From: Verrucomicrobiia bacterium | GTDB lineage: Bacteria > Verrucomicrobiota > Verrucomicrobiia > Limisphaerales > Pedosphaeraceae | Length of the DNA stretch: 64,000 nt | Assembly (NCBI GenBank): GCA_036268055.1 | Contig: DATAUW010000017.1 | Coordinates: 1 to 64,000 of the forward strand | Reading direction: 5' to 3' | Shown here: positions 1 through 64,000 of the stretch, piece after piece | Layout: every line of letters begins with the position of its first letter | How positions within the stretch are numbered: the first letter of the stretch is position 1 | Notes under the pieces: generated by a model | Databases searched by the model: none | What the model saw: the letters and a program-made list of their open reading frames with translations, nothing else | What the model was told of the DNA's origin: nothing | Translations under genes and position numbers: made by a program

Positions 1-23
1 TCCCCCGCACTCCGGCACGCGCA

Positions 24-161
24 CTAACGCCCCGCCTGCTCCTCGACAATCTCCAGGCTGCAACGCAAACCCTTCTTCGCGCTCCCCGCCAGCAACAACG
101 ACCGGATCGCGTTGATCGTCATCCCTTGGCGGCCGATCACCGCAGCAGCTTCGTCTGCCAT
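24..161 (-). pseudogene. KhpA-like KH-domain RNA-binding protein, C-terminal fragment
   Basis: This frame gives 45 residues ending in a KH signature (AVIGRQGMTINAIRSLL, then SAKKGLRCSLEIVEE). That matches the last half of the small single-KH protein KhpA, which is usually 75-85 residues and binds RNA with KhpB. The GxxG loop reads GRQG. Upstream in the same frame about 22 codons (EGEFLSYDCWIYLHR) stay open with no ATG or GTG, then two stops occur at about 198-203. The N-terminal beta-alpha unit is therefore missing or decayed. It lies divergent from the ABC transporter ATPase. It could still be translated from an unusual start. Confidence 0.5.
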
Positions 162-245
162 GCGGTGCAGGTATATCCAGCAGTCGTAAGATAAAAATTC
201 TCCTTCCCGAAGCCGGTCATATATTTATTATCCATCTTGCGGTGA

Positions 246-947
246 ATGCTCGAAAGTCACGCCATGCCTGAAACGATTTTAAAACTCTCCCACGTCGCGC
301 ATCATTTTGATTCCGGGGCCGGCGCCGTGAACGTGCTCAAGGATGTTTCGCTCGAAGTCGCGCGCGGCGAATCGCTCGCGATCATCGGCCCGTCCGGTTC
401 CGGCAAAAGTACGCTGCTCAATATCATCGGGACGCTTGACCGGCCTTCGAGCGGTGAGGTTTTGCTCGCGGGTCAGGAATTGGCGCGACTGAACGACACT
501 CAACTTGCCGAGGTGCGCAATCGCCAGATCGGTTTTGTTTTTCAGGCGCATCATCTCCTGCCGCAATGCACGGTGCTCGAAAATGTGCTCGTGCCCACGC
601 TGGTGACTGCGGACGCCGCCCGCAAGGAAGCGCCGGCGCGCGCCGAGCGTTTATTGCAACGCGTCGGCCTCGCGGCACGGCTCGATCATCGTCCCGGGCA
701 ACTTTCCGGCGGTGAACGCCAACGCGTCGCGGTCGTGCGCGCGCTTATCAACCAGCCACAACTGCTCCTCGCGGATGAACCCACCGGCGCGCTCGACCGC
801 GCGTCGGCCGATCAACTCGCCCAGCTTCTGCTCGAACTGAATCGCGAGGAAGGCGTCACGCTCATCGTAGTCACCCACGCGCTGGACCTGGCACATCGGC
901 TTGGGCGCGTGCTTGAATTGCAGGACGGCGTTCTAGTGCAAAAATAA
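246..947 (+). CDS. ABC transporter ATP-binding protein, LolD/MacB type
   Basis: The ATPase has every nucleotide-binding motif: Walker A GPSGSGKST (48-56), Q-loop Q100, signature LSGGERQ (153-159), Walker B LLLADE (173-178) and H-loop H211. The length of 233 residues and the insertion ALDRASADQ after Walker B are typical of the LolD/MacB/FtsE family, which drives lipoprotein release or extraction of substrates from the inner membrane by mechanotransmission rather than import. The FtsX-type permease starts 12 nt downstream, so the pair forms one transporter. A second ATG at 264 (MPETILKL) is an equally good start, as neither has a clear ribosome binding site. Substrate unknown. Confidence 0.93.
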   Translation: MLESHAMPETILKLSHVAHHFDSGAGAVNVLKDVSLEVARGESLAIIGPSGSGKSTLLNIIGTLDRPSSGEVLLAGQELARLNDTQLAEVRNRQIGFVFQAHHLLPQCTVLENVLVPTLVTADAARKEAPARAERLLQRVGLAARLDHRPGQLSGGERQRVAVVRALINQPQLLLADEPTGALDRASADQLAQLLLELNREEGVTLIVVTHALDLAHRLGRVLELQDGVLVQK

Positions 948-959
948 TTTCCCACGCGC

Positions 960-3900
960 GTGACGAACTTCAGCCTCATCCTCCGCAGCCTCCGCTTTCA
1001 CGCCCGCGCGCATCTTGGCGTGCTGCTCGGCGCGATTGTCGGCAGCGCGGCGCTGGTGGGTGCGCTCATTGTCGGCGATTCCGTGCGCATCAGTTTGCAT
1101 GACCTTGCGCTCGCCCGGCTGGGGAAGGTGGAATTTGCGATGGCGTCGAATGACCGGTTGTTTCGCGAGCAGCTTGCAGCAGATATTCCTGGAGGAGTTG
1201 GAGTTCTTGAACTGCCGGGCATCGCTTCCACCAGCGACGGTTCCGCGCGCGCGAATCATGTTCAAATTCTCGGTGTAAACGAAAAATTTTGGCCGCTGGC
1301 GAATCAGCCTGCCGGAGTTGGCGTGGTGCCGGCGGATACAGTGGTGTTGAATTCAGAGCTTGCGCAACAGCTTCGTGCGCGCGTCGGCGACGATGTTTTA
1401 TTGCGCGTGCAAAAACCGAGTTTGCTTTCCCGCGACGCGGTTATTTCGCCGCAGAACGATTTATCGGTCGCGTGGCGCGTAAAAATCCACGCCATCATTT
1501 CGGACGAACAGTTGGGCCGCTTCGGATTGCAAGCCAGTCAGGTTGCTCCGTTCAATGCTTTCGTTAATGTTTCCGAACTGGCGGAAAAAATTGGCCAGAC
1601 AAATCGCGCGAATTTATTGCTAGTACAAAATAGTTCCGGTCAGAAACCTGCGGCGGATACCAACGCGGTGAATCAATCACTGGCCAAACAATGGCAACTG
1701 GACGATGCTGAGCTTGAGCTGCGCGAGTTGCCGGACAACGCGGGCGTGGAACTGCGCAGCCGCCGCGTGTTCCTCGATCCGGCTGCGGTCACGGCGGCGC
1801 AGGAAATTTCCTCCAATGCGCAACCCGTTCTCACCTACTTCGTGAACGAACTGCGTTCGCCGCCGTTCGCCACACCTTACTCGATGGTTGCCGCGATGGG
1901 CGCACCGGTTGTTCCCGCGGACATGCGCGACGATGAAATTCTCGTCAATAGCTGGCTCGCCGACGACTTGAGCGCCAAACCGGGCGACCCGCTCACGCTC
2001 ACTTATTACGTGATCGGCAATGGCCGCGCGCTGGAGGAACGCCAGGAGGAATTTCACGTGCGGGGCGTCGTGCCGATGACCGGTGCCGCGGCGGATCGCG
2101 GGCTCATGCCGGATTTTCCGGGCATCGCGGAGGCCGACAGTTCGAGTGATTGGGATGCGGGATTTCCGATTCAACTCAAGCGCATCCGTCCGAAGGACGA
2201 ACAATACTGGAAACAATTTCGCGGCACGCCCAAGGCCTTCATCACGCTCGCCGCCGGGAAAAATATGTGGACAAATCGGTTTGGCAAATACACGGCGATG
2301 CGTTTTCCGCCGTCCGCCGGTTCGGTCGAAACCATCCGCCGCGCGTTGCTGCAAAAGATCAGTCCCGCGAGTTTGGGATTCGTGTTTCAGCCGGTGCGTG
2401 AACAGGCGTTGGTGGCAAGTTCGCAGGCGGTGGATTTCGGCGGGCTCTTTATCGGCTTCAGTTTTTTCCTCATCGCTGCGGCGTTGCTGCTGATGGGATT
2501 GCTCTTTCAATTCGGTCTTGAGCAACGCGCCACGGAAATCGGGACGCTGCTCGCGCTCGGTTTTCGTCCGCGCCAGGTGCGCCGATTATTTCTCGGCGAA
2601 GGCGCGCTGCTGGCGCTCGCGGGCGGCATCATCGGCGCGCTTGGCGGAATTATTTATGCGCGCGCGATGCTGCTGGGGTTGTCCACGATTTGGCGCGGCG
2701 CGGTCGGCACTTCCGCGTTGCAATATCATGCCACCGCGCAAACGCTCATCATCGGCATGGCGTCGGGAACCATCGTCAGCATCATCACGATCTGGCTGAC
2801 GCTGCGAAAACAGGCGCGGCGTCCCGCGCGTGAATTGCTGGCGCAGGGCGCGGAGGAAAATCTTTTGTCCGGCAAACGCAAACGAAGCTGGGGCATCTGG
2901 ATCGGGCCGCTGGCGGTCATCGGCGCGGCAGCGATGATTTTGCCGGACGCGGCTCGTGGAGTGAAAATTACGCCAGACACTTTTTTCAGCGCGGGGAGTT
3001 TGTTGCTCATTGGGGGGCTGGCGTTTTGCGCGGTGTGGCTCGCCGGCCTTGCGCGCCGCCAGGCAAAAAGCGTTTTGTTTTCATTGCGTGATCTTGGTTT
3101 GCGCGCCTGCGGACGCCGCCGCAAACGCAGTCTCGCGACGATCGGCCTGCTCGCGTGCGGGGTTTTCCTGATCGTCGCTATCGGCGCGTTTCGCGTGGAT
3201 GCCCGCGCCGATGCGCAAGACCACGCTTCGGGCACGGGGGGTTTTGAATTCATCGGCGAGAGCGCGTTTCCCGTGACTTACGATCTTAACTCGCATACGG
3301 GACGCGAATTTTACGGTCTGGATGTGCCGCTGATGAAAAACGTGCGCGCGATTTCGTTTCGCGTCCATGACGGCGACGAAGCAAGCTGCCTGAATTTGAA
3401 TCGCGCCGTGCAGCCGCGTTTGCTGGGAGTCAATGCCGCCCGGATGCAAACGCGCGGCGCGTTCACTTTTGCCGAAGTGATGAAGGGCTTGCAGCAAAAT
3501 GCCGCGTGGGGTTTGCTGTATGCTGGCGCGGATAATTCGGCGAAGGCCGCGGATGAAATCCCCGCCATCGGCGATGAAAATTCCATCGTGTGGGCGATGG
3601 GGAAAAAAGTTGGCGACACCGTGGATTATACTGATGAACACGGCCGTCCATTCAAAGTGCGGTTGGTGGGCGCGCTGGCGAATTCTGTGTTGCAGGGAAA
3701 TCTCATCATTGACGAAGCGGACTTCGTAAAAAAATTTCCCGGCGAGAGCGGGTATCGAATGTTTCTGCTCGATGCGCCGTCGAACCAGGCAAAAGAAATC
3801 TCCGCGCTGCTCACCCGCGCCCTGCAAGACCAGGGGCTCGAATTGACACCCGCGGTGCAACGCCTGAACGCCTACAACGCCGTGCAAAATACTTACTTGA

Positions 3901-4271
3901 GCACATTCCAGATTTTAGGCGGGCTCGGTTTGCTGCTCGGCAGTGTGGGATTGGGCGTGGTCGTATTGCGAAACGTGCAGGAGCGGCGCGGTGAATTGGC
4001 GTTGCTGCTGGCGGTCGGTTTTCGGCGGCGCGATTTGTTTCGGCTGGTGATGAGCGAGCACGGCGCGTTGCTGGCGCTCGGATTGATTGTGGGGATGGCT
4101 GCGGCAGTGTTGGGGGTGTTGCCAGCCTTGCTTTCGCCGGGCTCGCAAATACCATACACCTCACTCGCCCTGACGCTCGCCGCCGTGCTGACGAACGGAC
4201 TTTTGTGGACGTGGATTGCGACACGGCTGGCCTTGCGCGGACGGCTGTTGGATGCGTTGCGGAACGAATGA
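960..4271 (+). CDS. Large ABC transporter permease with two FtsX domains
   Basis: A GTG start gives 1,103 residues. One membrane helix lies near residues 14-36, followed by a large periplasmic region to about 490. A first FtsX bundle (about 493-520, 545-575, 590-615) ends in a cytosolic TLRKQARRPARELLAQG stretch. Further helices lie near 650, 680 and 730, followed by a second periplasmic domain and a final FtsX bundle (about 980-1095) ending LRGRLLDALRNE. This duplicated architecture matches large predicted exporters that pair with LolD-like ATPases. The ATPase gene directly upstream makes them an operon. The family acts at the inner membrane on lipoproteins or hydrophobic molecules; the substrate cannot be read from sequence. 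Confidence 0.9.
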   Translation: MTNFSLILRSLRFHARAHLGVLLGAIVGSAALVGALIVGDSVRISLHDLALARLGKVEFAMASNDRLFREQLAADIPGGVGVLELPGIASTSDGSARANHVQILGVNEKFWPLANQPAGVGVVPADTVVLNSELAQQLRARVGDDVLLRVQKPSLLSRDAVISPQNDLSVAWRVKIHAIISDEQLGRFGLQASQVAPFNAFVNVSELAEKIGQTNRANLLLVQNSSGQKPAADTNAVNQSLAKQWQLDDAELELRELPDNAGVELRSRRVFLDPAAVTAAQEISSNAQPVLTYFVNELRSPPFATPYSMVAAMGAPVVPADMRDDEILVNSWLADDLSAKPGDPLTLTYYVIGNGRALEERQEEFHVRGVVPMTGAAADRGLMPDFPGIAEADSSSDWDAGFPIQLKRIRPKDEQYWKQFRGTPKAFITLAAGKNMWTNRFGKYTAMRFPPSAGSVETIRRALLQKISPASLGFVFQPVREQALVASSQAVDFGGLFIGFSFFLIAAALLLMGLLFQFGLEQRATEIGTLLALGFRPRQVRRLFLGEGALLALAGGIIGALGGIIYARAMLLGLSTIWRGAVGTSALQYHATAQTLIIGMASGTIVSIITIWLTLRKQARRPARELLAQGAEENLLSGKRKRSWGIWIGPLAVIGAAAMILPDAARGVKITPDTFFSAGSLLLIGGLAFCAVWLAGLARRQAKSVLFSLRDLGLRACGRRRKRSLATIGLLACGVFLIVAIGAFRVDARADAQDHASGTGGFEFIGESAFPVTYDLNSHTGREFYGLDVPLMKNVRAISFRVHDGDEASCLNLNRAVQPRLLGVNAARMQTRGAFTFAEVMKGLQQNAAWGLLYAGADNSAKAADEIPAIGDENSIVWAMGKKVGDTVDYTDEHGRPFKVRLVGALANSVLQGNLIIDEADFVKKFPGESGYRMFLLDAPSNQAKEISALLTRALQDQGLELTPAVQRLNAYNAVQNTYLSTFQILGGLGLLLGSVGLGVVVLRNVQERRGELALLLAVGFRRRDLFRLVMSEHGALLALGLIVGMAAAVLGVLPALLSPGSQIPYTSLALTLAAVLTNGLLWTWIATRLALRGRLLDALRNE

Positions 4272-4307
4272 TTGGGCGAGAAATTTTTTATATTTTAGGA
4301 AGCGAAC

Positions 4308-4970
4308 ATGAAAATATTAAATCGAAAAATTGCGGCGATGATGATGGCGGCGGCAATGTGCATCGCGAGCGCGCGGGCAGCGGATGACGCGAAGCCGGTT
4401 TATCAAAATAATTTCGAGCAAGCCGAGGTCGGCAAAGTGCCGGATGATTTTCTCGTGCTCGACGGCGCTTTCGCGGTGCAAGTCGCCGATGGAAACAAAT
4501 TTCTCGAACTGCCCGGCGCGCCACTGGATAGCTACGGCACTTTGTTCGGGCCGACGCAAAAGGCGGGCGTGTCCGTTTCCGCGCGCATCAATGGCACGAA
4601 AAAAGGCCGCCGGTTTCCGACGTTTGCGGTGGGCTTAAACGGGCAGGGCGGGTATCGGTTGCAGGTTTCGCCCGCGAAGGACGCGCTGGAAATATTTAAG
4701 GGCGATGAGTCGGTGGCGAACGTGCCGTATCAATGGAAATCCGGCGAGTGGACGATGCTTTCGTTGCAAGTCGTCAAGTCGGGCGAAGTCTGGAAAGTCG
4801 AAGGCAAAGCGTGGGCGCAAGGTTCAACCGAACCCGCGCAACCATTGGTGACCTTCGAAGAAAAAACCGAGCCCACCGCCGGTCGCGCGTCCATCTGGGG
4901 CAGCCCGTTTTCCACAACGCCGATTCAGTTCGACGATTTGCTGATTCGCCACGTGGAGGCGGCGAAATAA
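4308..4970 (+). CDS. Exported beta-sandwich-like protein, function unknown
   Basis: The 220-residue protein begins with a clear signal peptide (MKILNRKIAAMMM...ASARA, cleavage likely after residue 24 before ADDAKP). The mature part alternates short beta strands (FAVQVADGNKFLELPG, SARINGTKKGRRFPTFAVGL, WTMLSLQVV), as in concanavalin-like or DUF1080-type carbohydrate-binding sandwiches. I see no catalytic motif. AGGAAG lies 8 nt before the ATG. It starts 36 nt after the permease, so it may be co-transcribed and act in the periplasm alongside that transporter. The family assignment is an inference from strand pattern only. Confidence 0.75.
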   Translation: MKILNRKIAAMMMAAAMCIASARAADDAKPVYQNNFEQAEVGKVPDDFLVLDGAFAVQVADGNKFLELPGAPLDSYGTLFGPTQKAGVSVSARINGTKKGRRFPTFAVGLNGQGGYRLQVSPAKDALEIFKGDESVANVPYQWKSGEWTMLSLQVVKSGEVWKVEGKAWAQGSTEPAQPLVTFEEKTEPTAGRASIWGSPFSTTPIQFDDLLIRHVEAAK

Positions 4971-4991
4971 TTTAGCGTCTGAAGTTGCAGA

Positions 4992-5732
4992 CTAACTCGC
5001 GGCGGATTTTAATTTTGCCAGCGCGGTCATTGCAGCTTCGCTCTCGGCGGCTTTCTTGGTTTTTCCGCGCCCGCGCGCGAGTTCCGCGCCTTCGTATTGA
5101 ACGATACATTCAAACAAGCGGTCATGGTCAGGACCGCTCACGGAGGCCACTTGATATTCCGGGGCGGCGCCGGAGCGCGATTGCAATAACTCCTGTAACT
5201 CGCCCTTGGGATTTTCAATCATCGGAATCACGGTGAGTTCGCCGAAGGCTTCGTGAAAATGGCGTTCGACAAATCGCTCCGCCGCGCCCAATCCGCCATC
5301 GAGAAAAATTGCGCCGAGCACCGCCTCAAAAGTATCCGCCAAGGCCGAAGGACGCTCGCGTCCGCCCGATGCCTCTTCGCCACGGCTGAGAATCAATTCT
5401 TCACCCAGACGCAAAGCGCGGCCTTTTTCGGCGAGCGAGCGGCGATTCACGAGTTTGGCGCGCGCCTTCGTCAACGGACCTTCGCCGACATCGGGAAATT
5501 TCAGATACAACTCGCGCGTGAGAATGAGTTGCAACACGGCGTCGCCGAGAAACTCAAGGCGCTGGTTGTGCGGGACAGGCGTGCCCTGCTCGTGCGCGAT
5601 CGAAGGATGAGTGAGCGCGAGACGAAGCAGCGCGCCATCGCGAAAGACGTGGCCGAGGCGGGTTTCGAGAGCGTTAGCTGCGGGAGTGGGCACGCGCGGA
5701 ATGAGTTGCAGTGAAGGTGGGCGATTGCGCAA
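4992..5732 (-). CDS. rnc: Ribonuclease III
   Basis: The protein carries the RNase III signature QRLEFLGDAVL (58-68), with E60 and D64, and the second catalytic box LADTFEAVLGAIFLDGG with D133 and E136. A double-stranded RNA-binding domain follows (about 174-242, NPKGELQELLQSR to KKAAESEAAM). It cleaves double-stranded RNA in rRNA maturation and mRNA decay and acts as a dimer. The length of 246 is normal. The first codon here is TTG. A GTG at 5693 (VPTPAANALETRL) would give 233 residues and is a plausible alternative. It follows a zinc-ribbon gene on the same strand by 137 nt. Confidence 0.96.
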   Translation of the reverse strand: MRNRPPSLQLIPRVPTPAANALETRLGHVFRDGALLRLALTHPSIAHEQGTPVPHNQRLEFLGDAVLQLILTRELYLKFPDVGEGPLTKARAKLVNRRSLAEKGRALRLGEELILSRGEEASGGRERPSALADTFEAVLGAIFLDGGLGAAERFVERHFHEAFGELTVIPMIENPKGELQELLQSRSGAAPEYQVASVSGPDHDRLFECIVQYEGAELARGRGKTKKAAESEAAMTALAKLKSAAS

Positions 5733-5869
5733 AGATTTCGGCCGGAGTTTTACCGCGGAGGCGCGGAGGCGCGGAGAACTGAATTAGAGAAACGCTTTTG
5801 CAGAGCAGGGAGGGCGCGGAGAAGAACGGATGGACTTCGATTCTCAGGTGCGCGCGCATGGAAAAAAAT

Positions 5870-6469
5870 TTAGGTTGTGGCCACCTCAGCGGGGACAGCA
5901 GTGGAATCGGTTTCGGTGTTTGTGGAAGCGGATGCTTCAGCGGCGGCTTCGGTTGGTGGCGGATTGAGGCCGTGTTCCAGCAAGTCGGCGACGTCGCGCT
6001 GGACTTGTTCGAGTTGGTTGAGTTGAAGGTCCGGGTCAACAATGGTGAACAGGTCGCCGGTCTTGGGATGTTCGTAGATGAAGATACGGTGGCCGTCGCG
6101 AGTGATTTGTTCCTTCACTTTGAGCAGGCGTTTGCGCTCGAGCATCACGGCGAGGATGTAACCCGCCGGAATGAATTTCGGGTCGTTCAAATCAATGAGC
6201 TTGCGCAACAACGATTCCGCGGTGTCCTTCTGAATCGCTTCGGGTGCGGGCGCGGGCGCTTCGTAGATGCCATGCCAATAGGAGACGAAGCCTTTGCGTT
6301 CGCGCGCGCCTTCGCTGAACTGTTTTTGCCAGCAGGCCACGCACACGTCCGAACGGCGAAAACCGTGCCGTTCGTCAAAAAGCATCGTGTGATAATGCTC
6401 CTTGTCGGTGAAGTTTTTGCCGCAAGCTTCGCAAGTGTGCGCGCGTGATTGAATGTTCCACTCGTTCAT
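5870..6469 (-). CDS. Zinc-ribbon hypothetical protein
   Basis: The N-terminus holds two CxxC pairs (C13/C16 and C43/C46), with histidines between them, making a probable treble-clef or zinc-ribbon module that includes the segment KNFTDKEHYHTMLFDE. The middle is a helical domain that includes PAGYILAVMLERKRLL and the stretch HRIFIYEHPKTGDLFTIVDP. The last 35 residues are Ala/Thr/Glu-rich and low in complexity. No enzyme motif is visible. The pattern suggests a cytosolic nucleic-acid or protein-binding adaptor. It is upstream of rnc on the same strand. The ATG start at 6469 is the only good one. Confidence 0.8.
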   Translation of the reverse strand: MNEWNIQSRAHTCEACGKNFTDKEHYHTMLFDERHGFRRSDVCVACWQKQFSEGARERKGFVSYWHGIYEAPAPAPEAIQKDTAESLLRKLIDLNDPKFIPAGYILAVMLERKRLLKVKEQITRDGHRIFIYEHPKTGDLFTIVDPDLQLNQLEQVQRDVADLLEHGLNPPPTEAAAEASASTNTETDSTAVPAEVATT

Positions 6470-6612
6470 GAAATTTTGCCGTTGTTACCGCATGGATATA
6501 ATATCGCCAAGGCGGCGGGAGATTCAACTTGAATCGGTTCGTGCTGTGAGTCGGGAGCGGAAATCACCTCTCCCCCGCGAGCGGCGGAGCGGGAGAAGAA
6601 TTGAGCGTTTAG

Positions 6613-7893
6613 CTAGCAATACACCAGCAACGATTGGGAAATCGGGTTGATGCGATTGTAATTGATCACTTTGTCAATGTAGGTGGGCGTTAATTTCTGG
6701 CCGTCGGGAATGAGGAGCACGCCGTTCGCGGTGTAAATTCCCTGCGCGAGCACCATCCCCGGTTTCAAATCCACGAGGCGCACTTCGCGTTGTTTTCCCG
6801 GCACGACGCTCTTGGGCAGTGAGCGCAAAAACACGCGCACGGCTTCGGGATCGAAGGCCGAACCGCTCTCACTGCTGATGTGGTCGGCAGCGGCCTGGCC
6901 AACGAGATTGCTCTCGGCATACGCGACGGCCACTGTGAGAACGCGGGCGAGCCAGGGAATGTCTTCGCCTTTCAAATGGTTCGGATAACCGCTGCCATCG
7001 AAACATTCGTGATGCGCGGCAATCGTCGGGCTGACCTGTTCAAGATGATGGGCGAAGTGGGCGAGTTCTGCGCCGAGCACGGGATGATGTTGCACCAGGG
7101 CACGCTCGTCTTCGGTGAGAGTTTCAGGCGTTTCCTCCCAGCGTTTGATGAGCGAGCGCGGCACGCCGACGAGGCCGAGGTCGTGAATCCACGCGGCGAT
7201 TTCCAGCGTCTGCCATTGGTCGGACGGCAATTCCAGTTCGTTCGCCATCGCCTTGCACAATTCAAAAACGCGCCGCGCCTGGTTGCCGAGCGTCGGATAA
7301 AAAGTCTGCATCATCTGAACGCAAAGCTGGACGGATTGGCGCAGATTTTCCTCCTGCGCGGCGGCGTGTTTGGCCAGTTGATGATTCTGCTCGGCGACGG
7401 TTGCCATCTGCGTCTCAAGTTCCTGGTTCAAGAGCTTGAGCTTTTCATTGACCGCCAGCGCTTCGGCGTGCAGGCGCGCGTTGTGGCTGATGAGTTCAAA
7501 GCGCTGCACCGCGTTCTTCACGGTGGCCAGCAATTCTTCGCGCAACCACGGCTTGACGATGAAACGATAAATTTCGCCCTTGTTGATCGCGTCAATCACC
7601 GTGCTCAAACTCAACACGGCGGTGATCAAAATGCGCGTGGCGTTCGGCTGGATCTGTTTCACCTGCGCGAGAAATTCCAGGCCCGTCACCAGCGGCATTT
7701 GCTGGTCGGTGATGACGACGGAAAACGTCCGCTCCTTCAACACGCTCAACGCATGCACGGCGTGGGGCGACGCGACGACGTTATATCCCTCGCGCAACAA
7801 AGTGTCGCGCAACGCCACGAGCACGATTTCCTCATCGTCCACGATCAAAATCGGGTGGCCCGATTCCCTCAAACCTGTTTCTTCCGCTGGCAT
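6613..7893 (-). CDS. Receiver plus HD-GYP-like (RpfG-type) response regulator
   Basis: The N-terminal receiver has acidic D19/D20, phosphoacceptor D63 (VITDQQMP), T91 and K114. A coiled-coil linker spans about 135-185. The C-terminal HD-GYP-like domain keeps HD at 237-238, HHE at 294-296 and SGYP at 301-304. RpfG-type proteins hydrolyse cyclic di-GMP. Here, however, the lysine of HDxGK is leucine (HDLGL), the early metal histidine before RxA is missing (GNQARRVF), and the DxxDA segment reads AVAYAES. Catalysis is therefore doubtful. It ends up next to the PAS kinase (gap about 9 nt), an obvious partner, and both precede the flagellar block. Confidence 0.93.
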   Translation of the reverse strand: MPAEETGLRESGHPILIVDDEEIVLVALRDTLLREGYNVVASPHAVHALSVLKERTFSVVITDQQMPLVTGLEFLAQVKQIQPNATRILITAVLSLSTVIDAINKGEIYRFIVKPWLREELLATVKNAVQRFELISHNARLHAEALAVNEKLKLLNQELETQMATVAEQNHQLAKHAAAQEENLRQSVQLCVQMMQTFYPTLGNQARRVFELCKAMANELELPSDQWQTLEIAAWIHDLGLVGVPRSLIKRWEETPETLTEDERALVQHHPVLGAELAHFAHHLEQVSPTIAAHHECFDGSGYPNHLKGEDIPWLARVLTVAVAYAESNLVGQAAADHISSESGSAFDPEAVRVFLRSLPKSVVPGKQREVRLVDLKPGMVLAQGIYTANGVLLIPDGQKLTPTYIDKVINYNRINPISQSLLVYC

Positions 7894-7902
7894 GGTTTTA
7901 TT

Positions 7903-9876
7903 TTAGTTCAAAAGCCGCTCGAGTTTCGCGAGCAGGTCCGCCTCGGACAAGTCCGGGCTGAGGACCAGATTTACCTTTTGTAAAACTTGCGTGTTCAAAT
8001 CGTCCTGGCTGCAACCGGCTAGTTTAAGCACCACTTTCAATTCCTCTTTCTGCTGGCGCACTTCGGCGAGCAGGGCGTCCAGCGCGCGGTCATTCGGCTC
8101 GACGAGCAACATGACGCCGGCGAATTGATAATCACTCGACTGCAATAATTCCGGCAAACTTTCCGGCGCGGTCGCGACGACAATATGATAATTATGCGAG
8201 CGCAAAAATTCCGCGGTCTTGTCGAGCAACTCGCCGCTCTGGCCGAGCAGCAAAAGGCTCCGGCGCACGATGCGTTTGGCGTCCGGGCTGGAAGCCATCG
8301 AGTCCGGTTCGGAAAAATCGGTTTGCGGCAGCCAGATATGAAAGGTCGTACCCACGCCTTCCTTTGATTCGACAGAAATTGCGCCCTGATGTTTCTCGAC
8401 CGCGATGCCGGCATTGTAGAGTCCGAGTCCCGAGCCTTTGGACTTGGTGGTGAAAAACGGATCGAAGATGGAAGCGAGATGGCGTTCCTTAATGCCGCAA
8501 CCGGTATCCTGAATCGTCAGGCAAACGCTCGGCGTGCGCGGAATCACGCCTTTCATATTCGTGAGCGCGGGCATGGTTTCATGGCGCGACGTGCGCAAGG
8601 TCAGACTGCCGCCCTGCGGCATGGCGTCGGCGGCATTGAGCAAAAGATTGATAACCACCTGGCGAAGCTCGACGAGGTCCACATAGACCGGCAACGATTC
8701 TGTCGCCAATTCCGTGCCGACGCGGATGCGGCGCGGCAAAATCTTGCTGAGCAATTCGAGCAGGTCCTTGGCGATTTCGTTCAGGTCATGGTAATTGCGT
8801 TCGCCGGTCTGTCCGAGATGCAGGTTGATCATTCGCTGCACGAGCTGGCTCGCCTGCATGGAACTTTTCTTGATGAGCGAAAGGCCTTCCTCGAAAGGAT
8901 GTTGCTCGTTGATTTGCGTGAGGAACGATTCGCTCAAGGAATGGATGCCCGCCATGATGTTGCGAAAATCGTGCGCCATGCCCAGCGTGAGCACGGCAAG
9001 CGTCTCCTTCCACGCGGCGGTGGAAAGGCGTTTTTCGGCGATGGTTTGGCGCGTGACATCAAGCCAGGCAACTTCGTAACCGAGCAAAAGTCCGTTTTGC
9101 GTGATGGCGGGCTGGCGATGTTCGAGCACGTAAGTGACGCGCCCGGTCAAGGCATGGCGGATGCGATAGGTGCTCGTGGAATCCGCGCCGGTTTGCGCCG
9201 CGCGTTTGAATTGCTGTTGCAATTCTCCGGCGTCCATCTCATGCACCAGTTCCCAAAAACGCCGCGGCTGGCTGGACCAATTCTCCGCCGAGATGCCGGT
9301 GAGTTCCTCAATGTTCGGGCTGACAAATTCGAGGCTGAAATCCGGACGCTGACTGAAGATGACGCAGGGCCAGCGACGCATGAGACGGTCGAGTTGCGCC
9401 TCGGCGCGAAGCAGGCGCACGAACATATCGCGCCGCGCCGATTCGCTGTGCAGATGTTCATCCCAGATGGCTTCTTCGAGTTCGGAAAGCGGGGGCAAGG
9501 TGGAATTGAGGCGAACGAAAGAACTGTCCGCGCTGCGGGCGGATTCGAGCATGAACCACTGGGCGGATTGGGCATCGCCGCCGAGTTTGAGCGACAGCCG
9601 GGCGAAAGGAGATTTGCCTTGGGTAATGGTCGCGAGCGGTTCCTGCCATTGCGGGACGACGTTTATGAGAATTTCCCAAAAGGACCGGCCGACGAGGGCG
9701 GTGGACGGTTGTTCAAGCCAGTTGAGCAAAGATTCGTTGACCTCCGTCACGCGGCCGGCGGCGTCGAGAATCGCGAGGCCCCCTTCGAGCCAGCTATGCG
9801 GAATGAAAGGTTCGGACGGCGGTGCGGTGGCCGGACCATCCGACGCGGGGCGGGACGGTTGAAAATTCGTTGGCAC
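7903..9876 (-). CDS. PAS-domain sensor histidine kinase with degenerate receiver
   Basis: Two PAS-like regions (about 30-130 and 150-280) precede a HisKA box with the phosphorylated histidine near residue 300 (GMAHDFRNIMAG). The HATPase domain shows N box NLLLNAADAMPQGG, G1 DTGCGI, F box DPFFTTK and G2 GSGLGLY. The last 115 residues fold like a receiver (RRSLLLLGQSGELLDKTAEF), but the acidic pair and phosphoacceptor aspartate are gone (VMLLVEP). No membrane helix is present, so sensing is cytosolic. The start is GTG. It lies 9 nt upstream of the HD-GYP-like regulator, forming a two-component pair likely linked to motility or behaviour. Confidence 0.93.
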   Translation of the reverse strand: MPTNFQPSRPASDGPATAPPSEPFIPHSWLEGGLAILDAAGRVTEVNESLLNWLEQPSTALVGRSFWEILINVVPQWQEPLATITQGKSPFARLSLKLGGDAQSAQWFMLESARSADSSFVRLNSTLPPLSELEEAIWDEHLHSESARRDMFVRLLRAEAQLDRLMRRWPCVIFSQRPDFSLEFVSPNIEELTGISAENWSSQPRRFWELVHEMDAGELQQQFKRAAQTGADSTSTYRIRHALTGRVTYVLEHRQPAITQNGLLLGYEVAWLDVTRQTIAEKRLSTAAWKETLAVLTLGMAHDFRNIMAGIHSLSESFLTQINEQHPFEEGLSLIKKSSMQASQLVQRMINLHLGQTGERNYHDLNEIAKDLLELLSKILPRRIRVGTELATESLPVYVDLVELRQVVINLLLNAADAMPQGGSLTLRTSRHETMPALTNMKGVIPRTPSVCLTIQDTGCGIKERHLASIFDPFFTTKSKGSGLGLYNAGIAVEKHQGAISVESKEGVGTTFHIWLPQTDFSEPDSMASSPDAKRIVRRSLLLLGQSGELLDKTAEFLRSHNYHIVVATAPESLPELLQSSDYQFAGVMLLVEPNDRALDALLAEVRQQKEELKVVLKLAGCSQDDLNTQVLQKVNLVLSPDLSEADLLAKLERLLN

Positions 9877-9996
9877 AACGATTTTGTGTAATGACGATTT
9901 AAAATGGTGGATAACCCTCCCGAACTCAACCGTAAAATCGAGGCGACGAAATTGATTTTCCGTTTTAGCGTCAGCTATGACCGCCGCTACAGACGA

Positions 9997-10374
9997 TCAC
10001 GAATAGCATTGCCACGCGGCGAAGGCGGCGCGGCGGGTGTAGGAGCGCTGGATTTTGCGCAGGTTGCGGCCGGCTTGTTCAAAGGTTTGCTGTTCGAGGC
10101 GGGCGCGGCGCATTTGCGCGGCGAGCAGTTCGGCGTTGCGGGCCTCGAGCGAAATCAAGTGTCCGACTTCCTTGCGAAAAGGTTTGGCAGCGGCGGCGGG
10201 ATTTTGCGCGGACCAATTGGCATCGGCGGCGGCGAGGGTTTTTTGCAATTCGGTCTTGCGAGCCTGAATCTCGCGGACGGAGGTCCATTTGGCGGACCGG
10301 ATGGCGACGGCTTCGTCCTGACTCAGCGCACGCCACTCTTCGAGGAGGGAAGCTATGTTTTCCGGCGCGGTCAT
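9997..10374 (-). CDS. FlgN/FliT-like small helical flagellar protein
   Basis: This 125-residue, almost wholly helical protein (MTAPENIASLLEEWRALSQD to QRSYTRRAAFAAWQ) begins one nucleotide after the fliS stop codon. Its heptad-like leucine spacing and position suggest a type III export chaperone of the FlgN or FliT kind, which holds hook-associated proteins or FliD before secretion. No diagnostic motif exists for these short families, so the assignment rests on length, helicity and context. The C-terminal Arg/Ala/Trp tail is unusual. Confidence 0.7.
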   Translation of the reverse strand: MTAPENIASLLEEWRALSQDEAVAIRSAKWTSVREIQARKTELQKTLAAADANWSAQNPAAAAKPFRKEVGHLISLEARNAELLAAQMRRARLEQQTFEQAGRNLRKIQRSYTRRAAFAAWQCYS

Positions 10375-10375
10375 G

Positions 10376-10813
10376 TCACGCGGCCTGGAGATTCAGGGAA
10401 CCGGCGGAAGCGTTGTCCACGGCGGGACCGCGTTGCAACATCTCCGCCCAGCTATCGCGGAGAACGCGCAGGCGCATGATGACTTCCTCGATCGGTTCTT
10501 TTTTCTTTTTGACGTTGGCTTCCTGAAGACGGCGGTAAAAGTAAGTGTAAAGCCGGCGAAAATTTTCCGCGACGTCACCGCCTTGTTTCATGTCGAGGCG
10601 GGCGTTCATCTCAAAGATGATCGCCTGAGCGCGCAGCACATTGTTGCTGATGGTCTGGTTGAAATCCAGCGGGTCGGTGTGATTGAACCCGGTCAATCCC
10701 TTTTCCAGAAAGCTGATCGCGCCCTCATAAAGCATGAGGACCAACTGGCCAGGGGTGGCCGTCTGGGTGGCGACTTTGCGATAGGATTGCCAGGGATTAT
10801 TGCGCTGGATCAT
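10376..10813 (-). CDS. fliS: Flagellar secretion chaperone FliS
   Basis: The protein (145 residues) begins NNPWQSYRKVATQTATPGQLVLMLYEGA, the standard FliS opening with the conserved Tyr, the TATPGQLVLMLYEG motif and a four-helix bundle. FliS binds the flagellin C-terminus in the cytoplasm, stops premature polymerisation and delivers it to the export gate. It is followed by the FlgN-like gene with a one-base gap and preceded by flgM by 12 nt, so flgM-fliS-flgN-like form one transcript, probably from the sigma-28 promoter at 11142-11169. The C-terminus has a Lys-rich KKKKEPIEE patch. Confidence 0.96.
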   Translation of the reverse strand: MIQRNNPWQSYRKVATQTATPGQLVLMLYEGAISFLEKGLTGFNHTDPLDFNQTISNNVLRAQAIIFEMNARLDMKQGGDVAENFRRLYTYFYRRLQEANVKKKKEPIEEVIMRLRVLRDSWAEMLQRGPAVDNASAGSLNLQAA

Positions 10814-10825
10814 GGGTGGGAAATT

Positions 10826-11122
10826 TTATTCCTGGGCGGAGGTCAATTTGTCCGCCAGAAAATTGGAAAGAGTTTTGATCGTGCCCGCCGAGGGATAACC
10901 CGGGTCGTTGATCAACTGTTTGGCCCGTTCAACCGCCTCGGGGCGGACGTCGGGAACGCTCTTGAGCGCGCCGTCGAGCGCGGTCGAATTTGCAAAAGGG
11001 TCCGCCGCCTCGCTGGCGCCGGAGGCCGCCGAGGAACGCCTGGCGGTTGCCACGCCGTTTACAGCACCGACTTTCATATTAGAGTTAATTTCCATATCGT
11101 TCGGCGGAATAATATCCGCCAT
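10826..11122 (-). CDS. flgM: Anti-sigma-28 factor FlgM-like
   Basis: This 98-residue protein has a disordered, Ala/Ser-rich N-terminus and a helical C-terminus (VRPEAVERAKQLINDPGYPS, then TIKTLSNFLADKLTS). The C-terminus matches the FlgM pattern, in which two helices wrap sigma-28 and IxxLAxxL-like residues contact it. FlgM holds FliA until the hook is finished, then is exported. Two observations support the call: its place beside fliS and the flagellins, and a sigma-28 promoter immediately upstream, giving the usual autoregulatory loop. An internal ATG (MEINSNMK) at 11095 is an alternative start. Confidence 0.85.
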   Translation of the reverse strand: MADIIPPNDMEINSNMKVGAVNGVATARRSSAASGASEAADPFANSTALDGALKSVPDVRPEAVERAKQLINDPGYPSAGTIKTLSNFLADKLTSAQE

Positions 11123-11141
11123 TTATACACTCGCTGCCTTA

Positions 11142-11169
11142 TTATCGGGCAGACTTCGAAAAAACTTTA
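11142..11169 (-). promoter_or_regulatory. Sigma-28 promoter of flgM-fliS
   Basis: On the minus strand TAAAGTTT is followed after 12 nt by CCCGATAA. The sigma-28 (FliA) consensus is TAAAGTTT-N11-GCCGATAA. The -10 element ends 20 nt before the flgM ATG. Confidence 0.85.
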
Positions 11170-11174
11170 GCGGC

Positions 11175-11888
11175 TCAATGTTTTTCTCCAAAGCGGTTTG
11201 GAATCGTCGCCAGCACCGTGGCCAGCGTGTATTGGCCGAAACGCGCGGGTGAAGCCAGCACCGTGGCCGGGTCGGCCGAGGCCGCGTCATTACGTAAATG
11301 TTGCGTATAATAGGCCCGCGCGCCAGTGGTGACCGGCGGATCACCGGCATCCATCAATTCATCGGCGGACCAAAGGATTTTCGCGCGGACATCGCTGGGG
11401 GTCATGATTCCGGGGTTGTGGGTCTCCACGAGGGTGAATTTCCAGCCCACCGCCAGCGGCTGATACGGCTGATAACGGGTTAACTGGCAAAACAGCACGG
11501 CATCGCAACCAGTCATTTCACTGACGCGCTTGAAAAGGTCGGGTGGCAGTTGCTCGTCCGAACGCCAGCCGTTTTGGCCGGTCCATTGCTGGAGGTTGAT
11601 GCGAGTGACCGGGATCACTTCGAAGCGTTTCAACTTTTCCAATTCCGAATACAAAACTGGTTCCAGGGTTTCGACGCCGGCTTCCAAATCTGAGGCTGAA
11701 TGGGTCATGGTCAGCGGCAGCACGGCGACCCGGCGCACGCTGGCGGGGAGGACGTCGGAATTGCGATAAACATTCGTGGGCTTGTAACTGGGGCCGAGGT
11801 CCTGGATGGGCACGGGCATCGGCGGCAGCGCTTTGCAACCGGTAAACGCGAGAGCGGCGAGCAGGACGCAGGCGAGGCGCAATTTCAT
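11175..11888 (-). CDS. Outer-membrane-type lipoprotein, TolB/CsgG-like fold, flagellar context
   Basis: The start at 11888 (MKLRLACVLLAALAFTGCKALPP) gives a signal peptide with lipobox AFTGC, so the mature protein is lipidated on Cys20. The 237-residue product has RRVAVLPLTMTHSASDL, which resembles the beta-strand opening of TolB-N/CsgG-like domains, then GCDAVLFCQLTRYQPYQP and a C-terminal helical end. A longer frame with an upstream ATG at 11930 would overlap the preceding gene and hide the signal peptide. It lies between the 211-residue unknown and flgM. Its place suggests a role in the flagellar envelope passage, by analogy with FlgP/FlgT-like proteins, but this is inference. Confidence 0.82.
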   Translation of the reverse strand: MKLRLACVLLAALAFTGCKALPPMPVPIQDLGPSYKPTNVYRNSDVLPASVRRVAVLPLTMTHSASDLEAGVETLEPVLYSELEKLKRFEVIPVTRINLQQWTGQNGWRSDEQLPPDLFKRVSEMTGCDAVLFCQLTRYQPYQPLAVGWKFTLVETHNPGIMTPSDVRAKILWSADELMDAGDPPVTTGARAYYTQHLRNDAASADPATVLASPARFGQYTLATVLATIPNRFGEKH

Positions 11889-11910
11889 CCGCAGCGTTTT
11901 TTGTGAGGCA

Positions 11911-12546
11911 TCACGCCAGACTTTTTTCATCAAGCTTCTCCAAAATATCACTGAATTGTTTGAGCCAGGGCGACAGATGGCCGTCCAAGGTGTCGGATAG
12001 CCGGAGCAGACTTTGCCTGCGCGCGAGCAAAACTTCAACCTCCGCCTGAAGCAAGACAAATTGCTGCCAGTGCCGGATGAGCGAGCCGCCGACGGCTTCG
12101 AATTGTTCCGGGCAGATGCCCCACAATTCTTCGAGGAAATTTAGCTCGAACAATGGCGTCTTGCAATCGGTGAGCAATTCCGCCCAGAGCTTCTCGGCGA
12201 TGGGCCATTCGTTGATCAGCACGAGGGCCTGCATTTCGACAGCGCGCAATTCGATGCCCTGCACCTGCCCCTGCGCGGCGCGGATGACCTGGCGGCCGAG
12301 TTCGCGAAACGAGATGCGTTCCATCTTGCCCTCGTCGAGCGACTGGCGCCTGGGGACGGCGGGATGTTTGCTGGAATCACCGGTGGAAAAAAGACTGGGG
12401 ATCTTGGCGCGGCGCAACGCGAGACTCTCGAGATGCGCGAACATGCCGAGCATCGCTTCGAGACTGCGCCCGGGCAAATTGACAATTTCCGCGTCGAGAT
12501 CTTCGCGGAAAAGCTTTTTGACCGGTGATTGAACAACATCGCCCAT
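11911..12546 (-). CDS. Flagellar-cluster protein of unknown function
   Basis: The 211-residue soluble protein is mainly helical (KKLFREDLDAEIVNLPGRSL, AVEMQALVLINEWPIAEKLW, RHWQQFVLLQAEVEVLLARR). The last 70 residues have heptad spacing and may form a coiled coil. It lies between fliD and the lipoprotein gene, 22 nt before the latter's start. I recognise no family. The position suggests a cytosolic export chaperone or regulator for FliD or the flagellins. Confidence 0.78.
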   Translation of the reverse strand: MGDVVQSPVKKLFREDLDAEIVNLPGRSLEAMLGMFAHLESLALRRAKIPSLFSTGDSSKHPAVPRRQSLDEGKMERISFRELGRQVIRAAQGQVQGIELRAVEMQALVLINEWPIAEKLWAELLTDCKTPLFELNFLEELWGICPEQFEAVGGSLIRHWQQFVLLQAEVEVLLARRQSLLRLSDTLDGHLSPWLKQFSDILEKLDEKSLA

Positions 12547-12633
12547 GCAATTATATCGGCAGGATTGCGTCTGAAATAAAGCGGCGGATGAAGCAAAATA
12601 AAAAATATTTCACGTTCCGTCCGCACGTTCGGA

Positions 12634-14424
12634 CTAACCGGAAGATGAACTCGAAGAACTGGCCGCCTGGGGAGCCGCATTTGAACTGGCGGTGGATGAA
12701 CCGAAGTAGGTGTTCAAATATTGCTTTTGCGTATTGATCGAATTGATGGCGGTTTCCATGGCCACGAATTCGTTGGTCAGGCGTGTGCCATCGGCGGTGA
12801 TGCGCGCGTTGAGCGTGGTGATGCTGTCGTTGATGGCGGTGACCTGCTTGGTCATGTTGGCCTCGTCATTGGAGAGCACGCCATTGGAGCCGTTGACGTT
12901 GGTGAGATACGTGTTCAACTGCGTGGCGAGGCCGGTGGTGGCATTGGTGAACAGGTCCTGGACGCCGCTGAGATTGGTCGTGATCGCGTTGTTCAATAGC
13001 GCCGTGCTCGAAATTGAGAGGGTATTGTCATTGCCGTTGGTAAGGATGCCGAGATCATTAAGGCTCTTGATCGCGCTCGTTGAAGCGGAGGGATTGCCGG
13101 CCAACTGGCGAAGCTTGGTGGCGATGTCTTCGGTGTCCAGATCGCCGGTCAAAGGCGCCGCCGTGATGGTGGTTCCCGAACTGGAGTCCGTCGAAGTCGT
13201 GGGCGTGATCTGTCCGGTGATATACGATTGCGCCGCGTTGTAATCCGTCACAAACGAACTGATGGCCGCAGAAATGGTATTGACGTCGCTGCCGATGGTG
13301 ATCGAAGTCGTGCCGGTACCGGTGGCCGTGACTGACAAGCCCGCGACACCGGCAGACGTGCCGTCAATCGTGTTCGACTGGCTGGTCTGTGTGCCGCCGT
13401 TATTGATCTTGTATTGCATGTTCGCGCCGCGCACCAGCGAGCCCGAGGTCAGCCCGGTCGCCGCCAGAAAATTTCCTGTCACGTCCTGCAGGGAGATGCC
13501 GACATCGCCGGTGGTTTTGTTGGTCAGGACGAAACTGTCGTTGATCGAATCGTAGGTGGCGGTGACGCCGGCGGAGGAATCGTTAATGCGCTCAAGGACG
13601 TCGTTGACGCTGTCGGTGTCCGAGCTGTAATTGATCGCGACGCCGTTGATGAGAAATTGGCCGGCGCCGCTGCCGCCATCGGTGATGGTGGTGGCGAGAT
13701 TGGCGTTTCCAAGCGGGTTGCTCAGGTTGACGCCGCCGAGGCTCGAGGCGCTGGTAATGATGCCCGTGCCGTTGTTATAGAGTTGGGCAGCCTGGAGAAA
13801 ATTGCTGGAGTCGGTGGCGCTGCCGAGGACGATGGCGCTGCTGCTGTTGAGCGAAATTTCGTCGGTGGCGGAATTGTAGCTGGCCGTGACGGCGCCGCCG
13901 GTGGCGGTGTTAATTTTGGTGAAGACGGATTGCAAGGTGTCCGTGGCGGCGATGGTGACGGCCTGGCCATTCACTGTGAACGTGCCGGCGGAAACCGGCG
14001 TGGCGAAACCGGCGCTGCTCAACACCACCCCGGTAACGTCATCGGTGGCGCTCAATGGTTTCGCGCTGGCGGTCGCGCCTTGCTGGACGGCGTCCGTGGC
14101 CAGTTGAATCACATTGAAAGAGTAAGTGCCGAGCGGAGTGGCGGCGGCGGCGGTGGCGCTGACGACATTGGGATTGGAAACCGAAGTCGTGCGGCTGTTG
14201 AAAAAGCTGGGATCGCTGAGCGTGGTGATGTCGGATTGCAACTGGGTCAACTGCGAACCTATGCCCTGATAGGCAGTATTTTTGCTCTGGTAGGAGGCAA
14301 TCTGCGTGTTCATCTGCGTCTCCGGCGCTTTTTCCACCGTGAGCAACTCATTGACGATGTTGGTCCAATCGAGGCCGGAAGCCAGCCCTGAGAGCGCCAG
14401 ACTGCTATTCGTTGTACTAGCCAT
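12634..14424 (-). CDS. fliD: Flagellar hook-associated protein 2 (filament cap)
   Basis: The 596-residue protein has the FliD N-terminus (LALSGLASGLDWTNIVNELL), Ser/Thr/Ala/Gly-rich middle domains made of beta repeats, and a C-terminal coiled coil ending in an Ala/Ser tail. FliD forms the pentameric cap that inserts flagellin at the filament tip. It is exported without a cleaved signal. It lies downstream of the first flagellin gene but has its own sigma-28-like promoter (14431-14458). The codon-strand bias leaves a long meaningless Gly-rich frame on the opposite strand. Confidence 0.95.
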   Translation of the reverse strand: MASTTNSSLALSGLASGLDWTNIVNELLTVEKAPETQMNTQIASYQSKNTAYQGIGSQLTQLQSDITTLSDPSFFNSRTTSVSNPNVVSATAAAATPLGTYSFNVIQLATDAVQQGATASAKPLSATDDVTGVVLSSAGFATPVSAGTFTVNGQAVTIAATDTLQSVFTKINTATGGAVTASYNSATDEISLNSSSAIVLGSATDSSNFLQAAQLYNNGTGIITSASSLGGVNLSNPLGNANLATTITDGGSGAGQFLINGVAINYSSDTDSVNDVLERINDSSAGVTATYDSINDSFVLTNKTTGDVGISLQDVTGNFLAATGLTSGSLVRGANMQYKINNGGTQTSQSNTIDGTSAGVAGLSVTATGTGTTSITIGSDVNTISAAISSFVTDYNAAQSYITGQITPTTSTDSSSGTTITAAPLTGDLDTEDIATKLRQLAGNPSASTSAIKSLNDLGILTNGNDNTLSISSTALLNNAITTNLSGVQDLFTNATTGLATQLNTYLTNVNGSNGVLSNDEANMTKQVTAINDSITTLNARITADGTRLTNEFVAMETAINSINTQKQYLNTYFGSSTASSNAAPQAASSSSSSSG

Positions 14425-14430
14425 AAACTG

Positions 14431-14458
14431 TTATCGTCCTTTTTCCGCGCTGGCTTTA
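14431..14458 (-). promoter_or_regulatory. Sigma-28-like promoter of fliD
   Basis: The minus strand reads TAAAGCCA, 12 nt, GACGATAA, close to the FliA consensus with one base more spacing than the flagellin promoters. The -10 element ends 7 nt before the fliD ATG, so the leader would be very short; transcription may also come from read-through. Confidence 0.6.
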
Positions 14459-14485
14459 CTGAAAAATTGAGATCTAAAAAGCGTT

Positions 14486-14513
14486 ACTCGGGCGGCACGA
14501 ATGCCGCCCGAGT
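14486..14513 (-). terminator. Intrinsic terminator of the first flagellin gene
   Basis: A 12-bp GC-rich stem (ACTCGGGCGGCA / TGCCGCCCGAGT) with a short TTCG-like loop lies 31 nt after the stop codon, followed on the minus strand by AACGCTTTTTAG. A near-identical hairpin ends the second flagellin gene. Confidence 0.85.
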
Positions 14514-14544
14514 CTGATTACCCAATCAGTGACTGAACTCCGGA

Positions 14545-15348
14545 TTATTGGAGGAGTTTCAGGACCGATTGCGGGCTCTGATTAGCCTGAGCGAGCATGG
14601 ACGTGCCAGCCTGCACCAAGATCTGATACTTGGCGAAGTTGGTACTTTCCTGCGCGACATCCACATCGGAGATGGTGCTGTTCGCGGCCGAGAGGTTCGT
14701 CTGCAGAACGCTCAACTGCTGGCCGGTGTAGTTCAAACGCTGTTCGTTTGCACCCACGGTGGCACGGTCCGTCGCCAACTGGACGATCGCCGCGGTAACC
14801 GCCGTCAACGCCGAGGAGGCGCCGGTGGTGGTGGTGATGTCCGCGCCGGTCGCGCCGGTGTAGGCGGAAGCGGTCAGGTCAACGCCCGTCATCGAGAACG
14901 TATCGCCAGCGCCGTCGCTGGTGACCGTCAACGCCGAGGAACTGAACAAGCTGACACCGTTGAAGTTCTTCGAGGCAGCATCCGTGATATACGCGGAGAG
15001 CGTGCTGAATTGCTTCTGGTAGTCGGCGCGTTCGGAGTCGGTCTTCGTGCCGTCCTGCGCTTCAACAGCGAGGGTGGCCATCTGATCGAGAGCCGAACCG
15101 ATCTGTTGCAGATACCCGTCCTGGGTTTGTGCGAACGAGACCGCGTTGCTCACGTTGGCGTTGGCAGCTCCGGTCTGACCGATTTGCGCGGTCAGCGAGA
15201 TAGATTCCGCCAAGCCAGCGGGATCATCAGCAGGAGTTACGATTTTCGATCCAGAAGACAAGCGAGCCAGAGACTGGTTCAGCATGTTCGTGGACGTATT
15301 GAGGTTATTGGCACTGGTAAGCGCCGTGATGTTTGTATTGATTACCAT
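14545..15348 (-). CDS. fliC: Flagellin (copy 1)
   Basis: This is a minimal flagellin of 267 residues. It has the conserved N-terminal D0/D1 helix (MVINTNITALTSANNL, LARLSSGSKI, PADDPAGLAES) and C-terminal D1/D0 helix (LVQAGTSMLAQANQSPQSVL), with only a short surface-exposed middle of about 60 residues. It is the filament subunit and is secreted through the flagellar export gate. A second copy with the same length and nearly the same sequence lies 532 nt upstream. Each has its own sigma-28 promoter, structured leader and terminator. The differences concentrate in the Thr/Ser/Ala-rich middle (SDGAGDTFSMTGVDLTASAY). Confidence 0.97.
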   Translation of the reverse strand: MVINTNITALTSANNLNTSTNMLNQSLARLSSGSKIVTPADDPAGLAESISLTAQIGQTGAANANVSNAVSFAQTQDGYLQQIGSALDQMATLAVEAQDGTKTDSERADYQKQFSTLSAYITDAASKNFNGVSLFSSSALTVTSDGAGDTFSMTGVDLTASAYTGATGADITTTTGASSALTAVTAAIVQLATDRATVGANEQRLNYTGQQLSVLQTNLSAANSTISDVDVAQESTNFAKYQILVQAGTSMLAQANQSPQSVLKLLQ

Positions 15349-15488
15349 AACTAACTCTTTCCTTGAGTCACCCCTTGCGGGGTTTCTGTCACGGCTTCCT
15401 TGCCGTGTGGTGAATTTCGATTGCGGGCATCACCTAGTTTCCTTTGGCCTTTTATGGCTGCCAATTACCGATGTCGTTACGACACGAC
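15349..15488 (-). ncRNA. Structured 5' leader of flagellin copy 1
   Basis: The leader of about 140 nt can form a series of hairpins, all shared with copy 2: TGTCG/CGACA, TTGGC/GCCAA, GGTGA/TCACC, CACGGC/GCCGTG, CCCC-GCAA-GGGG and ACTC/GAGT. The last one holds the Shine-Dalgarno AAGGA in its loop, 11-17 nt before the ATG. Several stems differ in sequence between copies yet keep pairing, which supports a selected RNA structure. It may control translation or export coupling. I cannot match it to a known riboswitch. Confidence 0.65.
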
Positions 15489-15495
15489 ACTGAAT

Positions 15496-15522
15496 TCATC
15501 GGAAGATATTCAAAATACTTTA
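15496..15522 (-). promoter_or_regulatory. Sigma-28 promoter of flagellin copy 1
   Basis: On the minus strand TAAAGTAT, 11 nt, TCCGATGA: the FliA consensus with exact spacing. It lies 147 nt before the ATG, so the transcript would carry the whole structured leader. Confidence 0.85.
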
Positions 15523-15813
15523 GTGAAGATTGGGAAAAGATTTTAACAGGCGGAAAGTCAAAAATGCCTGATACGACTGGGTATTATCGCACTTTTGAGA
15601 ATCAAACTTGAGAGGAGAGTTTTCAGTTTCAAGTTTCAAGTTTTCAGCAAGCGGGGGAAGTGGATGCAGCGGTGGATATTTTTTCTTTGGGTGGATTATG
15701 GGCTTGCCTCGCTGCGCTCGGGATAGTCAATGAGAAGTGGTGGGTTGGGTGATCTCTATGCACTTCCGGACTGAAAATTTGAAACTGAAAAACTTTTTGC
15801 TCGCCGCGCAAAT

Positions 15814-15849
15814 ATAAAAAAAGCTCGGGCGGCATGAATGCCGCCCGAG
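15814..15849 (-). terminator. Intrinsic terminator of the second flagellin gene
   Basis: The stem CTCGGGCGGCAT/ATGCCGCCCGAG is followed on the minus strand by CTTTTTTTAT, 30 nt after the stop codon. The 290 nt between this and the copy 1 promoter hold no gene, only T-rich and AT-rich sequence. Confidence 0.92.
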
Positions 15850-15879
15850 TTAGATTACCGTATCAGAAGGCTGAGCTTC

Positions 15880-16683
15880 TTATTGGAGAAGTTTCAGGAC
15901 TGATTGCGGGCTTTGATTGGCTTGCGCGAGCATGGACGTGCCGGCTTGCACCAGGATTTGATACTTGGCGAAGCTGGTGCTCTCTTGCGCGACATCCACA
16001 TCGGTGATCTGGCTGTTCGCGGCGGAGAGGTTCGTCTGCAACACACTCAACTGCTGGCCAGTGTAGTTCAAACGCTGTTCGTTTGCACCCACGGTCGCAC
16101 GATCAGTGGCCAACTCGACGATCGCCGCCGTGACCGCCGTCAGGGCCGAGGCCGCGCCGGTGGTGGTGGTGATGTCCGCCGCGGTGGCGCCGGAATAAGC
16201 CGAGGTGCTCAGGTCAACTCCAGTCATGGAGAAGGTGTCTCCCGAGCCGTCCGTCGTGACGGTCAAGCTGCCGGCGCTGAAAAGGCTGACGCCGTTGAAG
16301 TTCTTCGCCGCGGTGTCCGTGATATAAGCGGACAGCGTGGAAAATTGCTTCTGGTAGTCGGCGCGTTCCGCGTCGGTCTTGGTGCCGTCTTGAGCTTCGA
16401 CAGCCAATGTGGCCATCTGGTCAAGAGCGGAGCCGATCTGTTGCAAATAACCATCCTGGGTCTGAGCAAAAGAAACAGCGTTGCTGACGTTCGAGTTGGC
16501 AGCGCCGACCTGGCTGATCTGGGCCGTCAGGGAGATGGATTCCGCCAAACCAGCGGGATCATCAGCAGGGGTCGAGATCTTGGAGCCAGACGAGAGCCGC
16601 GCCAACGAGGCGTTCAGCATGTTCGTCGAGTTATTCAGGTTGTTGGCACTGGTAAGCGCCGTGATGTTTGTATTAATGACCAT
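15880..16683 (-). CDS. fliC: Flagellin (copy 2)
   Basis: A 267-residue flagellin with the same short D0/D1-only architecture as copy 1: MVINTNITALTSANNL at the N-terminus, LVQAGTSMLAQANQSPQSVL at the C-terminus. Substitutions are few and mostly in the exposed middle (FSAGSLTVTTDGSGDTFSM). The two may form a mixed filament or be a dose duplication. AAGGAAAGAG precedes the ATG. The gene, leader, promoter and terminator are all duplicated, so the copies arose by tandem duplication of the complete transcription unit and then drifted. Confidence 0.97.
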   Translation of the reverse strand: MVINTNITALTSANNLNNSTNMLNASLARLSSGSKISTPADDPAGLAESISLTAQISQVGAANSNVSNAVSFAQTQDGYLQQIGSALDQMATLAVEAQDGTKTDAERADYQKQFSTLSAYITDTAAKNFNGVSLFSAGSLTVTTDGSGDTFSMTGVDLSTSAYSGATAADITTTTGAASALTAVTAAIVELATDRATVGANEQRLNYTGQQLSVLQTNLSAANSQITDVDVAQESTSFAKYQILVQAGTSMLAQANQSPQSVLKLLQ

Positions 16684-16822
16684 AACTAAACTCTTTCCTT
16701 GAGTACCCCTTGCGGGGAATTATTTCTGCACGGCATCCATGCCATGGGTGGATTTTAAATGGGCATCCACCAGCTTCCCTTTGGCTTTAACTGGCTGCCA
16801 AGTGCCATTGTCTTTCGACAGT
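16684..16822 (-). ncRNA. Structured 5' leader of flagellin copy 2
   Basis: The hairpins match the copy 1 leader: TGTC-GAAA-GACA, TTGGC/GCCAA, GGTGGA/TCCACC, a CATGGCA/TGCCGTG stem, CCCC-GCAA-GGGG and ACTC/GAGT around the ribosome binding site. Compared with copy 1, the third helix gains a pair and the fourth changes sequence on both sides, while unpaired joints such as ATGCCC and GCCAAAGG stay the same. Confidence 0.65.
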
Positions 16823-16826
16823 GGAG

Positions 16827-16853
16827 TTATCGGCGGCCTTTCCAGATACTTTA
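16827..16853 (-). promoter_or_regulatory. Sigma-28 promoter of flagellin copy 2
   Basis: The minus strand reads TAAAGTAT, 11 nt (CTGGAAAGGCC), GCCGATAA: an almost perfect FliA promoter. It lies between the divergent hybrid kinase gene and the flagellin leader. Confidence 0.92.
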
Positions 16854-16895
16854 GCTCGAAGGCCATTTTCACTTGAAATTCAGCGTCTTTGGCCG

Positions 16896-19800
16896 ATGCT
16901 TTTGCCTGGCGTGCAATCCGGTAATTTTATTCCCAACCCCTTGCGCATCCTGCATCTCGAGGATGTGGCCGAAGATGCCGAACTGGTCGCGCGTCATCTG
17001 GCCGCCGAAAATCTTCCCGCAGAAATCACTCGCGTAGATAATGGCCCGGATTTCGCCCGCGCGGTTCAAAGCCATTATCATCTGATCATCGCGGATTGTT
17101 CCATGCCGGGCTATGACGGCTTCACAGCTTTGCGGCTCGCGCGGGAACAGGCGCCGGGTGTGCCCTTTATATTTGTGTCGGGCACTTTGAATGGCGAGGC
17201 GGCGGTGAGGAGCATTCAGCAGGGGGCAACGGATTATGTGCTCAAGACCGACCTGGGCCGGCTGGTGCTGGTGGCGCGGCGGGCCTTGCGCGAGATCAGC
17301 GAACAAGCGGCAAAGGCCGAGGTGGCGCGCGAACTGGATCGCAGCCAAAAGGAACTGGCGGATTTTTTTGAGCATGCGCCGGTGGGGCTGCATTGGGCGG
17401 GGCCGGACGGCATCATTCTTCGCGTCAATCGCGCGGAACTGGATTTGTTCGGTTATTCGAGCGCGGAGTATGTTGGCCATCACGCGGCGGAATTTCATGA
17501 AGATCCCAACGCGGTTTATGCCGTGCTCGCGGCGCTGGCAGCGGGCGAATCGGTGCGCGGTTACGAGGCGCGCGTCCGCTGCAAGGACGGCTCGATCAAG
17601 ACGGTGTTCATCGAGACCAACGCGCTTTGGGAAAATGGCGAGTTGATGCGCACGCGCAGTTTTACGCAGGACGTCACCATCCGCAAACGCGCTGAAGTCC
17701 GCGGCAAGGCTTTTTCAAAACTCGGCCAGCGGCTTAGCTCGGTGGCATCGCCGGATGAAGCGGCGGAAATCATCGCAAACGCCGCGGATGCGTTGATCGG
17801 TTGGGATTCGTGTTCGCTGGATATTTATCTGCCGGGGCAAAATGTCATCGTGCCGGTGTTCAACATGGACATCGTGGCGGGCAAACGTGCCAACGTGCCG
17901 CCCGCGTACTCTCACGCGAAACCGAGCCCGCTTACCGAACGGGTGGTGCGCGAAGGCGCCAAATTGATTTTACGCGAGGGCGCGCCTTCATTGTCCGACG
18001 AGTTGGTTCCGTTTGGCGATGCGGAGCGTCCGTCGGCCTCGCTGATGTTCGTTCCCATTCGCCACGGGGCGGAAGTGATCGGCGTGCTTTCCATCCAGAG
18101 TTATCGGCCCAACGCGTATTCGCTCGACGATCTGAATACCTTGCAGGCGCTGGCGGATAATGGCGGTGGCGCGCTTGAACGCATCCGCGCGCAGGAAGCG
18201 CTCGCGCGGTTGGCGGAGATCGTGAAATCTTCCAACGAAGCCATCGTGGGAAAATCGCTCGACGGCACGATCACGAGTTGGAATGCGGGCGCGGAAAAAG
18301 TTTTTGGTTACACCGCGGCGGAAGCCATCGGCTGCTCGATCACGATGCTCCTGCCGCCAGACCGCGTGGAGGAGGAGACGCGCATTCTCGAAATGGCCAA
18401 GCGCGGTGAGACGGTGAGTCCGTTTGAGACGGTGCGCGTGCGCAAGGACGGAAAGTTGATTGATATTTCCGCGACCATTTCGCCGATCAAGGATGCGGCG
18501 GGCAAAGTCATCGGTGCTTCAAAAATCGCGCATGACATCACGGAGCGAAAGCAGGCGGAGACGGCGTTGCAACGCACGGAGGATTTGTATCGTCGCGCGA
18601 TCAGCGGCGTGGGCGCGGTTCCGTACCAATATGATTACGTGAGCCGCTCGTATGTGTTCATGGGCGGGGGCATTGTGCGTTTGACGGGTTATACGCCGGA
18701 CGAAATTCGGCCGGAGTTTTGGCCGAAGATCACGAAGTATTCCACGATGCTGGGCGAGTGCGCGGGCATCACCAAGGCTGAGGCAGTGGAGCGCGCCGTC
18801 GCGGGGAAGATACGTTATTGGCGTTGCGACAGCCTGATCACCACCAAGCGCGGCGAGTTGCGCTGGATTTCCGATACGTCCGTGCCGAACCGCGATGAGG
18901 ACGGCAAACCCATCGGCTCGATCGGCATTCTCCAGGACATCACCGAGCGCAAGGAAGCGGAGAAAGCCTTGCGCGAAAGCGAGGAGCGGTTCCGGCGCGT
19001 GGTCGAGTCGGACATGATGGGAATTATTTTTTGGGAGGAGGGCGGGCGCATCGTGGATGCGAACGACAAGTTCCTTTCGCTCGTTGGTTATTCGCGCGAA
19101 GACCTGCAAGCGGGCGGGCTCGATGCCGGGAAGATGACGCCGCCGGAATATCAGGAACTCGACAAGCGCACGGCGGAACAAATGCGCCTGCATGGGTTTT
19201 GCCCGCCGGTGGAGAAGGAATATTTCCGCAAGGACGGCGGCCGGGCGCCGGTGCTGGTCGGAAGCACGAACCTGCCGGGCGCGATTGAAAAGGGCGTGAG
19301 CTTCGTGCTCGATATCAGCCAGCGCACGAGCGCGGAGGAGGCGTTGCGCTCGTCGGAAAATCATTATCGTTTGCTGTTTGAAAATAATCCGACACCGATT
19401 TACGTGTTCGATGCCGAGCGTTTGAGTTTCCTCGCGGCCAATGGCGCGGCGGTGCGCAATTACGGTTACACACGCGAGGAATTTTCGGGGATGACATTGC
19501 GCGATATCGCATTGCCAGAGGAAGTGCCGGCGTTTCTCGAAAAAGTTTCGCGTCCGCTGATCGAGGCGGGCGGGAATACGGGGATCTGGCGGCATCGCAA
19601 AAAAGACGGGCGGCTGAGCGAAATGGAGATCACCACGCATCCGCTGGTGTTCGACGGCAAGCCGGCGTTTCTCTCGCTGGCGATGGATGTGACCGAGCGG
19701 CTTAGTCTGGAAGCGCAACTGCGGCAATCGCAGAAAATGGAATCGGTGGGGCAACTGGCGGGGGGCATCGCGCATGATTTCAATAATTTGCTGACGGTTA

Positions 19801-20879
19801 TTTCCGGCCACGTGGGATTGGTGCTGGCGAAGGAAAAATTGCCGCCGCAGATCGCCGATCCGCTGCGGGAAATTTCCGAGGCGGCCAAGCGCGCCGCAGA
19901 TCTCACGCGACAGTTGCTGATGTTCAGCCGCAAGCAGGTGATCCAGTTGCAGGTGGTGGATTTAAACGAGGTGGTCAGCAACGTCGGAAAAATGTTGCGG
20001 CGCATTTTGGGCGAAGACATTTCGCTCGAGGTAAATTTTTCGCCGAGCCTGCCGTGCATCAAGGCCGACCTGGGAATGATCGAACAGGTGTTGCTGAATC
20101 TCGCGGTCAATTCCCGCGATGCCATGCCGCGCGGCGGGCAGTTGCGCATCAACACGACTTCCGTGATGGTGGACGAGGCGCACGCGCAACAAAACCCCGA
20201 GGCGGTGCCGGGGCGTTTCGTCTGTCTGGTCTTTGCGGACAATGGCTGCGGCATCGCCCCCGAGATTTTGCCGCGCATCTTCGAGCCATTTTTCACGACG
20301 AAAGAATTAGACCGCGGGACGGGGCTCGGGCTGGCGACGGTTTATGGAATTGTGCGGCAGCATCAGGGGTGGATCGAGGTGACGAGCGAATTGAATCGCG
20401 GGACGACGTTCAACATTTTTCTGCCTGCGACGAATGAGAAGAGCGATTCCGTCAGCATGCCGGTGGGCGAACCGCGCGTCATCGGCGGTACGGAAACGAT
20501 TTTGGTGGTGGAGGATGAAGTGCCGCTGCTGAAGCTCATCCATCACATTTTGGAGAGCCACGGTTATGAGGTGATTGAGTCATCGAATGGCCGGACGGCG
20601 CTGGAGTTGTGGGCGGAGTATCGGCAGAAAATTGATTTGCTGTTCACCGACATGATTTTGCCGGACGGCATGGCGGGGCCGGAGTTGGCGGAGATTTTGC
20701 AGGCTTCTAAGCCGAGTCTTAAGGTGATTTATACGAGCGGTTACAACACGGAAAAACTTTCGCACGATACGCCGCTCAAGGAAGGGTTGAATTTTATTCA
20801 GAAACCGTTTCACGCGCGCAAGCTGGTGGAGACGGTTTATGATTGTCTGAATGCGAAGCCGCCGGTGCCGCCGGGGTAA
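16896..20879 (+). CDS. Hybrid sensor histidine kinase/response regulator, REC-PAS-GAF-PAS(n)-HisKA-HATPase-REC
   Basis: The product of about 1,327 residues starts with a receiver (RILHLEDVAEDAELV; phosphoacceptor in LIIADCSMPGYDG). PAS, GAF (about 280-420) and four more PAS/PAC units follow, each PAC ending with an ITERK-type tail. HisKA has its histidine near residue 960 (GGIAHDFNNLLTVI). The ATPase has NLAVNSRDAMPRGG, DNGCGI, EPFFTTK and GTGLGLATVYG. A C-terminal receiver has LLFTDMILPDG and KPF. There is no membrane segment, so it is a cytosolic multi-input phosphorelay. A GTG at 16821 in the same frame would overlap the flagellin promoter, so the ATG at 16896 is preferred. Confidence 0.94.
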   Translation: MLLPGVQSGNFIPNPLRILHLEDVAEDAELVARHLAAENLPAEITRVDNGPDFARAVQSHYHLIIADCSMPGYDGFTALRLAREQAPGVPFIFVSGTLNGEAAVRSIQQGATDYVLKTDLGRLVLVARRALREISEQAAKAEVARELDRSQKELADFFEHAPVGLHWAGPDGIILRVNRAELDLFGYSSAEYVGHHAAEFHEDPNAVYAVLAALAAGESVRGYEARVRCKDGSIKTVFIETNALWENGELMRTRSFTQDVTIRKRAEVRGKAFSKLGQRLSSVASPDEAAEIIANAADALIGWDSCSLDIYLPGQNVIVPVFNMDIVAGKRANVPPAYSHAKPSPLTERVVREGAKLILREGAPSLSDELVPFGDAERPSASLMFVPIRHGAEVIGVLSIQSYRPNAYSLDDLNTLQALADNGGGALERIRAQEALARLAEIVKSSNEAIVGKSLDGTITSWNAGAEKVFGYTAAEAIGCSITMLLPPDRVEEETRILEMAKRGETVSPFETVRVRKDGKLIDISATISPIKDAAGKVIGASKIAHDITERKQAETALQRTEDLYRRAISGVGAVPYQYDYVSRSYVFMGGGIVRLTGYTPDEIRPEFWPKITKYSTMLGECAGITKAEAVERAVAGKIRYWRCDSLITTKRGELRWISDTSVPNRDEDGKPIGSIGILQDITERKEAEKALRESEERFRRVVESDMMGIIFWEEGGRIVDANDKFLSLVGYSREDLQAGGLDAGKMTPPEYQELDKRTAEQMRLHGFCPPVEKEYFRKDGGRAPVLVGSTNLPGAIEKGVSFVLDISQRTSAEEALRSSENHYRLLFENNPTPIYVFDAERLSFLAANGAAVRNYGYTREEFSGMTLRDIALPEEVPAFLEKVSRPLIEAGGNTGIWRHRKKDGRLSEMEITTHPLVFDGKPAFLSLAMDVTERLSLEAQLRQSQKMESVGQLAGGIAHDFNNLLTVISGHVGLVLAKEKLPPQIADPLREISEAAKRAADLTRQLLMFSRKQVIQLQVVDLNEVVSNVGKMLRRILGEDISLEVNFSPSLPCIKADLGMIEQVLLNLAVNSRDAMPRGGQLRINTTSVMVDEAHAQQNPEAVPGRFVCLVFADNGCGIAPEILPRIFEPFFTTKELDRGTGLGLATVYGIVRQHQGWIEVTSELNRGTTFNIFLPATNEKSDSVSMPVGEPRVIGGTETILVVEDEVPLLKLIHHILESHGYEVIESSNGRTALELWAEYRQKIDLLFTDMILPDGMAGPELAEILQASKPSLKVIYTSGYNTEKLSHDTPLKEGLNFIQKPFHARKLVETVYDCLNAKPPVPPG

Positions 20880-20884
20880 ATCGT

Positions 20885-21646
20885 TTACAGGCCCGTCGGG
20901 TGATCCAAAAAAGTCCAGGGGACTTTGAACTTCTTCGATAATTCCGCCGCGAGGGCTTTTACGCCGAAGGTTTCGGTGGCGTAGTGGCCGCCATAGAGAA
21001 CATTCACGCCGAGTTCTTCGGCGAGCGCGTAGGTCCAGTGCGGGCCTTCGCCGGTGATGAACGTGTCCACGCCTTCTTTCGCGGCGAGTTTCACTTCCGC
21101 GCCGGCGCCGCCGGTCACGACGCCGATTTTGCGGCAGGTGGCTGGGCCGCCGGGCAAGATGATCGGGGTGGTGCCGACGGCGTGTTGCAATCGCCGGGCA
21201 AGGTCAGCGCGCGAAATGTTTGTGTGCGATTGGAGGCCGAGGAATTGTCCGCGCTCGAAGAAGAAGGGCTTGAGTGATTTGAGGCCGAGCGCGCGGCAAA
21301 GGAGGGCGTTGTTGCCGAGCCGCAAGTGCATGTCCAGCGGGAGGTGCGAACTGTAAACGGCGACGTCGTGCTCGATCAATTCGCGCAAAAGTTTGTAGCG
21401 CTTGCCGGTCCACGGATGGGAGGGCGACCAGAACAGGCCGTGATGAATGATGAGGAGATTCGCCTTGGCGGCGATCGCGAGGCGCACGGTGGCGAGGGAG
21501 GCGTCCACGGTTGCGGCGATGCGGGTCACGCGTCCGCGATTTTCGACCTGCAAACCGTTGACCGCGCCATCGAAATCTTTGACTTCGGCGGTGCGCAGGG
21601 TGTGGTCGCAGTATTTAACGATTGCGGAGAGGGATGCGTGAGCCAT
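20885..21646 (-). CDS. NIF3-like metal-binding protein (GTP cyclohydrolase I type 2 homologue)
   Basis: From MAHASLSAIVKYCDHTL the protein has 253 residues and the NIF3/DUF34 motifs: DFDGAVNGLQVE, IIHHGLFW (metal-binding His pair), SSHLPLDMH, GVVTGGAGAE, DTFITGEGPHW and GGHYATETFG. These proteins bind two metals and form toroidal hexamers; the physiological role is unclear. The frame is open for 60 more codons upstream, but that part reads through a dispersed repeat, so the ATG at 21646 is the start. The first 13 or so codons and the upstream flank are duplicated at 26415-27291. Confidence 0.92.
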   Translation of the reverse strand: MAHASLSAIVKYCDHTLRTAEVKDFDGAVNGLQVENRGRVTRIAATVDASLATVRLAIAAKANLLIIHHGLFWSPSHPWTGKRYKLLRELIEHDVAVYSSHLPLDMHLRLGNNALLCRALGLKSLKPFFFERGQFLGLQSHTNISRADLARRLQHAVGTTPIILPGGPATCRKIGVVTGGAGAEVKLAAKEGVDTFITGEGPHWTYALAEELGVNVLYGGHYATETFGVKALAAELSKKFKVPWTFLDHPTGL

Positions 21647-22508
21647 GGGTTGAGGGAAACAAAATGCGCGGGAAATGTAAAATGGGAAAAGGGTTTTGGG
21701 CTTTGGAGGGGGTGAATCTTGACGAGGGATAAAGATGTGGCCGGCGAGGGCGCCGGCCACTGCACGCGAGGGCGCGTGCGCTCCCCGGGAAAATAGGAAC
21801 AACCGGGCGAGGACGCCGTAAGTCAAGGGTAAGTCCAGTTTTTGGTCCAGTGCTCAGGACAATTACAAACAGGCGCCTTTGGGGATTTGGTCGTAGGCGA
21901 GCATGTCCTGGGCGAGTTTGCCTATTTGGGCGGCGGCGTGTTGGCGGGCTCGATGTTGCAGGACGAGGCGGTGAGTTTCGGCTTGGAGACTTTCCACGCC
22001 TTCGGCATAGCTGCGAAGTGCGCCGGTCTCGGTCACGACGCGCTCGTTCGCGAAATCCCGCAGTTGATTCAAGGCGGAATGGAGTTGCTGGATGCGCCCG
22101 AGGGTGGCGTCGGCGGAGGTTTCCGCGCAGCCGCCGTAATAGCCGAGAAAATTTCCATCGGCGTCGTGATGGGGAACGCCGCGATCAAGGATCCAGCGGT
22201 AATCGCCGCTATGGTGGCGCAGACGGTAACTCATCGCGAAGGAAAGGCGTTTTTCGAAGGAGCCGATATAATGCTGAATGCAGCGTTCGAGATCCTCGGG
22301 ATGCACGCCTTCGGCCCAGCCATTGCCGAATTCCTGTTGGAGGGTGCGGCCGCGGAAATCCAGCCACGCGCGATTAAAATGAAAGCAGCCCATGTCCTTT
22401 CCGGCGAGCCAGATCATGATGGGCGCGCCGTCGGCAAGGTGCTGGAAATATTCCAAGTCCGGGTTCACTTTGTTCAAGCATAGGGCGGGAGCGGGCAATG
22501 GCAAGGAT
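21610..22508 (+). repeat. Segmental duplication, copy 1 (NIF3 start plus PAS gene)
   Basis: This 899-nt stretch (first codons of the NIF3 gene, dispersed repeat, whole PAS gene) recurs at 26415-27291 in the same orientation with only scattered substitutions and one 22-nt deletion. The junction sequences differ sharply outside the shared part on both sides. Confidence 0.93.
21725..21790 (+). repeat. Dispersed double-hairpin repeat, copy 1
   Basis: The sequence AGGGATAAAGATG is followed by two adjacent GC palindromes, GGCCGGCG-AGG-GCGCCGGCC and GCACGCG-AGG-GCGCGTGC, then CTCCCCGGGAA. Copies occur at 26530-26573 (one palindrome lost) and 31611-31678. This is a REP/MITE-like intergenic element. 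Confidence 0.85.
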
Positions 22509-22546
22509 TGTTGGCCCGTTTTCCTGGGCGGCTTTTGCGGGGTCAC
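21863..22546 (-). CDS. PAS-domain protein (copy 1)
   Basis: About 110 residues form a PAS/PAC fold (YFQHLADGAPIMIWLAGKD, NRAWLDFRGRTLQQEF, WAEGVHPEDLERC, YRLRHHSGDYRWILDRGVP, FLGYYGGCAE). A helical tail follows, including RSYAEGVESLQAETHRLVL, which may be a coiled coil. No output domain is attached, so it probably signals by partner binding. The start is uncertain: 22546 is GTG and the first 14 codons lie outside the duplicated segment, while TTG or GTG codons nearer the PAS fold are possible. A near-identical paralogue lies at 26646-27287. Confidence 0.8.
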   Translation of the reverse strand: MTPQKPPRKTGQQSLPLPAPALCLNKVNPDLEYFQHLADGAPIMIWLAGKDMGCFHFNRAWLDFRGRTLQQEFGNGWAEGVHPEDLERCIQHYIGSFEKRLSFAMSYRLRHHSGDYRWILDRGVPHHDADGNFLGYYGGCAETSADATLGRIQQLHSALNQLRDFANERVVTETGALRSYAEGVESLQAETHRLVLQHRARQHAAAQIGKLAQDMLAYDQIPKGACL

Positions 22547-22814
22547 AAATTAATTTGGAGGAATGGCATTTGACGAGTTTAGGTAGGAGCAGGTGGTCAT
22601 TACCCTCTCTTAGACTTATTACCTCTTTTCCGCCATTTTGCGCCGGGGCCACGGCCAATGCATGTCCCAGTGGTGTCGAACCTTTAACAAGTGTTTGCGA
22701 AAGGAGTCGAGGCGATGCGCGTCACGTGCCCGCGATTTTCCTGAGAGATGAGGAAAAAGTAAAATTGGAAAAAGAGCGGAGACCAAGCCCGGCACCATTT
22801 TTTTACAGAAACAG
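22547..22814. other. Intergenic mosaic with degenerate NIF3-like fragment
   Basis: No gene is visible. Positions about 22712-22741 (gaggcgatgcgcgtcacg and the following cgcgattttc) match the NIF3 gene near 21512-21541 at roughly 27 of 31 bases. An A-rich stretch resembling the sequence just upstream of the NIF3 start follows it directly. It looks like an older, internally deleted duplicate. Confidence 0.45.
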
Positions 22815-23819
22815 TCAGGCAAGAATGTAGCGTCCACTCTTTTTTGACCCGACTCGTTTTACCAATCCGGCTTGAATGAGCGGTTGCAACAAATCCAGCG
22901 CTCCCTGCTTGGAAATATCCATTGCAGCCCATAACTCGCGCGGGGTCAGGCTTTTTTTGTCGCGAAGCAGTTGCAGTAATTGTTCCTGCTTCGGGCGCAG
23001 CACTAATTTCTTTTTTGTGGATTGCGCAGACAGGTTTTGCACCCTCAGCCAGACTCGCTCCAAGGTCTTTAGCAACCCCCCGGCGGAATATTCCAGCCAA
23101 CCGGTCAAATCTTCGCCGGCCCTGGGCACGGCATCGAGCGCCTGGTAATAACTCGGGCGGTCTTCCCAATAAAATTCGTCCACCGAGAAAATATGATGGG
23201 TATCGAAGCCGCGCCGATACAATTCCCACAAGGCCAGGGCTCGTCCGGAACGTCCGTTGCCGTCGGCAAAAGGATGGATGGCTTCAAAACGATAATGAAG
23301 AATGGCGGAACTGAGGACTGGCGATATTTTGAGAGATTCATGGTTCCACCAGGAGAGCAATTCAAACATCAGCCCGGAAACATCTTGTGCGGGGGGCGGC
23401 ATATATCGGCCAACTCGCACTTGAATCGTGCGGTAGCGCCCGGCAGTGCCTTGATCCATTACTTTTTCCGCCAGAATCCGGTGAAGGGTAAAAATATCCT
23501 CATGAGTGATAGCAGGAATGTTTGCCTTCGTTTCAATGAAGCGCAGTCCCGCAAAATAGTTAGTGACCTCGCGTTTGGCGCGCTGGGCCACGGCAGGGAT
23601 TTCACGGCCCTCCTCGACGGCCCGCACTTGTTCCAAGGTCAGCGGATTGCCTTCAATGGCGGTTGACGAATGGGTGTTGCGGGTGCGGGTATCCTTCTGC
23701 AAAGCCGGAATCCAAGGCACCTGCACAGTCGCAGCCTGAATGCGCTCGCGCAGGGCGGCGATTTGCTCGACCTGGGCGAGCAAAGACGGCGTTACGGTGT
23801 ATTGCGGCTCGTAACTCAT
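22815..23819 (-). CDS. Fic-domain protein with N-terminal inhibitory motif and winged-helix C-terminus
   Basis: The Fic core has the complete motif HPFADGNGRSGR (about 182-193), which transfers AMP from ATP to a target hydroxyl. Near residue 52 the helix SSTAIEGNPLT matches the (S/T)xxxE(G/N) inhibitory motif; the Glu blocks ATP gamma-phosphate, so this is an intramolecularly inhibited, class II Fic protein. The C-terminal 65 residues form a winged helix (PRELWAAMDISKQGALDLLQ). The ATG at 23819 is chosen over a TTG at 23828. It is a stand-alone gene in the accessory stretch; the target is unknown, and such proteins can also de-AMPylate. Confidence 0.93.
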   Translation of the reverse strand: MSYEPQYTVTPSLLAQVEQIAALRERIQAATVQVPWIPALQKDTRTRNTHSSTAIEGNPLTLEQVRAVEEGREIPAVAQRAKREVTNYFAGLRFIETKANIPAITHEDIFTLHRILAEKVMDQGTAGRYRTIQVRVGRYMPPPAQDVSGLMFELLSWWNHESLKISPVLSSAILHYRFEAIHPFADGNGRSGRALALWELYRRGFDTHHIFSVDEFYWEDRPSYYQALDAVPRAGEDLTGWLEYSAGGLLKTLERVWLRVQNLSAQSTKKKLVLRPKQEQLLQLLRDKKSLTPRELWAAMDISKQGALDLLQPLIQAGLVKRVGSKKSGRYILA

Positions 23820-23838
23820 GCCGGACAAGAATATTGAT

Positions 23839-23872
23839 AAGTCAAGTATAAGTCCAGTTTTTAGTCAAGTGG
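23839..23872. repeat. Short repeat shared with the PAS-gene flanks
   Basis: aagtcaagtataagtccagt plus tttagtcaagtgg recurs as close variants at 21821-21852 and 26603-26634, just downstream of both PAS gene copies. Here it sits immediately upstream of the Fic gene. Confidence 0.6.
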
Positions 23873-24050
23873 CCAAGCCGTGTCTATGCTTGCGGTGTTC
23901 ACAACCGCGCAACATGTTATGTCACTGATGCTGGCGAAAATGACTTGTAAAAACTGAGAGCGGGAAGAAAATCGCAAAGCAGCACGCACTCGTCGCGGCA
24001 AATAATGCCGGGGAGAAATCATAGTTTTATCCCACAAAAAAAGAAATCAA

Positions 24051-25544
24051 ATGTCCAACCAAACCTGGTTAACGCACTGCGTCAAACAAATCAGGGGAGT
24101 GAACCCTTTTGACGGGGATTGCCTGCCGTCGCGAGTTTCGCTGTTTGGCTTTGGGCGGCCGACGCTGCCATTTCCACATCTGTGGAATTACAAAATTCCG
24201 ATTAAGATTTTCGAGACGTTTTATTGGGATTCGGAACAAGAAGAAGGTTCTGGGAAACATAACCGATATATTTATGTGGCGGGAATGCCACCGGTGTTAT
24301 TGACGCGGGAACCGGCAGTCATCAAAGCGGTGCTGGCGAACACCGGCGACAAACCCGGGCAATTTGACCGGGATACAAGCCCCACCGCGGGGATTGCCCG
24401 CGCCACTGGTGAAGATTCGTTGCTGTATTCAAATGGCTCGATTTGGCGGAGACAGAAGCGGCTGTCCGCCGAGCCGTTCAGCCGTTCCAATCTGTTTCAG
24501 CCGGAGAAGTTTCATGGCTTCGAGCAAACCTTCCGCGAGACGGTAGCCAAAAGACTTGAGGCACTTCGTTCCCGCCAGTTGGCCACAGGCAAGAAAATAG
24601 TCCGCGTGGAACTCGAGTCCGAAGTCAAAGTCGTGATGCTGGAGATGCTGGTGAACAATTTCTTTGGCGGGCACGTTGCCTATGAGGAATTACGCGATCG
24701 CTACGTTCCAGCCATCGGAATGCTCATTGATCACATGGTCAGTGATACGGTCGCGCCGAGGACCCTGGCGCTTTTGAGGATGTTAACCGGCCGCAACGCG
24801 ATTCTGAAAGAAAAGAGCGGTGATTTTGAAGCCTTGACGGACATCGCGCTTGCGGGACGCGCCGAGGGACGCGGATTGTGGAGCCAGTTTAAGTCTGAGG
24901 CTACGAACGACGCACTTCGGAGTAACATCAGAGTATTCCTGGCCGGTGCCATGGAGGCCACGACCTCATTTGCGAGCTGGGCGTTATCACATTTGTCGCG
25001 CCGCTCGGATATTCAGGATCAAATATATGACGAAGTAAAAGACATGAGCGTGTACGACCCGGACAATCTGATGCGGGCGGTCACTCTCAACCGCGTTTTG
25101 GAAGAGACCTTGCGACTGACTCCCGCACTTTATTTTCTGCCGCGCCGGGCCACGGCGGATATCTGGATCGAGACAGCCGACCACCGAAAAATGTTTATGC
25201 CCAAGGGCACGCAACTCCGCCTTGATGTGTGGCACGCAAACCGGCGCGAGGAATTTTGGGGGGAAGCGGTGACGGGTTATCCGGCGGAAATGTTTGAACC
25301 GAAACGCTGGGACGTTCTCGCACAAAAGGGAATTACCTCCAAGGACATGCTGCATTTCGGATTCGGGCACGGACCGCGTTTTTGCCCGGGAAGATACCTT
25401 GGTTTGTTGGAGGTTGGGTTGGTTTTGGGAGCGGCGGTTAAAATTTTCAAGTTCACGGCGGTCAATAAAAAAGCGGAAGCGAAGGCAGGCGTGTCAACCA
25501 AGCCAGCCGACGGAGCATTGGTGGATTTGGAACTTAGAGCATGA
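24051..25544 (+). CDS. Cytochrome P450
   Basis: The 497-residue protein shows the I-helix AGAMEATTS (about 298-306, matching A/G-G-x-E/D-T-T), the K-helix EETLR (351-354) and the haem loop HFGFGHGPRFCPGRYLG with the cysteine ligand at 445. There is no signal peptide or N-terminal anchor, as usual for bacterial soluble P450s. It inserts one oxygen atom into an organic substrate and needs a separate ferredoxin/reductase, which is not encoded nearby. AAAGAAA precedes the ATG. The PAP2-like membrane protein follows by 96 nt and may work with it, perhaps on a lipid. Substrate unknown. Confidence 0.95.
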   Translation: MSNQTWLTHCVKQIRGVNPFDGDCLPSRVSLFGFGRPTLPFPHLWNYKIPIKIFETFYWDSEQEEGSGKHNRYIYVAGMPPVLLTREPAVIKAVLANTGDKPGQFDRDTSPTAGIARATGEDSLLYSNGSIWRRQKRLSAEPFSRSNLFQPEKFHGFEQTFRETVAKRLEALRSRQLATGKKIVRVELESEVKVVMLEMLVNNFFGGHVAYEELRDRYVPAIGMLIDHMVSDTVAPRTLALLRMLTGRNAILKEKSGDFEALTDIALAGRAEGRGLWSQFKSEATNDALRSNIRVFLAGAMEATTSFASWALSHLSRRSDIQDQIYDEVKDMSVYDPDNLMRAVTLNRVLEETLRLTPALYFLPRRATADIWIETADHRKMFMPKGTQLRLDVWHANRREEFWGEAVTGYPAEMFEPKRWDVLAQKGITSKDMLHFGFGHGPRFCPGRYLGLLEVGLVLGAAVKIFKFTAVNKKAEAKAGVSTKPADGALVDLELRA

Positions 25545-25640
25545 AGGCGGCTTTGAGAAAATCCGCTCGGAGTTCGATCAAATCTTCACCGTCTTGCTGG
25601 CGTGCGGGTAACTAACAATTCACGCTGCACTCACAACGCG

Positions 25641-26279
25641 ATGAACCGGCCAACAAAGCTCACGGCAGCCGTCACTACGGGCGGGTTATCGGTGTTATTT
25701 GTGATCGTCTATGGCAGTTGCAACTGGGTTACGGCTCATCGCAACGACGTAGGAACCTGGTATTATTCGTGGGAACATCTCATTCCGTTTGTGCCAGTGA
25801 TGATCGTGCCTTATATGTCCATCAACTTGTTCTTTGTGTCCGCCCCGTTCTTATGCCGGAGCCGCGAAGAATTGCGCACGTTCGCGCTTCGCGTCGCGTT
25901 TGCGATCCTGATCGCCGGGGTTTGCTTTCTCTCGATGCCGTTGAAATTGGGTACGCCGGTTCCCCCGACTTCCGGTTGGACGGGTGTCATTTTCGATTTT
26001 CTTCATCGCTTCGACCAGCCTTACAACTTGGCTCCTTCCTTGCACATCACCTTCCGAACCATTCTGGCTAATCTATTTGCGCGCCATACGAAAGGCGTTC
26101 TGCGAATAGCCAGCCACATCTGGTTCTTCCTGATTGGTCTTTCAACGGTGATGACCTATCAGCATCATATTGTGGACGTGGCCGCTGGTTTTATTTTGGC
26201 AGCCGTATGTTTTTATCTCTTCCGCGAGACCAATTCTGCTTGCCGGAAACCGGGAATGACTGAATCGGTGAAAAGTTAA
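25641..26279 (+). CDS. PAP2-like membrane phosphatase/transferase
   Basis: The 212-residue protein has about six membrane helices (LSVLFVIVYGSCNWV, HLIPFVPVMIVPYMSINLFF, AFAILIAGVCFLS, IWFFLIGLSTVMTYQ, VDVAAGFILAAVCFYLF). The PAP2 signature appears as APSLHI and STVMTYQHHIVDV, the version with His and Asp found in inositol-phosphorylceramide-synthase-like and PAP2_3 proteins. These move or remove phosphate headgroups of lipids. The first PAP2 motif (KxxxxxxRP) is not obvious. It lies after the P450 gene on the same strand and may form an operon with it. Confidence 0.8.
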   Translation: MNRPTKLTAAVTTGGLSVLFVIVYGSCNWVTAHRNDVGTWYYSWEHLIPFVPVMIVPYMSINLFFVSAPFLCRSREELRTFALRVAFAILIAGVCFLSMPLKLGTPVPPTSGWTGVIFDFLHRFDQPYNLAPSLHITFRTILANLFARHTKGVLRIASHIWFFLIGLSTVMTYQHHIVDVAAGFILAAVCFYLFRETNSACRKPGMTESVKS

Positions 26280-26288
26280 AACTCTCTT

Positions 26289-26380
26289 ACAAACTTTTTC
26301 ACTAACATTTGTTGAATTCTTCCACATCCGTCATATAGTGCGCTCGTTTGAACCATTCGCATCAACATGAGTAGCTCGAC
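26289..26380 (+). repeat. Displaced copy of the speA promoter and first codons
   Basis: These 92 nt match 31771-31862 with one mismatch. They include the promoter-like TTGAAT-N16-TATAGT and ATGAGTAGC, the speA start. The coding part ends after about five codons, where sequence changes to a NIF3-start duplicate 34 nt later. A transcript from here would run into PAS copy 2 in antisense. Confidence 0.93.
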
Positions 26381-26414
26381 CGCGCCGTAGCTATGCCGTA
26401 GCAGAAGCTGGCGT

Positions 26415-27291
26415 AGTATTTAACGATTGCGGAGAGGGATACGTGAGCCATGGGTTGAGGGAAACAAAATGCGCGAGAAATGTAAAATGGGAAAAGAGTT
26501 TTGGGCTTTGGAGGGGGTGAATCTTGACGAGGGATAAAGATGTGGCCGGCGAGGGCGCGTGCGCTCCCCGGGAAAATAGGAACAACCGAGCGAGGACGCC
26601 GTAAGTCAAGGGTAAGTCCAGTTTTTAGTCCAGTGCTCAGGACGATTACAAACAGGCGCCTTTGGGGATATGGTCGTAGGCGAGCATGTCCTGGGCGAGT
26701 TTGCCTATTTGGGCGGCGGCGTGTTGGCGGGCGCGATGTTCGAGGACGAGGCGGTGGGTTTCGGCTTGGAGGCTTTCGACGCCTTCGGCATAGCTGCGAA
26801 GTGCGCCGGTCTCGGTCACGACGCGCTCGTTCGCGAAATCCCGGAGTTGATTCAAGGCGGAATGGAGTTGCTGGATGCGCCCGAGGGTGGCGTCGGCGGA
26901 GGTTTCCGCACAGCCGCCGTAATAGCCGAGAAAATTTCCATCGGCGTCGTGATGGGGAACGCCGCGATCGAGGATCCAGCGGTAATCGCCGCTATGATGG
27001 CGCAGACGGTAACTCATGGCGAAGGAAAGGCGTTTTTCAAAGGAGCCGATATAATGCTGAATGCAGCGTTCGAGGTCTTCGGGATGCACGCCTTCGGCCC
27101 AGCCATTGCCGAATTCCTGTTGCAGAGTGCGGCCGCGGAAATCCAGCCACGCGCGATTAAAATGAAAGCAGCCCATGTCCTTTCCGGCGAGCCAGATCAT
27201 GATGGGCGCGCCGTCGGCAAGGTGCTGGAAATATTCCAAGTCCGGGTTCACTTTATCCGAGCATAGGGCGGGAGCGGGCAATGGCAAGGAT
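26415..27291 (+). repeat. Segmental duplication, copy 2
   Basis: This is the partner of 21610-22508. It carries the first 13 or so NIF3 codons (26415-26453, minus strand, a dead fragment), the dispersed repeat and a complete PAS gene. A 22-nt deletion between two GCGAGGGCG direct repeats removed one palindrome. It adjoins the displaced speA promoter on the left and VapBC on the right. Confidence 0.93.
26646..27287 (-). CDS. PAS-domain protein (copy 2)
   Basis: The product is nearly identical to the copy at 21863-22546 through the PAS fold and helical tail. Differences include CLNK to CSDK near the start, LQHRAR to LEHRAR, and DQIPKG to DHIPKG at the end. The 14 N-terminal codons of copy 1 are absent because the duplication ends there; the longest frame starts at a TTG. 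The paucity of changes means the duplication is recent or conversion is active. Whether it is expressed is unclear, as the sequence before it now belongs to the VapBC promoter region. Confidence 0.72.
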   Translation of the reverse strand: MPLPAPALCSDKVNPDLEYFQHLADGAPIMIWLAGKDMGCFHFNRAWLDFRGRTLQQEFGNGWAEGVHPEDLERCIQHYIGSFEKRLSFAMSYRLRHHSGDYRWILDRGVPHHDADGNFLGYYGGCAETSADATLGRIQQLHSALNQLRDFANERVVTETGALRSYAEGVESLQAETHRLVLEHRARQHAAAQIGKLAQDMLAYDHIPKGACL

Positions 27292-27312
27292 GTTGTAACA
27301 AAATATAATTGA

Positions 27313-27334
27313 CTTACCTTTTATAAAAAGTAAG
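27313..27334. promoter_or_regulatory. Palindromic operator of the vapBC-type operon
   Basis: CTTACcTTTTATAAAAaGTAAG is a 22-bp palindrome broken only at one symmetric pair. It lies within the promoter region (TTGACT begins at 27309), 9 nt before the antitoxin ATG. Antitoxins of the AbrB/MazE fold repress their own operon by binding such palindromes. Confidence 0.75.
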
Positions 27335-27342
27335 CTATAAAC

Positions 27343-27588
27343 ATGAAAGTAGAAACCAAGCCCGATTCCGTTTACTTTTCCGTCAAAGGCCAGATCGTCA
27401 TCCCCCGGCACCTCCGCAAAGAATTTGAGATAGAAGCAGGCACCCAGGCCCACGTTCAGGCCACCCCCGAAGGCATCCTCATCCAACCCGTCACCCACAA
27501 ATTCATCAGCAGCCTCCGCGGCAAATACAAACACCTCCCCGTCATGGAAACCCTCAAACAAATCAAACAAGAAGAAAAAGCCCATTGA
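27343..27588 (+). CDS. AbrB/MazE-fold antitoxin (VapB type)
   Basis: The 81-residue protein has the swapped-hairpin AbrB signature (SVKGQIVIPRHLRKEF, EAGTQAHVQATPEGILIQPV) that binds DNA as a dimer. The C-terminal 25 residues (GKYKHLPVMETLKQIKQEEK) form the tail that usually plugs the toxin active site. The PIN toxin gene starts 3 nt after its stop, the standard layout. The palindrome at 27313-27334 is the likely autoregulatory operator. Codon choice is C-rich (acc, ctc, cac), unlike the adjacent duplicated DNA, consistent with recent acquisition. Confidence 0.92.
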   Translation: MKVETKPDSVYFSVKGQIVIPRHLRKEFEIEAGTQAHVQATPEGILIQPVTHKFISSLRGKYKHLPVMETLKQIKQEEKAH

Positions 27589-27591
27589 CCT

Positions 27592-27990
27592 ATGGCCAAA
27601 GTCCTCGATTCATGGGCCCTCATGGCCTTCTTCAAAGGCGAACCGGCCGCCGCCGCCGTCGAGACCCACATCAAAAAAGCCACCGGCGATAAATCGCGCC
27701 TCTATCTATCTGTCATCAACTGGGGCGAAATTTACTACGCCATGTGGCGCGCCGGTGGAAAAGCCGCTGCCGACGCCATCGCCGAAGACCTCTCCCGGCT
27801 ACCCTTAGAAATTATAGAAGCCGACCTTGCCCTGACCAAACAAGCCGCCCAATTCAAAGCCACCCGCAAAATGTCCTACGCCGATTGCTTCGCCGCCGCC
27901 CTCGCCAAACAAAAAAACTGCGAACTCCTCACCGGCGACCCCGAATTCAAAGAAGTAGAAAAAGAAATCAAGATCCACTGGTTAAAATGA
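27592..27990 (+). CDS. PIN-domain ribonuclease toxin (VapC type)
   Basis: This is a 132-residue PIN domain with the four acidic positions: D6 (KVLDSWALMAFF), E46 (NWGEIYYA), D97 (SYADCFAAALA) and D115 (LLTGDPEF). VapC toxins cleave specific tRNAs or rRNA using Mg2+ and stop translation. The full acidic set indicates an intact enzyme. It is paired with the AbrB-type antitoxin upstream, and an IS21 remnant lies 92 nt downstream. Confidence 0.94.
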   Translation: MAKVLDSWALMAFFKGEPAAAAVETHIKKATGDKSRLYLSVINWGEIYYAMWRAGGKAAADAIAEDLSRLPLEIIEADLALTKQAAQFKATRKMSYADCFAAALAKQKNCELLTGDPEFKEVEKEIKIHWLK

Positions 27991-28081
27991 TCCCTCCCGT
28001 TCCCTGGTAAGGCCGAACTGCCGCTCCGCCCGTCCCTCCGCAACCCTTTAGATTATTGGGCGACATCCCTACGGTGGGCGC

Positions 28082-28237
28082 GATCCTGGTCGTTTCCTGC
28101 ACCACGCCCAGACTATCGCCATTACCGGCAGGAGCTACCGACTTAAAAACCACGCCGCCCTTGCTGGGAAAGTGGATAAGAACAAGAAGACCAAAGCCAA
28201 GCCCCACAAACTTTCGACCGCAGAACCGGCGAACTGA
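28082..28237 (+). pseudogene. IS21-family IstB ATPase, C-terminal remnant
   Basis: The frame reads DPGRFLHHAQTIAITGRSYRL, then KNHAALAGKVDKNKK...AEPAN and a stop. The pattern D-x-x-x-x-L-H-H-A...I-x-G-x-SYRL is the C-terminal end of IstB, the AAA+ transposition helper of IS21 elements. Upstream the similarity stops abruptly within about 90 nt of vapC. No istA, terminal repeat or full istB remains. It is a scar of a past insertion. Confidence 0.6.
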
Positions 28238-28357
28238 ATGGCTCGCTTTCCGATTCTGCTCGATTTATTTTGCTGCCGACCGATTATGGAAGACTTGCTT
28301 TTCGTCGCGAAACCGTCCATATTAAGTTGCAGGTTAACTTATTCCGAGGATCTCACT

Positions 28358-28675
28358 ATGGCTAGTTACTTGATTATGCTCACAGCAATTCTGGCGCTGG
28401 TGGGAGTGGTGCTGGCAGCCGTCATCCCACGTCGTATGCAGATGGCGCGACGGGCGCAAGCGCTCCTGGCACAGATGCCGCAGCATGAATCGAAGACGGT
28501 TTACTTGGCCTTCGCTTCCGGGTGGGATCGTGGCAAGGAGAAAGAAATGGACGCAAAAATTACTGAAGAGGAAAAGAGCGGATGGACATTTCTGAAAGCC
28601 AGGGAAGCGAACCCTCTCAAAACGATCCGCACATGGGGCGGCGGTGTTAACCTTGACTTCATACGAAAATCCTGA
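28358..28675 (+). CDS. Small single-pass membrane protein, unknown
   Basis: With the ATG preceded by GAGGA 9 nt upstream, the protein has 105 residues: one membrane helix (about 4-24, YLIMLTAILALVGVVLAAVI), then a basic stretch RRMQMARRAQALL and a soluble tail (ESKTVYLAFASGWDRGKEKE, KSGWTFLKAREANPLKTIR). I do not recognise it. The frame is open further upstream, but that part lacks a ribosome binding site. Confidence 0.6.
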   Translation: MASYLIMLTAILALVGVVLAAVIPRRMQMARRAQALLAQMPQHESKTVYLAFASGWDRGKEKEMDAKITEEEKSGWTFLKAREANPLKTIRTWGGGVNLDFIRKS

Positions 28676-29162
28676 GGGCGCCATCAGCTAACAATCTTGT
28701 CTGAACGTAGTTGCCGCGCTTTTAGTTTGCCCGCGTCAAGAAAACTAATATGGATTGAGCACCTCAAGGTGGCCGGTTTTGATTCCACCCCGGCTCGCTG
28801 GTTTTGAATTGACCGGTGACACCCTTGGGTCACCCATAAAAAATTCCCCCACCATAAAGAGCGAAGCGAGTCGCGCCCCAAAGCGCGCTACCGCCTCAAC
28901 CCCCACCCACTCCTTGCAGCTTCCCCCCGTGACCGTCCGTAAGGACAGCCGCCTCGGAGGGGCCATCGACCCGACACGTTTATAACCCCAAACCCCGAAT
29001 AAAAATCTATGCGCGAGCGCGACTCACCCCGTGAGTCGCATCATTCCCCCTGCTATCGCCCCTCAGAGACTTTTGCTCCTCTCACGAAATGCTATACTCC
29101 ATCCGTGCGCGACCGCCTCACCAAAACCCGACGCTCATGGAACCCAAACCGCATCCTCCCAT
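28676..29162. other. Non-coding, rearranged stretch with small palindromes
   Basis: I see no convincing gene in these 487 nt. The stretch holds hairpins such as GGTGAC...GTCACC (about 28814-28833) and GCGACTCAC-CCC-GTGAGTCGC (about 29020-29040). It lies between the small membrane protein gene and the break in the HNH gene, and probably consists of insertion-sequence and repeat debris. Confidence 0.5.
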
Positions 29163-29747
29163 TAGGCAGAGTCCGTTTTTGGGGTTGAGACGATTCTTTT
29201 TGTCTTCTGACCACGGGATTATATGGCTGGCCGTAAGCAAAGGTCGGACGGTTAGGCCGGTGACGCAGCAGCGGAAGTTGTAGGCGGATAGAATTCGGTC
29301 GCGGAAAAATTTCTGGTTTACGCGAAGGCGGACGATGGCTTCGCGTTCGACGCCTTCGCGGGGAATATCGTCTCGGCTTAAATCGGCAACCTCCTCGATG
29401 GGTTTTCCGAGTCGTTGCGCGAGTAGTTCTTCGCTTTCAAATGCCAGAGCTTCAGGGTGCGCGGCGAATTCTTGCCAGACTTCTTCTTCGCCTTTGGCAC
29501 CGTGTTTCATTCCGCCGACGCCGCGTGATTGTAACGCGGGATCAAGCCGGGCGAAATTTGTGAGTTTCAAGGCAATCGAACTGGAAGTACGGCCAAGGAG
29601 TCGCGCAAGTTCAATGACTTGCGGATTACCCGTGTGAATGGTGCCGAAGGGGATTTTACAATAGAGGTTAAAGGCGAGGATGTGTTCCTCGCGCGTCCAC
29701 GGTTGGTTGTGCCTTTGCGTTGATTTTTCTGCACCTCTCTCAGGCAT
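29163..29747 (-). pseudogene. HNH restriction-type endonuclease, N-terminal part (split gene)
   Basis: From ATG at 29747 this encodes 195 residues: an N-terminal helical DNA-binding region (PWTREEHILAFNLYCKIPFG, ELARLLGRTSSSIALKLTNF) typical of COG3440-like predicted restriction enzymes, then the HNH start (YNFRCCVTGL, ASHIIPWSEDKKNRLNPKNG and LCL). The frame then meets unrelated sequence just where NALHDRAFD should follow. That missing part sits at 30393-30611 on the other strand. The gene is therefore interrupted and the second metal-binding half of HNH is lost. Confidence 0.88.
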
Positions 29748-29841
29748 AGCTAAGTTCGGTGGATTAAAGCGGAGTGGAATGGTTTGGGCAAGTTTGGTCT
29801 TGCCAAGTCTCCCGTACCTGGCCAGGTGTATATGGCGAGTT

Positions 29842-30081
29842 ATGGCTATCGAAAAAATGTACACGATTTCGCTGGGTGATTTTGATCTTGGGCAGGTGAT
29901 TGATGGGTTGGAGGTGCGGGCGCGGGCGTGGGAGGACACGGCGGCTTTTTGTCGGTCAGGCGATTCGCCGGAGGGTTTTGTGGCAGAGGAATGTGATGAC
30001 GCCGAGGAGGCGGAGTGGATCGCGGCGCATTATCGGGTGATTATTTCGCGGATTTTGGAGCAGAGGGAGGCGCAGTCGTGA
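29842..30081 (+). CDS. Small acidic protein, unknown
   Basis: The 79-residue protein (MAIEKMYTISLGDFDLGQVI, then DGLEVRARAWEDTAAFCRSG) has many acidic residues (EECDDAEEAEWIAAHY). Its stop overlaps the GTG of the next gene by 4 nt, so the two are translationally coupled. No family is recognised. It lies within the inverted segment, divergent from the HNH fragment with a 94-nt gap. A start at the second Met (29857) is possible. Confidence 0.62.
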   Translation: MAIEKMYTISLGDFDLGQVIDGLEVRARAWEDTAAFCRSGDSPEGFVAEECDDAEEAEWIAAHYRVIISRILEQREAQS

Positions 30082-30380
30082 ATGGGGGAAATGCCAATCG
30101 GGTGGCGAAGGGGTTTTGTATTTTTATTGATTCGGTTTGTGAAGGTCGAGTTCCGGTGTGGCGGGATGGTGCCGGGGCGTTTGTGGTTTTTAAATCGAAG
30201 TTGGAGGCGCAACGGGAGATCGCGGATGATTTGAGGTTGCGGCTGGGTGAGTTTTTGGCTGGGCAGCGGGATTTTGAGGATGCGATTTGGGTGGAGGATT
30301 ATGTGTTGGAGGTTTCGGTGGGGTCGGATGGTTCGATTGTGGATGGGGATGGGAATGTGTTTAAGTGCGTTGCGGAATAG
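30078..30380 (+). CDS. Small protein coupled to the upstream acidic protein, unknown
   Basis: The GTG start overlaps the preceding stop (GTGA), with GGGAGG about 8 nt upstream, giving 100 residues. It has FCIFIDSVCEGRVPVWRDG, a helical middle (EAQREIADDLRLRLGEFLAG) and an acidic beta-rich end (WVEDYVLEVSVGSDGSIVDG). Position and coupling suggest that the two small proteins act together, perhaps as a defence or immunity pair next to a nuclease; that is speculation. Confidence 0.65.
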   Translation: MNGGNANRVAKGFCIFIDSVCEGRVPVWRDGAGAFVVFKSKLEAQREIADDLRLRLGEFLAGQRDFEDAIWVEDYVLEVSVGSDGSIVDGDGNVFKCVAE

Positions 30381-30392
30381 GATGAATAGGTA

Positions 30393-30611
30393 AACGCCCT
30401 TCACGACCGCGCCTTTGACCGCCATCTGATGTGGATTGACAACGATTTCACCGTAAGATTTTCCCGCAAACTCCACAATGTTAATGACGAATCAAAAGAG
30501 ACCGTCAGTTGGCTGACAAAATTTGAAGGTACGAAACTTTTACTTACAGAAAGATTCTCACCCGATCTTGCGTTCTTAGGAATTCACATGAGCAAATGCG
30601 AAAAACAATAA
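30393..30611 (+). pseudogene. HNH endonuclease, C-terminal part (other half of the split gene)
   Basis: The frame reads NALHDRAFDRHLMWIDNDFT, continues with VRFSRKLHNV and ends SKCEKQ. The opening is exactly the segment that follows NGLCL in COG3440-like HNH nucleases. It begins directly after a stop codon with no start of its own. Joining it to the reverse complement of 29163-29747 at the shared TA dinucleotide restores an in-frame gene of about 267 codons. Confidence 0.88.
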
Positions 30612-30638
30612 CAGCCAAAGCTTGGCCTTTCCGATGCT

Positions 30639-30839
30639 CTAATCGGTTACATTTGAACGAGTATGAACGATATTGAAATGTGGCCTATACGAGTCAATTC
30701 CTATTTCTTGCACAAGCGTTAGAAGTGTATCACGCCCGATGCGGCCATTTTGAAGCAATAGACATGTCGGAACAAGATCACGAACATCGCGTATCGAACG
30801 AATTTTAAAGCGTAATTCGTCCATAGTGTGGGAGGACAT
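30639..30839 (-). CDS. Possible small protein, unknown
   Basis: A 66-residue frame (MSSHTMDELRFKIRSIRDVR, LVPTCLLLQNGRIGRDTLLT) has balanced composition and lower GC than its surroundings, so it may be a real short or truncated gene. There is no clear ribosome binding site and no recognisable family. Confidence 0.3.
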   Translation of the reverse strand: MSSHTMDELRFKIRSIRDVRDLVPTCLLLQNGRIGRDTLLTLVQEIGIDSYRPHFNIVHTRSNVTD

Positions 30840-30872
30840 CGAAAAGGCTAAATTTCATTCTTAGTAATAATA

Positions 30873-31591
30873 ATGGAACTCTCATCCAACAACCGCACCA
30901 AACCCCTTTACCCCACCCTCGCCATCCTCCTCGCCGTTCTGGCCAGCGTCGCCGCCATCGAATTCGCCATGGGCCGGCTCCCTCTTGGTCCCGACCACAA
31001 ATTCGGCCTTTGGGAAAGCGACATCTGGAGCAGCGAAAACTCCCAACGCTTTGCCGATCCCTACTCCTTCAGCCACATCGTCCACGGCATCCTCCTCTAC
31101 GCCATCCTCCACCAACTCACCGGCCGCTTAAAAAAATCCCCCTGGTGGCAAGCCCGCAAAGACCACCCTCACCCTGAAGACGATTCCCGTCCAAAGGACC
31201 TCCCGGCCCTCCGCGACTCCGCGGTAAAAATTCCGCATTCCGCACTGAGATTCCTGATAAACGCCCCTTCCTCATCGCCCTCGCCATCGAGGCCACCTGG
31301 GAACTCCTCGAAAACTCCCCTCTCATCATCAACCGCTACCGCTCCGTCACCATCTCCCTTGGCTACGCCGGCGACAGCATCCTCAACTCCTGCAGCGATA
31401 TTCTTATGATGTGCCTGGGCTATTTGTTCGCGGCGCGAGTTCCGGTTTGGGTGAGTGTGGTGGCGGTTCTGGCGATGGAGGTCGGTTGTCTGTTTTGGGT
31501 GCGGGATAATCTGACGTTGAATGTCATTATGCTGATTTATCCGATTGAAGCGATTAAGCATTGGCAATCCGCGGGTCATCCGATGACGTAG
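30873..31591 (+). pseudogene. DUF2585 inner-membrane protein gene broken by a 95-nt insertion
   Basis: The first frame encodes two helices (LAILLAVLASVAAIEFAMGR, HIVHGILLYAILHQLTG) and ends at WWQARKD. The DUF2585 continuation ([20 protein letters not shown], then [20 protein letters not shown]) resumes in another frame after 31258 and runs to the stop at 31591. Removing 31164-31258 joins ARKD to KRPFLIALA in frame. DUF2585 proteins are small inner-membrane proteins of unknown role. The insertion length (95) shifts the frame, so no full protein can be made. Confidence 0.88.
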
Positions 31592-31610
31592 GGGTTTGGA
31601 TGTTATGGAG

Positions 31611-31678
31611 AGGGATAAAGATGTGGCCGGCGAGGGCGCCAGCCACTGCACGCGAGGGCGCGTGCGCTCCCCGGGAAT
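31611..31678 (+). repeat. Dispersed double-hairpin repeat, copy 3
   Basis: This is the same two-palindrome element as at 21725-21790 with a single change (ggcgccAgccac). It lies between the broken DUF2585 gene and the speA promoter. Confidence 0.85.
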
Positions 31679-31793
31679 AAATAGCGCTTCGTTCCCAGGC
31701 AAAAATGGTGTTCAAAAACCGCGTTTTTCTCCCACGGAAAACTTGAAACTGAAAACTTGAAACTTCCTGACAAACTTTTTCACTAACATTTGT

Positions 31794-31821
31794 TGAATTC
31801 TTCCACATCCGTCATATAGTG
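31794..31821 (+). promoter_or_regulatory. Promoter-like site before speA
   Basis: TTGAAT, 16 nt, TATAGT gives a sigma-70-like promoter; TATAGT matches five of six consensus bases. The predicted leader is about 20 nt. The whole region is duplicated at 26289-26380. Confidence 0.5.
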
Positions 31822-31847
31822 CGCTCGTTTGAACCATTCGCATCAAC

Positions 31848-33788
31848 ATGAGTAGCCCGACTGACGCTGACCAGCCCTGGGATATCCAGGCCGCGCGCAA
31901 CACGTACAATATCCATCGCTGGGGTGTAAAATATTTTGATATCAATGACGCGGGCCGGGTGGTGGCGACGCCGCAGCAGGAGGCGGGGGCGGCGGTGGAT
32001 ATCACGGATGTGATCGAGGAGGCGAAGGCGCGCGGGTTGAAGTTTCCGTTGCTGATCCGGTTTCAGGATATTTTGCGGAATCGGGTGGAGTCCATCAATC
32101 TGGCGTTTCGCAATTCGATCGCGGAGTTTAATTATCAGGGGCTGTATCGGGGGGTGTTTCCGATCAAGGTGAATCAGCTTCGCGAGGTGGTGGAGGAGAT
32201 TTTGGATGCGGGGAAGCCGTTTAATTTCGGGTTGGAGGTGGGGAGCAAGCCGGAGTTGTTCGCGGGGCTGGCGTTGCAGAATTCGATGGGGAGTTTGATC
32301 ATTTGCAATGGTTATAAGGATGCGGGTTTTATCAAGATGGCGATGTTGGGGCTGAAGTTGGGGAAGAAGGTGATCATGGTGGTGGAGAAGTTGGAGGAGT
32401 TGCGGCATATCATCACGTTGTCGAAGCAGATCGGGGTGGAGCCGTTGATCGGGATTCGGGCGCGGTTGATGAGCAAGGGGGCGGGGAAGTGGGCGGAGAG
32501 CGGGGGTGAGAATGCGAAGTTTGGGTTGTGCACGGCGGAGCTTTTGGCGGCGACGGAGTTGTTGAAGGCGGAGAATTTGGGGCATTGTTTCAAGTTGCTG
32601 CATTTTCACATCGGATCGCAGGTGCCGGATATTTTGACGGTGAAGAAGGCGGTGCAGGAGTCGGCCCGATTTTACGCGAAGTTGTATAAGATGGGTTTTG
32701 CGATTGAATATATGGATGTGGGGGGCGGGTTGGGGGTGGATTATGACGGGAGCCGGTCGGCGTTCGATAGTTCGACGAATTATACGCTTCAGGAGTATAC
32801 AAACGACATAGTGTATTACATCGCAGATGTTTGCAACGCGGAGAAGGTGCCGCATCCGGGGATCATCAGTGAGAGCGGGCGCGCGATTGTGGCACATCAT
32901 AGCGTGCTCGTGGCTGAGGTGTTTGGGGCGATCGAGAAAATTCGGGCGGGGTCGCAGTTTCAATATGGCGATGCGGAGCATCCACTGGTGCGGGAGTTGT
33001 TGGACATCCGAAAAAATTTCGCGAAGCTGAACAAGCTCGAGGCGTATCACGACGCGTTGGAGCGCAAGGACGATGCGCATCAGATGTTCACGCTGGGGAT
33101 GATGGATTTGCCGGACAAGGCGAAGATCGAAAATCTTTATTGGGAAATCGGCCTGGCGGTGGCGCAGAGTTTTCACGGCCAGCCTTACATTCCGGATGAG
33201 ATTCGCAAGCTCGAAGACAGTTTGGCGGATCAATACATGTGCAATTTTTCGGTGTTCCAATCGCTGCTGGATCATTGGGCGCTGGGCCAGTTGTTTCCGA
33301 TCATGCCGTTGAATAAATTGAACGAGCGGCCAACGCAGGAGACGACGCTGGTGGATATCACTTGCGATTCCGACGGGCAGATCAATAAGTTCATTGACCT
33401 GCGCGATGTGCGCGACACGCTGCCGTTGCACAAATTGAACGTCGGCGCGAACGGCCAGATCGAGCCGTATTACGTCGGGTTTTTTTTGATGGGCGCGTAT
33501 CAGGACATCATGGGCGACTTGCATAATCTTTTCGGCCGCGTGAATGAAGTGCATGTGTTCCTCGATCCCGACGAACCCGCCGGTTATTACGTCGAGGAAA
33601 TTATCGAAGGCACGACCATCGGTCAGGCGTTGGCGTCGGTGCAATATGACGAGAATGAATTGAAGCGCTTGATGAAAGTACAGATTGATGACGCCATCAA
33701 ATCCGACCGCATGAAACCTTCCGAAGCGATGCGCCTGCTGGATGATTACGAGCGCGGGTTGAAGGATTATACCTACCTGACCTTTTGA
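31848..33788 (+). CDS. speA: Biosynthetic arginine decarboxylase
   Basis: The 646-residue protein is a fold-III PLP enzyme that converts arginine to agmatine for polyamine synthesis. Visible features: PLP lysine K107 (GVFPIKVNQL), HFHIGSQ, GGGLGVDYDGS, the phosphate-binding region SESGRAIVAHH, and the C-terminal catalytic cysteine region (VDITCDSDG). N-terminal WDIQAARNTYNIHRWGV is typical. Length is standard for SpeA. No Shine-Dalgarno precedes the ATG. The small membrane protein downstream overlaps or nearly touches it. Confidence 0.97.
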   Translation: MSSPTDADQPWDIQAARNTYNIHRWGVKYFDINDAGRVVATPQQEAGAAVDITDVIEEAKARGLKFPLLIRFQDILRNRVESINLAFRNSIAEFNYQGLYRGVFPIKVNQLREVVEEILDAGKPFNFGLEVGSKPELFAGLALQNSMGSLIICNGYKDAGFIKMAMLGLKLGKKVIMVVEKLEELRHIITLSKQIGVEPLIGIRARLMSKGAGKWAESGGENAKFGLCTAELLAATELLKAENLGHCFKLLHFHIGSQVPDILTVKKAVQESARFYAKLYKMGFAIEYMDVGGGLGVDYDGSRSAFDSSTNYTLQEYTNDIVYYIADVCNAEKVPHPGIISESGRAIVAHHSVLVAEVFGAIEKIRAGSQFQYGDAEHPLVRELLDIRKNFAKLNKLEAYHDALERKDDAHQMFTLGMMDLPDKAKIENLYWEIGLAVAQSFHGQPYIPDEIRKLEDSLADQYMCNFSVFQSLLDHWALGQLFPIMPLNKLNERPTQETTLVDITCDSDGQINKFIDLRDVRDTLPLHKLNVGANGQIEPYYVGFFLMGAYQDIMGDLHNLFGRVNEVHVFLDPDEPAGYYVEEIIEGTTIGQALASVQYDENELKRLMKVQIDDAIKSDRMKPSEAMRLLDDYERGLKDYTYLTF

Positions 33789-33808
33789 TCGCGCCGCCGC
33801 CCATCCGC

Positions 33809-34489
33809 ATGCCGGACACCGCTCCCAAGGCTGAATTGCTGCGTTCGCTGGGCAAGCTGGTGCGCGGACTTTCGGCGTTGTTCTGGGGCTTGCCGATTTC
33901 GCTGATCGTATGCGTCCAAACCGCGCAGACGCAAATTCTCCACAGCTTGTACGTCCTGCCGCCGATGATCGTTCTCAGCCTGCTTTTTTACGGCTTGTGG
34001 CTGCTCGGTCATTTTCAACGGCAGGAACGCATCTGGGTCGCGGCGCTGGATCGCGCGAAAATTCTTTCGCTCGTGAACCTGGGCCTGGGGCCATTTCTTT
34101 TTTGGTGGAACCAGCGGCCGGGCGAAGTTTTTTTTGTGGCCATCATCAATGTGCTGGGCGTGACCGGCCTGTTATTTTTGAGCGCGTTAAATGCCGTTCT
34201 CTGCCGTCTCACCGCCATGCTGCCTGATGAAAGTTTGCGACAGGAGACGCGGCATTTCACCAGCCTGAACCGTTTTCTTTTGCTCGGTATTCTTTTGATA
34301 GACGTTTTGTTTTTCGTGCTTCAACGGTTTTCGCTGCATGTGGACTTGCCGATCAATCTGGACGAAATCTTTGGCCCCGGCGGCGGCTGGCTGGTGATGT
34401 TTCTGGGACTGCTCCCGCTGGCAATGACAATGGCTCTGATCTGGAAAATCAAAGAGATTATTTTGGACAGCGTCTTCGGCGCGGATTAA
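33809..34489 (+). CDS. Five- to six-helix membrane protein, unknown
   Basis: From the ATG at 33809 the product has 226 residues, with hydrophobic helices ALFWGLPISLIVCVQ, YVLPPMIVLSLLFYGLWLLG, IINVLGVTGLLFLSALNAV, FLLLGILLIDVLFFVL and WLVMFLGLLPLAMTMALIW. A TTG at 33785 overlapping the speA stop could start a form eight residues longer. The tight spacing suggests co-transcription with speA. No transport or enzyme motif is visible. Confidence 0.78.
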   Translation: MPDTAPKAELLRSLGKLVRGLSALFWGLPISLIVCVQTAQTQILHSLYVLPPMIVLSLLFYGLWLLGHFQRQERIWVAALDRAKILSLVNLGLGPFLFWWNQRPGEVFFVAIINVLGVTGLLFLSALNAVLCRLTAMLPDESLRQETRHFTSLNRFLLLGILLIDVLFFVLQRFSLHVDLPINLDEIFGPGGGWLVMFLGLLPLAMTMALIWKIKEIILDSVFGAD

Positions 34490-34499
34490 AGACTCCTTG

Positions 34500-34611
34500 C
34501 GGACCGCGGGTCTATGACCCGCAGCAATGCACGAGTAAGATTGCCGCGCAAGACTGATTCGAGAACGGCTTGACCTTATGAACCTTGCTGCGGGTCATAG
34601 ACCGCGGTCCG
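34500..34611. repeat. Long inverted repeat (MITE/REP-like)
   Basis: The 28-nt arm at 34500-34527 (cggaccgcgggtctatgacc, then cgcagcaa) is the reverse complement of 34585-34611 apart from one extra G. The spacer is 57 nt. The arms sit between two same-strand genes. This resembles a mobile miniature element; as RNA it would form a long hairpin. Confidence 0.85.
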
Positions 34612-34672
34612 TAGGGAAAGACGCGTCGCGCCGATTTTCCGTTTTCATAATTCCATGCTAATGTAAAAAGTT

Positions 34673-35248
34673 ATGTCACTCACGCCTTCAACCATGCTGC
34701 CACTCGGCACCGTCGCGCCGGATTTTCAGTTGCCGGATACGAACGGCAAAATCGTCTCGCTGGCCGATTTCAAAAATGCCCCCGCGCTCGTCGTGGTTTT
34801 CATGTGCAATCATTGTCCCTATGTGAAATTGATTCGCGAAGGCCTTGCGCAGTTTGCCCGCGATTACGCTTCCAAAGGCGTCGCCCTGATCGGCATCAAT
34901 TCCAACGACGCCGAAAATTATCCCGCCGACAGTCCCGCGAAAATGAAAGAGGAAGTTGCCGCCTTCGGCTACGTGTTTCCATATCTCTTTGACGAATCGC
35001 AAGCCGTCGCCAAGGCTTATCGCGCCGCATGCACGCCCGACTTTTTCCTGTTCGACCACCAACACCACCTCACTTATCGCGGTCAATTCGATGAAGCGCG
35101 CCCCGGCAAAAACGCAGCCGTGACCGGCAAAGATTTACGCGCCGCGTTGGATGCCGTGCTCGTGGGCAAGTCCGTGATGGGCGAACAAAAGCCAAGTATG
35201 GGTTGCAACATCAAGTGGAAGAAAAACAACGCGCCAGATTATTTTTGA
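34673..35248 (+). CDS. Thioredoxin-family (AhpC/TSA-like) protein
   Basis: The 191-residue protein has the thioredoxin fold of the redoxin family: APDFQLPDTNGKIVSLADFK, VVVFMCNHCPYVKLIREGL and a C-terminal MGEQKPSMGCNIKWK. The CNHC pair (residues 45-48) replaces the usual CxxC of ResA/TlpA proteins and fits the CNHCPY subfamily with a third Cys near the end. There is no signal peptide, so it is cytosolic. It likely reduces disulfides or peroxides. It is a stand-alone gene. Confidence 0.9.
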   Translation: MSLTPSTMLPLGTVAPDFQLPDTNGKIVSLADFKNAPALVVVFMCNHCPYVKLIREGLAQFARDYASKGVALIGINSNDAENYPADSPAKMKEEVAAFGYVFPYLFDESQAVAKAYRAACTPDFFLFDHQHHLTYRGQFDEARPGKNAAVTGKDLRAALDAVLVGKSVMGEQKPSMGCNIKWKKNNAPDYF

Positions 35249-35328
35249 AAAACAATCCGGCGCGCACGACTCACTTTCCCCACCGTAGCCGCGGTCTGCA
35301 ACCGCCGGACTAACACTCCCAGGCGCAA

Positions 35329-36816
35329 CTATTCAGTCACTGATTTTTTAGGTGCCATGATGGCGATCAACACCGCAACCCACAGCACGAGCAACGCCGT
35401 GCCCGCGTGAATGACCCACATCGGCAGCAGTTCGTGAGCCGCGGCCAAACCCATTCCGTTGCGTGAGCCATTGCCGGTGGCTATCCACAAATCCAGCCGC
35501 CAGTTGACCATCACCAGCATCACGCCATACATCAACGTCGCCGGCACGAACGAGAGGCGCGAAAATTTTGCGCCGTTTTCCCCGAGCCACGAATTGAGCA
35601 GCACCGGCCACGCGACGCAAATCGCGCCAACCGTCATGATGATGCCCACCGCCAGACTGTCGCCGGCATCATAGGCAACGCCCACGAGCCACGCCAAGCC
35701 GCCGACCATCATCGCGCTCCACGCCAGCAAGCCTCGCAACCCGGCAAAAAGATTTTTCTGCGAAGCGATTTGCCAGCCGCCACCGCCCGTTCCGGCCGCA
35801 GCGCCGTGTTCGCGAAGCAGCCGCATTTGGCGATGGTGATTGAAAAACACCACCTGGCAGGTCAGCAGGAAAAATCCGAACAGCCAAAAGATCCCGGTTT
35901 GCACCAGTGCATAAACATGCGGTGTCCAGTGCCAATGCTGGCGTGCGACCCCAGCGATCATTTGCGCGGCGATCACATAAGCCACGGCGAGCCAGATTCC
36001 ACCGAGCCCGCGTTTCAACATGCTTTTTTGAACCGGATTGGTCGCGTTGCGAATCGCCCAGATGGAACCGAACGCGGAACCAAAAATCCCGATGAACGGC
36101 AGCGTGATAAAAGAAAGAATGCCGCCGCTCTTCGCCGCCGTCGCCCCGGCTGCGCCCGTGCTCGCGAGCGTGACAGTCTTGAGTGGTAATGCCGAAAGCA
36201 CCGCACCCGCGAACGCCTGGCCCGGCGCGCTCTGGCGCAATGCGCCTTCAACAAACGCCGCGACTTCTTCCTGCAATAATTTGCGCCCGCGCGAGAGCCG
36301 CTGTTTCACGGCGTCTTCGGTCAGGTCCAAACTTTGCGCGACCGCTTCAATGGATTGATGCTCGCGATAAAACAACACGAGCGGCTCGCGATAAATATCC
36401 GGGATGCGTTCAAGCGAACGCCACAGAATCGCCTGTTCTTCGTTCGAAATGGTTTGCTCGGCGGGCAGGCGTTCGGGCGCGGGAGAATCATCGGCGGCTT
36501 CGAGCGTCTCCGCGCGATGCACCGGTTCGCGGCCTTGCCGGCGCAAGGCGCTATTGATAAGATTGCGGGCAATGCCGCAAAGCCAGGCGCGCAACTTCGC
36601 TGGTTCACGCAATTCGGCAAGCTGCTTCCACGCGGTGAAAAAGGTTTCCTGAGCAAGGTCTTCGCTCTGCGATAAATTGCCCGTGGCACTGTAAGCCAGC
36701 GAGCAAATGAGGTTTTGGTAGCGCGACACGATTAGCCCGAAGGCATCGCGATTGCCCGATAAACTTCTGGCAACCAACTCCATGTCGCTACTCGAATTCA
36801 TAGCAATAGTAATCAT
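35329..36816 (-). CDS. ECF sigma factor fused to a C-terminal multi-helix membrane domain
   Basis: Residues 15-85 are sigma-70 region 2 (FGLIVSRYQNLICSLAYSAT, EDLAQETFFTAWKQL) and 135-190 region 4 (LERIPDIYREPLVLFYREHQ, DLTEDAVKQRLSRGRKLL). From about 230 to the end there are at least seven hydrophobic helices. Normal ECF factors have about 180-200 residues, so this 495-residue chain tethers a promoter-recognition factor to the membrane. No separate anti-sigma gene is adjacent, so the membrane part may sense a signal and hold or free the sigma domain. Such fusions are known in Planctomycetota and Verrucomicrobiota. Confidence 0.92.
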   Translation of the reverse strand: MITIAMNSSSDMELVARSLSGNRDAFGLIVSRYQNLICSLAYSATGNLSQSEDLAQETFFTAWKQLAELREPAKLRAWLCGIARNLINSALRRQGREPVHRAETLEAADDSPAPERLPAEQTISNEEQAILWRSLERIPDIYREPLVLFYREHQSIEAVAQSLDLTEDAVKQRLSRGRKLLQEEVAAFVEGALRQSAPGQAFAGAVLSALPLKTVTLASTGAAGATAAKSGGILSFITLPFIGIFGSAFGSIWAIRNATNPVQKSMLKRGLGGIWLAVAYVIAAQMIAGVARQHWHWTPHVYALVQTGIFWLFGFFLLTCQVVFFNHHRQMRLLREHGAAAGTGGGGWQIASQKNLFAGLRGLLAWSAMMVGGLAWLVGVAYDAGDSLAVGIIMTVGAICVAWPVLLNSWLGENGAKFSRLSFVPATLMYGVMLVMVNWRLDLWIATGNGSRNGMGLAAAHELLPMWVIHAGTALLVLWVAVLIAIMAPKKSVTE

Positions 36817-36897
36817 AGCTATAATGGAGTGGTGACAAAAGCAGGAAAGGTGACAGGAAATCTTTGGGAAATTTTATGCCTTCGGAGAGGCCTATTT

Positions 36898-37025
36898 TAG
36901 CGCAGAGGCGCAGAGAAAAACCAAAAATTAGCCACAGATGGAACACGGACGAACACGGGAAATTTATTTTTAATCAGTGTTTAATTCGTGGTCCGTTTTT
37001 TTGTTTTTCTCTGCGCCTTTGCGTC
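36898..37025. repeat. Imperfect inverted repeat between sigma-factor and epimerase genes
   Basis: GCGCAGAGGCGCAGAGAAAAA near 36900 pairs with TTTTTCTCTGCGCCTTTGCG near 37004-37023. The inside has a second pair of arms (cacggacgaacacgg and cgtggtccg). Similar GCGGAGGCGCGGAG sequence lies at 5755-5780. It is an intergenic hairpin element and possible bidirectional terminator. Confidence 0.6.
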
Positions 37026-37048
37026 AAAAGAAGAAAACCCAACGCTGC

Positions 37049-38209
37049 CTATCGAGTAGAAAAATGATAGATGGTCGTTTGCTTGTAGGTGTCGCCCACA
37101 CGCAGCACGACGGAAGGGAATTCCGGATGGTTCGGCGAATCGGGAAAATGCTGGGGCTCGATGCAGAAGCCGTTGTGCTTTTCGTAAGTCCATCCGCCTT
37201 TGCCGATGATGTGGCCGTCGAGAAAATTGCCGGTATAGAATTGTATGCCGGGCTCGGTGGTGGAGACTTCCAGCACGCGGCCCGTCTCAGGATCATAGAC
37301 GCGCGCGGCAAGGCCGAGTTGTCCGGGCGGTTTGTTGAGCACGAAATTTTGATCGTAACCCCTGGCGATCTTAAGTTGTTCGTCCGTCAATTTAATGCGT
37401 TCCCGAATCGGCGTCGGTTGGCGGAAATCGAATGGCGTGCCGTCCACCGGGCGCAACTCGCCGGTCGGTATCAGCGTGGCATCCACAGGCGTGAATTTAT
37501 CCGCGTTGAAATAATATTCGTGGCCAAGGATGTCGCTGCTGTGGCGCAAATTGAAATAGGAATGCTGCGTGAGATTGCAAATCGTGTCCTTGTCCGTCGT
37601 GGCGGTAAAATCAATGCGCAACGAATTATCCTCAGTGAGCGTATAAATCGCCGTCACGGAAAGGTTGCCCGGGAAACCTTCTTCGCCATCCTTGGAAAGA
37701 TAATCGAGTTGGAGCGCGGGGCCGTTGGTGGTGACTTTGGGTGTGGCACGCCACACAACTTTATCGAAACCTTTATTGCCGCCATGCAGCAGGTTCGGGC
37801 CGTTGTTCAACGCGAGAGAATATTCGTGCCCGTCGAGCGTGAATTTTCCCTTGGCGATGCGATTTCCGTAGCGGCCAATCAATGCGCCGAAGTAAGGGCT
37901 GTAACCGAGATAACCGTCGAGCGTCTCGTAGCCAAGCACGACATCGCCGAACGTGCCATTGCGATCCGGCGTGCGCAGCGAAACCACGATGCCGCCGTAA
38001 GTCATGATGCGTGCCTCGACGCCGTGAGCGTTGCGCAAAGTATAAATATCAATCGCCGTGCCATCCGGCAGTTCGCCAAAAGAGGATTTCTCAATCGGGC
38101 CGGGCGAGCTTTGGGGGGTGGGGTTGCTGCCTGGCGAGGCGCAACCCATCAGTCCCATACCCAGTCCAACCACAATCAGCAAAATCATCAGCGGCATGGC
38201 AGCTTCCAT
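37049..38209 (-). CDS. galM: Aldose 1-epimerase (galactose mutarotase), lipoprotein
   Basis: The start at 38209 gives a signal peptide with lipobox (LGMGLMGCASPG), so the enzyme is lipid-anchored outside the cytoplasm. GalM motifs follow: MTYGGIVVSLRTPDRNG, YFGALIGRYGNRIAKG, the catalytic histidine region ICNLTQHSYFNL, and the general-base Glu in the EPGIQFYTGNFLDG segment. It interconverts alpha and beta sugar anomers. An exported version fits polysaccharide breakdown in the periplasm. Length (386) is normal for exported homologues. Confidence 0.93.
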   Translation of the reverse strand: MEAAMPLMILLIVVGLGMGLMGCASPGSNPTPQSSPGPIEKSSFGELPDGTAIDIYTLRNAHGVEARIMTYGGIVVSLRTPDRNGTFGDVVLGYETLDGYLGYSPYFGALIGRYGNRIAKGKFTLDGHEYSLALNNGPNLLHGGNKGFDKVVWRATPKVTTNGPALQLDYLSKDGEEGFPGNLSVTAIYTLTEDNSLRIDFTATTDKDTICNLTQHSYFNLRHSSDILGHEYYFNADKFTPVDATLIPTGELRPVDGTPFDFRQPTPIRERIKLTDEQLKIARGYDQNFVLNKPPGQLGLAARVYDPETGRVLEVSTTEPGIQFYTGNFLDGHIIGKGGWTYEKHNGFCIEPQHFPDSPNHPEFPSVVLRVGDTYKQTTIYHFSTR

Positions 38210-38475
38210 ATTTGTAATTCGATTTTGAATTCGATGATGCAAACACAAGATGGAGCGGCTGGCAATGTTCGTTTGTTTCGAGAGGCATCAATGGAAAGAC
38301 GGCGGCGTCCAGCCGCTGTACGGCAGAGCGGCAGTTGTGCCGTATTATTCGGCAAGTAGCTCATACCTATAGCTGTAGATAAGTTCATAAGCCATCACGA
38401 TAACTCAAATGAAAATAATTCCAAAAAGTAGTTGCATAGTCTCTTAGCCTGGTATAGATACTCTGTCGAAGTTAA

Positions 38476-38646
38476 ATGACTGCCAACATAAACATTTCAA
38501 CCAAGAGTTCGCCGGTTGCGACTGTCGCGCAAGCGATGGATTGCGGCTGGCTGGGCCGTGGTTGCGCGTTTTATTCCAATCCGGCCATCGCGCACGTTGC
38601 TCCGATGGCTCGTGGTAATAAGGCTCGATTGGAGGCAGGCAGGTAA
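38476..38646 (+). CDS. Small ORF 1 of the slipin-associated cluster
   Basis: The 56-residue frame reads MTANINISTKSSPVATVAQA, then MDCGWLGRGCAFYSNPA. It has two cysteines spaced C-x6-C in a Gly-rich context. A promoter-like TTGCAT-N17-TAGATA lies at 38433-38461, and a strong terminator follows the stop by 22 nt, so it forms a complete small transcription unit. The ribosome binding site is poor. The RNA itself may be the functional product. I do not recognise the peptide. Confidence 0.45.
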   Translation: MTANINISTKSSPVATVAQAMDCGWLGRGCAFYSNPAIAHVAPMARGNKARLEAGR

Positions 38647-38667
38647 TAGACTAAACCGAATTTTCTA

Positions 38668-38706
38668 AACCCTGCTTGCCGAAATGGAAGCAGGGTTTTT
38701 TGTTTT
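38668..38706 (+). terminator. Intrinsic terminator after small ORF 1
   Basis: A ten-base-pair stem AACCCTGCTT / AAGCAGGGTT with a ten-base loop is followed by TTTTTGTTTT. This is a textbook rho-independent terminator on the plus strand. Confidence 0.95.
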
Positions 38707-38781
38707 GTTGATACGACTGCTGAAGTTAACCGCAGCAACGAAAGGCTGAGTAACTGTGAGTCATAAATACGCGACGTCTAA

Positions 38782-38982
38782 ATGATGTCTATCAGCGCGA
38801 AACATAGTCTGGCGAAGGCGGGCGTCTGCTGGCCACCGATGGGGTGTGCCCATGAGCGACAACGCCAGGCGCCAGAAGCAACGCACTTGAGTTTACAATT
38901 TAAGGGCTTCGGAGGAGGTGTGCCCCTAAACACCGAAACGTCCACCGTGAAATACCTGTGGCTGCGGATCAACCAACCGTAA
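38782..38982 (+). CDS. Small ORF 2 of the slipin-associated cluster
   Basis: The 66-residue frame reads MMSISAKHSLAKAGVCWPPM, then GCAHERQRQ and a Gly-rich middle (KGFGGGVPLN). Its AKAGVCWPPMGCA weakly echoes AQAMDCGWLGRGCA of small ORF 1. It ends 25 nt before another strong terminator. There is no good ribosome binding site. It may be a peptide gene, or merely an open frame within a structured RNA of about 300 nt. Confidence 0.35.
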   Translation: MMSISAKHSLAKAGVCWPPMGCAHERQRQAPEATHLSLQFKGFGGGVPLNTETSTVKYLWLRINQP

Positions 38983-39007
38983 GGTGTTTGTTCTTTATCG
39001 TAATTGC

Positions 39008-39044
39008 AGGCCCGGCGGCGAAAGTCTCCGGGCCTGTTTGTTTT
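39008..39044 (+). terminator. Intrinsic terminator after small ORF 2
   Basis: The stem AGGCCCGG / CCGGGCCT closes a CGGCGAAAGT loop and is followed by GTTTGTTTT on the plus strand. Confidence 0.92.
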
Positions 39045-39071
39045 AGTCCCAGGTTCTACTTGGAGCTGGAC

Positions 39072-39137
39072 GCAAGCAGGAAAACGAGCGGCGGCGGTGC
39101 GAGGTTAAATCGCGTTGCCCATTCTTCGCCTGCTTGC
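39072..39137 (+). ncRNA. Structured leader of the 62-residue basic protein gene
   Basis: The outer stem GCAAGCAGG (39072-39080) / CCTGCTTGC (39129-39137) is perfect. It encloses a ten-pair helix GGCGGTGCGA / TCGCGTTGCC (39093-39102 / 39110-39119) with loop GGTTAAA. It sits 34 nt before the ATG of the basic protein, where it could control translation. Confidence 0.55.
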
Positions 39138-39171
39138 TTCTGTCTCAAACCTTCAACCAAAGGATGACTAT

Positions 39172-39360
39172 ATGAAAAATCCCATTCGTTTCCAAAGCCG
39201 TCTGTTGATTCGCCGCAGTTATAAGCCGGTGCGGGCTTATCGTCGCGCGAAAGGAATTACTTTTCGCCCAACGTCGTTGCGGCTGCCGCCCGTAATTGCC
39301 GGCAATCAAAATGAACCGCCTCCGGGCATCGAAGGCGAAGCCATCGTGAAATCAGTCTAG
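39172..39360 (+). CDS. Small basic protein of the slipin-associated cluster
   Basis: The 62-residue protein is Arg/Lys-rich in its first half (MKNPIRFQSRLLIRRSYKPV, AYRRAKGITFRP) and Pro-rich and acidic at the end (NQNEPPPGIEGEAIVK). AAGGA lies 6-10 nt before the ATG, the best ribosome binding site among the small ORFs here. Charge suggests RNA binding. The gene is flanked by a structured leader and an intrinsic terminator. No family recognised. Confidence 0.65.
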   Translation: MKNPIRFQSRLLIRRSYKPVRAYRRAKGITFRPTSLRLPPVIAGNQNEPPPGIEGEAIVKSV

Positions 39361-39428
39361 GCCATGCGGAGGCAAAATATCTTTGACGCCAGGGAGCATT
39401 GACGGTGTGGGCTTGGGGAAGTCCGTAA

Positions 39429-39468
39429 GCGGCGTTCGCTTGTAACGAGTGGACGCCGCTTTGCTTTG
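39429..39468 (+). terminator. Intrinsic terminator after the small basic protein gene
   Basis: A 14-pair stem (39429-39442 / 39446-39459, three G-T pairs) with loop TAA is followed by TTTGCTTTG. It separates the small ORF from the tRNA-like element. Confidence 0.85.
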
Positions 39469-39544
39469 TGCGACGCGAGCACCGGTGCCGGTCAGGACCT
39501 CACAGGCCTGATCGCAGTGGTTCAACTCCACTCTCGCGCCGCAC
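39468..39544 (+). ncRNA. tRNA-like RNA element
   Basis: The T arm is canonical: AGTGG-TTCAACT-CCACT (39516-39532). The acceptor-like helix CGCGAG/CTCGCG continues after one A-C mismatch as GTGCG/CGCAC, giving 12 positions instead of seven. An anticodon-like arm CAGG-A-C CTCACAG G-CCTG has a bulged A; its loop would place CAC at the anticodon. The D arm is reduced to ACCGGTGCCGGT and lacks the conserved GG. No encoded CCA follows. It is therefore not a standard tRNA, but either a decayed tRNA-Val(CAC) or a tRNA mimic. Confidence 0.6.
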
Positions 39545-39574
39545 TTTAATTTCAAATGCGCAGAACAAATTTTG

Positions 39575-39656
39575 GCAACTCTCGAACGCGAAGTAGATCG
39601 AGCGGTCCGGCGAAAGCCGGATGCGAGCCGGTGGAAGAGACCGGCCGGGAGGTTGC
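39575..39656 (+). ncRNA. Three-helix structured RNA upstream of the slipin gene
   Basis: The closing helix GCAAC-CTC / GAG-GTTGC (39575-39583 with one bulged T / 39649-39656) surrounds TCCGGC-GAAA-GCCGGA (39606-39621, GNRA tetraloop) and GCCGGT-N7-ACCGGC (39627-39645). TATTTTTATC follows. It lies 109 nt before the slipin ATG and may be a leader or a separate small RNA. I cannot assign it to a known class. Confidence 0.55.
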
Positions 39657-39764
39657 TATTTTTATCAAGTGAAGTGACGCGATTACGATGAAGGGCAAAC
39701 TCTCGTTAATGAGAAGCGATAGATAAACAAAAGCTTTAATCGGTTACTCGGAAGGAAATTAACT

Positions 39765-40328
39765 ATGAATGCGGAAGTCTATGTGGGGATAGTCTGGGTT
39801 TTGCTGGCCGTGGCGTTGTTTTTTTTGGCGCGGCGATCTTGTTTTGATGTGCCGGAAGGTTTTTACGGGCTGCTCTATCGGCATGGGGAATCGCTGCATA
39901 GAATCAGCCCGGGCCGGCATTATTTCTGGGCGCGCGGCCATAGCGTGCGGCTGGTGGACATGCGGAAAACAACCTTGAACATCGGCGCGCAGGATTTGGT
40001 GAGCGCGGATCATGTGCCGGTCAAGTTGAGTTCCGTGCTGACGTATCAGATCATCCAGGCGGAAACGGCGATTCATCAGGTGCAGGATTACCAACTGCAT
40101 TTGTGCGCGGCGGCTCAGGCGGAATTACGCGGATTGATTGCTCTCACGGCGATAGATGACTTGTTGGATCATCGTTGGAACATTTCGTTCCGGCTATTAT
40201 CCCTGGTGCAGCCGCACGCGGATAGAATCGGCATCGAGCTTCACGCGGTTGAAGTGTGCGAGATCGTTTTGCCTGAAACAAGCGCAGCGACCACGAGATG
40301 CGGCTTGTTTCCCGTGCTGCCGGATTAA
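39765..40328 (+). CDS. Slipin-like SPFH/band-7 membrane protein, C-terminally short
   Basis: The 187-residue protein has an N-terminal membrane helix (6-22) and an SPFH core: VPEGFYGLLYRHGESLHRIS, PGRHYFW, VRLVDMRKTTLNIGAQDLVS, then VKLSSVLTYQII and IGIELHAVEVCEIVLPE. The wording around YGLLYR..PGRHYFW and LxIGAQD resembles slipins found with RtcB RNA ligase. Normal slipins run 250 or more residues, with a coiled coil after EIxLPE; here the frame stops 17 residues later (TTRCGLFPVLPD). GGAAGGAAAT precedes the ATG. No rtcB is nearby in the window. Confidence 0.82.
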   Translation: MNAEVYVGIVWVLLAVALFFLARRSCFDVPEGFYGLLYRHGESLHRISPGRHYFWARGHSVRLVDMRKTTLNIGAQDLVSADHVPVKLSSVLTYQIIQAETAIHQVQDYQLHLCAAAQAELRGLIALTAIDDLLDHRWNISFRLLSLVQPHADRIGIELHAVEVCEIVLPETSAATTRCGLFPVLPD

Positions 40329-40329
40329 T

Positions 40330-41715
40330 TCAATATTCGCGGTCGGTCACGATGCCCGGTTGCGGAACCGGATAACGGCCTTCGGCATCCGAAGCGACCG
40401 GCGGCGGAGAATTGAGTGTCAGTTTGGCCACGCCCGGCGCGAGTTCAATGTCCGAGTTGAGCATTTCGTCGTAGGTGATTTCCTTGCCGGTGTGGGCAGC
40501 CTTGCGGCCAAGCGAACAGGTCACACTGGCTTGGACGCCGCGTTTGACCTCGCTGTAAGGCTTGTCGTGGAGAATCGCTTCAACCAGATCGTTCCATTCG
40601 TTCAAGTAAGGATCTTCCTCGGCGGGTTTCACCTTGGAAGTCCAGATCGTATTATTGGACAACGGAGCTTGGCCGCTGTGAGTGCTGGAAGGCATGCCGC
40701 AATCGGCGTATTTGGAAACAACGGCCATGCCCTTGCTCCCGTGCGCGTAACTGGAATAAATGTCGTTGCAGCCAAGCATGCAGCGTCCGTCCAGATAAAG
40801 TTTCGCGCCATCGGCAAAAGTATATTCGACCGAATACGTATCGAAATTTTGGTCCACATACAAATCACCGGCGCGTGAATGCCGGTAATGACGGCCGCCA
40901 AGCGCCTGCGCTTTGATCGGCCAGGCATTTTTCATCCAGCAGAGATGATCAATGTGGTGGATATAAAAATCGTTGTAGCAACCGCCACTGGCCCAGATGA
41001 AGCTGTGAAACCGCGAAATCTGCCAGAGCAATTCGCTAGGCTGGCCGGGCCATTTCTCGGAGAACGCCGAAGCCAGTGGCCCCGCCATGCGATAACCCCG
41101 CATCAGGTTGATTTCACCGATCTCGCCGTCCTGAATGCGCTTTTGTAATTCCTGCATCGGACGGCTGTGGCGCGACATGAGGCCGACACCGACCTTCAAG
41201 TTTTTCGCGGACGCATCATCGGCAAGCTTCAACATGCGGCGAGACGAAGGCCCGTCCGCCGTGAGCGGCTTTTCCATGAAGACATGCAACCCCTTTTGAA
41301 TGGCGTAAGTGAAATGCACCCAGCGAAATGCCAGCGGCGTCGTGAAGATGGCGATGTCGCCCGGCTTGAGACAGTCCATCGCTTTTTGATAACCGTCGAA
41401 GCCGATGAAACGGCGGTCGGGCGGCACGTCCACAGATTTTCCATGCTGCTGGCTCAAGGCGCTGTAAGTGCTCGCCAAGCGATTCTCAAAAACATCCGCC
41501 ATCGCGACGAGTTTCATCGGACATTGCTTGACCGAAAGCGCGTTGCTCGCCGCACCGCCGCCGCGACCGCCGCAGCCGATCAGCGCGATCTGAATCGTAT
41601 TGGTCTCCGCGCCATAGACATGGGGAATCGCCGTGCCCGCCAGCGCGGAAATGGCGGCGAACCGCCCGGTGGTTTTGATAAATTCGCGACGGTTGGGCTG
41701 CGGAGGTTGGTTCAT
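40330..41715 (-). CDS. Tat-exported Gfo/Idh/MocA family oxidoreductase
   Basis: The N-terminus (NRREFIKTTGRFAAISALAG) is a twin-arginine signal. The Rossmann domain has IALIGCGGRGGGA (NAD-binding) and the family EKP motif in FMEKPLTADGP, where the lysine is catalytic. The C-terminal domain includes HHIDHLCWMKNAWPIKA. Such exported sugar or inositol dehydrogenases are numerous in Verrucomicrobiota and Planctomycetota. The length of 461 is normal. It is convergent with the slipin gene, with one nucleotide between stops. Substrate unknown. Confidence 0.92.
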   Translation of the reverse strand: MNQPPQPNRREFIKTTGRFAAISALAGTAIPHVYGAETNTIQIALIGCGGRGGGAASNALSVKQCPMKLVAMADVFENRLASTYSALSQQHGKSVDVPPDRRFIGFDGYQKAMDCLKPGDIAIFTTPLAFRWVHFTYAIQKGLHVFMEKPLTADGPSSRRMLKLADDASAKNLKVGVGLMSRHSRPMQELQKRIQDGEIGEINLMRGYRMAGPLASAFSEKWPGQPSELLWQISRFHSFIWASGGCYNDFYIHHIDHLCWMKNAWPIKAQALGGRHYRHSRAGDLYVDQNFDTYSVEYTFADGAKLYLDGRCMLGCNDIYSSYAHGSKGMAVVSKYADCGMPSSTHSGQAPLSNNTIWTSKVKPAEEDPYLNEWNDLVEAILHDKPYSEVKRGVQASVTCSLGRKAAHTGKEITYDEMLNSDIELAPGVAKLTLNSPPPVASDAEGRYPVPQPGIVTDREY

Positions 41716-41853
41716 AGGATGGCCTTTGGACGTTGGGAAAATTTGCGTGATTCAAAAATATTTCCATCAGCGCCTTTATGTCAAGACCGGTACGCAGGAG
41801 AAAGCGCGCGAAATTTTTCGTGCACTTCGCGAGCGCCGCCTTACGATGAAGCC

Positions 41854-42705
41854 ATGTCGGATGCGTATCACCAATTACTCGACGCGGCGATTCAACATGT
41901 CGAAGAGTTGAAAGCGCGCGGCGTGCGATATGTGACGGTATCGCCGGAAAGCCTGGCCGCGCTGTCGCAAGCGCCGCAAAAAATTGCTGCGCCAGCGGCT
42001 TCTGTTTCCACTTCAGCAAAAATGCCGGCGACCCAAGTCACGCCGCCACTGCTGCGCGCGCAAGCTCTTGCGACCACGGATCCGACGAAAGCGGCGGCAT
42101 TTGCGGAATTGCGGTCGCGAGCGCTGGTATGTGTGCGCTGTCCCAATTTGGCGTCATCGCGAAAAAATGTCGTATTCGGCGTGGGCAATATCGAAACGGA
42201 ATTGATGTTTGTGGGCGAAGCCCCCGGTGCGGATGAAGATGCAGAAGGCGAACCATTTGTCGGCAAAGCCGGGCAATTATTGACGAAGATTATCCAGACA
42301 ATGGGCTTGAGCCGTGACACGGTTTATATCGCGAATATTTTGAAATGCCGTCCCGACACGCCGGGCCAAGCGTCGGGAAATCGCAAGCCGACGCCTGAAG
42401 AAATGGCCACGTGCATCCCATATTTGCATGAGCAAATTGACCTGATTAAGCCCAAGGTGCTGGTCGCACTGGGCGGCACGGCCGTGGAAGGTTTGCTGGG
42501 CAAGACAATGGGTATCATGAAATTGCGCGGCAACTGGCAAACCTATCGCGGCATTCCACTCATGCCCACTTATCACCCGGCATATCTTCTGCGCAATCAG
42601 GCGATGAGCGAGAAACGCCGCGTTTGGGAAGACATGCTCGCCGTGATGGAAAAGCTCGCCATGCCCATCAGCGAGAAGCAGCGCAATTATTTCACCGGAG
42701 CGTAA
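41854..42705 (+). CDS. Uracil-DNA glycosylase, iron-sulfur (family 4/5-like)
   Basis: The protein (283 residues from ATG 41854) carries C93, C96, C165 and C187 for a 4Fe-4S cluster, motif A GEAPGADEDAEGEPFVGKAG (121-140), NILKCRPDTPG, and the C-terminal PTYHPAYLLRN loop that grips the flipped uracil. It removes uracil from DNA to start base-excision repair. The N-terminal 90 residues are an Ala/Pro/Ser-rich linker after a short helix, common in this group. The frame is open far upstream but only as the complement of the oxidoreductase gene. Confidence 0.94.
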   Translation: MSDAYHQLLDAAIQHVEELKARGVRYVTVSPESLAALSQAPQKIAAPAASVSTSAKMPATQVTPPLLRAQALATTDPTKAAAFAELRSRALVCVRCPNLASSRKNVVFGVGNIETELMFVGEAPGADEDAEGEPFVGKAGQLLTKIIQTMGLSRDTVYIANILKCRPDTPGQASGNRKPTPEEMATCIPYLHEQIDLIKPKVLVALGGTAVEGLLGKTMGIMKLRGNWQTYRGIPLMPTYHPAYLLRNQAMSEKRRVWEDMLAVMEKLAMPISEKQRNYFTGA

Positions 42706-42802
42706 CCGGTCGAACGGCTTGCAATTTGCACGAATGGCAGCTTATCCATTTTAATGCCAAGAAACTCTTTTCAAATTCGCGCTTTCCGTGCAAGGATGGC
42801 CC

Positions 42803-44581
<1,779 letters not shown>

Positions 44582-44586
44582 CCACG

Positions 44587-45333
44587 ATGAAGGTAATCAT
44601 TCTGGCCGCGGGCTATGCCACGCGGCTTTATCCCCTGACGCTGACTCAGCCGAAACCGCTCCTGCCCGTCGCGGGCAAGCCGATGATCGAGCATGTCCTT
44701 GATAATCTGGCGGGTTCGCCAGGCATTGACCGCGTTTATGTGGTGACCAATGCGAAATTCGCCGATCATTTTCAGCGCTGGAGCGAGGCGTATCGCGCGA
44801 CGAAATCGAAATTGAATTTCACCATCATCAACGACGGCTCGACCGACGATAAAAATAAGCTCGGCGCCATCGGCGATTTGCATTTGGTTTTAACGCGCGA
44901 AAAGGTGGAGGACGACATCATCGTCGTCGCTGGAGACAATTTATTCGACCAGAAACTCGACGGGTTCGCCACGCTCGCGCGCAAACGCAATGCGCCCGTG
45001 CTCGCCGTTTATGACGTGGGCGATCTCGAAGAAGTCAAAAAATATAATTCGATCACCGTGGCGGCGGACGGACACATCACGTTTTTTGAAGAAAAAGCCA
45101 AGTCGCCCGCAAGCACCTTGACGGGCATCGCGCTTTATTATTATCCCAAGATGGTGCTGCCCATGATCCATCAATATATCGCCGACGGAAATAATCCCGA
45201 CCAGCCGGGGCGGTTGATCCAATGGCTCTACACGCGCCTGCCCGTTTACACGTGGCAAGTGCCGGGCTTGTGGTTCGACATCGGCTCGAAAGAGACGCTT
45301 GAAGAGGCGAACCGGATTTTCGCGAAGAAATAA
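44587..45333 (+). CDS. Sugar-phosphate nucleotidyltransferase (RmlA/GlmU-N type)
   Basis: The 248-residue protein starts MKVIILAAGYATRLYPLTLT followed by PKPLLPVAGKP, the nucleotide-binding loop of the family, then VVAGDNLFD (metal Asp) and FFEEKAKSP. It makes an NDP-sugar from NTP and a sugar phosphate; GYATR replaces the more usual GxGTR. No left-handed helix domain follows, so it resembles RmlA or short glucose-1-phosphate transferases. It is co-directional with and 5 nt from ptsI, suggesting one operon linking sugar uptake state and surface glycan supply. Confidence 0.92.
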   Translation: MKVIILAAGYATRLYPLTLTQPKPLLPVAGKPMIEHVLDNLAGSPGIDRVYVVTNAKFADHFQRWSEAYRATKSKLNFTIINDGSTDDKNKLGAIGDLHLVLTREKVEDDIIVVAGDNLFDQKLDGFATLARKRNAPVLAVYDVGDLEEVKKYNSITVAADGHITFFEEKAKSPASTLTGIALYYYPKMVLPMIHQYIADGNNPDQPGRLIQWLYTRLPVYTWQVPGLWFDIGSKETLEEANRIFAKK

Positions 45334-45338
45334 TTCGG

Positions 45339-45809
45339 TCAGCCCTTGAGGTCAATCCACTCGCGGGCGTCGCCGATAAAATCGCCGAGCATGCCGTCGT
45401 GCTCGGAAGGCTTGAGCGGCAAATATTTTCCCGTGCCGGTGGCGATCAGAAGTCCGGCGGCATCGCGCAATTCACCCTTCGCCTCGAAAATTTTGTTGCG
45501 CCGGTTCTCAACGAGTTCCGCCGTGGCAAAAACTTCTTCGCCCGGGCGCGCGGGATTCAGGAAACGCACGTTGAGTTCCGCGCAATAGGCGAAACGCTTG
45601 GTCTGCACCGCGCAAGCCCACACCATGATTTCGTCAAGCAGCGTGGCGCTGATGCCACCGTGGACGGTGTTGCGGAAACCGATGTGTTCCGGCCGGGGCA
45701 TAAACTTTGTGCGCACGATCCGGCCATCAGTTTCAAAACGAAGTTTCAGGCCGCTGGCATTGGATTCGCCACAGACAAAGCACGCCGCTGTGTGAGGCAA
45801 TTCTCGCAT
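45339..45809 (-). CDS. PaaI-type hotdog thioesterase
   Basis: The 156-residue hotdog protein has the motif HGGISATLLDEIMVWA, where the aspartate/glutamate pair sits on the central helix, and a strand AELNVRFLNPARPGEEV. It probably hydrolyses acyl-CoA esters. N-terminal FVCGESNASGLKL contains a cysteine pattern seen in a subgroup of these enzymes. It converges on the nucleotidyltransferase gene, with 5 nt between stops. Confidence 0.9.
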   Translation of the reverse strand: MRELPHTAACFVCGESNASGLKLRFETDGRIVRTKFMPRPEHIGFRNTVHGGISATLLDEIMVWACAVQTKRFAYCAELNVRFLNPARPGEEVFATAELVENRRNKIFEAKGELRDAAGLLIATGTGKYLPLKPSEHDGMLGDFIGDAREWIDLKG

Positions 45810-45937
45810 GTAGTTATTGGCGGCGCATTCGCTTCCGCATGCAAGACAATTTCGGCGAACGCTTTGAAAAAAAAGAAGGCGGAACGCAAGGTTCCGCCGT
45901 TCAAAAAGCTCGCTGGCCTTTTTCCGGTTTCGCTTAG

Positions 45938-46240
45938 TTAATTATTCGTGCTCTCGTCGGCTTTGCCGGGAGCATCGGCCGAGGCCTTCACCATATCATC
46001 GAGCAGGCGCTTGAATTCTTCCAAACCGGGGGCGGGAATAATGATGGTATCGCGGCGGCCACCGACATCTTCGGTGATGCGCAAAAACCGGCCGCGCGGA
46101 TTTTCCTTGAGGGTAAATACAAAGGTCTTGCGTTCGATCTGGACCTTATCGGTCTTCAGAGTGTCTTCGTTTACGGGAGGTTTCGGCGGGAAACCACCGT
46201 ACGAACGGTTCCCATAAGGTGAGCTGTCATTTGAAATCAT
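45938..46240 (-). CDS. PUR-domain nucleic-acid-binding protein
   Basis: From ATG 46240 the protein has 100 residues. The core (IERKTFVFTLKENPRGRFLR, ITEDVGGRRDTIIIPAPGLE, EFKRLLDDM) is a single PUR repeat: four strands then a helix, with the NPRGRFLRI motif that binds purine-rich single-stranded DNA or RNA. The N-terminus is Gly/Tyr/Pro-rich and the C-terminus acidic, both probably disordered. Bacterial PUR proteins dimerise to give the two-repeat fold of Pur-alpha. The upstream 33 nt in frame add a hydrophobic stretch unlikely to be translated. Confidence 0.88.
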   Translation of the reverse strand: MISNDSSPYGNRSYGGFPPKPPVNEDTLKTDKVQIERKTFVFTLKENPRGRFLRITEDVGGRRDTIIIPAPGLEEFKRLLDDMVKASADAPGKADESTNN

Positions 46241-46316
46241 ATCATTTATAAGAATTACCGGCCACCCAAACATCGAGCGACCTATACCAATTTTCGCCAG
46301 AATAAAATTTTGTCAA

Positions 46317-46847
46317 CTACGGAATTTGGTAAAACGTCCCGTAGCGGCTTTGCTCCGGCGGCCGCGTGACGCGAACGAGATGCGCGAGCAGCCCGCCGAG
46401 CACGACAAAATTCGCGAGCAGCGATGTGCCGTGCCAAATCCCAAATGAATGCCGCGCCTTCTCGCGCACTTCGGCTGGCTGGCTGGAATACATCGTGCCG
46501 CGGAGCGTTTGCATCTTTGGCTGCAACCACAAGCCGCCGATGAGGCCGAACCCAAACATCACCAGCACAAGCGTTGTTCCGGCGCCGGGCAATTTGCGGC
46601 CAGTATAAAATTTTTCCGCGAGCAACAGGAACAGCGCCACGCCGCCGCAGATATATTGCAGCGCAAAAAATCGTTTGAACAAAATCAGCGCCACCGCGCC
46701 CGAAAAATAAGGATAACCCGATTCGCCAAAAAGCACGTGCAGGTCGTGGGAAAATACGGCGGGCAGAATTCCCGCCGTGAAAAAAATCCCCGCGCCAAAC
46801 CAAATCGCCGCGTTGATGATGTTGATGAATCTAAGAAAACCGCTCAC
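46317..46847 (-). CDS. DUF4149-like four-helix membrane protein
   Basis: The 176-residue protein has four membrane helices (IINAAIWFGAGIFFTAGILP, YICGGVALFLLLAEKFY, TTLVLVMFGFGLIGGLWLQP, LLANFVVLGGLLAHLV). The loop KMQTLRGTMYSSQ, then R-x-x-ARHSFGIWHGTS, is typical of DUF4149-type proteins of unknown function. The start codon is GTG. It is 66 nt downstream of the phoH-like gene on the same strand. Confidence 0.82.
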   Translation of the reverse strand: MSGFLRFINIINAAIWFGAGIFFTAGILPAVFSHDLHVLFGESGYPYFSGAVALILFKRFFALQYICGGVALFLLLAEKFYTGRKLPGAGTTLVLVMFGFGLIGGLWLQPKMQTLRGTMYSSQPAEVREKARHSFGIWHGTSLLANFVVLGGLLAHLVRVTRPPEQSRYGTFYQIP

Positions 46848-46913
46848 AGGTTGATGCTAAGTCTTGCGGACGCGCGCGCAAGCATCGTTTTGTTTGCGCG
46901 CGAATTTTTTTTA

Positions 46914-48230
46914 TTACAGCAGGTTCGCCGCGAGTTCGGCGAGTTCCGAGCGTTCGCCCTTTTGCAATTCGATGTGCGCGGCGACGGATTCCGAACGGAA
47001 TTTGCTGATGATATAATTGAAACCGTTCGAGGAGGAATCCACGTAGGGATTGTCAATTTGATAGGGATCGCCGGTGAACACGATCTTCGTGCCGTGGCCA
47101 ACGCGCGTGATGATCGTTTTCACTTCGAGTGGCGTGAGATTTTGCGCCTCATCAATCACCATGAACTGATGCGCGATGCTGCGTCCGCGAATGTAGCTTA
47201 ACGCCTCGACCACGATGCTGCCGGAGCGCATCAAGTCGTTGCTGCGGCGATGTTCATGGCCCATGTTGAGGTCGCTCAACATCTCCAGCGCGTCATGGAT
47301 CGGCTGCATCCAGGGCGCGAGTTTTTCGTCCAGCGAACCCGGCAAAAAGCCAAGCTCCTTGCCCATTGAAATAGTCGGACGCGCGACGACCAGTCGGCGA
47401 AACTCGCGGTCGAGCACGGTCTTCTTCAAACCGGCCGCCATCGCCATGAGGGTTTTGCCTGTGCCCGCTTTGCCCATGAGTGTCACCAATTTGATGCGGT
47501 CATCCAGCAAGGCATCAAAGGCGAAATGTTGTTCGCGATTGCGTGGCTTGATGCCCCACACGCCTTCGCGGCAATCAATGATCGGCACCAGTTTTTTGCC
47601 GGTGGCGTCCACCTTTGTCAGCGCCGTGCGTTTCGGGTTCGTCGCCTCGACCAGCGTGCAATACTCATTCGGAAAATATTGCGCCTCGCCGTTCAATTCC
47701 AATTCGCTGTTCGTGCGAAACGCGGCCATTTTTTCCGCGCTGACCGTCATCTCCAGCATGCCGGTGTAAAGATCCTTGATGAGCACGCGGTCCGTCTCGT
47801 AATCCTCGGCCTGCAAACCAAGCGCGTCCGCCTTGATGCGCAGGTTGATGTCTTTGCTTACCAAAATGGTCGCCGTTTTCGGCTGGCCTTTTTGCACTTC
47901 AAGCGCCAGCGCGACGATGCGATTGTCCACCGTGTTTTCGCCGAGGAGGGATTCGCCATTGCTGCCGGGCTTGCCTTTCTTGTGGAAAATAATCCGCAGA
48001 CGCCCGCCATTTTCGAGTTCCACGCCTTCGCTCAAGCTTCCCTGCGCGCGCAGGCCGTCCAGCTTGCGCGAGACGTTGCGCGCATTCTGTCCGAGTTCAC
48101 TCGACTCGCGTTTGAAACGGTCAACCTCCTCGATGACCTCAATGGGAATCAGAACATTGTTCTTCTGGAAACTGGTGACGCTGTTGGGATCGTGCAGGAG
48201 AACATTGGTATCAAGAACGTAATTTTTCAC
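46914..48230 (-). CDS. PhoH-family ATPase with N-terminal PIN domain
   Basis: The GTG at 48230 (VKNYVLDTNVLLHDPNSV) opens a PIN domain with conserved Asp (DTN) and later acidic positions (EEVDRFKRE, VSKDINLRIKADALGL). The PhoH domain follows, with Walker A LMGKAGTGKTLMA and Walker B QFMVIDEAQNLTPLEVKTII. The 438-residue PIN-PhoH fusion is a predicted RNA helicase/ribonuclease. The longer open frame would include the end of the GST-like gene; the chosen start overlaps that gene by 20 nt, implying translational coupling. Confidence 0.94.
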   Translation of the reverse strand: MKNYVLDTNVLLHDPNSVTSFQKNNVLIPIEVIEEVDRFKRESSELGQNARNVSRKLDGLRAQGSLSEGVELENGGRLRIIFHKKGKPGSNGESLLGENTVDNRIVALALEVQKGQPKTATILVSKDINLRIKADALGLQAEDYETDRVLIKDLYTGMLEMTVSAEKMAAFRTNSELELNGEAQYFPNEYCTLVEATNPKRTALTKVDATGKKLVPIIDCREGVWGIKPRNREQHFAFDALLDDRIKLVTLMGKAGTGKTLMAMAAGLKKTVLDREFRRLVVARPTISMGKELGFLPGSLDEKLAPWMQPIHDALEMLSDLNMGHEHRRSNDLMRSGSIVVEALSYIRGRSIAHQFMVIDEAQNLTPLEVKTIITRVGHGTKIVFTGDPYQIDNPYVDSSSNGFNYIISKFRSESVAAHIELQKGERSELAELAANLL

Positions 48231-48891
48231 GAGTATTTTGAAATTTGATTTTTGCCATGCGGCGGTGCCATTGCCGCAACCGAGTGTGAACCGCCGGAAG
48301 CTGATAATGACCGGAATAAAGAAAATTTTCGAGCATGCCGAGGAGGTCGAAATCCACAAAATGCGGCTTCGCGCCCAGCAAAAACGGCTGGCCCAGCAGC
48401 ATCTCCTCGAAGGGCAGCAATCGCCGCGTCAATTCCGCCACGAGCGACTTTTGATTGTGACGCCATTGATCCAGGCAGCCGCGCCCGAATTTCCGTTCCT
48501 TGTGCCGGATGTAAAAAACCTGTGACGCCGCCGGGACATTTTCGCGCCAGTAAATATCGTTAAGCTTGAAGGTCATCTCCTCGACTTCGTTCTCGATGAA
48601 ACGCCAGACCAAGGATTGCACACCCTCGAGTTGCGCCGGAAAAAGCTCCAGGCCGAAGTGGTAATCCAAATATTTCGCGACGACTTGCGAATGCTCGTCC
48701 GTCTCAAAAATCACCTTGCGGCCATCCTTCAGGATCGGCACGCCGTAGTAGCGTTCCCGCGTCAATTTCCATACGAGCGTGCGGTCATTTGCGGGAATAT
48801 CCACCAACTTGAAGGGCGCGCCGGAAAATTCGAGGATGCGGCGTTGAACGAGGCAATACGGGCTCCACGGAAACTGGATCAATTCAACCAT
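48211..48891 (-). CDS. Glutathione S-transferase-fold protein
   Basis: The 226-residue protein has a glutaredoxin-like N-terminus (MVELIQFPWSPYCLVQRRIL), with active-site Ser/Cys in SPYC and the cis-proline region YYGVPILKDG. The helical C-terminal domain has HFVDFDLLGMLEN, the N-capping-box position. It may conjugate or reduce thiols, or serve as a structural adaptor. Its 3' end overlaps the PIN-PhoH start by 20 nt. Confidence 0.88.
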   Translation of the reverse strand: MVELIQFPWSPYCLVQRRILEFSGAPFKLVDIPANDRTLVWKLTRERYYGVPILKDGRKVIFETDEHSQVVAKYLDYHFGLELFPAQLEGVQSLVWRFIENEVEEMTFKLNDIYWRENVPAASQVFYIRHKERKFGRGCLDQWRHNQKSLVAELTRRLLPFEEMLLGQPFLLGAKPHFVDFDLLGMLENFLYSGHYQLPAVHTRLRQWHRRMAKIKFQNTREKLRS

Positions 48892-49012
48892 GATTATCGT
48901 TTCCGTTTAAACGCCAAAAAAATATAATTAGGAACGGTTACCGCCAACACGAAGTGAATCTAATTCTCATGCGACACTGTGACAAGCGGAATCGCCCCGG
49001 AAAATTTTTTTC

Positions 49013-49049
49013 GCGCAATTTTTTTTCGAATAAAAATTGCGCAGTTTTT
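49013..49049 (+). terminator. Terminator-like hairpin
   Basis: GCGCAATTTTT / AAAAATTGCGC form an 11-pair stem with an eight-base loop, followed by AGTTTTTC on the plus strand. Which transcript it ends is unknown, since both neighbouring genes are on the minus strand. Confidence 0.6.
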
Positions 49050-49159
49050 CACCGTAGGACGGTTGCCGACACTCGTTCACATAAACTGCCGACATGCCAA
49101 ATTTTCGGGATGAATTAAGCTATTTACAGTTGGTTGGTTAGTTGACTTAACGTGGTTTG

Positions 49160-49188
49160 ACCGGCGCCGAGTGGCGCCGGTTTTTTTT
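49160..49188 (+). terminator. Strong intrinsic terminator
   Basis: ACCGGCGCC-GAGT-GGCGCCGGT is followed by seven T residues on the plus strand. No plus-strand coding gene precedes it for many kilobases, pointing to an unannotated small RNA. Confidence 0.9.
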
Positions 49189-49311
49189 GTGCGCGCGCGA
49201 ATGGCAAATTGCGGTAAAAGTCTTCGCGCACAACTTCAGAATCACTTCCAACCGAATCAGGTCCTTAAATTTTCCTTCAGCTCCCTCGGCGTCTCCGCGA
49301 TTTAAGCTGCC

Positions 49312-50529
49312 TTACTCATATCTCAACGCATCAATCGGATCCAGCTTCGAAGCCTTCCACGCCGGATAAAATCCAAAGAACACGCCCACCAATCCGCTGA
49401 ATGCGAACGCGGCCAAAATCCAGAATGGCGACGTGAGTGCTGGCCAGTTATTGAGGCTTGCCACCAATTTTGACCCGCCTGTGCCCGCCAAAATTCCCAA
49501 CCCACCGCCGACGAAGCTCAACGCCACCGCCTCCGTCAAAAATTGCAACAGAATATCTTTGCCATGCGCGCCCACCGCCATGCGGATGCCAATCTCCCGC
49601 GTGCGTTCGGTCACACTCACCAGCATGATATTCATGATGCCGATGCCGCCGATCAAGAGCGATACGCAAGCGATCGCCAGCAGCAGCGCGCGCATGGTTT
49701 CTGAAGCGTCGTCTGCCGCCTGCGCGATTTCCTCCTGCGTGCGCACGGTGAAGTCGTCGTCATGTCCCGGTCGAATCCGATGCCGCTGGCGCATGAGGTC
49801 AACGATTTGTTGCTGCACGTCCGCGAGCGTCTTCGTGCTGGATGCCTGCACGGTGATGCTGCGAATGTTCGGAGTGCCGAACAGGCGTTTCATTGCGCTC
49901 GTGTAAGGCACGATCACTACATCGTCCTGGTCCGAACCCATCACCGAAAGCCCTTTGGGGATCAACTCGCCCGTCACGATGAACGGCACATTCTTGATGC
50001 GCAAAACCTGCCCGACAACATTGCCGTCCGGGTAGATCTGGTCGGCGATGGTTTTTCCGATAACCGCGACCTTGCCCGCCGAACGCACATCCATCGCCGT
50101 GAACATGCTGCCTTCTTCGAGCGGCCATTGGCGGATGTCCAAATAGTCTTGCCCTTCGCCCAGGATGGTCGTGGACCAATTTTCATTGCCCGAGGCGATC
50201 TGCGCGCCCGACCGCAATTCCGGGCTGATAACCGTCACGTCCTGAATCTCGCGCTCAATGGCGAAGGCATCGTCCACCGTCAACGTGCCCGCATTGTTCC
50301 AGCCGCTTTTGACGCCGCCGCGCGTGAAGCTGCCGGAGTAAATCAGGATCACATTCTGTCCCAGGCTCGCGATCTGTTTTTCGACCTGATATTTCGCGCC
50401 GTCGCCCAGGCTGACGGTCGCGATCACCGCGCCCACGCCGATGATCATGCCCAGCATCGTGAGAATGGTCCGTAATTTGTTGCGTCGCAGCGCGCGCAAG
50501 GCGACCCGCAAGATGATAAAAATTTTCAT
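49312..50529 (-). CDS. MacB-like ABC transporter permease
   Basis: The 405-residue protein has an N-terminal membrane helix (ILTMLGMIIGVGAVIATVSL), a periplasmic MacB-PCD domain (including GQNVILIYSGSFTRGGVKSG) and three C-terminal helices with the FtsX pattern (IACVSLLIGGIGIMNIMLVS, REIGIRMAVGA, FIGFYP-like FFGFYPAWKASKLDPIDALR). It is the permease half of a MacAB-type exporter. Its ATG overlaps the ATPase stop by 4 nt. Substrates of such pumps are macrolides, peptides, siderophores or lipoproteins. Confidence 0.94.
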   Translation of the reverse strand: MKIFIILRVALRALRRNKLRTILTMLGMIIGVGAVIATVSLGDGAKYQVEKQIASLGQNVILIYSGSFTRGGVKSGWNNAGTLTVDDAFAIEREIQDVTVISPELRSGAQIASGNENWSTTILGEGQDYLDIRQWPLEEGSMFTAMDVRSAGKVAVIGKTIADQIYPDGNVVGQVLRIKNVPFIVTGELIPKGLSVMGSDQDDVVIVPYTSAMKRLFGTPNIRSITVQASSTKTLADVQQQIVDLMRQRHRIRPGHDDDFTVRTQEEIAQAADDASETMRALLLAIACVSLLIGGIGIMNIMLVSVTERTREIGIRMAVGAHGKDILLQFLTEAVALSFVGGGLGILAGTGGSKLVASLNNWPALTSPFWILAAFAFSGLVGVFFGFYPAWKASKLDPIDALRYE

Positions 50530-51287
50530 GGTACCAGTTGCACGGCTTCCTGCGCCGCTTTTAATTTCTCCAATTCCTCCGTGGCCATCAACCGGTTTGC
50601 CACCGGCTGATCGCTGACCACTTTTCCGTCGCGCATAATGATGTTGCGGCGGGTGTAAGTCGCGATGTCCAGCTCATGTGTGACCATGACGATGGTGATG
50701 CCCTGGTCGTTCAATTTCTGAAACACGCCCATGATCTCAATGCTCGTTTGCGTGTCCAAATTCCCCGTCGGTTCGTCCGCGAGCAGGATCGCGGGTTCGT
50801 TGACCAGCGCGCGCGCGATGGCTACGCGTTGTTGCTGTCCGCCGGAAAGTTGGTTGGGATGATGCCCCGCGCGCTCTGCAAGCCCGACCGTCGTCAGTGC
50901 CCGCATGGCGCGCTCGTGCTGGTCGCGGGAGCTGTTCGATTTCTGCTTGTACATCATTGGCAATTCAACATTTTCACGGGCCGACGTGCGCGACAACAAA
51001 TTGAATCCCTGAAACACGAACCCGATTTTTTCATTTCGGATTGTCGCCAATTCGTCGCGGTTCAATTTGGAAACATCCACGCCATCGAGCAGGTAAAGCC
51101 CTTTCGTCGGCCGGTCAAGGCAGCCGAGCGTGTTCATCATCGTGGACTTGCCCGAACCGCTCGCGCCCATGAGCGCGACGAATTCGCCGCGGTGAATTTC
51201 CAGCGAGACATCGCGCACGGCGTGGACGTCCACCTCGCCGGTGTGATAAATCTTGTGGATATTTTGCAGTTGAACGATCGCACTCAT
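50526..51287 (-). CDS. MacB/LolD-type ABC transporter ATP-binding protein
   Basis: The 253-residue ATPase shows Walker [10 protein letters not shown], signature [15 protein letters not shown], Walker [13 protein letters not shown] and H-loop THELD. The ATG at 51287 follows the adaptor stop by 4 nt. The C-terminal 30 residues ([16 protein letters not shown]) are an extra helix. Together with the permease and adaptor it forms a tripartite efflux pump; the outer-membrane channel is not encoded here. Confidence 0.95.
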
Positions 51288-51291
51288 CGCA

Positions 51292-52566
51292 TTAATACCG
51301 CCGGCGGCCGCCGCCGTTAAACGGATTCGACTCGGCAGTCCGGGTATCACCCGTGATATTTTGGCCGGCCACGACTTCGTCGCCTTCGTTCAAACCTTCC
51401 ACGACTTGCGTGTAAACGCCATCGTTAATGCCCGTGCGGATCTGCACCGGCTTGAGCACGTCTTCTTTGCCATCCGCGCCCTTGGCTAAAACATAAATCG
51501 TATGCGTCGGTTTTGGCTCATGCGAATGTCCGCCCGATTTGGCCGCCCCACCGCTGCTCTTGGCCGCCGTGCCGGTCACCACCGGGTAATTATTGCTCAC
51601 CGCCGCCACGGCTTTTTCCTTGCGCAGTTCCTCGGGTTCCGGCGGGTGGAATCGCAATGCGCTATTCGGGATTCTCAGGACATTGGTCCGTTGCGCCGTG
51701 ATGATGGAAACATTCGCCGTCATGCCGGGCCGCAATTTCAAATCGGAATTGTCCACGCCAATCACCGTGTCGTAAGTAATGACGTTTTGATTGGTCTGCG
51801 GCGCATTGCGGATTTGCACAACGACGCCTTGGAAGATGCGCGATGGAAATGCGTCCACCGTGAAATTCACATTTTGGTTTGTCTCGACGCCGCCGATGTC
51901 CGCCTCGGAAACGAGCGCGTCAATCTGCATTTTGGTCAAATCGTTGGCGATCATGTAAATCGTCGGGGCGCTGAGGCTCGCCGCCACGGTTTGCCCGACA
52001 TCCACGTTGCGCGAAATCACCACGCCGTCCACCGGCGCATAAATAGTGGTGTAGGCAAGATTCACTTGCGCCTGCTGCAATGCCGCTTCTTTTATCAGGA
52101 CTTGCGCTTGCGCCTGATGAAATGCCGCGACCGCCGTATCATAATCGGATTGTGCCACGATCTTGCTGTTGTAGAGTGCGCTCGACCGCTCCTCCTCCGC
52201 TTGCGCGAGTTCGAGCCCGGCCTTGGCATTGGCGACATCTGCGGAAGCGCCCGCCACGATGGCTTTATAGGTGGCCGGGTCAAGCTGGGCGATGATCTGG
52301 CCATTGGTCACGGGCGAATTATAATCCACCAGCAATTTGCTGATGATACCCGAAACCTGACTGCCCACATCCACGTTGGTCTTGGGATTCACCTGGCCGG
52401 TGGCCGTCACCAGTTGGATCAAATCTCCCCGCGTGATCTCGGCCGTTTTATATTCCGGGGCCTTTTCCCGGGGATGTTTCCAATACCATACGCCCGCCGC
52501 AGCCGCACCGATCAACATGATTACGATGATCAACGCCACTACGCTGAATCCTTTTTCTTTTACCAT
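51292..52566 (-). CDS. Periplasmic adaptor (membrane fusion) protein of a MacAB-type pump
   Basis: The protein has an N-terminal anchor (FSVVALIIVIMLIGAAAAGV), the paired lipoyl/hairpin architecture (TATGQVNPKTNVDVGSQVSG, a coiled-coil hairpin with GLELAQAEEERSSALYNSK and AQAQVLIKEAALQQAQ, then YAPVDGVVISRNVDVGQTV) and a beta-barrel domain. The C-terminus has a His/Lys-rich insertion (GGHSHEPKPTH), possibly metal-binding, and ends NPFNGGGRRRY. It bridges the MacB-like permease to an outer-membrane channel. MVKEKGF at 52566 is the likeliest start. Confidence 0.94.
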   Translation of the reverse strand: MVKEKGFSVVALIIVIMLIGAAAAGVWYWKHPREKAPEYKTAEITRGDLIQLVTATGQVNPKTNVDVGSQVSGIISKLLVDYNSPVTNGQIIAQLDPATYKAIVAGASADVANAKAGLELAQAEEERSSALYNSKIVAQSDYDTAVAAFHQAQAQVLIKEAALQQAQVNLAYTTIYAPVDGVVISRNVDVGQTVAASLSAPTIYMIANDLTKMQIDALVSEADIGGVETNQNVNFTVDAFPSRIFQGVVVQIRNAPQTNQNVITYDTVIGVDNSDLKLRPGMTANVSIITAQRTNVLRIPNSALRFHPPEPEELRKEKAVAAVSNNYPVVTGTAAKSSGGAAKSGGHSHEPKPTHTIYVLAKGADGKEDVLKPVQIRTGINDGVYTQVVEGLNEGDEVVAGQNITGDTRTAESNPFNGGGRRRY

Positions 52567-52621
52567 AATATATTGCACTTTCCACATTGGCCTCTGGCCA
52601 ATCCGCGATTAGACTGCGTTC

Positions 52622-53662
52622 GTGTTGAATTTATTTAAAAATCAACTCGCAAAATGCGTTCCTTTGAGTGACGAACAAACCGCCACCGCCGTGGGACAAC
52701 TCCTTGACGAGTCAGTCCCGGCAGAACTCAAAGCCGATTTTCTTTGCAGTCTAGCCCAAAAAATCGAGACGCCGACGGAAATTGCCGCCTTCGCGCGCGA
52801 ACTTCGCGCTCATTCCATCACTCCGCCGCTCGATGCCCAGACCCGCTCGCGCGAGATCCTCGATGTTTGCGGCACTGGCGGGGATCGCCTCAATACCTTC
52901 AACATCTCGACAACCGTGGCGCTGATTTGTGCCGCGGCGGGAGTCACAGTCGCCAAGCATGGCAATCGCGCGGTAACTTCGCAAGCCGGCAGTGCGGATG
53001 TTCTCGAGGCGCTCGGCATTCCCGTTGAGCTTTCGCCCCAGGCTGCCTCAGATTCCCTTCGCGACCATCAGTTCGCGTTTTTCTTCGCCCCGCACTTTCA
53101 TCCCGCGTTTCGGCATCTCGCCGCCGCGCGAAAGATTTGCGCCCAGCGCGGCCAGCGGACCATCTTCAATTTCCTCGGCCCGCTGCTCAACCCCGCGCGT
53201 CCCACCGCCCAGCTCGTCGGCGTCGCGCGTCCTGAATTGTGCGAAACTCTCGCCAATGTTCTGCAAAGTCTTGGCGTGCGCCGCGGCATGGTCGTGAGTG
53301 GGCGCGTTGGCGATGCCTGGCTCGACGAGCTTTCCACCCTAGGCGAGAACACCGTCGCCGAATTTTATCATGATCGGGGATTTACCGCGTCCGTGATTTC
53401 TCCCGCGCATTTCCCCGTTCAACCCGCCGTGCTCGCCGACCTCGGCGGCGGCAATCGCGACGCCAACGCCGAAATCATCCGCCGCCTTCTTCGCAATGAA
53501 GACCGCGGCCCCAAGCGCGATGCCGTCCTCCTCAATGCCGGTGCCGCCCTGTTCGTCGCCAACCAAACCAAATCCGTCAGCGAAGGCTGGGACCTCGCCA
53601 CCGAGATTTTGCAAAGCGGTCTCGCGCAAAAGAAATTGAAAGAGTTGGCCAACTCACTGTAA
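52622..53662 (+). CDS. trpD: Anthranilate phosphoribosyltransferase
   Basis: The 346-residue protein has the TrpD motifs CGTGGDRLNTFNISTTVAL (PRPP-binding glycine loop), KHGNRAVTSQAGSADVLEAL, APHFHPAFRH and RTIFNFLGPLLNPA. It adds anthranilate to PRPP in the second step of tryptophan synthesis. The start is GTG and no clear ribosome binding site is visible. It is not next to other trp genes here. It diverges from the adaptor gene with only 55 nt between starts. Confidence 0.96.
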   Translation: MLNLFKNQLAKCVPLSDEQTATAVGQLLDESVPAELKADFLCSLAQKIETPTEIAAFARELRAHSITPPLDAQTRSREILDVCGTGGDRLNTFNISTTVALICAAAGVTVAKHGNRAVTSQAGSADVLEALGIPVELSPQAASDSLRDHQFAFFFAPHFHPAFRHLAAARKICAQRGQRTIFNFLGPLLNPARPTAQLVGVARPELCETLANVLQSLGVRRGMVVSGRVGDAWLDELSTLGENTVAEFYHDRGFTASVISPAHFPVQPAVLADLGGGNRDANAEIIRRLLRNEDRGPKRDAVLLNAGAALFVANQTKSVSEGWDLATEILQSGLAQKKLKELANSL

Positions 53663-53831
53663 AACCAAGTCCAAAGCCACACCCGCAACTTGCAACTCGG
53701 TCATCCACGCCACTTGCACTTTGCAACATTCTCACGTCTTTTATCCGGCCGACTCACCGTTCTATTAGCCATTTACGCAATCCATCCCGTTTGGCCTCGC
53801 TCTAGCTCAAAAGGTTCCGCTTCTGAACCTT

Positions 53832-54434
53832 ATGGAACTCGACGCGAATACGATTGTGGCCTGCGAGACTTGCGGGCTCGTCCAGCATGTCGGGCACGTG
53901 CCCCAAAATGCCAAAGCGGTTTGCGCGCGCTGCAATTTTAAATTATTCGGACGCCGACCAAACAGCCGCGTGCGGACGCTCGCCTTTTCTCTCGCCGCGC
54001 TGATTCTTTACATCCCGTCCAATTATTATCCCGTCATCACCGCCGAATATCACGGCCAGCGCACCGAGACGACTATCTTTGAAGGCATTAAAGGTTTGTT
54101 TACGCATCATCAATATTTCATCGGCTGCCTCGTGTTCGTCACGAGTTTGCTGACGCCTGCGATCAAAATCGTCGCGTTGCTTTTTATTCCGCTCACGCTG
54201 AATTGGAGCCGTGGAAAAAAAGTACGCACGTGGACTTATCAAATCATCCGCATCATAGACCCTTGGAATATGCTCGAGGTTTTCCTGCTCGCCATCGTCG
54301 TTTCCATGGCGGAACTCGGGCGCATCGCGACCGTGCATCCGGGGCCGGGAGTTTTTTCTTTCGCGGCCGTCGTCGTGCTGACACTTCTGGCGACCTTGAG
54401 TTTTGACCCGCGTCTTCTTTGGGATGACATATAA
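53832..54434 (+). CDS. pqiA: PqiA-like membrane protein with N-terminal zinc ribbon
   Basis: The 200-residue protein opens with a rubredoxin-like ribbon (C11/C14 and C31/C34: ACETCGLVQHVG, CARCNFKLFGR), then four helices of one PqiA domain (FSLAALILYIPSNYYPVITA, YFIGCLVFVTSLLTPAIKIV). Classical PqiA has two such units; this has one, so it resembles a half-size PqiA/YebS. It pairs with the MCE protein just downstream, which starts inside its last codons. The system moves lipids between envelope membranes. Confidence 0.9.
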   Translation: MELDANTIVACETCGLVQHVGHVPQNAKAVCARCNFKLFGRRPNSRVRTLAFSLAALILYIPSNYYPVITAEYHGQRTETTIFEGIKGLFTHHQYFIGCLVFVTSLLTPAIKIVALLFIPLTLNWSRGKKVRTWTYQIIRIIDPWNMLEVFLLAIVVSMAELGRIATVHPGPGVFSFAAVVVLTLLATLSFDPRLLWDDI

Positions 54435-55389
54435 TATTATGAATAGAATCGTCGAGGAACGGAAAACCCGAAATGGATTGCCGCAGGCGAAAATCCAAAA
54501 GACCGGACGTTGGGCGTGGCTTTATTGGCTGTTCCCGGTGGCCGCGCTGGGAATCTGCGGCTGGTTTTTTTATCGCGATGTCATCGCTTCCGGCCCGACG
54601 ATTTCAATTTTGTTCAAGGATGCTGACGGTTTGCAGGAAAAGAACACGACGATAAAATATCGCGGCGCGGTCATCGGTGAAGTGCGTGGACTCGAACTGA
54701 CCAAAGACCAGCAATGGGTCAAAGTCACCGCGCGGCTGACGGGCTCGGCTTCCAAAATTGCAAAACAAGGTTCCATCTTTTGGATCGTGCAACCGGAATT
54801 GAGCGTGGGCAACGTAAGCGGGCTCGGCACGATTGTTTCCGGCGAATACATCGGCGTAAAACCTGGCAATGGCCCGGCCACGAATATATTTATTGGCGCG
54901 GAAAAAGAACCCATCACGCCGGAACCAGGCGCACTCCATATTATATTGCGCGCGCCGAATTTAAGTTCGCTCCAGGAACTCTCGCCGATCTTTTATCGCG
55001 GCATTCAAGTGGGCGAGACGCTTTATTTTCAACTCGGCGAGGATTCGCGCGACGTGATCATTCATGCGCGCATACACCCCGATTACGCGCCGCTCGTGCG
55101 CGCGGACACGAAATTCTGGAACGCCGGCGGAATAGATTTTCACTTCGGACTTTTCAAAGGCGCGCAGATCAGCGCGGAATCTCCCAAGACACTGTTGAGC
55201 GGTGGTGTCGAATTCGCCACACCGCCGGATTATCAAGGAGACCCGGTAACGAACGGCGCCGTCTTTGTCCTGAACGAGAAGTCCGAAGAAAAATGGAAGT
55301 CATGGCAGCCTAACATCAAATTGAACCTGCCGAAAAAAGCTGAACAGACGATGATGACTAACCTGCCGTCGAGTTTGAACATTAAGTAA
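54424..55389 (+). CDS. MCE-domain (PqiB/MlaD-like) lipid transport protein
   Basis: One membrane anchor (WAWLYWLFPVAALGICGWFF) precedes at least two MCE units (SGPTISILFKDADGLQEKNT, then YRGAVIGEVRGLEL; ALHIILRAPNLSSLQELSPI, then FYRGIQVGETLYFQL). MCE rings form tunnels for lipids across the periplasm. At about 321 residues it lies between MlaD (one MCE) and PqiB (three). The ATG at 54424 overlaps pqiA by 11 nt; ATG 54439 is a fair alternative. No PqiC-like gene follows. Confidence 0.9.
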   Translation: MTYNIMNRIVEERKTRNGLPQAKIQKTGRWAWLYWLFPVAALGICGWFFYRDVIASGPTISILFKDADGLQEKNTTIKYRGAVIGEVRGLELTKDQQWVKVTARLTGSASKIAKQGSIFWIVQPELSVGNVSGLGTIVSGEYIGVKPGNGPATNIFIGAEKEPITPEPGALHIILRAPNLSSLQELSPIFYRGIQVGETLYFQLGEDSRDVIIHARIHPDYAPLVRADTKFWNAGGIDFHFGLFKGAQISAESPKTLLSGGVEFATPPDYQGDPVTNGAVFVLNEKSEEKWKSWQPNIKLNLPKKAEQTMMTNLPSSLNIK

Positions 55390-55400
55390 AGGGCCGCTCT

Positions 55401-56504
55401 CTACTTCCATTCGATCACAGATTTAATGTCATTCACCGGATGCGCATCGAACGCCTTCATGAAATCTTTCGCCGGAAAACGATTGGTGATCAATTTGTCA
55501 ATATGGCCCGGCCAAAGCGCATGGGCTTGCCTGAGATCATCCACGCCCATTTGATAATGGTCCCGCGCGGCATTCACGCTGCCCACCATCGCCTGATTAT
55601 CCAACACCAGCTGGCGGATCAGTTGCGCGCCGGGAATTTCCAGCGGACGATCTCCACCCGGAATTCCGGTGAGCACATAAACCCCATTCCACCCAAGCAC
55701 ATCAAGCAGATTGAACGCTAGGCCCGCTACGCCCGTGGATTCAAAAAGCAAATCCATCGGTCCCAAGGTGCTGACGATCTTGTCCGGTGAAAGTTGTTTC
55801 GAATTAATATATTTGCCGCCGATTTTCTCGAGCCACGCCGGACGCGCTGTGCCGGCGTCAACGATATCCAATCCGAACACCTCTGCGCCGCGCAAACGCA
55901 ACACCAGCGCGCCCAGCAAACCGATGGGCCCAATCCCCGCCACGAGACAACGCCGCCCAAACAACCAGTTCGGCGTCGCCGGCGCGTCGGGCAAACGCGC
56001 GACCTGAATGCGCACGGCTTCGTCCACCGCTTTTTCCGCGACCGACAATGGCTCAGCCAGCACGCCGACGGATTCCAATTCCGGCGGCACGCGCACGATA
56101 TATTGTTCCTTGTCCACGACGAACTCCGCCTGATAACCATCCGCGCCCCAAATGCCGCGCTCGGTGAATTCTCCCGTGTGACACATGTCGGGACGATTCA
56201 TTTCGCAAGGAACACATTTGCCGCAGCCGCGCCGCACCGTAAACACCGCATAATCGCCCACATTCACGCGCACCACCGCGCTTCCGATTTCCACGACCTG
56301 CCCAAACATCTCATGCCCAATGACTAACTCCGTTTGCCCCGCCGGCGGCTTGCAACGCCCGCCTTCCGCTTCTTCGCGGTCAGTCCCGCAAATACCCACG
56401 CGGATGACGCGCAATTTGACGCCGTCCGGAATGGTAAGCTTGGGTTCGTCACGTTGCGCGAGGCGAATATTTTTGGTCCCGGTGGTGAGAGAGATGACGT
56501 TCAT
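55401..56504 (-). CDS. Zinc-dependent glucose/sugar dehydrogenase (MDR family)
   Basis: From ATG 56504 the 367-residue protein has the catalytic zinc region GICGTDREEAEGG, GHEMFGQVVEIGS, a structural zinc loop RRGCGKCVPCEMNRPDMC, and the nucleotide fold VAGIGPIGLLGALVLRLRGA. The pattern (GGRCKPPAG before GHE, and AEPLSVAEKAVDEA) is that of glucose 1-dehydrogenase of the archaeal Gdh type. It oxidises an aldose with NAD(P)+. It follows the alpha/beta hydrolase gene closely (24 nt apart), suggesting one transcript. Confidence 0.88.
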   Translation of the reverse strand: MNVISLTTGTKNIRLAQRDEPKLTIPDGVKLRVIRVGICGTDREEAEGGRCKPPAGQTELVIGHEMFGQVVEIGSAVVRVNVGDYAVFTVRRGCGKCVPCEMNRPDMCHTGEFTERGIWGADGYQAEFVVDKEQYIVRVPPELESVGVLAEPLSVAEKAVDEAVRIQVARLPDAPATPNWLFGRRCLVAGIGPIGLLGALVLRLRGAEVFGLDIVDAGTARPAWLEKIGGKYINSKQLSPDKIVSTLGPMDLLFESTGVAGLAFNLLDVLGWNGVYVLTGIPGGDRPLEIPGAQLIRQLVLDNQAMVGSVNAARDHYQMGVDDLRQAHALWPGHIDKLITNRFPAKDFMKAFDAHPVNDIKSVIEWK

Positions 56505-56527
56505 ATTTTTTAAAATGTTTGAGTGGA

Positions 56528-57541
56528 TCAAGGCATGGTCGGTTGATGCGTGCGCAAAAATTCTTTTACCGGCTGGATGAAGTGCGGAAAATCCTCAAGC
56601 TGCGGCAAATGTCCCGAGCCGGGAACGATGACCAGCTTCGCATTTTTAATCTGCGCCACGGCGGCGCGCGCGAGTTCAGGATAATGGCCAAGCTGCTGCG
56701 CATTTTCCGGCGTGGCCAAATCCCTGCCAATCGCCGTGCGATCCTCCGAACCCACAATCAACAGAACCGGCATTTTCAAATCCGCAAATTCGCGGCAAAC
56801 CGGCTGCGTGAAAATCATGTCCGAGGTAAGCGCCTGATCCCACGCCATGACCGGGTAATCCGGGTTTCTAATAAACCGGTCCAGCATATCCACCCAGCGG
56901 TCGTAATCGTGTTTCCACGTGCCGTGATAATAATTTTCCTGTTCGTATTGATGAAGTTTTTCCGCCGTTTGTTTCAATTCTTTTGCATATTGAAAATCCA
57001 CGGACACATAGGGCACACCTTTGGCCTGCCAATCTTCCAATCCGAGCGGGTCCACCAGCAAAAGATTGCGCGTAGCGCCGGGATACATCAGCGCGTAACG
57101 AACGGCCAGCATCCCGCCCATCGAGTGGCCAAAAACATTCACATTTGTAATGCCCAAATGTTCCAACAACGCGTGGGTGTTCAGCGCCAGTTGCTCGAAG
57201 CTGAATTGATAATGCCGCGGCTTGGCGGATTTGCCGAAGCCAAGCTGGTCAGGAATGATCACATGATAACCCGCATCGGCAAGCGCCTTCGCCGTGTCGC
57301 CCCAATACGCCCCCGAAAAATTTTTCCCGTGCAGCAGCACGATCGTTCCTGCTTCGTTCGTGTTCGCCGGCACGTCCATGTAGGCCATTTCATAACTCTC
57401 ACCCTGGCTCATGAATGAAAATTCGTGGACGGGAAACGGGTAGGCAAAATCGTCAAGCCGCAGATTGGATTGTGCAAAAGCATTTTCCAGGCAGGCGCAG
57501 GACAATAAAAAAGTCAGCGCGGATTTAAGCAAGGTGTTCAT
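56528..57541 (-). CDS. Exported alpha/beta hydrolase
   Basis: A signal peptide (MNTLLKSALTFLLSCACLEN, then AFA) leads a 337-residue alpha/beta hydrolase. Motifs: oxyanion LLHGKNFSGAYW, nucleophile elbow GHSMGG, acid in LLIVGSEDRT and histidine in VPGSGHLPQLE. The cap (about 200-240) is Tyr/His-rich (YEQENYYHGTWKHDYDRW). It is a predicted periplasmic esterase or epoxide-hydrolase-like enzyme. Its ATG touches the stop of the oxidase subunit IV gene, so it is in the respiratory transcript although it has no obvious respiratory role. Confidence 0.9.
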   Translation of the reverse strand: MNTLLKSALTFLLSCACLENAFAQSNLRLDDFAYPFPVHEFSFMSQGESYEMAYMDVPANTNEAGTIVLLHGKNFSGAYWGDTAKALADAGYHVIIPDQLGFGKSAKPRHYQFSFEQLALNTHALLEHLGITNVNVFGHSMGGMLAVRYALMYPGATRNLLLVDPLGLEDWQAKGVPYVSVDFQYAKELKQTAEKLHQYEQENYYHGTWKHDYDRWVDMLDRFIRNPDYPVMAWDQALTSDMIFTQPVCREFADLKMPVLLIVGSEDRTAIGRDLATPENAQQLGHYPELARAAVAQIKNAKLVIVPGSGHLPQLEDFPHFIQPVKEFLRTHQPTMP

Positions 57542-57874
57542 TCATTTAACCAGTGGTTGAGCGGGATAATCGGCGGTCGGCGGCGAGGCCGAACGCACGC
57601 GTCCGCGGGTGATGTAATCGCTGCTAGTCAGCGCGACCATGATGAGAAACCAAAAAAATCCCGCAGCCGCAAAGATCCATACCGAATGACTGTGCTTGCG
57701 CACCTCCATGAAAATAAGAATCACCAGCGACATCTTCAGGCCGGAAATCATAAGCGCGATAGGCGTATTGGCCGCGCCCAAATCGAAGCGCGCAAATCCC
57801 CACGTCAAAAAGAGCAGCAGCATCAGCGCGGCCCAAACGATGAACAACGGTTTGCGAGATTCTTTTGAGTTCAT
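57542..57874 (-). CDS. ctaF: Cytochrome c oxidase subunit IV (caa3 type)
   Basis: The 110-residue protein has three helices (LFIVWAALMLLLFLTWGFA, PIALMISGLKMSLVILIFME, WIFAAAGFFWFLIMVALTSS) and the loop MEVRKHS, as in small CtaF/COX4_pro subunits. It lies directly after subunit III with one base between. It stabilises the oxidase rather than taking part in catalysis. Confidence 0.9.
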   Translation of the reverse strand: MNSKESRKPLFIVWAALMLLLFLTWGFARFDLGAANTPIALMISGLKMSLVILIFMEVRKHSHSVWIFAAAGFFWFLIMVALTSSDYITRGRVRSASPPTADYPAQPLVK

Positions 57875-57875
57875 A

Positions 57876-58517
57876 TCACGAATGGCGATTGATGAGATAC
57901 AAAAGCGGATAGAGAAAAATCCAAACGATGTCCACGAAGTGCCAATACAGGCCGGTGATTTCGATGGGATTATGATACTCGGCGGAAAAATGATTCTTCG
58001 CGGAACGCACCGTCATCGCCGAGAGCAGGCCAATGCCGATGATGACATGTAGCGCGTGCAGCGACGTCATCATCCAATAGAACATAAAAAATAATTGTGT
58101 CTTCGGCTCGCCCGCATCGGCAAACATCGGTCCCGGAAAAAGGTGCTTGTGAAAATCGTCCGTGTATTCCAGCGCCTTCACTCCAAGAAATGCAATCGCG
58201 AGCAAAATCGTGGCGATAAGAAAGTGTCGGACTTCCTTGAACTGTCCCTCCTTTGAAGCGAAAACTGCCAGCGCCATCGTCAGGCTGCTCGTAAGCAGAA
58301 TCGCCGTGTTGAGCGTGCCATAAAGCACATCGGTCTCACGGCTGGCCACGGCGAAGGCGTGCGGGTACGCATGCCGATAAATGATGTAACCTAAAAATAA
58401 TCCGCCAAAGAACATCACCTCCGAGCACAGAAACGCCCACATGCCCAGGCGCGAAGCTTCGGCCTGTTGCGGAAGCGTCGCGAACTGTTCCGCGAGCGGT
58501 TGCCGGGCGTCAGGCAT
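57876..58517 (-). CDS. ctaE: Cytochrome c oxidase subunit III
   Basis: From ATG 58517 ([12 protein letters not shown]) the 213-residue protein has five helices with the subunit III motifs [60 protein letters not shown] and [20 protein letters not shown]. It is the short five-helix form. Its start overlaps the end of subunit I by 8 nt. Confidence 0.95.
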
Positions 58518-60162
58518 GGAGCACCCCCGACGGTTTCGGTTCAAAATCTTCGGTGTAATCGTACGGCGGTCCCGTGACCACCGGCGTCTCGTCAAAATTA
58601 TGCTTGGGCGGCGGCGAAGTGGTTTGCCATTCGAGACCCGTCGCGTGCCAGGGATTCGCCGGCGCTTTTTTTCCGTAGCGCAACGACCACAGCAAATAAA
58701 TCACCGGCAATAAATATCCGATGCCCAGGATGGACGCGCCGGCGGTGGAGAGCACGTGATACACTTGAAATTCCGGCGCATAATTGTGATAGCGCCGCGG
58801 CATGCCGAGATAGCCCATGACGAATTGCGGAAAGAAAGTGAAATTGAAACCGATGAACGTCACGATCGCCGCGAGCCGCCCAAACGCCTCGGGATAAAGC
58901 CGCCCGGTGATTTTCGGCCACCAATAATGCAGCCCGCCCATGAAGCCCATCACCGCCCCGCCGACCATGATGTAATGAAAATGCGCTACGACGAAATAGG
59001 TGTCCGTCACATGTACATCCACCGCCAGCGCCGCGAGAAAAAGTCCCGTCAATCCGCCGATGGCGAACAGCCCAATAAAACCCAGCGCATAAATCATCGG
59101 TGTCTCAAACGAAATCGAGCCTTGATAAAGCGTGGCGGTCCAGTTGAAGACCTTGATCCCCGAAGGCACCGCCACGATAAAACTCAAAATGGAAAACACC
59201 ATGCCCGCATAAATGGATTGGCTGCTTACGAACATGTGATGGCCCCACACGAGAAAGCCGACCACTGCGATGGCCACGCTCGCGCCCGCGACCCATTCGT
59301 ATCCAAAAACCTCCTTGCGTGTGAACGCCGCCATCAATTCGCTCACCACCCCCATGGACGGCAGCACCATGATGTAAACCGCCGGATGCGAATAAAACCA
59401 AAACAAGTGTTGAAATAAAATTGGATCGCCGCCGAGTCGCGGATCAAAAATACCGATGCCCCAAACGCGTTCGACCGCCATCAGCAAAAGCGTGATCGCG
59501 AGCACAGGCGTCGCGAGAACAAGAATGATGCTCGTCGAATAAAGCGACCATAAAAACAGCGGCATGCGAAACCAGCGCATTCCCGGCGCGCGCATTTTGT
59601 GAATCGTGATGATGAAATTCAGGCCCGTGAGAATGGAACTGAAGCCCGCGATGAAAACGCCGAAGACCATCGTCAGCACGTGCGTGTTCGAATACGTGCT
59701 GCTGAACGGCGTGTAAAAAGTCCAGCCCGTATCCACCCCGCCGATCATGATCGAGTAAAGCACGAACCCGCCGCCGATCATGAATAAATACCAGCTCAGC
59801 AGATTGAGTTTTGGAAACGCGACGTCGCGCGCCCCGATCATGATCGGGATGATGAAATTTCCCAACGCGGAAGGAATGGACGGAATGAGAAAAAACCAAA
59901 CCATCAGGACGCCGTGAAGCGTGAAAAGTTTATTATAAGTTTCGTTGAGCAAAAGCGTGCCATGCGGATGCAGCAATTCGATGCGCATGATTCCCACCGC
60001 CACCGCCGCCACGAGAAAATAAAACACGATGGAAATGAGATACAACACGCCGATGCGTTTGTGGTCGGTGGTCAACAACCACGAGCGCACCGTATGTTCG
60101 TCCAGATACGATTCAGCCGGGGCGCTTGTGTGAGTGTGAGTTGCGGGGGCGAGTTCGTTCAT
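58510..60162 (-). CDS. ctaD: Cytochrome c oxidase subunit I, A2 (YS) type
   Basis: The 550-residue protein has the haem-copper core: [13 protein letters not shown] (haem a His), [17 protein letters not shown] (CuB His and the cross-linked Tyr), GHHMF (CuB His pair), [11 protein letters not shown] (haem a3 and a His). The Glu usually found as HPEVY is replaced by Ala, with YS before HP. This is the YSHPxV hallmark of A2-type oxidases, which use the Tyr-Ser pair in the D proton channel. Subunit II overlaps its start by 4 nt. Together they reduce O2 to water and pump protons. Confidence 0.97.
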
Positions 60163-61106
60163 TTGGTTTCCTCCGGCGGCGTCTGGTTGCCGAGGCTTTT
60201 GATGTAAGCGATGAGTTGAATCAGTTGCTCCTCGGAAACGCGGCCCGTATAGGAGGGCATGACATTCGAATAACCCACGGCGATTTGCGAGGCGGGCAAA
60301 AGAATCGAATCGCGAATGTATTGTTCATCAGCGGTGGTAATCGCGCCGCCCTGCAACGGCACCGGCTTTCCGAAAACTCCCTCCAGTCTCGGCGCGTGAA
60401 CGACCGTGCTGTTCTGATGACAGCCGCTGCAACCAAACTCGCGAAAAAGATGTTCGCCTGTGGCGGCCAGATTATCCACCGGCCGGCCCGCGTTCAGCCA
60501 CGCCTGATAATCGGCGGGTTTCATCACCACAATATTGCCGCCCATCAGCGAATGGTCGGCGCCGCAAAATTCCGCGCAGAACAAATGATACGTGCCGGGC
60601 CGCGTCGGCTCGAACCACTCCGTCACGTAACGCCCCGGCACGACGTCCTGCTTCAATCGCATCGCGGGAATATAAAAACTGTGGATGACATCCTCCGAGG
60701 TCATCGTGAGTTTGACGGCTTGGCCGGTGGGCACGTGAAGCTCGTTGATTTCGCGATTGCCCTCGGCGTGCTGGATTTTCCACATCCATTGTTTCGCGAC
60801 GACGAAGGCTTCCAGGGTGCGGGCGGGCGGCCGTTCTTCGTCATAATAAATCGTTGCCGCCCAGCCGAACAAACAGAGCAGCATGAAAAGGGGAATAAGC
60901 GTCCAGATGACTTCAAGTTTCCAAGTCGCAAATTTAAGTTTGCGATGCGAAAGCATCTTGCCGCGGCGATATTTGAAAAGAAAATAAAGCATCGGCAGGA
61001 AAATGAGCGCGAGAAAAAATGCGCTGATGAGCAACAGGCCGAGGTACAGCCGGTCCACCCGCTCCGCCATGTGCGAGGCTGCGATGGGGAAGAAGGGCAG
61101 TTTCAT
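60159..61106 (-). CDS. ctaC: Cytochrome c oxidase subunit II with C-terminal cytochrome c domain
   Basis: Two N-terminal membrane helices ([40 protein letters not shown]) lead to a cupredoxin domain with CuA ligands ([20 protein letters not shown] near 178-190). A fused class I cytochrome c follows, with CSGCH near 225-229 and a distal Met in NVMPSYTG. This fusion defines the caa3 class, which takes electrons from ACIII or soluble cytochrome c. SCO, next upstream, would load CuA. The 315-residue length is typical. Confidence 0.96.
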
Positions 61107-61107
61107 G

Positions 61108-61926
61108 TCAGACAGTTTTGTCGCCGGCCGCTTTGGCAGTTTTATTTTCGCGCCGGATCATCATGACGATGCTGATGGCAAGCGCGGCAAGCACCGCAAC
61201 GCCGCAAACCCGAACCGTGCCCATGATGAGCGCGCCATATTTACCGGTGATCGGACTGTAATGAAAACACAGCAGAAAAAGATCGCGCACCGGTGAGCCG
61301 ATTTTTTTGACCGAGGCATCGGCCAGGGCGTTCTTTAACCGCTCCGGCGAATAAATGACGCCTGACAGATAATGCGAAACTTTCCCATCCGGCGTGAGAA
61401 TGACCAGCCCGCTCGGATGCGCGTATTGATGGATGCGCGCATCGTAGGCATAATTGAATCCGACTTCGCCCGCGAGTTTGCGGATCGCGGGTTCATCACC
61501 GGTGAGGAAATGCCAGCTTGCGGCGGCATCCGGGCGGCCATAACGCCGGAGGTAGGATTTTTTCTTGGCAGCCGCGAGCGCGGGCGTTTCACCGGGATCA
61601 ATGCTCACATCCACGACGTCAAATTCATCGCCGATTTTAAGGTCGAGATTTTGCAGGCTGCCGATCAGGCCGTTCAGGACAAATGTGCAAAGCATCGGGC
61701 AGCCGTAATAACCCATCACGAGAATGACCGGCTTTTTGTGGAAGCAATCGGCGAGCTTGATGGCATTGCCGTTTTCATCGCGGAATGTGGTATCGAGGGA
61801 AATTTGCGCACCCGGTTTTTGAGTAAACGTAATGCGCTTCAGTGTATCATCAGTCACATTTTGGGCGCGGGTGATTCCAACGGCGAAGCACACAAAAATT
61901 AAAATGACAAAGATAATTCGTTTCAT
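61108..61926 (-). CDS. SCO1/SenC copper chaperone
   Basis: An N-terminal signal or anchor (IIFVILIFVCFAVGITRA) precedes a thioredoxin fold with CPMLC near 76-80 (Cu-binding CxxxC) and the distal histidine in IHQYAHPSG near 169. A C-terminal membrane helix (VCGVAVLAALAISIVMMIRR) is an addition common in ACIII-caa3 clusters. It delivers copper to, or reduces, the CuA site of subunit II, encoded one base downstream. Confidence 0.94.
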   Translation of the reverse strand: MKRIIFVILIFVCFAVGITRAQNVTDDTLKRITFTQKPGAQISLDTTFRDENGNAIKLADCFHKKPVILVMGYYGCPMLCTFVLNGLIGSLQNLDLKIGDEFDVVDVSIDPGETPALAAAKKKSYLRRYGRPDAAASWHFLTGDEPAIRKLAGEVGFNYAYDARIHQYAHPSGLVILTPDGKVSHYLSGVIYSPERLKNALADASVKKIGSPVRDLFLLCFHYSPITGKYGALIMGTVRVCGVAVLAALAISIVMMIRRENKTAKAAGDKTV

Positions 61927-62408
61927 TGGCTGCCTCCGGTGATCGAATTGGTTTCAAGCGGACGCCGTTGTTGTATTTGGAGCACGGACGGCCCCGTAAT
62001 GTTGGTGCTCGCGGAAGCCTCACGTTCAACCAATAAATCCATCGCCCGCGAAATCGGAATCCGCACCACGCCCGCCCGCTTATCAACCCAGCCATAGGAA
62101 TTCAGTTCCTCCTGTTCGCGCATATTGAAGATAGCGAGATCTTCAGGCGCTTTAAGCTGGTCGCGCGGCGCGGGAAAATTGGCGCGCGACGCGGCAATGG
62201 CGGGTGAAACTTGCGAGCCCGTTGTATCAGCCCGTTCAGCCTTCATTTCAAAGTGGCGCAACATCCATTTCGACGCCGGAAAAACCAGCACCAGCATCAA
62301 CACCACGAGGCCCGCGAACAGCGCGATTCCCGGGAGGCTCACCTCCAGCGGGTTATAGCGAACCGGCGCGGCTTGCTTGGCCGAAGTCGAATCGTTGCCT
62401 GGTTTCAT
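61923..62408 (-). CDS. Small membrane protein of the ACIII-caa3 cluster
   Basis: The 161-residue protein (ATG 62408) has one helix (VSLPGIALFAGLVVLMLVLV) and a periplasmic domain with LNSYGWVDKRAGVVRIPISR then AMDLLVER. This YGWVD..GVVRIPI.RAM pattern recurs beside caa3 oxidases in several phyla; its role is unknown, perhaps assembly. The start overlaps the actF stop by 4 nt and its end overlaps SCO, so it is tightly co-translated. Confidence 0.85.
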   Translation of the reverse strand: MKPGNDSTSAKQAAPVRYNPLEVSLPGIALFAGLVVLMLVLVFPASKWMLRHFEMKAERADTTGSQVSPAIAASRANFPAPRDQLKAPEDLAIFNMREQEELNSYGWVDKRAGVVRIPISRAMDLLVEREASASTNITGPSVLQIQQRRPLETNSITGGSQ

Positions 62409-63559
62409 GCGTATTCGATGCGCGGGTCGTTGCGCGGCAGAAGTTCGTGGCGTTTCAACAAAGCGATAAAGATGGCGAACCAAACGCCGCCGACGCCAAA
62501 AAATGCCGTGAAGTCAAACCAGCTAATATGAGGGCCGGTGGAGTGAATCGCCGGAACCACGATCCAGTAATCGGCGAGAATGTGCGCGGCAAAAATCATC
62601 GCGGCGAGCGCGGTGAGTGGCGGCAGTTTGCGTTTCGATGAACGGAACAGCAGCAGAAAAAACGGCATCACGAAATGAAACGCCAGCAGCGCGGCGATAA
62701 GCCATTTCCAACCGCCCGCGATGCGGTGGTGATACCAAATGATTTCCTTGGGCGTGTTGCCGGACCAGTTGATGAGGAATTGGCCGAACATGACGTACGT
62801 CCAGAACATCACAAACGCCAGCATCAGATTGCCGAATTGGTGAAATTGAGTCGTCGTCACCACTGAATCGAAGGGCGGGAAATTTTTCAGCCACGCGAGC
62901 ATGAGCACCGCGAACGTGATGGCGACAAGGATTTGTCCGATGCAAATGATGATCGCAAACATCGTGGAATCCCAATCCGGTTCAAGCGACATCACCCAAT
63001 CAATGAACGCGAACGTCACGGTGAGCGTATAAATGATGACTGCCGGCCCCGCCAGTTTGCGCATCCGCTTCGTCGGAGTGACATCCGTGGTGGTGTCCTG
63101 TTGCAGCGACCATTTGCGCAAAAGAAATCCAAGGATGCTCCAAATGGCGAATATGATCACCATGCGCGTAACGAAGCCGGGGATATTCAAATACGCCGCC
63201 TTGTTCTGAAGCGTCTTGTCCGCGGCGACAATCGGCGAACAAGCCCAGGGATAAAGTTTTTTAATGCCGGCAAAGATCGGGAGAAAAAGAATCGCCATCG
63301 CCGGCAGCGTCATGAAACCCGCTTCGAGAAAACGCCGCGTGATATTTCCCCAGCGTCCGCCCGCGAGCACGTGAATCATCGTCACGACCAAGCAGCCAAG
63401 GGAAAGCCCAAGCCAAAAAATATAACCGAAGAGATACGAAACAAAAAATTGCGTTGAACCGCCGATGAAACCCGGAATGCACAGCGCGAAGCCAATCAAG
63501 CCGACGACGATGGCGGCAAGCTGCGCGCGATTGAGTTGAGCCGCGAGCGTTGAGTTCAT
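62405..63559 (-). CDS. actF: Alternative complex III subunit ActF
   Basis: The 384-residue protein has about ten membrane helices (AIVVGLIGFALCIPGFIGGS, LFGYIFWLGLSLGCLVVTMI, IPGFVTRMVIIFAIWSILGF, LMLAFVMFWTYVMFGQFLIN) and IIWYHHRIAGGWKW. ActF is the NrfD-like (truncated ActC-like) membrane subunit of alternative complex III, the quinol:electron-acceptor oxidoreductase that replaces bc1. Its start overlaps the actE stop by 4 nt. The remaining act genes should lie beyond the right edge. Confidence 0.93.
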   Translation of the reverse strand: MNSTLAAQLNRAQLAAIVVGLIGFALCIPGFIGGSTQFFVSYLFGYIFWLGLSLGCLVVTMIHVLAGGRWGNITRRFLEAGFMTLPAMAILFLPIFAGIKKLYPWACSPIVAADKTLQNKAAYLNIPGFVTRMVIIFAIWSILGFLLRKWSLQQDTTTDVTPTKRMRKLAGPAVIIYTLTVTFAFIDWVMSLEPDWDSTMFAIIICIGQILVAITFAVLMLAWLKNFPPFDSVVTTTQFHQFGNLMLAFVMFWTYVMFGQFLINWSGNTPKEIIWYHHRIAGGWKWLIAALLAFHFVMPFFLLLFRSSKRKLPPLTALAAMIFAAHILADYWIVVPAIHSTGPHISWFDFTAFFGVGGVWFAIFIALLKRHELLPRNDPRIEYA

Positions 63560-64000
63560 CGGTGTTCCTCCGATAAATTGGCGCGTTCGTTCGACGGAAC
63601 ATCATTTAGTCGGGCGTCGTGGCTGAGTTGCAACGCGCGGATGTAGGCGGCGATGGCCCAGCGATCCGGCGGCTCGACGCGCGCGGCATAGCTATACATC
63701 ACGCCGTAACCGTGCGTGATGACATTGAAAAAATATCCCGGCGGCGCCTGGCGCAAGCGATCAATGTGATACGAAGGCGGCGCGGGAAAACCGCGTTGCA
63801 CCACCACGCCATGGCCTTCGCCATTGGCATCGTGGCAAACGGCGCAATAAATATCGTAACGCTGCTGCCCGCGTTCGAGTAATTCGCGCGTGACGGCCAC
63901 GGGAAATTGATTCACCAGATTCGTGCCGATTTTGCCGGTATAAAAAGCTTCGTCAGCTTCCAGATGTCCGCGCGGAATAGTTCCGGGAACGAGCGGACGC
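63556..64000 (-). CDS. actE: Alternative complex III cytochrome c subunit ActE (partial at window end)
   Basis: The frame runs off the right edge. The visible part reads RPLVPGTIPRGHLEADEAFY, then GQQRYDIYCAVCHDANGEGH (CxxCH haem site), GFPAPPSYHIDRLRQAPPGY, and HGYGVMYSYAARVEPPDRWA, where the Met is the axial ligand. This matches ActE, the mono-haem cytochrome c of ACIII. A GTG at 63915 is not the real start, because the RPLVPGT..RGHLE segment, conserved in the family, lies upstream of it. Confidence 0.92.
   Translation of the reverse strand, partial: RPLVPGTIPRGHLEADEAFYTGKIGTNLVNQFPVAVTRELLERGQQRYDIYCAVCHDANGEGHGVVVQRGFPAPPSYHIDRLRQAPPGYFFNVITHGYGVMYSYAARVEPPDRWAIAAYIRALQLSHDARLNDVPSNERANLSEEHR

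Follow-up and report, generated by a model that had tools for sequence, protein, structure and literature searches.

A candidate all-amino-acid attenuator at the head of a tRNA gene array remnant in a Verrucomicrobiia genome

In the trp, his, ilv and thr operons of enterobacteria, attenuation relies on a short ORF near the promoter, an intrinsic terminator and an antiterminator that excludes it, with the ribosome on the ORF in control. The leader-peptide attenuators known so far respond to one amino acid or to a few; judged by titles, the literature searched contains no attenuator with a leader of all 20. In Anabaena sp. PCC 7120, the trn array, rtcB, a slipin and HNH genes are co-induced under translational stress and controlled by the repressor TrcR (PMC10272220), and no description of attenuation of the trn operon was found in the part of that article that was searched. 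In mycobacterial tRNA array units, redundant tRNA genes are densely clustered and enclose an HNH gene (PMC5966550, PMC12803027). The rsr-yrlBA-rtcBA operon with RtcR unites RtcB, Ro60/TROVE, RtcR and a tRNA-like RNA (PMC7790460). The combination of a slipin, RtcB and a tRNA-like element was not found in the literature searched.

The window analyzed here comprises 64,000 nucleotides of a contig from a member of the Pedosphaeraceae (Verrucomicrobiota). One stretch of it (Table 1) is probably what remains of a bacterial emergency tRNA gene cluster, together with its control region. The same leader is present in about 50 other Verrucomicrobiota loci, most of which head a tRNA array that also contains RtcB, Ro60/TROVE, HNH and slipin genes, and, hairpin 3 apart, the two confirmed small ORFs, the hairpins, the RNAs and the slipin gene all have counterparts in other genomes. 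In the original prediction, an undescribed module was centered on the slipin, and the RNAs were its partners. Comparison with relatives indicates instead that the conserved core is the array leader, composed of sORF1, terminator 1, element B and terminator 2, and places the slipin among the downstream cargo. A second, diverged copy of the leader in the same genome precedes a different gene and lacks a slipin.

Table 1. Features of the leader and the downstream region in the window.
Feature	Position	Strand	Evidence
Promoter-like site, TTGCAT - 15 nt - extended -10 (TGG TATAGA)	38432..38458	+	Consensus only, sigma-70-like, read by eye; spacing of 15 is short
sORF1, predicted leader peptide, 56 aa, all 20 amino acids	38476..38646	+	Homologous ORF in about 38 loci; excess of 20/20 over controls
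Antiterminator strand GGCAGGCAGG, immediately 5' of sORF1 stop codon	38634..38643	+	10/10 pairs with 38671-38680; compensatory changes
Element B, conserved leader RNA	38661..39037	+	Most conserved core 38887-39003; nhmmer 120-353 bits in arrays
Terminator 1 (putative attenuator), CCCTGCTTGCC-GAAAT-GGAAGCAGGG-TTTTTT	38670..38701	+	Hairpin 38670-38695, folding z -4.2; conserved
boxA-like motif TGTTCTTTAT, end of element B	38989..38998	+	TCTTT invariant in 15 homologues; putative function
Terminator 2, 3' of element B	39006..39046	+	Hairpin 39006-39036, folding z -4.4; equivalent hairpin in most homologues
sORF3, basic peptide, 62 aa	39172..39360	+	Homologues in arrays, flanked by tRNA-Asn/Ser and tRNA-Ile/Phe
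Hairpin 3, 16 pairs, poor U-tract	39427..39461	+	Folding z -5.1; terminator-like scan
Element E, tRNA-like RNA	39466..39546	+	Conserved; folding z -4.1, better than 200/200 shuffles
Element F, hairpin-rich RNA related to tRNA-Glu(UUC)-like array element	39572..39660	+	21 homologues
Slipin (SPFH/Band 7), RNA-repair/tRNA-array clade, C-terminally truncated	39765..40328	+	Pfam PF01145, E 9.8e-19

Like the attenuators of amino-acid operons, this leader joins a short ORF to a terminator and a predicted mutually exclusive antiterminator that overlaps the end of the ORF, the arrangement of a leader-peptide transcription attenuator. The antiterminator strand is complementary to terminator 1 (5' arm) at 9-10 of 10 positions in 31 of 35 loci, and arms of the same locus pair better than shuffled arms (p 0.0006), with compensatory C-G and A-U changes. 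Its position at the stop codon is constant even in loci with a differing frame. The leader differs from amino-acid operon attenuators in this placement of the antiterminator strand, in having codons for all 20 amino acids rather than runs of one or a few, and in that it would regulate tRNAs and repair genes rather than biosynthesis. Repeated control codons for a product amino acid are absent from sORF1, and each of the 20 amino acids occurs at least once instead. In homologues, a putative promoter TTGACT/TTGCAT - 17-18 nt - TATNNG lies at the same place before sORF1.

All 20 amino acids occur in 18 of 24 diverged sORF1 representatives; column shuffling, which controls only in part for the relatedness of the sequences, gave a mean of 5.3 and a maximum of 11 in 3000 shuffles. 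When the set was reduced at 50% identity, 6 of 10 representatives retained all 20, a count below the 7 reached by at least one shuffle, and the mean number of distinct residues was still above every shuffle. Other reading frames and slipin windows were negative as controls. The sORF1 of the window is only distantly similar to its homologues, yet it too uses all 20, as does the leader ORF of the second copy. Glu is found only in the last codons of the window sORF1, where residues would hardly be sensed.

The start and length of sORF1 are conserved among homologues, along with the N-terminal motif MKTCMNI, and the median dN/dS is 0.69 (<1). A small ORF near the 5' end of the predicted transcript, conserved as a reading frame, is what a leader peptide requires. 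The listed features would also fit a functional peptide, such as a small toxin or regulator, with terminator 1 merely ending the transcript and the full amino-acid set a by-product. Such a role is quite improbable given that the family shows fast sequence turnover, yet single Trp, Phe, His and Gln residues are retained at shifting positions. Trp is kept in 25 of 25 representatives, yet across eight different columns. The fixed position of the antiterminator at the stop codon, irrespective of frame, likewise speaks against such a role.

Element B is the most conserved part of the locus, with a column identity of 80% in its core; covariation supports its fold weakly. Of the three small ORFs originally proposed, sORF1 and sORF3 were recovered, whereas sORF2 (38782-38982, inside element B) is conserved as part of the RNA and was rejected as a protein, its frame being broken in three homologues (L036, L074, L077). 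A boxA-like sequence closes element B and hints at antitermination; the 16S rRNA leader of the same genome carries TGCTCTTTGA, which was compared with the motif. The strong conservation of element B directly 5' of terminator 2 might suggest a ligand-binding riboswitch that acts on this terminator as the main sensor, with sORF1 in a minor role. This is improbable: element B has no Rfam match, its boxA-like end speaks for antitermination and the attenuator at sORF1 is already complete by itself. The three predicted terminators all form strong hairpins, and U-tracts are good in terminators 1 and 2, but hairpin 3 was rejected as a conserved terminator because no homologue was found.

Downstream of the leader, the basic peptide sORF3 is conserved as anticipated. 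Its homologues share the motif M..I.RYQSQLLYRRSYKPxR, and it has no match in Pfam, NCBIfam or PHROG. The tRNA-like and hairpin-rich RNAs of the original prediction are also present. Element E has an acceptor-like stem of ~9 bp, a minimal D-arm, a 10-nt loop with CUCACAG, a T-arm and no CCA. It is 92% identical over 76 nt to a homologue in another genome (G001) and 75-82% identical to those in four further loci (L071, L073, L076, L103). It was not called by ARAGORN and reached no Rfam threshold, and it matched tRNA-Sec with only 19 bits. Element F shows double changes in 12 of 19 consensus pairs. Its anticodon loop is replaced by a GAAA tetraloop in the window, and one homologue (L163) is called tRNA-Glu by ARAGORN. 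Neither element is called in the window and, given the loop and missing CCA of E and the tetraloop of F, a decoding role was rejected for both; they appear to be conserved, non-decoding tRNA relatives. No match to YrlA or bacterial Y RNA (Rfam) was found in the window, and weak matches occur elsewhere in arrays. A pre-slipin RNA family, R1, was rejected for the window, where its covariance model scored at best 6.9 bits; none was found in the genome.

The slipin falls into a separate clade, whose members adjoin RtcR/RtcB or lie within tRNA arrays alongside RtcB, TROVE and HNH genes, which bears out the proposed tie to RNA repair. With conserved tRNA-like RNAs close by, a slipin-centered RNA-damage module with the RNAs and the basic peptide as effectors could be envisaged. 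Conservation beside slipin orthologues was confirmed for the ORFs and RNAs, apart from sORF2 as a protein. However, the leader, sORF3, E and F occupy separate places within arrays and occur also in loci without a neighboring slipin. Together with the second leader, which lacks a slipin, this makes a slipin-centered module very improbable.

The preferred reading, a tRNA-array leader with downstream cargo, has to account for what the window lacks. Most relatives that share the leader have a dense tRNA cluster, and ARAGORN called no tRNA genes in the window. RtcR and TROVE were not found in the genome assembly, and control of the locus by RtcR was therefore rejected; relatives (L037, L075 and others) have RtcR and RtcB within the locus, which the window locus does not. 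As predicted, there is no local ligase, and the sole RtcB of the genome is on another contig, without its N-terminus. At 187 aa, the slipin falls short of its orthologues by about 80 residues at the C-terminus. In light of these losses, the module may have partly degenerated in this genome. The locus could even be a decaying tRNA-array fossil whose leader and RNAs are functionless here, a reading compatible with a genuine leader mechanism in relatives; a comparable tRNA-less copy with a broken slipin occurs in another genome (G225, L084). We regard complete decay as possible but rather unlikely. Element E retains its 92% identity to the G001 homologue, compared with about 49% among slipin proteins of the family. 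The distantly similar sORF1 still uses all 20 amino acids, its 10-bp antiterminator is intact with a compensatory C-G pair, and the second leader retains the full set as well.

Large tRNA arrays with co-regulated rtcB, slipin and HNH genes are common to Verrucomicrobiota and the Anabaena trn operon/TrcR regulon, although known control in Anabaena is by the TrcR repressor. Cyanobacterial arrays related to trn have a leader ORF with all 20 amino acids and a terminator 5' of the HNH gene. This ORF, 72 aa long in Nostoc, is unrelated to sORF1 in sequence, which suggests convergence. All 20 were found in 12 of 12 cyanobacterial leader ORFs, but some of these are closely related, one alternative frame is also rich and the columns are too conserved for column shuffling to inform. 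Mycobacterial arrays share dense tRNAs and HNH genes with those of Verrucomicrobiota, which add a conserved leader and repair genes; a search around a single actinobacterial array (Tsukamurella) gave no leader with all 20 amino acids. As in the rsr-yrlBA-rtcBA operon, RtcB, Ro60/TROVE, RtcR and tRNA-like RNA occur together in relatives of the window locus, whereas the window genome lacks RtcR and TROVE, control appears to be by a leader peptide, and Rfam does not identify E or F as YrlA. GOLLD RNA (RF02032), a large structured RNA near tRNA clusters, matched in one relative (L042) and not in the window. Viral contigs gave no match to the element B pattern, and phage carriage of the leader was rejected; the plasmids searched contained no sORF1 homologue.

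With its full set of 20 amino acids and a 3' end that could disarm the terminator just behind it, sORF1 looks like a sensor for almost any tRNA shortage. It seems likely that the leader (38431-39046) is a translation-coupled attenuator of a tRNA-array operon that senses shortage of nearly any aminoacyl-tRNA. If expressed in the organism, RNA polymerase would start just 5' of sORF1. A ribosome reaching the stop codon would cover GGCAGGCAGG, terminator 1 would form and transcription would halt. A ribosome stalled earlier by a scarce aminoacyl-tRNA, which could be almost any because all 20 amino acids are used, would leave GGCAGGCAGG to pair with the terminator 5' arm, and transcription would proceed through element B. 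The boxA-like end may then help polymerase past terminator 2 and the untranslated array. In relatives, the downstream tRNA set, RtcB, Ro60/TROVE, slipin, HNH and sORF3 would replace and repair damaged parts of the translation machinery. In the window genome, the array tRNAs appear to have been lost; sORF3, two putatively non-decoding tRNA-like RNAs and a shortened slipin follow the leader.

The chances are slightly in favor of a broader interpretation: a general sensor of aminoacyl-tRNA sufficiency, in which a leader selected for the full amino-acid set and an attenuator coupled to it deploy reserve tRNAs and translation-repair genes upon failure of any tRNA, may have arisen with unrelated sequences in Verrucomicrobiota and on cyanobacterial plasmids, and may have been kept or re-used in the window genome after tRNA loss. 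The analysis links tRNA arrays with RtcB, Ro60 and slipin and contributes structured RNA families that Rfam lacks. If the interpretation is true, the all-twenty attenuator would report on the state of translation through a single gene. It would also account for the way in which tRNA arrays, normally silent and of debated purpose and control, could answer many translational insults, including tRNA-cleaving toxins.

The region 38400-40330 of the window carries, all on the forward strand, sORF1, sORF3, three strong hairpins, a tRNA-like element (E), another hairpin-rich RNA (F) and a slipin gene. The cluster of the original prediction is thus present on one strand, and it is conserved in tRNA arrays of relatives, dense tRNA gene clusters headed by the same leader (A-B). 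Homologues of A, B, C, E and F were recovered from array loci by BLASTN and nhmmer, as expected had the ORFs and RNAs been kept in relatives. Among the three proposed small ORFs, sORF1 and sORF3 stand; sORF2 was ruled out as a conserved ORF, its frame not being conserved although its sequence is. Across the 64-kb window no tRNA gene was called and no Rfam family reached threshold.

Features of the window and of related loci
Feature	Location	Remark
A	window 38431-38595	
sORF1	window 38476-38646 (+)	56-aa leader peptide
B	window 38661-39037	
Terminator 1	window 38670-38701	
sORF2 frame	window 38782-38982	inside B
Terminator 2	window 39006-39046	
Hairpin	window 39073-39147	arms GCAAGCAGG/CCTGCTTGC, same sequence as terminator 1/antiterminator pair; between terminator 2 and sORF3
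sORF3 (region C)	window 39172-39360 (+)	62-aa basic peptide
E	window 39466-39546	tRNA-like RNA
F	window 39572-39660	RNA
Slipin	window 39765-40328 (+)	
Flagellin genes	window 14545-15348, 15880-16683	two, very similar, in tandem
Protein gene copies	window 21863-22546, 26646-27287	two, nearly identical, ~4 kb apart
Second leader	contig C30 (L183 14130-14615, minus strand)	window genome
RtcB	contig C34 (L038 10224-12900)	window genome
R1 RNA	L036 6352-6456, L073 8361-8465, 16 other loci	directly 5' of repair/array slipin
F insertions	L069 7978-8137, L131 3286-3425, L033 15315-15605	anticodon-arm position, up to ~200 nt
Deinococcus Y RNA and YrlA matches	L149 378-513, L163 1195-1436	inside arrays; sub-threshold Rfam (E 4e-4 to 6e-4)
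GOLLD RNA match	L042 3522-3759	64 bits, cut by stretch end; 3' of slipin in G033
Acido-Lenti-1 RNA matches	L055 2510-2692	two, opposite directions, near RtcR/slipin locus
Cyanobacterial leader ORF	L169 11605-11823, and L170-L180	at array start

An exact pattern for B was found in 50 stretches among 257 Gb of bacterial and archaeal genomes (chance expectation ~0.2 by our own estimate) and in no viral contig. Titles name Verrucomicrobiota in all but three, which are unspecific. Downstream of A-B most of these loci have, on the same strand, tRNAs Gly-Ala-Asp-Pro-Arg-Asn-(Ser), sORF3 and Ile-Phe, and often then RtcB or TROVE, F, Arg-Thr-His, slipin, Cys, E and HNH; about a dozen of the 50 show no tRNA, some of them being cut short by the end of the stretch. 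Comparison with the window, where the elements run A-B-C-E-F-slipin, shows that E has changed its position with respect to most arrays. The Y RNA- and YrlA-like matches are plausible partners of array TROVE proteins.

The 10-mer immediately 5' of the sORF1 stop codon (GGTAAGCAGG in most loci, GGCAGGCAGG in the window) is complementary to the terminator 5' arm ~30 nt downstream. Pairing is 10/10 in 20 of 35 loci and 9/10 in 11, and the remaining four include loci in which the wrong motif was picked. The window and L158 have C-G where most loci have U-A, L139 has C-G for G-C, and L137 and L148 have A-U for G-C. Antiterminator and terminator arms of the same locus pair better than shuffled arms (p 0.0006). 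Judged from sequence, the arrangement is that of a translation-coupled attenuator: a ribosome at the stop codon would allow the terminator to form, and one stalled earlier in sORF1 would allow the antiterminator to form.

The sORF1 peptide of the window and those of 26 of 35 homologues each include all 20 amino acids when counting begins at the conserved start, compared with ~3% of random peptides of this length and 2.4% of real 56-residue stretches of window proteins. The same holds for 18 of 24 representatives below 70% identity (column-shuffle mean 5.3, maximum 11 in 3000) and 6 of 10 at 50% identity (mean 1.8, maximum 7), the latter set having a mean number of distinct residues above every shuffle; these tests control only partly for relatedness. 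Trp is present in 25/25 representatives, spread over eight different columns, and Phe, His and Gln follow the same pattern. Other frames of the same DNA are complete in 2/36 (+1) and 0/36 (+2) cases, and no enrichment is seen in slipin windows. With a median dN/dS of 0.69 the peptide is changing quickly, as expected if selection acts on composition more than on sequence. A caveat is that Glu is confined to the last four codons in the window and Asp often lies within the last eight, positions at which stalling would leave the ribosome over part of the antiterminator strand. The second leader of the window genome (MMTHANISTPEWPMMPTRSCLLSRGYMFNPGASIKGQSQSFEAGFDRVEAGR) has a diverged peptide, again with all 20 amino acids, followed by the same antiterminator and terminator, element B and, in place of tRNAs, a 198-aa ORF. 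The leader may therefore be a portable control module.

Element B has 80% core column identity. The predicted fold has a hairpin (GGGCUUC..GAGG..GCCC), a closing stem (AAACACC/GGUGUUU) and inner hairpins; since there is hardly any variation in the core, covariation supports it weakly. The 3' end (UGUUCUUUGU or UGUUCUUUAU) resembles UGCUCUUUGA, located 5' of the genome's 16S rRNA, from which we infer a putative boxA-type antitermination signal for the untranslated array.

E and F are tRNA relatives unable to decode in the window. E, which is 92% identical to its counterpart in G001, another genome, combines a 9-bp acceptor-like stem with a 10-nt loop. Array homologues of F resemble tRNA-Glu(UUC) with encoded CCA, and one (L163) is called by ARAGORN; the T-loop is enlarged in the window's family, and the window anticodon loop is a GAAA tetraloop. 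The insertions in F are possibly intron-like.

The best relatives of the window slipin form a clade apart from generic slipins. In line with the known presence of slipins in RtcB-type RNA-repair operons, clade members adjoin RtcR and RtcB (L037, L075) or RtcR (also L072, L078-L080, L083), or are found in or close to tRNA arrays that also carry HNH, RtcB-family and TROVE genes, families that were confirmed; the array RtcB of L073 is of the 'release_rtcB' type (TIGR03073). Directly 5' of slipin, relatives carry a structured RNA family (R1), with double changes at 23 of 31 consensus pairs. It comprises a P1 domain (CCAGCAGCC..GGUCCUGCGCAU), a T-arm-like hairpin and a three-way-junction RNA, and has no Rfam match. 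Its model gave 19 strong matches in 320 genomes, 17 directly 5' of a clade slipin; G108 has a second copy, and the G151 match lies 120 bases before a slipin match scoring with generic slipins. No significant match occurs in the window or its genome, whose own RNAs differ from R1.

The window slipin lacks ~80 C-terminal residues. The absence of a local ligase was borne out: the genome's only RtcB is on another contig, lacks ~33 N-terminal residues and has an integrase-like reading frame and tRNA-Asn on its 5' side, an arrangement suggestive of arrival on an integrating element. Neither RtcR nor TROVE was found in this genome. A uracil-DNA glycosylase gene lies 3' of slipin in the window and likewise, at a distance of ~8 kb, in G004, which points to an ancestral location and later deletions.

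Cyanobacterial plasmid tRNA arrays begin with an unrelated ~72-aa ORF, followed by a perfect terminator and an HNH gene. All 12 homologues of this ORF contain all 20 amino acids (random ~12% at that length), L178 being cut by a transposase and L180 read with an uncertain start. At intact loci 6-7 nt near the ORF end (AGCGGG in most) are complementary to the terminator arm. These leaders are suggestive of convergence, not proof, because they are related sequences with conserved columns. In Anabaena, translational stress induces the trn array, rtcB, a slipin and HNH genes together (PMC10272220). The window locus is real and conserved, and its attenuator may or may not still work in this genome. 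On the best reading the locus is what is left of a stress tRNA array together with its leader, under an attenuator with a peptide that needs every amino acid.
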